From a virus, in IMG/VR virus record IMGVR_UViG_3300025101_000075, positions 1-35,429 of that record: a stretch of 35,429 bases of DNA; one strand, 5' to 3'. A program made the position numbers and the translations under genes. The notes under the pieces were generated by a model. It had not been told where the DNA came from. It was given only the letters and a program-made list of their open reading frames with translations, and did not search any database. Positions 1 through 35,429 of this stretch are shown piece by piece (positions within the stretch are counted from its first letter, which is position 1; every line of letters begins with the position of its first letter).

Positions 1-3000
1 TCACCTTCAAATAAAGCAGATTCTGGCTTAGCTACATATTCTATATCTTTTAAATTAAACTTTTTACCAATTTCAGGATATGCTTTTTTCCAAGACGTAT
101 ACTGTTTCTGTATATTAGCTAATTCCCCTGGTGATCTATCGAGTTCTTCTACTATTTCTTTATTTTTTAATAAATTTCTTTTTGCTTCACCAATAATTTG
201 TAATAAATCTTTCCTACTGTCAACTCCTAATTGTAAAGCTTTACCAATAAACTTAGCTTCATCTTTGTTTAATTTGTTTCTTTTTATTAAATCAGGTAGT
301 TTTAAATTTGGATCTTTTAAAGATTGTTCTATAGATTTTTTAATCTTTTCCGATGCTTGGAATTTATTTGCGCCAGCTTTTAGATCTGCTAATAGTTGTT
401 TTTTAGGTATAGCGGATTTAATATCCATACCTTCTATCTTTTTTCTTACAACTGTATTAGCTATTTGATAACCCTCTAGCTTGGCAACTCCTTTAAGTAA
501 TTGACCAATATTTCTATCATACTTATTTAATTGACCAGCTTCTGTAATACCTAATTCTTTTTGTACTTTAGCTATAGTCTCATTAGATATTTTACCTTTA
601 AACTCTGGTTTTAATTCCCATACACCAGTTTGACTAGTTAAACCTTTAGACCTTTTACCGGTTTTATTATAAAAAGTATTTAATACTCTATTATTCATAC
701 CAGTACCATAACCATAAACATCTCTAGACACATCTAACTTTTCTAAACCAATGTTAGTTTCCATATCACTAACGTTTGTTTCAGGTAGATTCTTTATAAA
801 TGTTTCTACTTTACTTTTATTAGAAAAAGCTTTTTGTATATTACCAGCTTCAGAAGGTTCTGGAATACCATCTTTAATTTTCTTAGCGTAAGTAAGATTT
901 TTCTTTGAGTCCATTATTTTAGCTTCAGGAACATCAAACGCTATTGAAGCAGCTTTACCTCCATAAGTTTCTCCTACTCCTTTAAAACCACCAGTACGCA
1001 TACTTACAGCGTCTGCCTCTGTAAAGTCTATAGCGTCTTCAATTTCTTTTGCTTTAGGTTTTACATTTGGAGCTTCTAATGGATTTATTGTTTTAGTATC
1101 TTTAGTAGTTTCAGATTTACTAGACTCCTTAGCTATCATAGCTTCCTCAGGATTAAGATCTTTTGATTCAGCATCAAAACCTCTTTCGCCTTCTTTGGTG
1201 GGTTGTTCTAATCTAACTTCAGGACCTTCAAATTGACCTTGCTTAGCTTTGTCTAAAGCTTGTTTAAATCGTTGAGTCAAACGTTGATTCATATATGCTC
1301 CAAATGGTATTCTTTTACCATCAACAACTGGCTTGTACTGACCTAAAGCTTCAACAAACTCAGCATTAAAAGCAGATTGAAATTCTTTTTCAGAAACTCT
1401 TTTAGAAGGTTCTAAAGCTTGTATTCTAGGATTATTAGCTGCTCTTCTAGCTCTAACCTCTATCATGGTATTATTAGCTTTAGTTAATTCATCTGTAATT
1501 TGTTTTTTAAACTTAGAATCTTTTATATCCCTAACTCTTACACCACCACTACCTTGATCAATAATTTTAGTTTCAATTTTTTTGTTTACTTCAGAAGCAT
1601 CTTTACTACCTTTAGATATTATTTTTTCCGATGCTTGTAAACCCGTTGTTTCAGTTTCCACACCTAAAGCATCTGCTTCACGCTTTAAAAACTCATTAAT
1701 ATTCTTACTATTATACTTGCCACTCAAGACAAAGTCTACAAATTTAATAGGATCATTTAACGCGTCGTTGTACTCTTTTTCTGTAAGATCTTTAGTGCTT
1801 TGTTTTTCACTAGACTTTCTTTGTGCTTCAGATTTTAAGTTATTAAAAGCACCGTTTTCATTTAACTGTACAAACTCATTAAGAAATTCTTTAAGTTCTG
1901 ATAGTGGCACTTCTTTACCTGATACAATTTGTTCTAACACAGCATCATTAAAACCAGGTCTTTTAGACATTTCAGCACTAACCATGCTAAGTATACCTTT
2001 CTCTTTTAAACCTCCTATAAAGTTATCTAAATACTCTCTAGCCTCTTGCTCTGCTTGTTTTCTTGCTCCTTCTATATCTCTAGTATCTTTAGCTATAACT
2101 CTTGCTCTAGCCTCTATAGCTTCATCACCTATTCTTCTTTCAAATGGATGATGCCATATTTCGTGCACAGCTGTTCCACCAACATTTTCTCTAGCTGTAG
2201 CTTCTGTATTTACTAAAGCTATTGATTTTCCATTAACAACACCTTGATAACCAAAACCAGTTGGACTAAAATTACCACCGTTCTCCTCCATGAACTTCTT
2301 CATTTCAGCGTCGTTCATTTCTTTTATATCAAAGCCAGCTTCTTTATATTCATTAATCTCTTTTAGTTCTTTGCTAGTTCTTTCTACTTTGCCTTTTTCA
2401 ATTAAATCTTTTTTATTTTTTAAAACATCATTTAATTTAGAATCGATTTCATTTAATTGAGTTTCATAATCTGCTTTATCTAATCTATTAGCTTCATAAT
2501 CTTTCTTTAATTTTTCTTTGGCACCTTCCAGTCTACTTTCAGCTATTGATTCATCTATATATTTTTGAAAGTTAGGGTTATTAAGATCACCTTGAAAACG
2601 TCTAGTAGCTATATCTCTCATAGAATAACTAAAGTCTACTACGTTCTGCGCTTGAGCTTTGTCAAGACCGTATAACTCTAACATTTTAAAACCAGACGTT
2701 CCATCACTAGTAAAAGACGCGCCTTCTATTACAGCTAAGTTTTTAGCATTAAAACCACCAATAGATATAGCATAAGCAGCTTGTTCCAGCTCCTTAAAGC
2801 TACCCATAATTTCAGGATTAGCTAGATCTTTAGCTAATATATCTAACGGTATTTTTAATTTCAACCTATTAGCATTAAACTCTAAGTTAGAAATTTCTTG
2901 TTTCTTTTGATTTTCAGTTTTATCACTTTCGTTTATTTCTTTTTTCTTAGCTTCTAAAGCTTCGTCTACCCTATTGCTAAAAGCTTCTTCTCCTTCTTTA

Positions 3001-5993
3001 TATTCCTTATTACCGTCAGAAACAGTTTTCATTCCAAGAGATCTTCTTAGTTTATTCCATTGTGGATTATTACCTCTTAATAAATCAATCTCTGTTCTAA
3101 ATCTTTCTATAGTTTGTTTACTATATCTATCTGGTCTAGATAATCCTAGAAATAATAAAGCTCCACCTAACTCCATTAAATGAGCAGGATCTGTTACATC
3201 ATTTAAAGCTTGTGAAACAGTTTTATCTCCAGTTAATACAGCTCCCACATTATCAGCCGCACTAATAGTAAAAGCACCTGTTCCAGCTCCTACTACTTTA
3301 CCACTAGCCGCTGTTGCGGTTCTACTTATAGACTTAACTGTTCTATCTACAACACTTCCAGTATACTTTAAAGCCCCACTTTTAGTCGATGCTGTAGTTG
3401 GTACTTGGTAAAAATATTCTAAAGCATTTCTTTGTGCGGCACTACCATTCTCGTATGTTTTTAATATAGCATTATTAAATTTGTTAGAAGCTTGAGCACC
3501 TTTTAATCTTATTGCACTAGCTGTTAAAGCAAATAGCTCTGGATTTTCTATACCAGGTCCAAAACCTAAACCTCTTTCCATCGCATTACTACCTTGTAGC
3601 CCAATATACTCTGTCATCACAGCGCTAGTATATGAAGCAACGCTTTTAGCAACTCCTTTTGACATACCAGATCTTAATAAACCTCTAAATGTGGCAGCTC
3701 TTAAAGCAGCAGGACCTAATCCCGCGCCACCAGTTGCTACAGTTGTTAAGTATATCTCAGCTCCCATACGAACTAAACCAGGTATTGATTTACCTGAACT
3801 CTTCCAAAGATCATGCTCTATAGTAGCTAAATTCCTTACGTCTGAATCTGTCTTTTTTATACCATAAACATCTTCTATTATATCAAAACCTAACTCACGT
3901 TGCTTATCCTCAGTTAAAGGAGCATTCATACCTATAGCTTCTGGTGTAGCTTCACCGATACCCTCTACAAATCTACCCACACCAGCTAAAAATCCATCAC
4001 CTACAGTGCTTTCATAAGTTGTGGGATCTGCATTTAAACTTTGAGCTAATAGCAATGTTGATCTATAATCTAGTAACTCATTCCACCTGCTAGGTAAATT
4101 ATCCTTAGCACTAGCATTACTTTCAAATAAAAAACTATCTTGGTCAGATTGAGGTAATGGAGTAAGAAGAGAAGGCATTTCGCCTGTTTCAACCCATTTG
4201 TTTATTTTTCTGAAGTCTTCAAAAGCACTACCCTCTGCTCCAACTAATTCTTGGCCTAAAGCACCAAATAATTGAAAGTAAGTACTCTCATTCATAGTCT
4301 CACTTAAACCTTTTCTTTTAAGATCTTTAGCAATGTTTAAAAGCTCTCTGTCAACATCAAGTAATTTTTCATCTAATTTATCAGGAGCTTCAAGAAGTAA
4401 ATCCTTTAAATCGTTTTTCTTATTTTGATTTTTAAGATTAAGTGCATCTACTTGGTTTTGTCTATCTTTTCTAACAAACTTACCATCTTGTTTTAATAAA
4501 TTAATCTCATCGTCATTTAAAAAGTCTTGAAGCTTTTCATTATATTGCTTGTATGCTAATGTTTTTTCTTCACCAGCTTCCATTTTGTCAATGGCCTGCT
4601 TTTCAGCAATTAAACTTTTTAACTCACCTTTGCTTTTATAAAAAGGTAATTCAGCTTCTAGTATTCTAGCGCCATCTTCTTTAGCTCTTTTAGTTCTATT
4701 GTCTTGAACTGTTAAAGCTATAGCATCCTCTTCCGCTTTTAACCTAGCTTCTTCCTTAGTAAGAGTGTTGCCTTCTTTGTTTAATATGTTTTTTTGTAAC
4801 TTGTCTACTAACTCTTGATCTACACCTTTTTCTTTAACATCTTCAATTTCTTTTTCATTCTCTTCTCTCTCACTTTTTTCATTAATGTAATCATTGTAAG
4901 CAGTCATAACTTGCTTACCTTTATTGTTAGGACCCCACTCTTGAGAACCATCTAACCACTCTCTAATATTATTTCTTATCTCTTGGTTATCTTGAACAAC
5001 TCCTCTAGCTGCAACAGATGATGGTCTAGTAAACGAAGGATCTCCAGCATTGAAATTCATGGAGCTAGCAGAACCACCACTAGACAAGTAATCTAAAAAA
5101 CCTTGATTATTCTGCGCGTTAGCTCTAGCTGTAGCTACAACTTCTTTAGGCATACCCAACTTTTCTAAAGTTTGTATAGTCTTATTAAGCTCATCATTAG
5201 ACATAGTTCCCTCAGCATCACCACTTATATTAGGATTAAAACCTTCGTTTATTAACGACTTTACTTCATTTTGATAATCAAAATTTTCTTTAGCTTTTTT
5301 GTTTTGCAAGTCTTGTTGCCAAGCAATGTTCATTTGACCAAACTCAGTATCTACAGCTATATCTATAGCTTCTTCCATAGAATTAACCTGAGGATTAGAT
5401 CTCATTATTTCTGCTGCTTTTTTAGTTAAACCAGGTGTTACCTGCATTTCAACATCTTGACCTTTGTCGTTTTTAACCATATAGTCAGGTCCTAACGTTC
5501 TTACGTCATCAGAATTTTTATATTTACCTTCTTTATTAAATTTAGATTTATTAGCGAACTCTAAAAAATTTATATAATCAGCTCTACTTTGAGCTTCTCT
5601 ACCTTCAACATCACTAGGTACACCAGAAGGAACATTACCGCTTGATCTTGAAGCATTATAATCTGTGTTCATTCTCCATCTAAATACCTCTCCATCTTCA
5701 TTTGTTACATCTAGCTCATCATGTATATAACCACCTTTCATTGCAGGTGTATCAAAAGTTAAATGTGGATATTTAGCAGCTAATTTATCTTCTAAATCCT
5801 CTTCAGCACTATCAAAAAGACCTTCACCTTTAACGTTCCACTCTTCAAAAGATATATCATTGCTAATTGGTGGAGGAATACTATTTAACCAGTCATAATC
5901 ATCTTCAGTTTCTTCTTCACCTATAACCTCTACGTTTTCGACAACATCATCGTCAAATAAACCTGCGTATAAATCTTCTTCTGGATCTTGCAT
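1..5993 (-). CDS. Giant virion (ejected/internal) protein with HExxH zincin motif, 3' end outside window
   Basis: The frame is open from an ATG at 5993 to the window edge, giving at least 1,997 codons with no stop, so the C-terminus is missing. The N-terminus is very acidic. Long charged helical stretches follow, then an Ala/Gly-rich hydrophobic zone at about residues 735-960. A zinc-protease motif HEIWH lies at residues 1277-1281, preceded by GGTAV. A stretch at 1540-1640, containing FGAYMNQRL (1564-1572) and NPEEAMIAKE (1614-1623), looks like sigma-70 region 2 and its downstream linker. The gene follows the 683-residue protein by 7 bases and ends the run of tail and internal proteins. Very large proteins at this place in podovirus-like phages are usually packaged in the virion and ejected. 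Protease and sigma-like roles are inferences from motifs; the virion role comes from context. Confidence 0.8.
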   Translation of the reverse strand, partial: MQDPEEDLYAGLFDDDVVENVEVIGEEETEDDYDWLNSIPPPISNDISFEEWNVKGEGLFDSAEEDLEDKLAAKYPHLTFDTPAMKGGYIHDELDVTNEDGEVFRWRMNTDYNASRSSGNVPSGVPSDVEGREAQSRADYINFLEFANKSKFNKEGKYKNSDDVRTLGPDYMVKNDKGQDVEMQVTPGLTKKAAEIMRSNPQVNSMEEAIDIAVDTEFGQMNIAWQQDLQNKKAKENFDYQNEVKSLINEGFNPNISGDAEGTMSNDELNKTIQTLEKLGMPKEVVATARANAQNNQGFLDYLSSGGSASSMNFNAGDPSFTRPSSVAARGVVQDNQEIRNNIREWLDGSQEWGPNNKGKQVMTAYNDYINEKSEREENEKEIEDVKEKGVDQELVDKLQKNILNKEGNTLTKEEARLKAEEDAIALTVQDNRTKRAKEDGARILEAELPFYKSKGELKSLIAEKQAIDKMEAGEEKTLAYKQYNEKLQDFLNDDEINLLKQDGKFVRKDRQNQVDALNLKNQNKKNDLKDLLLEAPDKLDEKLLDVDRELLNIAKDLKRKGLSETMNESTYFQLFGALGQELVGAEGSAFEDFRKINKWVETGEMPSLLTPLPQSDQDSFLFESNASAKDNLPSRWNELLDYRSTLLLAQSLNADPTTYESTVGDGFLAGVGRFVEGIGEATPEAIGMNAPLTEDKQRELGFDIIEDVYGIKKTDSDVRNLATIEHDLWKSSGKSIPGLVRMGAEIYLTTVATGGAGLGPAALRAATFRGLLRSGMSKGVAKSVASYTSAVMTEYIGLQGSNAMERGLGFGPGIENPELFALTASAIRLKGAQASNKFNNAILKTYENGSAAQRNALEYFYQVPTTASTKSGALKYTGSVVDRTVKSISRTATAASGKVVGAGTGAFTISAADNVGAVLTGDKTVSQALNDVTDPAHLMELGGALLFLGLSRPDRYSKQTIERFRTEIDLLRGNNPQWNKLRRSLGMKTVSDGNKEYKEGEEAFSNRVDEALEAKKKEINESDKTENQKKQEISNLEFNANRLKLKIPLDILAKDLANPEIMGSFKELEQAAYAISIGGFNAKNLAVIEGASFTSDGTSGFKMLELYGLDKAQAQNVVDFSYSMRDIATRRFQGDLNNPNFQKYIDESIAESRLEGAKEKLKKDYEANRLDKADYETQLNEIDSKLNDVLKNKKDLIEKGKVERTSKELKEINEYKEAGFDIKEMNDAEMKKFMEENGGNFSPTGFGYQGVVNGKSIALVNTEATARENVGGTAVHEIWHHPFERRIGDEAIEARARVIAKDTRDIEGARKQAEQEAREYLDNFIGGLKEKGILSMVSAEMSKRPGFNDAVLEQIVSGKEVPLSELKEFLNEFVQLNENGAFNNLKSEAQRKSSEKQSTKDLTEKEYNDALNDPIKFVDFVLSGKYNSKNINEFLKREADALGVETETTGLQASEKIISKGSKDASEVNKKIETKIIDQGSGGVRVRDIKDSKFKKQITDELTKANNTMIEVRARRAANNPRIQALEPSKRVSEKEFQSAFNAEFVEALGQYKPVVDGKRIPFGAYMNQRLTQRFKQALDKAKQGQFEGPEVRLEQPTKEGERGFDAESKDLNPEEAMIAKESSKSETTKDTKTINPLEAPNVKPKAKEIEDAIDFTEADAVSMRTGGFKGVGETYGGKAASIAFDVPEAKIMDSKKNLTYAKKIKDGIPEPSEAGNIQKAFSNKSKVETFIKNLPETNVSDMETNIGLEKLDVSRDVYGYGTGMNNRVLNTFYNKTGKRSKGLTSQTGVWELKPEFKGKISNETIAKVQKELGITEAGQLNKYDRNIGQLLKGVAKLEGYQIANTVVRKKIEGMDIKSAIPKKQLLADLKAGANKFQASEKIKKSIEQSLKDPNLKLPDLIKRNKLNKDEAKFIGKALQLGVDSRKDLLQIIGEAKRNLLKNKEIVEELDRSPGELANIQKQYTSWKKAYPEIGKKFNLKDIEYVAKPESALFEG
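2151..2165 (-). other. HEIWH zinc-metallopeptidase motif inside the giant protein
   Basis: Reading the minus strand in the frame of the ATG at 5993 gives His-Glu-Ile-Trp-His at residues 1277-1281, followed by HPFERR. This is the HExxH signature in which two histidines bind zinc and the glutamate activates water. It sits in a plausible helix after a Gly-Gly-Thr-Ala-Val strand or turn. The third zinc ligand cannot be assigned by eye; acidic residues in the following GDEAIEARAR segment are candidates. Confidence 0.65.
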
Positions 5994-6000
5994 ATTGAAT

Positions 6001-8052
6001 TTATTTATAATCTGAACTATTAAATTTACTATTACCACTAACAGAGGCTTGAACTTCCATAGCAAAAGCTGGATCTGATTCAACTGCTTTTATAAAAGCG
6101 TCAAAATCAGCTTTGTCTTCACCTTCTAATTGTTTATAATCTGTTCCCTTTGTAAAAGTAAATCCATTTTTAGTTTTACTAAAGTATCCTAAATCTCCCT
6201 TTTGAGATGTACCCATTACGCTTGCATCTACAACAAGTTTATTACCATCTGCTCTAACACCATCAACAGTTACAAGACCTTTCTTAGCTGTTATTTTTTT
6301 ACCATCTTTTAGTATGTTGGCTTTATTAGCTCCAGTAGAGCCATCTAAAGAAAATCTATCAACTCTAGCTTGATCTTTTGAATTCATAGAACTTCTAAAA
6401 GTTACCTTAGTATTGTCTTTTTTAACATCAGTAGATGTTGGCGTGTTAGGTTGTAATGTTGTATTTTCAACAGCTGGACCTGAACCTCTCATAGCGCTAG
6501 CTGGTTTTGGGCCCATTGGCTCCCATTTTTCACCATTATATATTATTGATTTAGTTTTACCATTTGATTCAAACTCATAAACGTCACCTTTTTTTGGTGG
6601 TGATGCTTTATCTTTTGCATCTAATTCCTTTGCGAGTTCTTCTTTGGAAGTGCCTGTTAGTTTAGTTACTTTGCCACTTGTAGGTATATCACTACTGCTA
6701 GATTGATTTGTAGACTCATATCCTTTAGTTAATTCTTTAAGAATTTTTTTATCCTCTGGAGTCGCTGTTCCTTCTTCTACTTTCTTTTCTATTTTTAATA
6801 TTGCATCTACTCTCTGGTTTTCTGTCATTTTACCTTTTGAGCTAGATCCGCCTTGGTTTTTTAACGCTGCTTTTGCTATTGACGCTCTTTGAGCAGTGGT
6901 ATAGCTATCGTCAGTTAGCTTTCTAGATGTAACTATTTCGTCTGGTTTTATCAAACCATCTTGAGGGTCTAGATATTTAAAATAAGCTTCGACAGCTGCT
7001 TGCTGCTCTGCGCTACCTTGCCAAGTACCTGCTTGAGCTTGTGTAGCGTACATTTGATCTATATCAACATCATCTGCTGTTCCTGCTATTTTATCTTCAC
7101 CTAACAAACCTAAACCGTTTAACGCGTCTATAGATCTTTGATCAGGATTTTCTCCAGTTGCTTGACTCATTAATCCTTTAAGAACAACAGGGTAACTTCT
7201 ACGCATTTCATTACTGTCTGACATTATTTTATCTAGCTTACCACCTTCAACAAAAGACCTTAAGTGATCATTAGCTACTTTATAGTTCTTGCTTTTTTGT
7301 TGATTATATCTATCAGATTGATCATCTATGGTTTGAACCATTGACTTATAATCTGCTTTTTCAGATAATCCAGCTTGCCATTCTTGTCTTAATTTTGCAG
7401 GATCTCCATAAGTTTGAACGGCCATGCTACCATCTAAAGCTCCTTTAACTAAACTGCTTCCACTGATTATTTTTTGATTACCATCCGCATCTAAAACAGG
7501 TTTGTTTTCTTCATCAAATAGTAAATATTCAACATCTCCTGTTTTAAAATTGTATTGCTTTTTTACATTTTTACCATATTGAAGTAAGTTTGCTAAACTG
7601 TTATTATTAGCAGCATCAATAGCTCCTGGGTTAACACCATCTATTTTTGCACCAGCTTCCCAATCTTCAATTAAAGCGTCATAAGATCCTCTCTGTTCCG
7701 CTAATTGCCTTGGTACTTCTCTTATTCTTCTAAGCTCAGCTTGACAATCAGGAGTGTCACAATTCATAAGATCCCAATATTTATTATGCATGTTATGTAG
7801 GAAAGCTTTTGTGTCTGCTGCATACCCTCCTTCAGGCCTATATTGTTCTATATTTTGATACCAAACTTGATCACCTAAATCTCTTTTTTGCTTTTGTTGT
7901 TCAAGTATGCGCATGTTTTCCTTAATGTTCTGCTGCTGTGTAGCATTAATAGCATCAAACTCAGAACGCATATTTTTTCTAAAGTTTGATATTTCTTTAT
8001 TAATAACATCGCCGCTTCTATTAAGAATTATTTTTGGATCAGTATACCCCAT
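6001..8052 (-). CDS. Putative internal virion/ejection protein, 683 aa
   Basis: I do not recognise a named family. The protein is hydrophilic and rich in Gln, Lys, Asp and Ser. Residues 1-75 look like a continuous amphipathic helix. A Cys pair lies in CDTPDC near residue 100, and a Ser/Gly/Lys-rich low-complexity linker runs over about 400-460. No signal peptide or membrane segment is evident. It lies between a 236-residue protein with hydrophobic ends and the giant left-edge protein, the position where T7-like and crAss-like phages place internal core or cargo proteins. The ATG at 8052 follows the previous stop by 17 bases. An internal/ejected role is inferred from position and composition only. 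Confidence 0.7.
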   Translation of the reverse strand: MGYTDPKIILNRSGDVINKEISNFRKNMRSEFDAINATQQQNIKENMRILEQQKQKRDLGDQVWYQNIEQYRPEGGYAADTKAFLHNMHNKYWDLMNCDTPDCQAELRRIREVPRQLAEQRGSYDALIEDWEAGAKIDGVNPGAIDAANNNSLANLLQYGKNVKKQYNFKTGDVEYLLFDEENKPVLDADGNQKIISGSSLVKGALDGSMAVQTYGDPAKLRQEWQAGLSEKADYKSMVQTIDDQSDRYNQQKSKNYKVANDHLRSFVEGGKLDKIMSDSNEMRRSYPVVLKGLMSQATGENPDQRSIDALNGLGLLGEDKIAGTADDVDIDQMYATQAQAGTWQGSAEQQAAVEAYFKYLDPQDGLIKPDEIVTSRKLTDDSYTTAQRASIAKAALKNQGGSSSKGKMTENQRVDAILKIEKKVEEGTATPEDKKILKELTKGYESTNQSSSSDIPTSGKVTKLTGTSKEELAKELDAKDKASPPKKGDVYEFESNGKTKSIIYNGEKWEPMGPKPASAMRGSGPAVENTTLQPNTPTSTDVKKDNTKVTFRSSMNSKDQARVDRFSLDGSTGANKANILKDGKKITAKKGLVTVDGVRADGNKLVVDASVMGTSQKGDLGYFSKTKNGFTFTKGTDYKQLEGEDKADFDAFIKAVESDPAFAMEVQASVSGNSKFNSSDYK

Positions 8053-8069
8053 ATCTTATGTTTTATTTA

Positions 8070-8780
8070 TTACGAGTTAATTGGACCAGTTGTTTGAACA
8101 GCATCAGTCCCAGTTGTATTATTCGCCGCAGCTGCAGCATCTAATTGACTAGCCATGTTGTTAGTGTTAATACCACCAGCAACCATTCCTATACCATCTG
8201 TAACGCTACCCGCTATATTTCCATAAGCAGCCCATTTCTGTGCTTCCGCATTATACATTTGAGCTTCAGCTTTATCCATAAGATTAGCTGTTCTATTAAG
8301 CTTATCCATTTCTCTAAACTCTTGGTTCTGCCATTTAAACCTTTCTCCCTCAGCTTTTTGTTGGTTAATTACTTGTTGTGAATTAGCAATATTAACCGCG
8401 TTAGAAAGTTCTTGTTTTTGTATATCAGCAGATATGCCTTGTTTAGATTTTAAAGCCATTTGAGCTAAAGCAGTAGCTCCAGCAGAACCACTTCCAGTTG
8501 CCATTAAAGTGTCTAAAGTATTAGCTAAAGCTTGATCAGCTTCTTCAGCTTGAAATCTAGCAGCTTGAGTAGCAACACCTATTTTTTCAGCTTCATTAGT
8601 TAAACCAGCCATAGGATTTATAACATCTTGTCTTGATGCTTCTAAATCTTTTAGTATAGCTTCTTGTTTATTTTTTTCTGCTTCAAACTTCCTTTGATCT
8701 TTATTTGCTTTCACTGCCGATGCTACACCCATGCCTACACTTATTCCAGTAGATACTATAGCTGCTGTTACTAGTCCCAT
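8070..8780 (-). CDS. Putative internal virion protein with membrane-active ends, 236 aa
   Basis: The N-terminus (residues 2-23) is a Gly/Ala/Val-rich hydrophobic segment, and a second Gly-rich hydrophobic segment spans about 186-203. Between them is a long Ala/Gln/Lys-rich helical region with coiled-coil character. This layout and length resemble the small internal virion protein of T7-like phages (gp14 type), which inserts into the outer membrane during DNA ejection. No sequence identity to it is claimed. It sits between the acetyltransferase gene and the 683-residue internal protein, with only two bases separating it from the former. The tail is rich in Asn, Thr and Ala. Most likely role: ejection-conduit component. 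Confidence 0.65.
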   Translation of the reverse strand: MGLVTAAIVSTGISVGMGVASAVKANKDQRKFEAEKNKQEAILKDLEASRQDVINPMAGLTNEAEKIGVATQAARFQAEEADQALANTLDTLMATGSGSAGATALAQMALKSKQGISADIQKQELSNAVNIANSQQVINQQKAEGERFKWQNQEFREMDKLNRTANLMDKAEAQMYNAEAQKWAAYGNIAGSVTDGIGMVAGGINTNNMASQLDAAAAANNTTGTDAVQTTGPINS

Positions 8781-8782
8781 AA

Positions 8783-9187
8783 TTATTTATTTAAAATTTT
8801 CGTTAATTCGTACGATGGCTTTTTATCTACGTGCCACTTTAATTTTTTATGTGTTGCTATTAGTTTTTTATGTTTACACACACTAAACATATATTTATAA
8901 CCTAATTCTTTAACTATGTTTTCTGCGCCTGTTATAAGTAATTCTATTAACACTTGTCTATCTGATTCTCTATATTCAGGATCAGAAATTATCCATTCTA
9001 ATAAACATACTTTAGCGTTGGTTAAATATATAAAACCTATAGCCACTGGTGTGTTATTAGATTGTACAACCACACCTGTTTCAGGTAAAAAATCGTCAGC
9101 TGGTGCAACCCAATCAGGCCATTTTTCCCACCACTTTTTAGCTATTTGTAAATCTTTTTTATTTAATTTTCTTATATTTAATTTCAT
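8783..9187 (-). CDS. GNAT-family N-acetyltransferase-like protein, 134 aa
   Basis: The protein has the GNAT order of elements: an N-terminal strand (LNIRKL), a helix (DLQIAKKWWEKW), paired strands with GVVVQSNNTPVAIGFIYL, the central strand KVCLLEWIISDP, a long helix from about residue 78, and the C-terminal half ending in the segment around LKWH and the final strand. Acetyl-CoA-dependent acyl transfer to an amine is the family reaction; the substrate is unknown. The usual pyrophosphate-binding loop R/QxxGxG/A after the central strand is replaced here by YRESDRQ, so binding may be altered. It lies among tail and internal virion genes, suggesting a virion-carried enzyme or a modifier of structural proteins. 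The family call is good; activity is uncertain. Confidence 0.72.
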   Translation of the reverse strand: MKLNIRKLNKKDLQIAKKWWEKWPDWVAPADDFLPETGVVVQSNNTPVAIGFIYLTNAKVCLLEWIISDPEYRESDRQVLIELLITGAENIVKELGYKYMFSVCKHKKLIATHKKLKWHVDKKPSYELTKILNK

Positions 9188-9193
9188 TTAATT

Positions 9194-11101
9194 TTATTGT
9201 GATGATACAACCCACTTGGATCCCACGCAGTATAATTCTTTCATGCCTCCAACATCTGTAGTATCATCTGTTGTTAATCTTACTGTAGAATAATATCCTT
9301 TTATACCACTCATTGCTTGTCCAAATACAATTTCACCTTCCATAGGTGGTGAAGTGTTAATTAAGTTTGCAACATATTTATTTTCTTTTAAGAAAAACCC
9401 TGCGTAGTTTTTATACCCAGTTACAGGATCTGTAAACTCGCCATCAGATAAACTTAAAACAGGATTCGTTAAATCTTGTGAAGGATACCAAGCGCCAGAA
9501 AAAACATCATAAAGCTTTTCAGTAAAATCTGAAACAAAATGCGAGACTTCCCAGCCATTACTACCTTCATAACTAACTGTTTGAAAGTTTTTTACAATTG
9601 ATGGTTTAGGGTTAAATATAAACTCTATAGAAGAAGAATATCTACGATCGTAAAACTTACCATAATTGTTAGGTTGTGTGTCGCTGTAGTGTTTATATAT
9701 GTTGTAATTATCAATACTGTAAAAATTGTTTTTCAAACTACCAATTAAAGTTGGATTATAACTGTAAAAACTCACCCAACCATTTATAGATTCGTCAAAG
9801 TTAACCGTTTTATAAGTTATAGTATCTACTCCATTGTTTTTTCTAAAAGGAATTGTTCCACAAGCGTTATAGGTAGTCTCTTGCTGTATAGAAACCACAT
9901 AGTTTTTATTGTAATTATCAAACCCACCAATAATCTTATCACTTTTATAGGTGGTAAATCCAATGATGCTAGGCCACGCAGTTTCTCCGTATGTTGCAGG
10001 ATTCCAACTAGAAGAAACCGTTACCTCACATCTACCATAATCACCACTAGATTGATCATAAGAATAATCTACTACAAACGTGTTATCTAAAGTGTTACCT
10101 CCAACATTTAATAAAGATCCAATCTCTATATTATCACAATCACAGCTTTCTGTAGAATTTACAGAAAAAGTAATTATTTTACTAGCAGTACTAGTTGTTA
10201 ATGGTTCTAAAATAAAATTTAAAGTACTACGTACTTTGTAGTCTTTAGTTATATTTAATTCATCTCTAAAGTAATCTGTCATTCCATAGTTTGATATCTC
10301 TGTCAAACCGTCGTTAGATAATCTAAGTATGCAATTTCTATATTTATCTGAAAAATATTGTCTAAAACCATATTGAGCCCAAGACTCAGGGTTTTTACTA
10401 ATACCATATTCACCTTTGTAAGGTACTATTTGACCTATTACAAGTTTAGCAGAAGTTACAGGAGTACCAACACCTTCCGCTGAGTATATAGCGTCTTTGT
10501 CAATTAAAGCTTTACTAACTTTATTTTCTTGAAAAACTGTAAGATTAGTATCATAAGCATACAACTTTTGAATACTACCATTTTCTGGATCTAATGATTT
10601 AGTAATAGGTTCTGCAGTAGAAAAAACATTCGTGTTGTTTACACCTGTCCTGGAATTAAAAATACCTGAATATATTAAAGCGTTAAAACGATGTAATTGT
10701 TTATTGCTTTCTTCCACAGCATAAGCTTTAACACCAAAATCAACCGTAGTATTATTATAACCACCTCTTATTCTAGCTTCTTCAACAAACCATTGTCTTT
10801 TTTCACCCATTTCTGCACTACTATTGTGGTTTATTAAAGCACCACCCCAGGGAAATTCTGGATAAGATATTGTTATACTAGTATCATTAGGCAGAGGACT
10901 ACTTATTTCGCTTCCCCAAGGTAAACCAGGCCAAGTTGGTAATATATAGTTTAACGTATCTGCCACGTTAGCGCTATTACCACCCTTAACATTTGTTGTC
11001 ACAGTAGAGTTGTCATCTTCTATATTATCTGTAAAGTCTTCGCCTACAACTTTTTTAAGCCAAAACGAGTTAAAATATTTAACGGGAATTTGATAAGCCA
11101 T
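9194..11101 (-). CDS. Putative tail/muzzle structural protein, 635 aa
   Basis: This is a beta-rich protein with many aromatic, Asn and Thr residues and little predicted helix. Segments such as WFVEEARIRGGYNNTTVDFG (about 104-123) and YGFRQYFSDKYRNCILRLS (about 240-260) resemble a tail protein recurrent in marine podovirus-like genomes; this is recollection, not a search. A Cys motif CDCDN occurs near residue 320. No signal peptide is present. It follows the 1,890-residue nozzle-like protein after 29 bases and precedes the acetyltransferase, so it probably forms the distal part of the short tail, comparable in position to the crAss-like muzzle. Receptor binding is possible but nothing in the sequence shows it. 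Confidence 0.68.
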   Translation of the reverse strand: MAYQIPVKYFNSFWLKKVVGEDFTDNIEDDNSTVTTNVKGGNSANVADTLNYILPTWPGLPWGSEISSPLPNDTSITISYPEFPWGGALINHNSSAEMGEKRQWFVEEARIRGGYNNTTVDFGVKAYAVEESNKQLHRFNALIYSGIFNSRTGVNNTNVFSTAEPITKSLDPENGSIQKLYAYDTNLTVFQENKVSKALIDKDAIYSAEGVGTPVTSAKLVIGQIVPYKGEYGISKNPESWAQYGFRQYFSDKYRNCILRLSNDGLTEISNYGMTDYFRDELNITKDYKVRSTLNFILEPLTTSTASKIITFSVNSTESCDCDNIEIGSLLNVGGNTLDNTFVVDYSYDQSSGDYGRCEVTVSSSWNPATYGETAWPSIIGFTTYKSDKIIGGFDNYNKNYVVSIQQETTYNACGTIPFRKNNGVDTITYKTVNFDESINGWVSFYSYNPTLIGSLKNNFYSIDNYNIYKHYSDTQPNNYGKFYDRRYSSSIEFIFNPKPSIVKNFQTVSYEGSNGWEVSHFVSDFTEKLYDVFSGAWYPSQDLTNPVLSLSDGEFTDPVTGYKNYAGFFLKENKYVANLINTSPPMEGEIVFGQAMSGIKGYYSTVRLTTDDTTDVGGMKELYCVGSKWVVSSQ

Positions 11102-11130
11102 ATCTATATTATCACTTGATTTTTTTTATA

Positions 11131-14100
11131 TTACCTTAAAGGTGAGTTAGTTCTACTTGCCCAAAACGGAAGTTGAACAGGAACATCAAACTCAACATAA
11201 AGTCCACTACCATTTACGTCAGTTGCTCTCAACGTTACTACGTATCTACCACCTGGCATTCCATTACCTGTCATAACGGATGTTAAACTATTTGACAAAG
11301 ATTCTGGGTTCCAAGATTGAGAAGGAAGACTTGGGTTTCCAGCATAAACAACCGCTCTTGAAGGATTGTCCTGATTAGGATCTCCAAAGTATGTTTGTTC
11401 TGCAAAAAATCTTATATTACTATTTGGATTACCTATTTTATTAGACAATCCTCCTAAATGAAATAAATAACCTTTATCTGTTTCATGAGCTGTAGTAACA
11501 CTGTTATTTAAAATCCATTGACCAACCTGCCTAATATTATCCGCGTCTCTACCACCACAAACGCCTGTTCCTCTACCTCTAGGATACACGTAACTTTGTG
11601 AAATACCACAAAATGCAAACCAACTTCCATATTGTCTTTGCCACTGATAAAAAGTGTTACTACCGTGTTGGAGCTTCATAAAGTCAGGTGCTAAAGAATA
11701 ATCAGGAACTCCATCGTCTACTTTTTCTGAATATTCTGAAAACTCACTTTCTGTATCTATTAAATGTTGAATATCTGGCCAATAATGTCTACCATTATTC
11801 TGTGCTTGACCAACATACGCTTCACCAAAATCGGCGCTTAGTTGATCACTTCCTTGAGAACCTGGTCTAGTACCACTTTCGTGATCCCAGTATATAGGAC
11901 CTGATGGCATTTTCTTTAATATATAATCTCTATTTCTAGGATCAGTGTTGCCATCTAACCAGTCTTTAGGGTATAAGCCAAATATAACTTCGCCAGCTGG
12001 TTGCATATCAAAAGACTTTGCGTCCGCACCTCTAGTTGCACTTGCAGCAGCTCTTTGCCCAGGCATCAACTGGGATTGAACGGTTTTAGTATCTGAAGAG
12101 TTTGTTATTGACCAGCAAATATCAATAGCATCTTGATAAACAATAAGTACGGCTGGAGCTAAAGCAACTCCAAAAACTACAGCTAAACCACCTGCAGCAG
12201 CAAGATTAAATAGCGTATTTGATCCATATTTTTTAGGATAACTACTACAAACAGAAAACGTTTCACCATGTGGTACCATCATACTTACTTGATACATTCT
12301 TGGTATACTCCACTCCATTTCAATACCAGTTCCAGGTCCATAAGGTGGGGTTTGATCTGGTTGTACACTACCCCAAGTACCATTAGCTGCTGAAAATTCT
12401 CCATTCCAAGTTAAAGTTTCTCCATTATACAAAACAGTATCAGTAAATGCTGTTTCTGTTGGAAACACAACATTACTAGTACCTCCATAATTACCATAAG
12501 GACCTGATGATATTGACCAAGTTATTTGTTCTCCCCAACCAGGCATTATCCCATTTGAGTCTCCTTGGTTTTGAACACATGGAATATACACTGGTTTTTT
12601 TCCTTTTTTACCACTTGTATTTCCAGGATATGGATATCTATCTGAATAACCTTGTCTATCCGATCTTAAAGCATATATTTTCTGAGATCTTCGCGCTGAA
12701 TTATAGCGATATAACTCTCTTAATATAGGTGCAAATTGAACTGTTCCTTTTTTTTCACTAACACTATTAGTACTAGTAGTATTTAAAGATCCTTTATAAT
12801 CGTTAGTTCCTCTAGCAAAATCATTATACTGACCACTAACTACTCCATTACCAGGAGTTTTACTAACACCTGGCCCGGTTGGACCACCAAACCAGCCATA
12901 ATCTAACTGACCACTGTACAAGCCAGGGTTTTGTAAGTTAGAAGCAAACGTGCTCCAAAAAAGATAAGAGTTTGTTCCTTTGCAAGGACGACCTCTTTCT
13001 CTATCAGATCTTTCAAAATTAGCAAAGAAAGCATCCATAGTTTGCACTTGAGCATAAGCCCAAGATGAACTTGTGTCTGTGTCTTGACTCATATACCATG
13101 GGTTTGCATTTATATAACTTTGAGTTGTAGGTCTTATTTGTCCAAAATTTATTTCTTCATTTGGAAAAGCAGCTTCAGGAGCTATGTACTGATAAAATCC
13201 TCTTTCATTGGGGAAAACTGATCCAGAAAAACCGTCATAAGATGTTAATCCATATTTTTGATAACCTTGCTCAGCTTTTAAAGACATTGTTTGTAAGCTT
13301 TCAGCGGTACTCCATGCAGTAACAGGTTGTGAAGCAACACCTAAAGCTGATTTTATAGCCGTCCAAGGTGGATTAGTTCTATCATTAGGTTTTGTATTGC
13401 TAATTTCACCATCTTTAACAACAGTTCTTCTTGACTGCGTGGCTAAATTTATAATATCAAAAGTAAAATTAAAATGATTTTCTCCATTATTAACACTATA
13501 TATAAAGTTATTATTATTAGTAGAATTATATGGTGCTATATAAACTTGATATTCACCATTACCTAAATTAACTAATTCAAATTGAGATGTACATACAGTG
13601 TTTCCAGCTTTAACTACTTTAACAAGCTCTATAGCAGCAGCTGGACCTACAGGAAGACCATTAGCACTTACCGCTTGAAAAACTGAAGATATAGCAGTGT
13701 TATAATCTTGACCTTCTTCCCATGAAATACCTGGATCACTCATACCAGCTGGGGCTGTGTTATCTTGAAATCTTATACTGTTATTAAGCTCTGATATTAA
13801 GCCGCTAGTACTTGTTTCGTAAAAAATATCTATAGTGGATTCTACAGGTTTTGTTTCTGCTACACATAATGTTGGTCCATAACCATACTTACTATTCCAA
13901 ACTGTAACATTTGGCTCTATATAACAGTCATCTCCAGGCACACAAGGAACAGCTGGTTCTACTGCGGTGTTAGTAGCTTGCTGAAACTCTGGTTGACCAG
14001 TGTTTAAACAAATATTTGTAACACCGTCGTTTTCACCTATAGAAATACCAAATTTTTCATCTGTATTTACTCTACCTATTAAAGGATCTGTATCTCCTTT

Positions 14101-16803
14101 ATAAAACATGTTAGGTATTATAGGAACAGATGGACTTAATATTAACTCTCCTAAGTCAAGTTTAGACATGTTAGCTATTGAAATAACTTTATTACCTGTT
14201 TGATTAGGTTGATACTGTCTACTTGAAAATTCATCAGTATTAGCATCAAGTAAAAAACTTTCAACTCTAAAAAACAAGTCAGCATTACTTCTATAAAGCT
14301 CTTGAGTAGGACCAACTTCTTGAAGATCTCTAGGTACTTTATTTATATTATCACTAAATAAAACTATGTGAGAAGTTGAATTTTCTTGATTTACAGGGTA
14401 AACAAATTGTTTTACATTACCATCTTGTTCATTAAGCTTACCATCCACGTTTTGATTACAAGGATATCCAGCTAAAGATGTTGGCATGTAAACATTATAA
14501 TAGTCTTGCTCTGTTTGTTTAACAACTATTTTATAACTATAATAACCTAAAGGATTAGCTTTTGAAGTTACTACATTTCCACCATAATTATTACCAAATA
14601 ACTGAGCTGAACAATCCTCAGGTCCAGGTTCTAGACCTTGCCAATCAACATAAAAAGGTTGACCATCTTCCCACCCATTGCTGGACTCGACAACTACAAC
14701 TGTTTCAACCACGCCACCAATACCTATAACAACATTTATAACAGCATTTTCGTGACCAGTGGTAGATTTAATTCTAAGTTGGGTTTCACAAGGTGGATTA
14801 AAAGACGGTAACTGAGTAGTGTCTCTAGATTCTGTATTAAATATTACAGAGCTAATAGATCCGTCCGCCTCTGAATAAATCCCTGGATAACCTATTTCTG
14901 GATTTTTATCTTCATCTATAATGTTTTTAAATATTATAGAAATTTGATCACCAGGCCAGGTGTCTGCTAAACCAAAGCCATCAGGATTTTTTATAATTCT
15001 ATCTTGAGTGCTTCTATAGTCATGGAATATAGTTGAATTTTTTGCGGTACCTTGATTTTCGTTTCCAGGTAAAAAATCTGATAATATAACGTTTGAGTTT
15101 CTACCATATCTATCTGTTAAAATTAAGCCTACTTGGTAAGTTCTATTTTGTTTTAACGTGTGATTTTGATATTCTTTTCTCACGTAAAAATTATGGTTTT
15201 TCCACTCAGGATCAGTGTCACTGTCTGGTATTGGAGGTTTGTCACCAATTGTTAAAACATAATCCATTCTAGCTGGAGAACCATGTTTATCTACAAAATT
15301 ACCATATATAACTCTATTACCTGACACTTCTTGAGCTTGTGCTTTTATAGGAACAACATCAGTGACACGAGTTATTTGATTAGTGGGTAAAACTTTCCAA
15401 GGCTTTTTGCTTTGGTAATTATAATATATATATTCTGAGTTTAAGTTAGCAAATTCAGATAGTTCTAAAGTATCAACAATAAAAACATTATTAGTATCAG
15501 ACATTTTAAATAATATGTCTATTTCAGAAACTTTTAACTCTGTTGCTACTTTATCCCAAGTTAGTCTTTTACCAATAGAACCAGAAGGAGGCGCTAATAA
15601 TCCAATATTAATATCACAAACTTTATTTTCCATAAAGCTAACTATAGTTGTATCAAAAGCTTCGCTTTCTTGACCAACTAAAGTTTGATTAGCATCTTTC
15701 GTATCATCCGCGGGATCAGTGCTAAATGTAACATCAGTAGCTTTATTACCTATGAAATAACCGTCTTGTTTAGGAACAAAAGCTATTTGAGTAAAAGGAG
15801 CGCTTAATGAATATTCTCTGTCTTCAAATCTAAATCTATAGCTAAATCTACCAAACTTGTCTTTTAAATAATCGGGATCACCAGCCCAACCTTGAATAAA
15901 ATCTGGGTTTAAATATTGAAAATATAATATATCTCCTTGATCAACATCAAGTTCACCACCTGAAGTTGTTATACGTGTCTCTGATGCACTACAATTTAAG
16001 GTAAATGAATCTAGTAATAAGCCATTTATGCTTATATTACCTCCAGTTACTAAATTTCCATCAAAACTAGTTGGAGAAGTATTTGCTTTTATGTTTCTAT
16101 AACAACCATAAAGAGTCACTTCCCCTGTAGCTTCATCTATTGACTTTACTTTAGCAGCTGCATGTATAGGCAAATACTTAGAAGTTGTGTCCTTCATAGA
16201 GGAAGAAAACATTACTGACGAAGTGTCATCATCTAAATTATTGTTTAATAATATAGGAGCTTCAAAAGGATAATACTTTGCTACAGATATTTGATCTTCG
16301 TTGGTGTAATATCCAGGATCTTGATTAACATTTATTTTTCTAGGTTGATTTCTATTATCAGTCCAAAAAAGCAAATCTTCTAAAAGATTAATACCTGTTA
16401 TTAAATGTGTTTTTGAGAAATTTAAAAAAGAACCTTCTACTAATATTTTATATTGACCACTTGTTATGTTGTATTTTACAATGTAACATTTAGCACTAGA
16501 TATGCTAGAACAATTATTATTTAATTGGTTATTAGAAGAATCACTATAATTTGTTAAAAATAAATATATACAGTTAGTGGTAGTATCAAAATGAACCCCA
16601 ATAGAGGTTAGGGTTTTATCGTTAAAACCTAAGTCAGTTAACAAAGAATTACCTAATACATTTTCCAACGCACCAACGTCATCTCCCTCTGATCTACTTA
16701 TTTGTACGTTCTCTCCGTCTCTGTACTGACCATTAGGTATTATTCTGCCGTCTAAGTCTTTATTCATCTTAGACTGTATAAAAGTATTTTTAGCCTCTGC
16801 CAT
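11131..16803 (-). CDS. Giant tail nozzle / stabilization-like protein, 1,890 aa
   Basis: The N-terminus (NKDLDGRIIPNGQYRDGENV, residues 14-33, then SEGDDVGALENVLGN) matches the start I associate with P22 gp10 / T7 gp12-type nozzle and stabilization proteins, which form the tail tube below the connector. Repeated short beta segments follow, including LLFWTDNRNQPRKINV near 145-160, as in beta-propellers. At 1,890 residues it is several times longer than P22 gp10 or T7 gp12, so the C-terminal two thirds is an extension. It contains a strongly hydrophobic stretch at about 1530-1558 and ends in a beta-sandwich-like segment. It sits between the connector genes and the 635-residue tail protein. Tail assignment is firm from context; the exact fold is inferred. 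Confidence 0.75.
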   Translation of the reverse strand: MAEAKNTFIQSKMNKDLDGRIIPNGQYRDGENVQISRSEGDDVGALENVLGNSLLTDLGFNDKTLTSIGVHFDTTTNCIYLFLTNYSDSSNNQLNNNCSSISSAKCYIVKYNITSGQYKILVEGSFLNFSKTHLITGINLLEDLLFWTDNRNQPRKINVNQDPGYYTNEDQISVAKYYPFEAPILLNNNLDDDTSSVMFSSSMKDTTSKYLPIHAAAKVKSIDEATGEVTLYGCYRNIKANTSPTSFDGNLVTGGNISINGLLLDSFTLNCSASETRITTSGGELDVDQGDILYFQYLNPDFIQGWAGDPDYLKDKFGRFSYRFRFEDREYSLSAPFTQIAFVPKQDGYFIGNKATDVTFSTDPADDTKDANQTLVGQESEAFDTTIVSFMENKVCDINIGLLAPPSGSIGKRLTWDKVATELKVSEIDILFKMSDTNNVFIVDTLELSEFANLNSEYIYYNYQSKKPWKVLPTNQITRVTDVVPIKAQAQEVSGNRVIYGNFVDKHGSPARMDYVLTIGDKPPIPDSDTDPEWKNHNFYVRKEYQNHTLKQNRTYQVGLILTDRYGRNSNVILSDFLPGNENQGTAKNSTIFHDYRSTQDRIIKNPDGFGLADTWPGDQISIIFKNIIDEDKNPEIGYPGIYSEADGSISSVIFNTESRDTTQLPSFNPPCETQLRIKSTTGHENAVINVVIGIGGVVETVVVVESSNGWEDGQPFYVDWQGLEPGPEDCSAQLFGNNYGGNVVTSKANPLGYYSYKIVVKQTEQDYYNVYMPTSLAGYPCNQNVDGKLNEQDGNVKQFVYPVNQENSTSHIVLFSDNINKVPRDLQEVGPTQELYRSNADLFFRVESFLLDANTDEFSSRQYQPNQTGNKVISIANMSKLDLGELILSPSVPIIPNMFYKGDTDPLIGRVNTDEKFGISIGENDGVTNICLNTGQPEFQQATNTAVEPAVPCVPGDDCYIEPNVTVWNSKYGYGPTLCVAETKPVESTIDIFYETSTSGLISELNNSIRFQDNTAPAGMSDPGISWEEGQDYNTAISSVFQAVSANGLPVGPAAAIELVKVVKAGNTVCTSQFELVNLGNGEYQVYIAPYNSTNNNNFIYSVNNGENHFNFTFDIINLATQSRRTVVKDGEISNTKPNDRTNPPWTAIKSALGVASQPVTAWSTAESLQTMSLKAEQGYQKYGLTSYDGFSGSVFPNERGFYQYIAPEAAFPNEEINFGQIRPTTQSYINANPWYMSQDTDTSSSWAYAQVQTMDAFFANFERSDRERGRPCKGTNSYLFWSTFASNLQNPGLYSGQLDYGWFGGPTGPGVSKTPGNGVVSGQYNDFARGTNDYKGSLNTTSTNSVSEKKGTVQFAPILRELYRYNSARRSQKIYALRSDRQGYSDRYPYPGNTSGKKGKKPVYIPCVQNQGDSNGIMPGWGEQITWSISSGPYGNYGGTSNVVFPTETAFTDTVLYNGETLTWNGEFSAANGTWGSVQPDQTPPYGPGTGIEMEWSIPRMYQVSMMVPHGETFSVCSSYPKKYGSNTLFNLAAAGGLAVVFGVALAPAVLIVYQDAIDICWSITNSSDTKTVQSQLMPGQRAAASATRGADAKSFDMQPAGEVIFGLYPKDWLDGNTDPRNRDYILKKMPSGPIYWDHESGTRPGSQGSDQLSADFGEAYVGQAQNNGRHYWPDIQHLIDTESEFSEYSEKVDDGVPDYSLAPDFMKLQHGSNTFYQWQRQYGSWFAFCGISQSYVYPRGRGTGVCGGRDADNIRQVGQWILNNSVTTAHETDKGYLFHLGGLSNKIGNPNSNIRFFAEQTYFGDPNQDNPSRAVVYAGNPSLPSQSWNPESLSNSLTSVMTGNGMPGGRYVVTLRATDVNGSGLYVEFDVPVQLPFWASRTNSPLR

Positions 16804-16806
16804 AAT

Positions 16807-18147
16807 TTAATATTTAATCCACTTAGATTTTCCTCTCATTACTTGAACAAATTCTTGGGGCTTTATATTTGATAATCTTATTTTAGCGTTTCTTAATTGA
16901 GCTCTTCTATCTTTTTTATATCTTTGTATAATATGCTCAGGCATATTCCTTCTAGTAGCTAATATACTATAAGCTATGTGCATGTATAATGCTTCTTCAG
17001 CTAGTTTAGGAACTTTTGTTTCTTCATCGTAAGCTAAACCATCGGAAATATACTCTAACATTATTAACCTACCTACTAAATTATTACTAAACGAAAGCTT
17101 GCCTTCACGCTTATTTATTGTGAAATACCCATTAGAGTTTGCTAACTCTGGATTTATACCGTATCTTTGACCCAACAAGCCTATTTCTCTTCTAGCATAT
17201 ATACTATCTCCTAAACCTTCTCTAAAAAGAGCATCAACAAGCGCTCCGTCTTCTTTACCTGGTTGCTTGCCCCATCTTTCTTCAGTAATAGATGTACCTT
17301 CTAAGTTTTCTCCAAAATTATCTTGTGTTGGGATACCGTAACCTGAACTAGGGAAATTAAAACCAAAAGGATTATTGGTTATATTTGTGTCCTGAATAGG
17401 AGTTTCTGTAGGATTTGTAGTTAAATTAGTGGGATATATAGGATGTTTAAAACCTTGATTATCTATCCAAGATATACCTACATAGTTTATATAATCTTGT
17501 GGTATTATGACCGAAAGACTAGGTGGAATAGTAAGTTCTTGTGCTTTTACAGATCTTAAAGTGTCGTAAGAAAATTCTTGTAAACCTCTTTTAGCATAAA
17601 ATAAAACATCACTTCTTTTTACTTTTGAAATGATTTTGTCGCTACCTACATAACCTATCATAAAGTTGTTTACTATATCAAATATAGATATATATTGGTA
17701 ATCTCCATAATTAGGAGCACCATCTACCATATTAGATTTTAAACTAACTCTAACATAATAACCATCTTCTATCGCATCAGGATTATTAAATGTTAAAGTA
17801 CTATAAGAGTGTATATTTGAAAATTTTGTTATTTTAAAACCACCACCAGATCCATTTGGTCCAGCAGGAGAGTTAGGACCGCTAGTTCCGTCCCAGAGTT
17901 TATAAGGATGTAGCCCATCTGGACTAACTTCTAATATAAAATTGTTTAAGTGAAAATCAACACTGTTAGGATCCCAGTTAACAACTTCCAATACTTCATC
18001 AAAAGTATAAACCATAGAATCTAAAGTCGTTATTGAATTTCCGTTTACGTCTGTTGTGGTTGTATAGTTAGCTATGTTGTTTTGAGAACCTACGTAATAC
18101 TGTTCGTTTGTTTCATTTATAGCTCCTCCATTAGGTGACTGTGCCAT
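16807..18147 (-). CDS. Putative head-tail connector/tail-tube ring protein, 446 aa
   Basis: A Gly/Asn/Ser-rich N-terminal region is followed by a conserved-looking core: YVGSDKIISKVKRSDVLFYA, then LQEFSYDTLRSVKAQELTIP, then a stretch with DYINYVGISWIDNQG. The C-terminus is highly basic and helical (KKDRRAQLRNAKIRLSNIK) and ends in KSKWIKY. Comparable proteins recur beside portal and capsid genes in marine and crAss-like podovirus relatives, where they are taken as ring or adaptor proteins. The gene starts four bases after the upstream 240-residue connector gene and runs into the nozzle gene with a three-base gap. The role is inferred from position and remembered family style. Confidence 0.7.
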   Translation of the reverse strand: MAQSPNGGAINETNEQYYVGSQNNIANYTTTTDVNGNSITTLDSMVYTFDEVLEVVNWDPNSVDFHLNNFILEVSPDGLHPYKLWDGTSGPNSPAGPNGSGGGFKITKFSNIHSYSTLTFNNPDAIEDGYYVRVSLKSNMVDGAPNYGDYQYISIFDIVNNFMIGYVGSDKIISKVKRSDVLFYAKRGLQEFSYDTLRSVKAQELTIPPSLSVIIPQDYINYVGISWIDNQGFKHPIYPTNLTTNPTETPIQDTNITNNPFGFNFPSSGYGIPTQDNFGENLEGTSITEERWGKQPGKEDGALVDALFREGLGDSIYARREIGLLGQRYGINPELANSNGYFTINKREGKLSFSNNLVGRLIMLEYISDGLAYDEETKVPKLAEEALYMHIAYSILATRRNMPEHIIQRYKKDRRAQLRNAKIRLSNIKPQEFVQVMRGKSKWIKY

Positions 18148-18150
18148 GTT

Positions 18151-18873
18151 TTATGTTTTTTGGTTTTGTTCATTTTTAGCTGCTTCAGCAGATGCAGCTT
18201 GAACGATTTGAGGATCACGTATAACAACACCAGCGTACATTAAAACTCTAAGTACGGCTTCAACTTGATCTTGCTCGCTTATCTCGAAATTAACAGAACC
18301 AGTAGAAGGTATTGTTGGACCACTACCAGTTGGTGCTCCATCCCAAATATATTGACCTTGTGGTCCCTCTCTATAAGCCCAAACAATTGGTTTAGGTTTT
18401 CTTATATAAGAGAAGCTTATATCTGTTTTAATTTTTTCCGGAAAAACGTAAATTTTATCACCTTCTTGTATATATAAAGGATATTTTAAAGATGGCTTGG
18501 TTAGATTAGACATGTTTAACCTTAAGTACTCTGATCGATCAGTCATTTGAACTTCTTGTTCATTTTTATATATAATACCACCTAACCTATGAAGATCTTC
18601 AGGAATTAAAAAGTAATCAGTAGTATATATACCTGGATTAATAGTCTTAAAAATTGATATTTTTTCCTCTATATTATCCACCCTATCCGCATATTCGTCT
18701 TGAAAGCCAGGACCTCTTAACTGTTGGTTTAAGTCTTCAAAGTACTTTTCAAATATTTCTAATTGTACCTGACTGGCTATTTTATTAAATTCAGCAGGTG
18801 TTAGATAACCCCTTTGTTCTTTGTTTAAAATCAACAAGACAGTTTGATATACTGTGTTTACGTTTATAGCCAT
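18151..18873 (-). CDS. Putative head-completion / connector ring protein, 240 aa
   Basis: The N-terminus (INVNTVYQTVLLILNKEQRG, about residues 3-22) is helical and leads into TPAEFNKIASQVQLEIFEKY, a pattern I associate with adaptor proteins of crAss-like and Cellulophaga-type podoviruses. A beta-rich middle (YFLIPEDLHRLGGIIY; KYPLYIQEGDKIYVFPEKIK) is followed by an Ala/Gln-rich helix at the C-terminus. Such proteins dock under the portal. It starts about 15-20 bases after a strong terminator hairpin, so its expression must come from read-through or from a promoter I cannot locate. The gene immediately downstream is the 446-residue ring candidate. Confidence 0.7.
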   Translation of the reverse strand: MAINVNTVYQTVLLILNKEQRGYLTPAEFNKIASQVQLEIFEKYFEDLNQQLRGPGFQDEYADRVDNIEEKISIFKTINPGIYTTDYFLIPEDLHRLGGIIYKNEQEVQMTDRSEYLRLNMSNLTKPSLKYPLYIQEGDKIYVFPEKIKTDISFSYIRKPKPIVWAYREGPQGQYIWDGAPTGSGPTIPSTGSVNFEISEQDQVEAVLRVLMYAGVVIRDPQIVQAASAEAAKNEQNQKT

Positions 18874-18887
18874 TATAATTTTTTTAT

Positions 18888-18914
18888 AAAAAGAAAGGCG
18901 GCGTTATGCCGCCT
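18888..18914 (-). terminator. Rho-independent terminator inside structural operon
   Basis: On the minus strand AGGCGGC-ATAAC-GCCGCCT forms a perfect 7-bp GC-rich stem (18914-18908 with 18902-18896) and a 5-base loop, followed directly by a T-rich run (TTCTTTTTA). It lies in the 66-base gap between the 249-residue gene and the 240-residue connector gene. It faces the direction of transcription, so it should end or weaken transcription from the head genes before the tail genes. Confidence 0.88.
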
Positions 18915-18939
18915 AACTACTATTATTACATGTTAAATC

Positions 18940-19689
18940 TTAGTTTAACTTTTTCTGTATAGAATTAAAAACTTCTATACCTTCGTCGGTTTTTAAGAAA
19001 GCTGCAAAAGCAGAATATGGGTTTTCTTCAAATGGAACTTGCATTAGTTTTTTACCATTGCTAGCCCAAGCGAAAGTCCTCTGATCTTGAGATAATTTAA
19101 TTATCTTTTGTTCAGTTGCTTTTATAGCCACATTTCTTAATTCTACGTTTTCATCCGTAGCTAAATCTAAGAACAAGTAAGGATTTCTTTTTGCAAATAT
19201 AAGTAAATCTCTTTTAAGCTCTTTAGAACTCATGTTAGACACACTAGAACCAACCTCAACTCTTAATACAGCTTCAGCTTGATCTAATGGCATTTCCCTA
19301 GCATAAGAAATAGCCTTAAATTCACTTTCCAACACTTGTAACTCATCAGTAGCTTCTTTAACCTCATCTAACTCTGTATAAACTTTATTTCTTTTTGGAT
19401 GATATAGTGATAACAACTTTTGCAATGCTTGTTTTTCTTTTGGAACGTTTAATACTCCATCTCTAAAAACAATATGCTCCAAAGTAGCCATTCCTTTTTG
19501 TTCATCTACAAAAGGACTACTCTGGTTAGTTGCGTACCTAAGCTCACGTTGAGCTTTTATATCTTCATCAAAATACAATAAAGGATACCTAGCTGTATGT
19601 TTTGAAGATAACGTGTAAGTTACTGGAGACTGATTATTTTTTAAATAATAATTTCTATCTTTTATCTCCCATTGTTTTTCATTTTCCAT
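18940..19689 (-). CDS. Conserved-type hypothetical virion-region protein, 249 aa
   Basis: I cannot name this family. The N-terminus begins WEIKDRNYYLKNNQSPVTY, a style seen in unannotated proteins near phage head genes. The middle holds a charged helix (about 108-130, rich in Glu and Lys). The C-terminal half has SSKELKRDLLIFAKRNPYLF and alternating helices. No signal peptide, membrane segment or cysteine pattern is visible. It is preceded by a TATAA-repeat leader and followed by a terminator, so it is the last gene of a sub-operon starting with the 438-residue protein or further upstream. It may be a minor head or vertex protein, but only position supports that. Confidence 0.6.
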   Translation of the reverse strand: MENEKQWEIKDRNYYLKNNQSPVTYTLSSKHTARYPLLYFDEDIKAQRELRYATNQSSPFVDEQKGMATLEHIVFRDGVLNVPKEKQALQKLLSLYHPKRNKVYTELDEVKEATDELQVLESEFKAISYAREMPLDQAEAVLRVEVGSSVSNMSSKELKRDLLIFAKRNPYLFLDLATDENVELRNVAIKATEQKIIKLSQDQRTFAWASNGKKLMQVPFEENPYSAFAAFLKTDEGIEVFNSIQKKLN

Positions 19690-19708
19690 AATATAATATA
19701 ATATAATT
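19690..19708 (-). repeat. Period-5 TATAA-type AT repeat leader before the 249-aa gene
   Basis: Immediately upstream of the ATG at 19689 the minus strand reads as four imperfect TATAT/TATTA pentamers with no purine-rich SD. It probably serves as an unstructured AT-rich leader for translation initiation, as in Bacteroidota genes. Repeat slippage could vary its length. Confidence 0.5.
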
Positions 19709-19722
19709 TTTGTTTTTAATTA

Positions 19723-21039
19723 TTAAGATTCTGAGGGTGGTTCTTCTGACTCACAAAATGCCTCAACCATATCGGCACACTTTTCCTGTGAATTTGTTTG
19801 ATCCTCCACATTTTGAAGAGCTCCTTGAGCAACAGCGAGTTGATTTTCTAAAGAAGCAATTTCAGCATCGAGTGAAGATATTTGCTCGTTTGTGTCTGTT
19901 AATTCTTTTTGAAGTTCTGTACGTTCACCTTCTTTCTCTTTTAACTCTTCTTCCTTCTCATTTTTAGCTTGGTTGTAGGCCTCAGTACATGCTGCTATAG
20001 CAGATGGATCTGATCCTGCCGCATCAAGACATTCAGCATATTCACTTTCAATATCCTCTAAATCCTGTTTTAAAGTAAGAATATCCTCATTAATTTTTGC
20101 TAATTGTTCCTCTAATTGCTCTTGTGTTTCTTTTGCGTCTGCTCTTTCGCTCTCCTTGTTCTTTTGTTCTTCTTCAATGTTTTTCACTTGGTCTTCCAGG
20201 TTTTCCTTTTCTTGCTCAAGTTCCTCCTGACATTTACCTGTAATTTCACTAAAACCTTCCGGCTTCATTTTATTGACAAACCTAGAACAAGATTCATCTA
20301 TAGCTTCAGCTATTCCGGCTGTAAGTTGATTATCCACATCTTGCATAGATACACCATCATAAAAAGCGTAACTTTCAAAAACCCTTACATTAGCACCTGG
20401 ATAAGATGATCCTACAATGTTATAAGGATTGTTTAAGCCTCCGTTTTCTAAATTTTCGCAAGTAGCACATGAAATAAGCATTGAAAGTATAGCTGGTTTG
20501 TTAACAAACATTGGAAGCTTTCCTTGTCTGTAAGTTTGCGTATTATCATTGTTAGAGGCAATTGTGTTTTCCCAATCTTTTGCTAACATTTCTAGTAGCT
20601 TAGTATCTTGTAATGATTGTGTTACCTTAACTTCAAGTACAGTATTATCTGTTTTTAAAAAATCTAAGAAAGATCTTTTAAAATTAGCTCTATATCCACC
20701 ATAAACAGAGGGAGGTTCTTTTGCATCATATTGAGTAATAGCGTCTAAGTATTCTTTATTAAAAGTTCTATAACCGCCAATATTATTGTCACTTACGTAC
20801 TTTATAAATTCCTTAAACGATTCACTTAAAGTAACTACGTCAGATTGTTGAAAAAGAAAATAACCACCCCAGTAACTACCATCAGTTTTTACCCCTTTTA
20901 TAGTAAAATATTCTTCTGTACCGTCAACGTAAAGTATGTCTTTTTCAAGATCTGGTAAAGCAACCGTCTCTTTTTGAACACCAATAACAGCTGGCCCATT
21001 AGTAGAATATTTAACTTTTTTAATTTCTAAGTTTTTCAT
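19723..21039 (-). CDS. Virion-region protein with Cys-bracketed coiled-coil hairpin, 438 aa
   Basis: Residues 1-260 form a mixed, beta-rich globular region (YFTIKGVKTDGSYWGGYFLF near 44-63) with CATC at 191-194. From about 270 to 420 the protein becomes a heptad-rich Glu/Lys/Gln coiled coil broken once by a turn at about 338-350 (DAAGSDPSAIAA). Cysteines bracket both arms nearly symmetrically: C270 and C421 at the base, C337 and C351 at the tip. This suggests an antiparallel helical hairpin that disulfides could lock, projecting about 10 nm. It follows a terminator and sits between a small unknown head-region gene and the connector genes. A head fibre, vertex spike or tail appendage are all possible. 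I do not recognise the family. Confidence 0.65.
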   Translation of the reverse strand: MKNLEIKKVKYSTNGPAVIGVQKETVALPDLEKDILYVDGTEEYFTIKGVKTDGSYWGGYFLFQQSDVVTLSESFKEFIKYVSDNNIGGYRTFNKEYLDAITQYDAKEPPSVYGGYRANFKRSFLDFLKTDNTVLEVKVTQSLQDTKLLEMLAKDWENTIASNNDNTQTYRQGKLPMFVNKPAILSMLISCATCENLENGGLNNPYNIVGSSYPGANVRVFESYAFYDGVSMQDVDNQLTAGIAEAIDESCSRFVNKMKPEGFSEITGKCQEELEQEKENLEDQVKNIEEEQKNKESERADAKETQEQLEEQLAKINEDILTLKQDLEDIESEYAECLDAAGSDPSAIAACTEAYNQAKNEKEEELKEKEGERTELQKELTDTNEQISSLDAEIASLENQLAVAQGALQNVEDQTNSQEKCADMVEAFCESEEPPSES

Positions 21040-21050
21040 TTTTATAGGTT

Positions 21051-21082
21051 TAAAAACACCTCCCTAAATTATAGAGAGGTGT
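21051..21082 (-). terminator. Rho-independent terminator after the 248-aa head-region gene
   Basis: On the minus strand ACACCTCTCT-ATAATTT-AGGGAGGTGT pairs as a 10-bp stem with one G-U wobble (21082-21073 with 21065-21056), a 7-base loop and then TTTTTAAA. It fills the gap between the 248-residue and 438-residue genes and faces the direction of transcription, so it should reduce expression of everything after the capsid genes. Confidence 0.88.
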
Positions 21083-21092
21083 ATTTATTATT

Positions 21093-21839
21093 TTATGTAT
21101 TAAGTATTACATCTTTGAAATCACTAATAGTATTATAACCAATAGCTTCTAAAGTAAGAGATCCACTATTACCACAAACTTTTGCAGCATAAGCTTCTGC
21201 ATCCGCCGCGGTAAAAGTAGCAACTTCAACCAATGGCCCATTTTTTGGTAATCTAAAAGTTGGGTATCCTTCATTTTCAGCTGCAACTTTCATTTTTTCA
21301 ATAATAGCTTGCAACTCATTTCTACAACTAGAAGCCTCATCTCGACGCTGGTCAAGATCATTTTTTTGAGCTTCTGTCATTATCGGTAGAACAACTGAAA
21401 AATCAACCACTGCACCTTCACCTTGAGCTGCTAGGTTAAAGATTTTATCAACTTGAGGTTTTATAAATGCTGCTTTAATATCATCAGCATTACCTCCGCT
21501 ATTTGCTATAGCTTGGTAAGGAGATATTTGCCCCAAAGCCTCAAATCCATTACCAACTGCGTTAGGCCAATATTCTTCATTTTCCAATGAAAAATTTGGA
21601 AACTTTATTTCTAAAGTCTCAGCACCACCGACACTAGGTTGTATATTTAGGGTTAATTCATCACCTGAAATAGCACCATAAGCGTATGTACTAGTTGGAT
21701 CTAAAACTAGTTCATAAACATCAACATCTGGTTCAGCACAAGGCTCATCAAACTCATCTCCGTTCGCATCTACCCATTTACCACAAGGTGATGGAGACTG
21801 TGGATTGTCTTTTATTAAGTTAAATCTTATTGTTCCCAT
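21093..21839 (-). CDS. Hypothetical head-region protein (possible capsid accessory), 248 aa
   Basis: I do not recognise this protein. It is acidic, with a Cys pair at residues 19 and 34 around an Asp-rich loop (WVDANGDEFDEP). Beta-rich segments follow (VYELVLDPTSTYAYGA; LEIKFPNFSLENEEYWP), then a helical region with SSCRNELQAIIEKMKVAAE near 170-189. There is no signal peptide or membrane segment. It lies 26 bases after the major capsid gene and just before a strong terminator, so it should be transcribed as highly as the capsid protein. That fits an abundant decoration, auxiliary capsid or head-fibre subunit, but only by position. Confidence 0.6.
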   Translation of the reverse strand: MGTIRFNLIKDNPQSPSPCGKWVDANGDEFDEPCAEPDVDVYELVLDPTSTYAYGAISGDELTLNIQPSVGGAETLEIKFPNFSLENEEYWPNAVGNGFEALGQISPYQAIANSGGNADDIKAAFIKPQVDKIFNLAAQGEGAVVDFSVVLPIMTEAQKNDLDQRRDEASSCRNELQAIIEKMKVAAENEGYPTFRLPKNGPLVEVATFTAADAEAYAAKVCGNSGSLTLEAIGYNTISDFKDVILNT

Positions 21840-21865
21840 AATTTATTTTTTAAAAGGTTAATAAA

Positions 21866-23308
21866 TTAGTCTACGAACAATACAAAATTATTAGCTGCTT
21901 GAACACATAGACATCTTTCAGATAGGTAATGAACCTCCATAGCATCTAGAGACGATGTATAAGCACCACCTACAGATCCAGTAATCCAAGATTTCATTCT
22001 TCTATCATCAGTTTCGGAAGCTCTATATCTTACATGTAAGAAAGGTCTTCTGATATTTGATCCTAACATTTGATCGTACACTGTAGATGTTCCAGCAGGA
22101 ATCATTACACCTTTAATATCGTTAACTAAACCTCTAGTAGAAGCATCGTTTAAATATTTCCAGTCAGTTTTGTAGAAGTCATAAGAACCTCTTCTGAAAC
22201 CAGAAAAACCAAAGTTAAGTGCCATTTCAGCTTCATTGTCAAAAAGACCGTAAGAAGCAGCGCTTGTAGCGTTATATCCACCACCAGCTTGAGCAGCAAT
22301 CATGTCATCAAAGTCAAGAGCAGTAGCTCTGTCTAAAAATAACATGTTTTCTTCAATAGCTCCTTGTAAATCAAGTTCTTGTAATATAGCATCAAAATCA
22401 CCTAACGCACCAGCTCCAGGAGCAGCAGCACCAGAAAATTGAGAGTATACATTACCTCTTTCTCTAATAGCATCAAACATACCTTGTGTACCTGCACCAG
22501 CTCCGCCAGCGAATCCACTACCAGCTAAACCGCCGTTTGGATCAGCTTTAACACTTTCAACCATAGCCATTTCAAGATAATCTTCATATCTTAATCTAGT
22601 TTCTGATTCAGCCTTCATATACCATAAGAATCCAGATGTTCCGTCTTCTGTAGCAACTTCAACCCAACCAATTTGAGCAGTGTCAGATCCATTAACTAAA
22701 TATTTGTCTTTAATGATTATCGGTCTATTACTAAACTGAGTGAAAGTAGGAGTTACAGATCCTTCCATTCCTTCAGTTCCTTTAGCAAAATCAGAACCAT
22801 AAACGAAAAGTTTTAAACCATTTTCACTTAAAGATCCCCAGTTAGCAACCGTGTATGGTAAAGCTTCAAAAGAAATTCCTCCAGTGTTTCCAGGATTTGG
22901 AGCAGCTGTAACTAAACCTCTTAACGTTAAGTTATTAGTTTCATCATAAACTACAAAAGTTTGATTTTTTCTAATAACAACTTCATTTGGTGGAGTTGCA
23001 GAATTAACTGTAAATGTAGTTCCATTAACTGATACATCAGTATAGCCAATGTGTAATCTATTTTGTTCAGACCAAATAACTTGATCAGATGTCATTGGCA
23101 TTTCAGCGCCAACCATTCTTAAAAAACCTGATAACGTTCTATTACCAAATCTTTCAACTTCTTGTTCATAAAGTTCAGGTAGATATTGTTGTGCAAAATC
23201 TGCAAAGTTTTCTCCATTCTTGTCATTCCACTGTAAGTAGTTTGTTGATAAAACTGATTGATCTTGTGTAGGCAATAATCCAGGCCCAAACGATTCAAAT
23301 TGTCCCAT
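21866..23308 (-). CDS. Major capsid protein, HK97-fold candidate, 480 aa
   Basis: Length (480) and place, after portal and scaffold-like genes, fit the major capsid protein. Sequence blocks such as YLPELYEQEVERFGNRTLSG (N-terminal arm), PTFTQFSNRPIIIKDKYLVN and GFLWYMKAESETRLRYEDYL resemble the capsid proteins of crAss-like and related marine podoviruses as I remember them. A Gly/Ala-rich stretch near 260-275 may be a flexible loop. Codons are better mixed than in neighbouring charged proteins. The leader before the ATG is a run of A and T with no SD. It is probably the most abundant protein encoded here, lying ahead of a terminator one gene downstream. No protease cleavage site can be assigned. 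Confidence 0.85.
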   Translation of the reverse strand: MGQFESFGPGLLPTQDQSVLSTNYLQWNDKNGENFADFAQQYLPELYEQEVERFGNRTLSGFLRMVGAEMPMTSDQVIWSEQNRLHIGYTDVSVNGTTFTVNSATPPNEVVIRKNQTFVVYDETNNLTLRGLVTAAPNPGNTGGISFEALPYTVANWGSLSENGLKLFVYGSDFAKGTEGMEGSVTPTFTQFSNRPIIIKDKYLVNGSDTAQIGWVEVATEDGTSGFLWYMKAESETRLRYEDYLEMAMVESVKADPNGGLAGSGFAGGAGAGTQGMFDAIRERGNVYSQFSGAAAPGAGALGDFDAILQELDLQGAIEENMLFLDRATALDFDDMIAAQAGGGYNATSAASYGLFDNEAEMALNFGFSGFRRGSYDFYKTDWKYLNDASTRGLVNDIKGVMIPAGTSTVYDQMLGSNIRRPFLHVRYRASETDDRRMKSWITGSVGGAYTSSLDAMEVHYLSERCLCVQAANNFVLFVD

Positions 23309-23319
23309 TTTTTATTTTT

Positions 23320-24492
23320 TTATCTTTTAATTTTTAATTTAGAACTACTAACACCACTAACCGCTTTTACTTTAAGACCTTTTAAATATACGTTTTCAGA
23401 ACTAGTTTGTCTAGCATCCTTACTTATATTTTTAGACTTAGCAACTACATCTTTAACAGCATCAGCTTTGCCTTGCTCATAAAAATGTTGCGCAATAGTA
23501 TCTGCGTTTCTAGCAGCATAAATAGCTTTATGATAACCTTTATAATCTACAACTTCTCCGTTTTCGTTTAAGAACTTCTTAAGCACATTAGAAATATCAG
23601 ATTGGGCTTCAGCAACGTCACTAGGGTTATTAACAGAATATCTAAACTTCTTTTCTCCTAAAGCGAAATCAAAACCTTTGAATTCTTCAGAAAAAAGTTT
23701 ATTAGTATCTTGTTTAAACGTTTCATGACGCTTCTTAGCTATCTCTTGTTCTTTGTTATATCGGTTGAAAAACTCACTTGCTTTAGACATTTCATTGTTT
23801 ACGGTAGGCCTCGACTTGATTTCTTCGTAATACTTTGTTTTTAAATCTTCAAGAAAGTTTTTTGCTTTTGCAACCTCTTCTTTTTTTGCGAGTTTTTTTC
23901 GACGTTGATCTCGCTCTTCGTCGTAATCTTCATCCACTTTAAATTGCTCTTCCATAATAAAATCTATTTCATCGCTTTCTAAATGTGGTTTAGTATTTTT
24001 ATAGTATTCTTTTAGCAACACATCATCACTCACGTTAGAGTAATCAGCATTTAATCTGACATAATCATTTATGTTACCACCTGTTTCTTCCATAAACGAA
24101 ACAAGCTTTTCAATATTTTCTGGTAAAGCTTTGCCAAGAACTTTCTCATCTCTTACAGCTTCCTCTAAATCTTTTTTAGTTTCTTTAACTTCTTCTTTAA
24201 TTTCTTGTTCAGTTATTTCTACTATAGTGTTTTTTGTATTTTCTACAGTTTCTTTGGAAGTTTCTTCTTTGTGTGTTGATCCCACTTCTTGCAATCCCAA
24301 CTCTTGTTTTTCTTCCTTCTTTTCAGACTGTAACACAGTTTCCTCTGCTTTTGGCTCTTGAACGGCATCGTCTTTTGTTTTTATTTCTATTTTAGGTGTT
24401 TCAGAATTATTGTTAGATAGTTTTTTAGGTCTACCTCTTTTTTTCTTCATTTTAAATTCACCTTCTTGTTTTACTTCTTCTTTTTTTTCCAT
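23320..24492 (-). CDS. Scaffold-like head-assembly protein with AT-hook, 390 aa
   Basis: This is a highly charged, helical Lys/Glu-rich protein between the portal and the major capsid gene, the classic scaffold position. Residues 1-110 are low-complexity. They include KKKRGRPKK at 16-24, which contains the GRP core of an AT-hook, the minor-groove binding motif for AT-rich DNA. A strongly acidic then basic helix (DEDYDEERDQRRKKLAKKEE, near 190-210) follows, and the C-terminus is basic (SSKLKIKR), as scaffolds use to bind capsid subunits. The start codon is preceded by an AT-rich leader without SD. Scaffolding is inferred from position and composition. A DNA-binding role for the N-terminus is possible. 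Confidence 0.68.
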   Translation of the reverse strand: MEKKEEVKQEGEFKMKKKRGRPKKLSNNNSETPKIEIKTKDDAVQEPKAEETVLQSEKKEEKQELGLQEVGSTHKEETSKETVENTKNTIVEITEQEIKEEVKETKKDLEEAVRDEKVLGKALPENIEKLVSFMEETGGNINDYVRLNADYSNVSDDVLLKEYYKNTKPHLESDEIDFIMEEQFKVDEDYDEERDQRRKKLAKKEEVAKAKNFLEDLKTKYYEEIKSRPTVNNEMSKASEFFNRYNKEQEIAKKRHETFKQDTNKLFSEEFKGFDFALGEKKFRYSVNNPSDVAEAQSDISNVLKKFLNENGEVVDYKGYHKAIYAARNADTIAQHFYEQGKADAVKDVVAKSKNISKDARQTSSENVYLKGLKVKAVSGVSSSKLKIKR

Positions 24493-24509
24493 GATATGAT
24501 ATTATATAA

Positions 24510-26945
24510 TTATATAGCCATTCCTGGCATTGTGTTTTCTGGTTGTGGTATTTGATTTATTGTTTGCTCTGCTAGTGGCTCACCGTTAGGTTGTGTACTA
24601 AAGTCAGTTGGTAATAAACCATCTTGTCTTTGTTGTATCATAGCACTTTGCTGAGTCGCTTGTAATTTAGTTCTTTGATCTTTTCTATCTTCAATCATTT
24701 GCTCTTTAGCTTCGTCTCTTCTAACATCCATTTGCTTTAACTGCATATCAAACCCAAACTGCTGTTCAGCTAATCTCATTTTATTTTCAAAATCCCTTTG
24801 CATTTGTTGAAGTTCTAAGTCTGATTTACCTTTTTCTAATTGAAGCTCTGTTTGTGCTAAAGCTTCTTTTTTCTGAACTTCGTACATAGCAGCTTTCTCT
24901 GCAGATTCAGCATTAGCTTTTGCTTGTGCTTGAATCATTTGTTGTTGTGCTTTTTGGTCAGCAGCAGCTTTTTGTTTACGTTTTAATTTTAATAATTGAT
25001 TTGCTAATCTTAAGTTATTAACATTACGTATATCTATAGCATCTTCCAGGTTTATTTGATTTTGTTTTAAAGCTATTTCTATATTTTGCTCTAGTATTTG
25101 TTTATCTTCTTCATCTGGTTCTAGTTCTAAGAATATACCAAAATCATACAAATGTAAATCTTTCATTTCTTCTAATGTAGCAACATTGTATAAGCTAACG
25201 CTATTTACTAACGCTTCGTTTGTTAACTCAAACTCTAAAGAATCAGCAACTCTAAGAGCGATATTTTCACAAGCTCTAAGAGTAAGATAAAGTCCACCAT
25301 CTAGTATATGTCTTGTAGCAACATTTGATTGCGCTACAGCAAGCTTCTGTAAACCTAATAACGCGTCCTTATCTGGATTACTTCCATCTCTAGCCTCATT
25401 TAATCCAGTTACATCTCTTATCATTTGTAAGTAGTATTGATAAGTTTGTATTAAGCTTTGTATTTTAGCTTGAGAAGCACTAGTTTGTAATTCTTGTATC
25501 GGAACTTTACCAGGGTTCATGTCACCATCTTGTGTCATTGATCTACCAACAATGCTACCCGTTTGAAAGTACATATTCAACGCTTCACGTGGGTTATAAC
25601 TAGTTCCATTACCAAGATCAACCTCTGATAAACCATCTACATCTAAGTATACACCGTCTGGAACCATTCTTGATAAAACCTGTTGAAGCTTTAAAGAAGT
25701 CAATTGAATCATATCAGCAAACGTAATCATTCTTTCAACAAGAGAGGTAATTCTACCCTTGTAAAGATCAGGAGCACATATAGCATAATTCATGTTAACT
25801 TTACATAAATTAGACTTTGGTCTAGTCATGTTTTCTGCTACTTGCCAATTTAACATTATTGGATGACCTAGTATTTTAGCACCTTGATATAAAACCTCTA
25901 TTGATCTACTTACTCTTTCAAAGCCGTCATTAGGTGGAGGCATAAATGTATCAGGTTTTTCTAAAGCTTTTTCTAAACCAGTTGGTGTTTTCTTTATTTT
26001 AAATACTTGATCTGCATAAGTTTTGTATTCAAAATATAAAACTTGAATAGTATCATTGTCTCTATTACCTCTGTAATTTCTTCTATAATTTGTGTTACCT
26101 GGAAACTTTTGAATATTTTTTAATTCTTCTTCACTAATATTTGGAAATTCTTTTTTAAGTTCAGGTAATGATATATTTTTAACTTCACCAACATAATATA
26201 TATCTTCAAAATTAGGATCATCTGTGTATGAATACACTATATTAGCAGGATCTACATAATCAACAACAACCCCTTCTGACTTATTCCAGTTGGTTTTAAC
26301 ACAACCAATACCTAGTTCAACTAAATCTTTATATACTCTTCTCTTAGTTAATTCGTATTTGTTTCTGTCTAATACATTATTTATAACTTCTTCTTCAGCT
26401 ATTTCAACTGACTGCTTGTAATCTAATTGTAAGTGTATTTCTAACTCCTCTTCATTTTGAGGTACATTTTCTTGATTCGCAACCTCACTCAAATCAATCC
26501 CCATTTGAGCTTTAACTTCATTCATAAAGTCTCTAGTCTGAATATTTTTATACAATTTATTAGCGTACTTAGTTCTTTGTTCTTGAGAAGCTGGATCCTG
26601 AGCAAAAGCTTTTATGTCATAAATTTTTTCAGACATTCCATTTACGACGATATCTACAAATTTGGGTATTATAGCAACAGGTGTCCAATCTAAGTTTAAA
26701 TATGATAAATCACCATTTACAGAAAGTTCATCTTTATATTTCTGTATAGATTGTTCTGCTCTACCATAAAGTCTTCTTCTGTGAAATATGTTGTAGTTGT
26801 TAGTGTATCTAGCTCCACCAACTCCAGATGCCCACCACTCTCCTTCTATAGCTCTTGCAACTTGCAAACCATAGTCTAGAGTCATTTTTTCCTCTTGAGG
26901 TACTACCTGGTCAGGAAATGAACTTTGTGTATTAGTGTAAATCAT
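24510..26945 (-). CDS. Portal protein, 811 aa
   Basis: The gene follows the large terminase by three bases, and its length of about 800 residues is typical of portals in crAss-like phages. The N-terminal part (EKMTLDYGLQVARAIEGEWW, near 19-38) and the clip/stem part (WTPVAIIPKFVDIVVNGMSE, about 86-105) are portal-like. A long Gln/Lys/Glu/Ala helical region at about 640-770 probably makes the crown or barrel inside the head. Asp/Glu-rich loops lie near 480-560. Portals form the dodecameric DNA gate at one vertex and bind the terminase. The junction reads TAA TAA ATG with no SD. Identification rests on neighbours, length and remembered family style. Confidence 0.85.
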   Translation of the reverse strand: MIYTNTQSSFPDQVVPQEEKMTLDYGLQVARAIEGEWWASGVGGARYTNNYNIFHRRRLYGRAEQSIQKYKDELSVNGDLSYLNLDWTPVAIIPKFVDIVVNGMSEKIYDIKAFAQDPASQEQRTKYANKLYKNIQTRDFMNEVKAQMGIDLSEVANQENVPQNEEELEIHLQLDYKQSVEIAEEEVINNVLDRNKYELTKRRVYKDLVELGIGCVKTNWNKSEGVVVDYVDPANIVYSYTDDPNFEDIYYVGEVKNISLPELKKEFPNISEEELKNIQKFPGNTNYRRNYRGNRDNDTIQVLYFEYKTYADQVFKIKKTPTGLEKALEKPDTFMPPPNDGFERVSRSIEVLYQGAKILGHPIMLNWQVAENMTRPKSNLCKVNMNYAICAPDLYKGRITSLVERMITFADMIQLTSLKLQQVLSRMVPDGVYLDVDGLSEVDLGNGTSYNPREALNMYFQTGSIVGRSMTQDGDMNPGKVPIQELQTSASQAKIQSLIQTYQYYLQMIRDVTGLNEARDGSNPDKDALLGLQKLAVAQSNVATRHILDGGLYLTLRACENIALRVADSLEFELTNEALVNSVSLYNVATLEEMKDLHLYDFGIFLELEPDEEDKQILEQNIEIALKQNQINLEDAIDIRNVNNLRLANQLLKLKRKQKAAADQKAQQQMIQAQAKANAESAEKAAMYEVQKKEALAQTELQLEKGKSDLELQQMQRDFENKMRLAEQQFGFDMQLKQMDVRRDEAKEQMIEDRKDQRTKLQATQQSAMIQQRQDGLLPTDFSTQPNGEPLAEQTINQIPQPENTMPGMAI

Positions 26946-26948
26946 TTA

Positions 26949-29171
26949 TTATATTATTTTCGATGTAATACCGTTGTTGTCATATTTTTTAAAACCTAAA
27001 TCTACAGATTTTAATTTTCTTTCTTCATTGGGTTTATATCTATTTCTATTACAAGCCATAATAGCTAAACCAGAGCTAATAGAAGCATCATGTTTCGTTC
27101 TATCATTTATGTTAAAATTTGCCCAATCTTCTAAGGTTGATTGATGATACATATCTCCATAGCCATCACCCATTTTACCTACGTAATCTTCTATATAAGC
27201 TTCAATTGCAGCAGCGTGTGATTGTTTTATATCTTCACTTGAATTAGGTATACCACCTATTTCTTTTTCAGCTGTTGACAATTTGTTCCAAACTTTATCA
27301 GGTCTGTTCATACTAAAACCTCTATAACCTCTACGCTTTAAATAGTATAACAATCTCGGCTTGTTATTTTCAGCAAGTATTGGCATACCATAAAAAACTA
27401 AAGCCATTAAAACGTCTTCAAAAAATGTTTCCGCTGTTTGAGGTCTTGCTATATATTCTAAAAAAAAGTGATTAGGAGGAGCGTCCTCCATTGAAAATTT
27501 AGTTAATCCGTGAAGTGATCCATTAGAGCCGCGACCATCAACAGTACCACTAATATCGTAAGAATCACAACCAAATGCTCCAATGTGGTCGTTACCAGGT
27601 TTTTTAATTCCATTTTTTTCAATCACATTATTTTGTATAGAGAAAGGTGGTACCCAAGAAATTTTAAATCTACCATTGTTGTTTGGTTTGAAAATAACTT
27701 TAGAATCTTTAACGCCATTCATCCAGCTAAAAGATCCTTGTGTGATAGTTGCTGAATTATTAATTTCTTCGTTAAAGTCTATTTGCTCATATATTTTAGT
27801 AAGATTAAATAAACTAGACTTTGTTTCATCTCTAAAAGCATGTTTCTCTGTTCTTGGAAATTGTCTATAGTATTCATTTAAACTATCTTGATCACTTTTT
27901 AATCCATCAACTTCATTCTCCCAATGCTCTATAACTCCGATTGTAATTGGGATATTGTCAATTCCGATTGTTTTATTTTTTGGCGTAGTAAATACAGGTG
28001 ATCCAAAAGTATCCATGAATCCTTCGTAGTTCCATTCCATAGGGATGAAAAGAGAATACAATCCGCTACTTGTTTGTCCGTTTCTATTTCTTTTTGTAAC
28101 GTCTGAATTGTAGTATAATTTTTTGAAGTTATTTCCACCTTTATCTAACGCGTTTGAAGTTGAGCCCATCATACACTTGCCTACTATTCTTCGGCCTAGT
28201 CTTAGTGTAGTTTTTGTAACTCTCCAGTTGTTTAATATATTGTCTGGTCGTTCCCATTTTCCTGATTCGTCGTGTGCTAATATTTTTAATTTCTCACCAT
28301 CGTAAGAGTTGTCCCCCGTATTTTTCCAGTCTATTGTTGTATCAAGACCTTGTAATTCTTTTAATTTTATATTGTCATCTAATTTACGCCTAGTAAGCTT
28401 TGAAGCTGGGACTCTATACGCCAACTCGGTTTTAGGACGATCCATACCATCTTGGATGGGTTTAAAGAAAAACGGATAGTTAACGGATATTGGTACAACT
28501 TTGTCGGTAAACATTTTCTTAGCGTCTGCTCCAGTCTTAGATAAGATACCGAATCTAGCGTCAGACGATATTGTTGCCTGGTTGACCAGTTCAGCTGACG
28601 ACATAAAGCTAAATCCACTCCGTCTGTTTTTAAGATAGCACATTCCATAGCACCTGTTGTCCGCTTTACAAGCTTCCCAGAAGATAAAGAAGAGTCTATT
28701 TGCCTCTCTGTAATCGGCTGCACCAACGTCAATCTTTGACCATTGCAAGTACATGTAGTGAGTACCAGTGATATAAGTAGGCACACCGTTATTATAAAAC
28801 CAATAACCTTCGTCTCTTTTTTTAAATTCATTATCTATATAATCGTACCATTGTTCTTTAAAATCTGTAGGATGTTCTTCCCAATCAAATCTTGTTTTTA
28901 TTCTAGCTAACGCTTTTGGATATTCTTGTTTTTCCCAATGCTGTTCCTCTTGCTTTTCGCTTCGTTTAAAGCATTCATGCTCCGTTGGTAATGCAATGCG
29001 GAGGTTTTGTATTTCAATGATCTGTCCAATTTGTCCAGTTTTACTAATAACTACAAAGTCATAATCTGCATTATAACCATACTCCCACTTTTTTAATCTA
29101 TTTTGTTTAGATAATATTTTAGGATTTACAACATCTTTTATTTCTTTCCAAAGCGTTTGATTGTAGCTCAC
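26949..29171 (-). CDS. terL: Terminase large subunit (packaging ATPase/nuclease), 740 aa
   Basis: The N-terminal ATPase shows a deviant Walker A KNRRSGFSF (181-189), a Walker B with catalytic acidics ILAHDE (297-302) and a coupling motif MGSTSN (335-340). The C-terminal RNase H-like nuclease shows candidate metal-binding aspartates at D536 (GAFGCDSYD) and D695 (TKHDASISSG). It cuts and pumps genome concatemers into the procapsid through the portal. The start is GTG at 29171. An in-frame TAA lies directly before it and no in-frame ATG occurs until residue 140, so GTG is forced. A GGAGG lies five bases upstream. It overlaps the preceding gene by GTGA. The middle is distinctly GC-richer than its neighbours. 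Confidence 0.93.
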   Translation of the reverse strand: MSYNQTLWKEIKDVVNPKILSKQNRLKKWEYGYNADYDFVVISKTGQIGQIIEIQNLRIALPTEHECFKRSEKQEEQHWEKQEYPKALARIKTRFDWEEHPTDFKEQWYDYIDNEFKKRDEGYWFYNNGVPTYITGTHYMYLQWSKIDVGAADYREANRLFFIFWEACKADNRCYGMCYLKNRRSGFSFMSSAELVNQATISSDARFGILSKTGADAKKMFTDKVVPISVNYPFFFKPIQDGMDRPKTELAYRVPASKLTRRKLDDNIKLKELQGLDTTIDWKNTGDNSYDGEKLKILAHDESGKWERPDNILNNWRVTKTTLRLGRRIVGKCMMGSTSNALDKGGNNFKKLYYNSDVTKRNRNGQTSSGLYSLFIPMEWNYEGFMDTFGSPVFTTPKNKTIGIDNIPITIGVIEHWENEVDGLKSDQDSLNEYYRQFPRTEKHAFRDETKSSLFNLTKIYEQIDFNEEINNSATITQGSFSWMNGVKDSKVIFKPNNNGRFKISWVPPFSIQNNVIEKNGIKKPGNDHIGAFGCDSYDISGTVDGRGSNGSLHGLTKFSMEDAPPNHFFLEYIARPQTAETFFEDVLMALVFYGMPILAENNKPRLLYYLKRRGYRGFSMNRPDKVWNKLSTAEKEIGGIPNSSEDIKQSHAAAIEAYIEDYVGKMGDGYGDMYHQSTLEDWANFNINDRTKHDASISSGLAIMACNRNRYKPNEERKLKSVDLGFKKYDNNGITSKII

Positions 29172-29443
29172 TTACTCCTCCCCTCAGCAAAACCTTTAAA
29201 AGTTTTTTCTTCTTTTACTTTTTTAGGCTTGTCACTTAATAAATTTTCTTCTTCTTCTATTCTACTAAGTATTTCAAAAGCATCAAATATTGCTAACTTT
29301 TTAGTTGCAGCGGCATTCTTCAAACGATCCGCAGTTACATCTTCCCCTGTGTCCACTATCGGCTCTTTCGCAACTTTGATTAGTTCCGCAACCGCAAGTT
29401 GACCCGCTTGGATTATTTTCTGTTTCGTTTCTTTCGTCTTCAT
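29168..29443 (-). CDS. Putative terminase small subunit, 91 aa
   Basis: This small helical protein lies immediately before the large terminase and overlaps it by the four bases GTGA, the usual place for the small subunit that recognises phage DNA. Residues 5-30 form one helix. Residues 39-64 (TADRLKNAAATKKLAIFDAF) form a second that could be the oligomerisation or DNA-contact helix. A basic Lys-rich tail follows. The only ATG is at 29443, inside the preceding 228-residue gene, giving a 143-base overlap in another frame. Local GC reaches about 50%, far above the rest of the window. The function is inferred from position; no helix-turn-helix is certain. Confidence 0.6.
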   Translation of the reverse strand: MKTKETKQKIIQAGQLAVAELIKVAKEPIVDTGEDVTADRLKNAAATKKLAIFDAFEILSRIEEEENLLSDKPKKVKEEKTFKGFAEGRSK

Positions 29444-29987
29444 ACTTAATTAAAATGTCTTTTGATTTCATACAATATAATAATTCACTATCTATTTCAA
29501 ACTCCCACTCTCTAGCACTTCTAAAGCTTACAACATCATCTTTAAATATACCTAAATTGTTTAATATAGCATTATCATATTTTAAAATACCTTTATTAGG
29601 TATGAATTTTTTACCTAATTTTTTAGATTTAATAGGTTTAACAAAACATCTATCTAAAAAAGATTTATTATTATTATTTCTACTATATAAGTATATTTGA
29701 TCAGGGGAACAGAAGTATAGATTGTCTTTAAAGTAAGATCTACTATTTTTTTGTCTACCTTTCATATCATAAAACCTTCTAAATATATTATGATGAACGT
29801 GGATTAAATCACCCACTTGGATAGGTAGATTGTAAGCTTTTGGGATACTTACTACTTTTGCTAATTTGTTTATAGCTTTCCAATTTTCAATCTTAGTGTT
29901 TAATATTAATTCTTTATTACCGATCTTTTTTTTATTATTGTATCTTTCTCCTATAGGTTCGATAATATAATCATATAAACTATTCAC
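29301..29987 (-). CDS. Possible double GroES-like (co-chaperonin fold) protein, 228 aa
   Basis: The first half (DYIIEPIGERYNNKKKIGNK, then AKVVSIPKAYNLPIQVGDLI with VHHNIFRR) has the order of elements seen in chaperonin-10: a start strand, a glycine-rich turn, a VV strand and a vGD-I block. The second half (DRCFVKPIKSKKLGKKFIPN to DILIKYE) repeats the pattern, suggesting a tandem fold. I recall similar proteins in marine phage head regions annotated as GroES-like; this was not searched. The last 40 residues are Cys-rich (CGCGTNQSC, CNCGSFEECRC). They lie where the frame overlaps the small terminase candidate, so this tail may be incidental. An assembly-chaperone role is a guess. Confidence 0.55.
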   Translation of the reverse strand: MNSLYDYIIEPIGERYNNKKKIGNKELILNTKIENWKAINKLAKVVSIPKAYNLPIQVGDLIHVHHNIFRRFYDMKGRQKNSRSYFKDNLYFCSPDQIYLYSRNNNNKSFLDRCFVKPIKSKKLGKKFIPNKGILKYDNAILNNLGIFKDDVVSFRSAREWEFEIDSELLYCMKSKDILIKYEDERNETENNPSGSTCGCGTNQSCERADSGHRGRCNCGSFEECRCN

Positions 29988-30213
29988 TATAACTTAAATT
30001 GTATTCCACTGAGATAGCCATGTTTTTGTTAAACTTTTTCCATGGTAAGATTTCATTTTCCTTCTTTATGTATATTAAATATTCTCCATCATTATCACTA
30101 TTTAATATATCACAAATTTGATGACCTCCGTAAACCTCTTGGCCTACGGAGTAATGCATTGCATCGTTTTTATAGTCAGATCCTATACTAATTTTTCTTA
30201 TTTTATTAGACAT
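29980..30213 (-). CDS. Conserved-type small phage protein, 77 aa
   Basis: The start is placed at the ATG of MSNKIRKISIGSDYKNDAM. A longer reading from 30237 would add MLKRRNLL and overlap the upstream gene far more. The protein is beta-rich (HQICDILN; EYLIYIKKENEILPWKKF; AISVEYNL), with no membrane segment. I recall similar unnamed proteins in uncultured marine phages near terminase genes. It overlaps the upstream gene by eight bases (ATGTCTAA) and the next gene by about eight. An AGGAGG lies nine bases before the ATG, inside the Glu codons of the upstream gene. Function unknown. Confidence 0.6.
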   Translation of the reverse strand: MSNKIRKISIGSDYKNDAMHYSVGQEVYGGHQICDILNSDNDGEYLIYIKKENEILPWKKFNKNMAISVEYNLSYSE

Positions 30214-30493
30214 TAGCAGGTTCCTCCTCTTTAACAACTTTAAGGTCTGGAGCTTTTTCTTCTTCTTTTATCTCAGTATAAGTTCCATCTTCAACATTGA
30301 TATTGATTTGACCATATTGTTCTTCTAATTCTTTCTTATATTCTTCCACTTTCATATTTACATCTGCAAACTCATGTAAGTATGCGTGTTTTTGAGCTTC
30401 TACATAACCTATTTGATTTAATAAGTTATTTAATCTTGATTGTTGGTCTTGAATTGTTTGTAATTGTTCTGGTGTTATTTTTGTTTTATTCAT
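30206..30493 (-). CDS. Small coiled-coil phage protein, 95 aa
   Basis: Residues 8-65 form an almost continuous heptad-bearing helix (TPEQLQTIQDQQSRLNNLLN onward to VEEYKKELEEQYG), followed by an acidic beta-like tail ending in EEEPANV. This resembles small prefoldin-like coiled-coil proteins common in marine phage genomes, for which no role is known to me. It starts after a pentameric AAAAT repeat leader and lies upstream of the small GroES-like and terminase genes. It might act as an assembly chaperone or oligomerisation factor, but the sequence does not show this. Confidence 0.6.
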   Translation of the reverse strand: MNKTKITPEQLQTIQDQQSRLNNLLNQIGYVEAQKHAYLHEFADVNMKVEEYKKELEEQYGQININVEDGTYTEIKEEEKAPDLKVVKEEEPANV

Positions 30494-30517
30494 TTTATTT
30501 TATTTTATTTTATTTTT
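30492..30517 (-). repeat. AAAAT pentamer tandem repeat leader
   Basis: On the minus strand about five copies of AAAAT run directly into the ATG at 30493. No SD is present, so the repeat appears to be the A-rich ribosome-access leader of the 95-residue gene. Copy number could vary by slippage and tune translation. Confidence 0.6.
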
Positions 30518-30522
30518 AATTG

Positions 30523-31131
30523 TTACCGGTTTATTTGTTGATAGTATACTATAAGTTCATAAGAACCTGGTAATGGATCTGGATCAATAAATAGAGGTGG
30601 ATTACTACCTTGGTACACAGCTGTGGCTGTCACTGCGTCAACAAATGTATTACCTACTTTTTTCTTTATTACTGTCATGTTTTCACCTGCTATAGGATTA
30701 AACTTAGTAGGATCATCACTATCCGCACGAAAATTTAAAAGTCCATAAGAATATAGACTTCCTGGAACTTGACCTGGCATTGTAAGAAGTTGATTCATAT
30801 TTGATGTAGAATTTACTATACCAATTGTATTACCACTACCATCACCTATAAAATTAACAAGTGGAAGTTGATTTGGTTGAGTAGGGAAATTATTTGACTC
30901 TAAAGTTATTGGTGTATTTACATCTATACTATCATTATAAAGTTTAACATCTGCAACTTCTATTTGGTTAGATGTGTTATTGAAAATTATAATTTGCCAA
31001 TTTGGTAATTCTGGCTCTGGACCTGGGCCTGGGCCTGGACCTGGTGCAGGTGCAGGAGCGTCTGGTCTTCTATTAGTTAATTCTAATACACTACTAGATA
31101 AAATGCTATTACTAATACGTATAAGTGGCAT
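30523..31131 (-). CDS. Putative virion accessory protein with Pro-Gly hinge, 202 aa
   Basis: A short N-terminal segment (LIRISNSILSSSVLEL, about 3-18) is joined by a Pro/Ala/Gly/Glu repeat hinge at about 24-42 to a beta-rich C-terminal domain of about 160 residues. That domain is rich in Asn, Val and Ile and ends in a classic beta strand (GSYELIVYYQQINR). The layout suggests a small anchoring peptide, a rigid or extended linker and an exposed domain, as in capsid or tail appendages. It starts with a TAATG junction, sharing one base with the stop of the 294-residue gene, so the two are probably translated together. The family is not recognised. Confidence 0.6.
   Translation of the reverse strand: MPLIRISNSILSSSVLELTNRRPDAPAPAPGPGPGPGPEPELPNWQIIIFNNTSNQIEVADVKLYNDSIDVNTPITLESNNFPTQPNQLPLVNFIGDGSGNTIGIVNSTSNMNQLLTMPGQVPGSLYSYGLLNFRADSDDPTKFNPIAGENMTVIKKKVGNTFVDAVTATAVYQGSNPPLFIDPDPLPGSYELIVYYQQINR
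31013..31066 (-). repeat. Hexamer-type repeat encoding Pro-Gly hinge
   Basis: The plus strand shows repeated CCTGGG/CCTGGA/GCAGGT units that encode alternating Pro-Gly, Pro-Ala and Pro-Glu on the minus strand. The stretch is much GC-richer than its surroundings. Copy number could expand or contract and alter hinge length. Confidence 0.55.
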
Positions 31132-32015
31132 TACGTTAAGCTAAGTACGTTTTCGTAAATATACTGAGCTTCAGTAAGGCCGTCAGGAATAACAACATCA
31201 TTAGCGGCTCTAGCTTCAACAACTGTTAGCGCTAATATAGGTAAAAAGCTTCCAGCAGAAACATTAGAAAACAAAGCTAGCTTTCCACTTTCCATTACAA
31301 CTCTTATTGACTTAAGGTCTATACCTACATATAAACTAGAACCTTCAGGCATGGACCTAAATACACAATCTTTATAAGTGTATTTAACTATTTGTTTTTT
31401 TCTAAAATAATCTTGCATCCTATGCAATGGTAAATCAATTGAAATGTCTGATTCTAGATCTTCTATAGCTGGATTTATAGGTGCACCAAATTCCCAAGGT
31501 TCAGAAGCTTTTAATATCACAGCACCCATGTTAACAGCACTTTCGCCGTCGTCTACTCCCTGGTCAGCTCTAGGACTCCACATTACATTAAATAATTCTC
31601 CATTATTTAAGTTGGTGCTTTGTTCACTTTTACATTCAGGAGTTACATACTCCGCCATGCGTATAGCTCCTTCGCTATTGACACTTATAACCCTTACATC
31701 GAAAACTGTTCCTTCAGCACCGGTTGTTATAGCTCTATAAATTTCATCTTTTACAAATCCTTTACCTCCGTACACTTCGCGGAAATCTATCTCTGTTCCT
31801 CCAGTTCCAGGTATAGTATATAAAGGATTTATACCTTTGCCTTTACCTTTAATAAAAGCCAATGCTAATTTTTCACGTGCTTTACCCCATATTTCCCATG
31901 GCACTATTTCAAGTCTATCTATTGGTCTATATATAGAGCTTGGTAAATCTTTTAACGCTACAGCGTCGTGAGCTAAAACTCTAGGCTGTTTGTAAGTTGT
32001 TCCTATTACACTCAT
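31131..32015 (-). CDS. Hypothetical structural-type protein, 294 aa
   Basis: I cannot name the family. The protein begins MSVIGTTYKQPRVLAHDAVA and has mixed alpha/beta content without a signal peptide or membrane segment. Notable blocks are PWEIWGKAREKLALAFIKGK (39-58), an acidic-to-hydrophobic SDISIDLPLHRMQDYFRKKQ near 189-208, and a closing helix (EAQYIYENVL). One Cys lies near 128 and one near 217. It sits between the holin and the Pro-Gly-hinge protein and shares a TAATG with the latter, suggesting a joint role, perhaps as base and projecting part of one appendage. Only position supports that. Confidence 0.6.
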   Translation of the reverse strand: MSVIGTTYKQPRVLAHDAVALKDLPSSIYRPIDRLEIVPWEIWGKAREKLALAFIKGKGKGINPLYTIPGTGGTEIDFREVYGGKGFVKDEIYRAITTGAEGTVFDVRVISVNSEGAIRMAEYVTPECKSEQSTNLNNGELFNVMWSPRADQGVDDGESAVNMGAVILKASEPWEFGAPINPAIEDLESDISIDLPLHRMQDYFRKKQIVKYTYKDCVFRSMPEGSSLYVGIDLKSIRVVMESGKLALFSNVSAGSFLPILALTVVEARAANDVVIPDGLTEAQYIYENVLSLT

Positions 32016-32020
32016 TTTAT

Positions 32021-32479
32021 TTATTTTCTTATTTTGTTGATTTTTTCCGCGCCTCTACTACCAAAGTACGCTACATAAACTGTTATTAATAAAGCTTCTA
32101 ATAAAGAAACCCAACCATTGTTTATCTCTAAAAGCAGTGTTGAATCCAAAACTACAAATAGAGTCATTGTTAACGTAAGATAAATTAAAGTCAAGGGACG
32201 AGTGTTTTTACTTAACCAGGAGTCTGAAGTCATATCACTTTGCCAACGGCTAGATATATTATTCATCTCTGCTATATCCTGCTCTAATAGTTTCAAAGCC
32301 ATTTCTTTATCTTCTGGCTTTATATTAGTATCACTTGTTATTATATTTTTTACAATACCTAAACCTCCTGACTCAGGTAAAAATTCTCCTACTGTTTCTA
32401 ATATTTTAGGAGCTTTGTTTTTTAAAAATATACCTACTTTAGTTTCCTTAAACTTTTTCTTGGTTTTCTTTTTTTCCAT
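32021..32479 (-). CDS. Holin, 3TM gene-transfer-release type, 152 aa
   Basis: The segment RWQSDMTSDSWLSKNTRPLT (about 78-97) followed by two hydrophobic helices (about 97-117 and 123-140) and the end YFGSRGAEKINKI is characteristic of the 3TM holin family first described from gene transfer agents. Such proteins open the inner membrane so that the endolysin reaches the wall. The N-terminus is very basic (EKKKTKKKFKETKVG), and a helical region at 50-75 precedes the membrane part. The ATG lies inside the 57-residue gene, overlapping it by 32 bases. The amidase and spanin-like genes lie upstream, completing a lysis set. The family call is good. Confidence 0.8.
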   Translation of the reverse strand: MEKKKTKKKFKETKVGIFLKNKAPKILETVGEFLPESGGLGIVKNIITSDTNIKPEDKEMALKLLEQDIAEMNNISSRWQSDMTSDSWLSKNTRPLTLIYLTLTMTLFVVLDSTLLLEINNGWVSLLEALLITVYVAYFGSRGAEKINKIRK

Positions 32480-32621
32480 ACGGAAACATTTGATTCAATT
32501 TTTCTTTTCTAGCTTTACATCCACACCCACCTGGTATTTTATCTGCTAAAGCTTTTATACCTGTAGCTGTTGTAAACTTTTCTATAGTGTCTCCTAGACC
32601 TTTTGATTTATTTGATTCCAT
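32448..32621 (-). CDS. Small GCGC-motif phage protein, 57 aa
   Basis: The frame starts at 32621 after an A-rich leader and reads through KGLGDTIEKFTTATGIKALA, PGGCGCKARKEKLNQMFPY and a charged end. The GCGCxxRKExLNxxFPY block is one I recall in small proteins of Bacteroidota and marine phages, often next to lysis genes. Cys33 and Cys35 could bind metal or form a disulfide, but no role is known to me. The last 32 bases overlap the start of the holin gene in another frame, so the two are probably coupled. Confidence 0.65.
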   Translation of the reverse strand: MESNKSKGLGDTIEKFTTATGIKALADKIPGGCGCKARKEKLNQMFPYGKKENQEKV

Positions 32622-32635
32622 TTAATTTTATTTTT

Positions 32636-32794
32636 TTAATCAGCTTTAAAAGCTAATAATAATTCTCTAAGTCCCATACCTAATGCTACTCCAGCATATA
32701 ATGGGTGTTTTTCCATTAATAATAATGCACCAACAATACCTAAAGCAACTGATTTAGATAATGGGTGATTGATAATTTCTTTTAACTTATCCAT
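32636..32794 (-). CDS. Small hydrophobic phage protein, 52 aa
   Basis: The ATG at 32794 is part of a TAATGG junction with the preceding 27-residue gene. The protein (MDKLKEIINHPLSKSVALGI, then VGALLLMEKHPLYAGVALGM, then GLRELLLAFKAD) has one or two short hydrophobic segments separated by a charged loop, so it is a likely membrane peptide. Comparable peptides recur in marine phages near holin and amidase genes. It might modulate lysis, but no activity can be read from the sequence. Confidence 0.6.
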   Translation of the reverse strand: MDKLKEIINHPLSKSVALGIVGALLLMEKHPLYAGVALGMGLRELLLAFKAD

Positions 32795-32877
32795 TACTTT
32801 TTCTTTTTCTTAGTTTTTGGTTTTGAAGATTTTTTAGTTGTAGTTTTCTTCTTAGTCATTTTTTTACCGTATGCCAT
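32794..32877 (-). CDS. Lysine-rich micropeptide, 27 aa
   Basis: The frame MAYGKKMTKKKTTTKKSSKP ends in KTKKKKK and is flanked by TAATGG junctions on both sides, which supports its being translated. More than half of its residues are Lys, with Thr and Ser making up most of the rest. It may bind nucleic acid, or the lysine codons may chiefly provide an A-rich leader for the next gene. Its small size makes the call moderate. Confidence 0.45.
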   Translation of the reverse strand: MAYGKKMTKKKTTTKKSSKPKTKKKKK

Positions 32878-33152
32878 TATTTCTTAGATTTTTTATTTCT
32901 TTTGCAAAATGCTCTAGCAGATTCCTTGCTTCTAAAGCCCCACTTTTTAAGTGCCATTGCTAAGTTGCTAGGTTCGCCATTTTTCTTTTTCATACCTCCA
33001 GCCATACCGCCAAATCTACAAGCAAAGGAAACTCTACGACTATTAGTACCAGATGTTTGTCTAGAACCTAAAGTCTTACCTGTTTCTTTTTTGTAATCTG
33101 AGCGCATTTTTCTATTACGCTTTTCATATTTCGCGTCAACACTTTTAGCCAT
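32877..33152 (-). CDS. Basic small phage protein, 91 aa
   Basis: This is a very basic protein (MAKSVDAKYEKRNRKMRSDY at the start, RAFCKRNKKSKK at the end). Its middle, SRRVSFACRFGGMAGGM then NLAMALKKWGFRSKESARAF, resembles small basic proteins common in marine phages, for which I know no function. Two Cys residues (44 and 83) and the Trp in a KKWGF turn are candidate conserved features. It is coupled by TAATGG at both ends, with the 45-residue gene before and the 27-residue gene after. Binding to DNA or to a packaged partner is possible from the charge alone. Confidence 0.65.
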   Translation of the reverse strand: MAKSVDAKYEKRNRKMRSDYKKETGKTLGSRQTSGTNSRRVSFACRFGGMAGGMKKKNGEPSNLAMALKKWGFRSKESARAFCKRNKKSKK

Positions 33153-33289
33153 TACTTTTTCTTTTTACAAGCTTTATCTTGCTTGTGTGTATAACCTTTT
33201 TCTTTAAGCTTATTATGGTCTTCCATAGTAAAAGCCATTTTAGTCTTACAATCCTTATACATAGGATGTGGTTTAAATTTCTTTGCCAT
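33152..33289 (-). CDS. Small basic phage protein, 45 aa
   Basis: The frame reads MAKKFKPHPMYKDCKTKMAF, then TMEDHNKLKEKGYTHKQDKA and CKKKK. It is bounded by TAATGG junctions with the 44- and 91-residue genes. The KPHPMYK..K...A....DH..L..KGYTH pattern is one I recall in marine phage micropeptides of unknown role. Two Cys (14 and 41) flank the body. Confidence 0.55.
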   Translation of the reverse strand: MAKKFKPHPMYKDCKTKMAFTMEDHNKLKEKGYTHKQDKACKKKK

Positions 33290-33423
33290 TATTTTTTCTT
33301 TTTCTTTTTGCCTTTTACAGGAACACAGTTAGGCACAGTTCTACCACCTTTTTTTTTCATACCTATCGCTTCGTAACCTTTCCAGCATGGATTTTTTTTA
33401 CGTTTAGTTTTTGCTTTAGCCAT
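33289..33423 (-). CDS. Small CW...PNCVP-motif phage protein, 44 aa
   Basis: The frame reads MAKAKTKRKKNPCWKGYEAI, then GMKKKGGRTVPNCVPVKGKK and further lysines. The NPCWKGYEAIGMKxKxGRxVPNCVP pattern is a very common micropeptide in marine phages as I remember it, with no known function. The two Cys (13 and 34) may pair or hold a metal. It begins at a TAATGG junction with the spanin-like gene and ends at another. Confidence 0.65.
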   Translation of the reverse strand: MAKAKTKRKKNPCWKGYEAIGMKKKGGRTVPNCVPVKGKKKKKK

Positions 33424-33695
33424 TATCTTTTCTTTTTATAAAGTTCTTCATCTATTTCTCTACACCAATCCCTAAGCTCTTTAACTTCACTTTCTAATTT
33501 GTTTATGTGTTGCGTGTGCCAATCTTGTTTTAGATCGTATTCTATTCTATCTATTACAGCTTTAGGCATTTTTTTAGCATCAGATATATCATCTTGCAGA
33601 GTATAGTACATACCTACAAACATCGACGTCACAACTATTATACTTATAATAGTTTTAATGTCTATTTTAAATTCTGTTCCTTCAGAGATTTTCAT
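33423..33695 (-). CDS. Putative i-spanin-like membrane protein, 90 aa
   Basis: The start is placed at the ATG of MKISEGTEFKIDIK (33695), which overlaps the amidase end by 14 bases. The alternative upstream ATG at 33737 adds 14 residues and a larger overlap. A single membrane segment (IISIIVVTSMFVGMYYTLQ, about 15-33) is followed by an acidic/basic periplasmic helix (SEVKELRDWCREIDEELYKK). This N-in, one-helix, coiled-coil form beside amidase and holin is the layout of an inner-membrane spanin. No outer-membrane lipoprotein partner is seen. Similar proteins recur in marine phages next to this amidase. Spanin activity is inferred. Confidence 0.6.
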   Translation of the reverse strand: MKISEGTEFKIDIKTIISIIVVTSMFVGMYYTLQDDISDAKKMPKAVIDRIEYDLKQDWHTQHINKLESEVKELRDWCREIDEELYKKKR

Positions 33696-34095
33696 ATTCT
33701 TTAGTAGCATCAAATGATGGGCATGCTTTATTAGCAAAATCCCTATGTGAGTGTATTGTAGCTTCTGGATACATAGCTTTAAGTGTTCTTAGTACCGCTA
33801 GTAAACTATCTTTTTGACAGTCGTATCTAGTATCTTTCGGGGTCTTACCATCAGCTTCAACGCCACCACAATAGCATATACCAATTGAGTTTCTATTCTG
33901 ACCCTTCGTGTGAGCCCCGATTTTAGCTATATCCCTACCTTTGTGTATTTCACCATATAAGTCAATATAGAAATGATAGCCTATGTCGCTCCAACCTCTA
34001 CCGTCAATGTGCCAACTACGTATTGTATCTACAGTGTAGTTTTCACCTTCCCTGGTAGCAGAGCAATGTACAATAATTTTATTTATCTGTCTCAT
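33682..34095 (-). CDS. N-acetylmuramoyl-L-alanine amidase, T7-lysozyme type, 137 aa
   Basis: This is the endolysin of the cassette. It hydrolyses the bond between muramic acid and L-alanine of peptidoglycan. Zinc ligands line up with T7 lysozyme: H10 (IIVHCSAT), H117 (HSHRDF) and C125 (KACPSFD), with Y40 (GYHF) and K123 as the catalytic partners. AHTKGQNRNSIGICYCGG (61-78) is the family hallmark. The length fits the single-domain T7 type; there is no wall-binding domain or signal peptide, so it needs a holin to reach the wall. It overlaps the upstream 54-residue gene by 17 bases and the spanin-like gene by 14. T7 lysozyme also inhibits its RNA polymerase; nothing here shows that role. Confidence 0.93.
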   Translation of the reverse strand: MRQINKIIVHCSATREGENYTVDTIRSWHIDGRGWSDIGYHFYIDLYGEIHKGRDIAKIGAHTKGQNRNSIGICYCGGVEADGKTPKDTRYDCQKDSLLAVLRTLKAMYPEATIHSHRDFANKACPSFDATKEYENL

Positions 34096-34243
34096 CTTTA
34101 GATTTTTTCATCATCCACCATTTATGAGCAGTATAACCTATAGTTACAATAAGTAACATTATTTTTAAAACGGGTTCAAGCCAATCCATCATAGTTACAC
34201 CAAAAGAAAGTGCGTTTAGGACATACAGCTTTATATCTTCCAT
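34079..34243 (-). CDS. Small one-pass membrane protein, possible second holin, 54 aa
   Basis: The start is the ATG of MEDIKLYVLNALSFGV at 34243, one base after the stop of the upstream gene. A longer reading from 34288 would lie inside that gene. A hydrophobic helix (VLKIMLLIVTIGYTAHKWW, about 25-43) is followed by a Lys/Asp tail. Proteins of this form directly before phage amidases are often small holins or antiholins, and I recall similar ones in marine phages. Since a 3TM holin is present downstream, this one may be a helper, antiholin or pinholin. Confidence 0.6.
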   Translation of the reverse strand: MEDIKLYVLNALSFGVTMMDWLEPVLKIMLLIVTIGYTAHKWWMMKKSKDETDK

Positions 34244-34244
34244 T

Positions 34245-34424
34245 TTAACCTCTGTTAGCTCTAAGTACAGCGTTTCCTTTGTACTCAATGTTTTCTACCT
34301 TAAGATCTGTCTTAACATTAGTAAGCCTTGACTCCATTGATCTAGTTCCCATAGGTTTGTAATAATTCATATTACAATTTTTCTTTTTACCCGCAGGTAT
34401 TTGATTATATCCTTCGCTTGGCAT
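34245..34424 (-). CDS. Small hypothetical protein, 59 aa
   Basis: The frame starts at MPSEGYNQIPAGKKKNCNMN and continues with YYKPMGTRSMESRLTNVKTD to NAVLRANRG, ending at 34245, one base before the next gene. It is basic with one Cys and no membrane segment, and the amino-acid mix looks like a real protein. I do not recognise it. The following ATG overlaps nothing, and the leader upstream is A/T-rich. Confidence 0.55.
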   Translation of the reverse strand: MPSEGYNQIPAGKKKNCNMNYYKPMGTRSMESRLTNVKTDLKVENIEYKGNAVLRANRG

Positions 34425-34436
34425 AATTATTATTTG

Positions 34437-34625
34437 TTAAGTTATTATTGTCTGTCCATCAGCAGGGTTCTTTTCGACCACTGGAATTGCTCCAGCTGCT
34501 TGAACTGGTCCAGTATATCCTGACAAACCAGCTGTTGCTGTTAAATTAGTGGCTGAAGCCGGAAGTCCAACTTGACTACCTCCTGTGTTGTAAGGCATTA
34601 AAGCTTTATTATTTACTGTTACCAT
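34437..34625 (-). CDS. Small hypothetical protein, 62 aa
   Basis: The protein is rich in Ala, Gly, Thr and Pro (VTVNNKALMPYNTGGSQVGL, then ATNLTATAGLSGYTGPVQAA) with no charged clusters and no membrane helix. Composition resembles short structural or linker proteins of virions. It overlaps the end of the winged-helix-like gene by seven bases (ATGGTAA), which supports the start. The family is not recognised. Confidence 0.5.
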   Translation of the reverse strand: MVTVNNKALMPYNTGGSQVGLPASATNLTATAGLSGYTGPVQAAGAIPVVEKNPADGQTIIT

Positions 34626-35062
34626 CTTTCTTTATCATTATTTACGTTAATAATTGAAGCAGCAAGAACCTTACTGGTGTAATTACTGCGGTTAAATATT
34701 TTGTTACTTCTAGTAACAGGGATATCTTCTTCCCCTAACATGATACGGTACATACGACTTGTAAGTTGTTTGCACTTTGTAGAAACTTTATATATATTGT
34801 ATTTCTGTGTTGTTCTATTTCGTTCTCTCCAAACTACTATCCAACCACTCTTTAACAACCTGTTCCAGCGCCTATTGTCCCAACTATATGAGTACGTACC
34901 GGTTTTAAAATCTTGCTTTGTAAATCTATCTATACTTTCTAAGTATATCAACAACTCTAAATCTGCATCATTTAAGTTGTTATTTTTACAAGCCCATTTT
35001 CTTATTATTCTATAATGTTTAAGTAAATTTAATTCTTTTATATTTGATGAGTCTATTCTCAT
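34619..35062 (-). CDS. Winged-helix/MarR-like protein, 147 aa
   Basis: The arrangement LLKHYRIIRKWACKNNNLND (13-32), a helix with LELLIYLES, then a helix-turn-helix-like stretch (TKQDFKTG..SWDNRRWNRLLKSGWIVVWRERN) and a wing ending YNIYKV, followed by C-terminal helices (TSRMYRIMLGEEDIP), follows MarR-type topology. Such proteins bind DNA as dimers. I recall close look-alikes in uncultured marine phages beside structural genes, with no proven role. A late-gene regulator or a DNA-associated virion component are both possible. It starts with a TAATG shared with the preceding gene and ends overlapping the next. The fold call is moderate. Confidence 0.6.
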   Translation of the reverse strand: MRIDSSNIKELNLLKHYRIIRKWACKNNNLNDADLELLIYLESIDRFTKQDFKTGTYSYSWDNRRWNRLLKSGWIVVWRERNRTTQKYNIYKVSTKCKQLTSRMYRIMLGEEDIPVTRSNKIFNRSNYTSKVLAASIINVNNDKERW

Positions 35063-35429
35063 TACATACCAAAAGTTTTAGAACCAGGTCCTTCTAATTC
35101 AGCTAATAAATCTTTTTCCATATCTAATGAGGTTTTAGCTTCTTTTTTAACTGGAGATTTAGATGAGTTTTCAACCTTAGTTGTCATAGCACCAATGTTA
35201 CTTTGACTAGAAGCTGATGCTGGCCCAAATTTATTAGCTAGACTTGCCATTTCATTTTTCATTGCGCTAACTTGCCCCATTCCAGAACCTCCACCCGTAG
35301 GCATTGTAGTTCTAGATGATATAGAATTCATATCACCAGTAGTCGGAGTTCCAGAACCTTTAGCAGTAGATGCAGTTATTTTATTTACATTAGTATTGTT
35401 TGTAACTTGAGTTTTATCTGCTGCTGCTG
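35062..35429 (-). CDS. Low-complexity hypothetical protein, 5' end outside window
   Basis: The frame is open through to the right edge, giving at least 121 codons. An internal Met at 35331 is not necessarily the start, because the upstream codons (Ala, Asp, Thr, Gln, Asn and Val-rich) continue the same low-complexity style. The visible part is rich in Ser, Gly, Ala, Thr and Lys, with a Met/Gly patch (MPTGGGSGMGQV) and an acidic C-terminal helix (DMEKDLLAELEG). It shares TAATG with the winged-helix-like gene. No function can be proposed. Confidence 0.55.
   Translation of the reverse strand, partial: AAADKTQVTNNTNVNKITASTAKGSGTPTTGDMNSISSRTTMPTGGGSGMGQVSAMKNEMASLANKFGPASASSQSNIGAMTTKVENSSKSPVKKEAKTSLDMEKDLLAELEGPGSKTFGM

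Follow-up and report, generated by a model that had tools for sequence, protein, structure and literature searches.

What is the role of the 438-residue protein encoded just behind the major capsid protein (MCP) of this virus, and what kind of genomic position does its gene occupy? The window, which is the whole 35,429-nt (35-kb) virus record IMGVR_UViG_3300025101_000075 (positions 1 to 35,429), comes from a crAss-like marine podovirus. Its portal and terminase are of the environmental Bacteroidota podovirus type (phrog_6547, E 1.6e-137; phrog_6681, E 1.4e-164), and they stand beside two further features of the crAss-like virion module, a muzzle C-terminal domain and a ring protein of the gp34 type, the ring-protein family profile matching PhicrAss001 gp34 (7qoj) weakly (E 0.0017). 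Among annotated phages, MCP identity is highest to a spring-water podovirus (51%), followed by Maribacter phage Panino (44%), the Flavobacterium elemo phages (42%) and, within the Pervagoviridae, Cellulophaga phi40:1 (36%). The only homologue found for the protein in question, g438, lies at L084:2632-3966 (IMGVR_UViG_3300012936_000179) and is 38% identical over its length (E 9e-100). Genes run in the order terminase, portal, a 390-aa cysteine-free protein, MCP, g248, g438, g249, ring protein, g446, a 1890-aa structural protein (g1890) and a muzzle-domain protein, and include the following:

21866..23308, minus strand: MCP, from similarity to the relatives' structural protein (phrog_13704) and gene order
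21093..21839, minus strand: g248, first slot gene, 248 aa, with homologue L084_221 (33%) and weaker similarity to L085_225, L153_181 and L003_217
19723..21039, minus strand: g438, 438-aa accessory protein with an N-terminal part of ~260 aa without known fold and a C-terminal hairpin, from the open reading frame, its homologue and AlphaFold2
18940..19689, minus strand: g249, conserved gene closing the slot (phrog_34748)
18151..18873, minus strand: g240, ring protein related to PhicrAss001 gp34, from a profile match
9194..11101, minus strand: 635-aa protein with the crassvirus muzzle C-terminal domain PF25729 (E 4.8e-8, above the cut-off)

Additionally, an open reading frame of at least 2027 aa (3-6083, minus strand) extends past the window's left end, and a giant gene of 11.5 kb is similarly placed in MW202828.

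We favour the reading that g438 is an accessory structural protein of the capsid surface, probably of lower copy number, which carries a projecting rod and is encoded in an optional, hypervariable slot, and we put the probability of this reading at about 0.5. Its virion location, disulfides, outward orientation and function are what we infer from the evidence that follows.

As a prediction, the C-terminal region is confirmed to be an antiparallel helical hairpin. AlphaFold2 was given the window protein, as a monomer, together with its one homologue (a shallow alignment), and yielded these elements:

19750..20262, minus strand: coiled-coil hairpin, residues 260-430 (helices 260-341 and 345-430), from AlphaFold2 and structural matches
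20008..20016, minus strand: three-residue tip turn, residues 342-344, from AlphaFold2; tip length differs by one residue in L084

The model is confident over residues 281-390 (pLDDT 88-95), declines to 57-77 towards the base and lies below 50 for most of residues 1-260. The first-pass annotation had described two long charged arms joined by a turn, about 10 nm in length, and had proposed structure prediction as a check. The two helices and the turn agree with that description, the predicted arrangement is an antiparallel hairpin and not one long helix, and the length holds between the cysteine pairs, where 70 residues of helix amount to about 10.4 nm. The last 176 residues (263-438) are acidic (pI 4.05) and heptad-rich. 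Solved hairpins superpose at an rmsd of 1.7 Å for 9cpc_3G (Z 13.0, 124 residues) and p85 iSH2 5dxh_E (Z 12.4, 125 residues), and of 3.0 Å for Rad50 6zff (Z 12.3, 123 residues), Z values of 12-13 being usual for helical models and demonstrating the arrangement only. The fold itself is common (SMC, p85, dynein stalk), and the full g438 model found low-TM coil matches only in BFVD. The register of the hairpin is unsettled because a scan for charge and hydrophobic pairing between the arms gave no clear optimum and automatic heptad assignment places the cysteines at differing positions in g438 and its homologue. A monomer prediction is blind to oligomers, and the same region could in principle form a parallel, intertwined dimer or trimer in place of an intramolecular hairpin. 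We consider this highly improbable, as two helices of matching length with a turn are predicted with confidence over 281-390, and both the tip cysteines and the arm lengths are conserved around that turn.

The preferred reading of a rod on the capsid surface also draws on the eight cysteines of g438 (residues 191, 194, 251, 270, 337, 351, 421 and 429), which are arranged as follows:

19987..20031, minus strand: tip pair, C337 (20029-20031) and C351 (19987-19989), conserved in L084
19777..20232, minus strand: base pair, C270 (20230-20232) and C421 (19777-19779), conserved in L084 with arm spacings of 67 and 70 kept
19753..20289, minus strand: outermost pair, C251 (20287-20289) and C429 (19753-19755), possible third bracket with putative pairing, conserved in L084
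20458..20469, minus strand: C191-x-x-C194 motif of the N-terminal part, inside the well-conserved stretch CATCE..GG..NPYN.VGSSYPG of the L084 alignment

All eight are retained in L084, which has no others; the chance that eight random aligned columns would all be identical is 5e-4 (2e-3 for the five C-terminal cysteines). Both proteins keep spacings of 67 (C270-C337) and 70 residues (C351-C421), their arms align free of gaps at 24% and 30% identity, and the only length change between C270 and C421 is one residue in the tip, where L084 is shorter. C270 and C421 stand about 74 and 77 residues from the centre of the turn. In an idealised antiparallel Crick coiled coil, which is a rough model, the pairs 337/351 and 270/421 both come to roughly 3.5-6 Å Cβ-Cβ at one register, given core positions. 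Judged from sequence and model, the cysteine pairs would form disulfides, and a third bracket of C251 and C429 is plausible. No further cysteine-capped hairpin was found among the plus-strand open reading frames of the fetched loci besides that of L084.

These positions bear out the earlier proposal that two cysteine pairs flank the tip and the base almost symmetrically, and its conservation check returned eight of eight in the sole homologue found. The wider picture of a stiff, disulfide-locked rod on a globular base fared less evenly: the hairpin prediction and the conserved cysteines speak for the rod, its locking and projection are conjectural, and the supposed base coincides with the N-terminal 260 residues, where pLDDT is below 50. 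The same cysteines could instead bind metal or remain reduced if g438 were a non-virion factor made in the cell for assembly or host interaction. C191-x-x-C194 could be a metal site, and the phi40:1 homologue of the adjoining g249 is not annotated by mass spectrometry (MS). However, near-symmetric cysteine pairs across a hairpin resemble disulfides and not metal sites, and accessory genes beside the MCP are usually structural; we therefore judge a non-virion role to be improbable.

Homologue searches place g438 in a very small family. Phage isolates, IMG/VR and GTDB genomes were searched with g438 alone, with its N-terminal part only, with an alignment of the two homologues and with a degenerate DNA pattern; the L084 contig was the only match. 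A query with g248 gave no matches. Against Pfam, PHROG and PDB sequence families g438 had only generic coiled-coil matches, in agreement with the earlier remark that no named phage family is known to have this plan, and residues 1-262 matched no Pfam family even at E 5. Matches to tape measure, SbcC, DUF4094, filament, TRIM25 and tetherin proteins are compositional: they are confined to the coil and differ between both homologues. An assignment as a tail tape measure protein was rejected on similar grounds, with PHROG matches almost wholly in the coil and changing in the homologue, and with g438 being 438 aa long and encoded beside the MCP.

These weak tape-measure matches, together with the acidic, charged coiled coil, could be taken to indicate an internal head protein, scaffold-like or ejected cargo, whose coil acts as an assembly or ejection element; PhicrAss001 does carry cargo proteins in head and tail (PMC10172136). 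Yet the usual scaffold position between portal and MCP is already held by the cysteine-free 390-aa gene, which is 96% conserved, the tape-measure matches sit in the coil and shift with the homologue, and conserved cysteines combined with hypervariability suit an exposed protein better. An internal role thus appears rather doubtful to us, and a capsid-surface location remains the preferred reading.

The hypervariable slot is a more interesting discovery than the hairpin fold. Defined as the interval between the MCP and g249 (19690-21865 in the window), it is empty in 75 of the 118 non-duplicate relatives that have both flanks, is filled by a single gene (about 90-130 aa) in 31 and by two or more genes in 12. 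Many occupants start M-x-x-I-K or alike. For the small family that occurs most often, structure prediction gives a confident, beta-rich model (pLDDT 88.9). This model has no confident match in the PDB, where it resembles PH domains only weakly, and no confident resemblance to known decoration proteins; in BFVD it comes closest to ~100-aa viral proteins that are nameless or listed as uncharacterised. The first slot gene is cysteine-rich in L085:2488-3165 (11 cysteines) and L003:6221-6871 (6 cysteines), while that of L153 has one cysteine in 181 aa; the similarity of g248 to these three is at profile level. Residues 19-34 of g248 include a short insert, CGKWVDANGDEFDEPC, which lies between two cysteines and is missing from the L084 homologue. 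A common base domain is unproven, because profile comparison found no signal between the N-terminal part of g438 and either the second slot genes of L085 and L153 or the ~200-aa slot family.

Slot contents diverge far faster than the flanking genes, and the effect is general. Between the window and L084, identity is 98.9% for the portal, 96.4% for the gene in the scaffold position, 95.4% for the ring protein, 94.6% for g446, 92.3% for the MCP, 83.5% for g249 and about 94% for the first part of g1890, against 33% for g248 and 38% for g438. L008 and L093 share 98% of the MCP, 99% of g249 and 100% of the ring protein, with a slot protein at 35%, and across relatives such as L007, L008, L093, L096 and L097 the MCP is about 98%, g249 96-99% and slot proteins 35-53% identical. 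Fast in-place evolution and recombinational replacement are indistinguishable here as the source of this change. Synonymous divergence in the first half of g249 (L084:4001-4750 against window 18940-19689) is about double that of the neighbouring genes. This may mark the edge of a recombination tract and suggests that swaps may extend into g249.

A tail component, whether hub, collar or fibre, would be in keeping with the ring and muzzle-domain genes downstream in the same block, and PhicrAss001 tail parts are disulfide-stabilised (PMC10172136). The slot, however, precedes g249 and the ring gene and lies directly behind the MCP, and its content changes while the ring protein and g446 stay 94-95% identical. 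We regard a tail role as unlikely and the capsid surface as the better candidate.

The MCP itself also changes unevenly. Residues 81-200 and 241-280 account for 32 of its 37 amino-acid differences between the window and L084. Synonymous changes are spread evenly over the gene, and protein-level change therefore fits this MCP region better than an imported tract. Residues 81-200 overlap, by position and not by structure, the surface-exposed E-loop insertion (79-180) of PhicrAss001 gp32 (PMC10172136). Phages whose slot is empty also vary most in the insertion region (ratio 4.2; the window/L084 pair, which served to define the region, gives 21). A specific coupling of this change to the cassette is weakened accordingly, and because the empty-slot control varies in the same place we take the MCP variability as fast change of the capsid surface and not as g438 binding. 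Within the MCP (21866-23308), changes between close relatives cluster in residues 88-167 and 259-272, with even synonymous change, whether the slot is filled or empty.

Between the two slot genes lies one further element:

21046..21092, minus strand: terminator-like RNA hairpin between g248 and g438, core stem about 21056-21082 (-18.7 kcal/mol, z -5.6)

All four genomes checked have an equivalent at the same place (L084:2579-2631, L085:3166-3222 and L153:3014-3083 in addition to the window). The hairpins are stable (z -3.4 to -6.3) and followed by T residues, with one stem sequence in the window, another in L084 and a third in the L085/L153 pair. A simple scan for the terminator consensus did not return the hairpin among its results. 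It resembles an intrinsic terminator, and would be expected to cut expression of the second gene relative to the MCP and the first slot gene.

The capsid-surface reading is built on the hairpin model, the conservation of cysteines and arm lengths despite low arm identity, the MCP-adjacent position and the variability of the slot, and also on the MCP variable region, the terminator-like hairpin and the cysteine-rich first slot genes of L085 and L003. Further support comes from phi40:1, where MS has detected most of the block's equivalents in virions: MS/MS annotation covers the portal, the gene preceding the MCP, the MCP itself, the ring protein and later structural genes, but not the genes at the positions of g249 and g446. 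Several observations weigh against it. The annotated isolates checked have no gene between the MCP and the g249 homologue, and hence offer no direct virion support; the phi40:1 homologue of adjoining g249 is among the genes lacking MS annotation; prediction produced no usable fold for the N-terminal 260 residues; and the data searched held a sole homologue. Additionally, variability of the MCP insertion is general, occurring also with an empty slot and giving no specific tie between MCP and g438, and no known decoration protein is a confident match for the small slot family.

In the arrangement we propose, the N-terminal part of g438 would dock on the capsid shell, possibly jointly with g248, and the hairpin would project outward as a stiff rod that could become locked as its cysteines oxidise after lysis. 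Copy number would stay below that of the MCP and g248, since the terminator-like hairpin would reduce read-through. The rod may give host-cell polymers or particles a surface to contact, or may keep neighbours apart, and the fast change of slot genes could reflect selection or swapping at the virion surface.

More broadly, we suggest tentatively that a group of marine Bacteroidota crAss-like phages carries an interchangeable, hypervariable capsid-surface cassette behind the MCP, which may be empty, hold one small beta-domain gene or hold two genes in a ratio set by the terminator. The window's occupant would then form 10-nm rods locked by as many as three disulfides nested in one another, and such a capsid projection would be new; we consider this wider proposal possible but somewhat short of an even chance. 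To our knowledge, a cysteine-scaffold hairpin in an optional, fast-changing slot next to the MCP is new, the fold being ordinary. If the proposal is true, the head surface changes more quickly than the rest of the virion genes in the comparison, the ring protein and the first part of the large structural protein among them, which would point to the capsid shell as a contact surface under selection from host polymers, particles or competitors. The slot provides a clean comparative system of near-identical phages that differ mainly in their slot genes, and a short, self-folding, disulfide-locked rod would be simple to express and test.

Among known systems, the PhicrAss001 head fibres gp21 (HFT) and gp29 (HFD) are trimeric and dimeric and have short N-terminal docking pieces (PMC10172136). 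Like the role proposed for g438, they are accessory capsid-surface proteins of some crAss lineages only, with proposed binding to cell or gut surfaces; unlike g438, they are not described as having a cysteine-bracketed hairpin in the available part of that source (PMC10172136). The g438 family profile had no sequence match among crassvirus proteins in the PDB, including gp21 and gp29, a distant relation being possible. The auxiliary capsid protein gp36 (AUX) of PhicrAss001 is MCP-associated and has two domains (PH plus FliD-like), and the weak PH-domain matches of the small slot family include 4dx9 (Z 3.5, below usual background), the entry quoted for the gp36 PH domain in PMC10172136. gp36 likewise gave no sequence match, and the N-terminal part of g438, at pLDDT <50, is without a demonstrated PH domain. 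Agrobacterium phage Milano, which is unrelated, has a T=9 capsid with disulfide-held decorations, and dithiothreitol (DTT) lowers the robustness of its virions; its disulfides are mostly inter-chain, in collar subunits and Ig-type linking proteins, with no helical hairpin (PMC10491603). A long intramolecular antiparallel coiled-coil hairpin is the plan of Rad50/SbcC, SMC, p85 iSH2 and the dynein stalk (6zff, 5xg2, 5dxh, 3vkg), as it is of the g438 model. Unlike SbcC/Rad50, g438 has no ABC ATPase head detectable in residues 1-262 with Pfam, even at E 5. The tip differs as well: the Rad50 coil ends in a CxxC zinc hook, whereas g438 has C337-x13-C351. Without a firm place in any of these families, g438 may by analogy work like a head fibre or decoration spike built on a rod of the SMC/Rad50 or p85 type.
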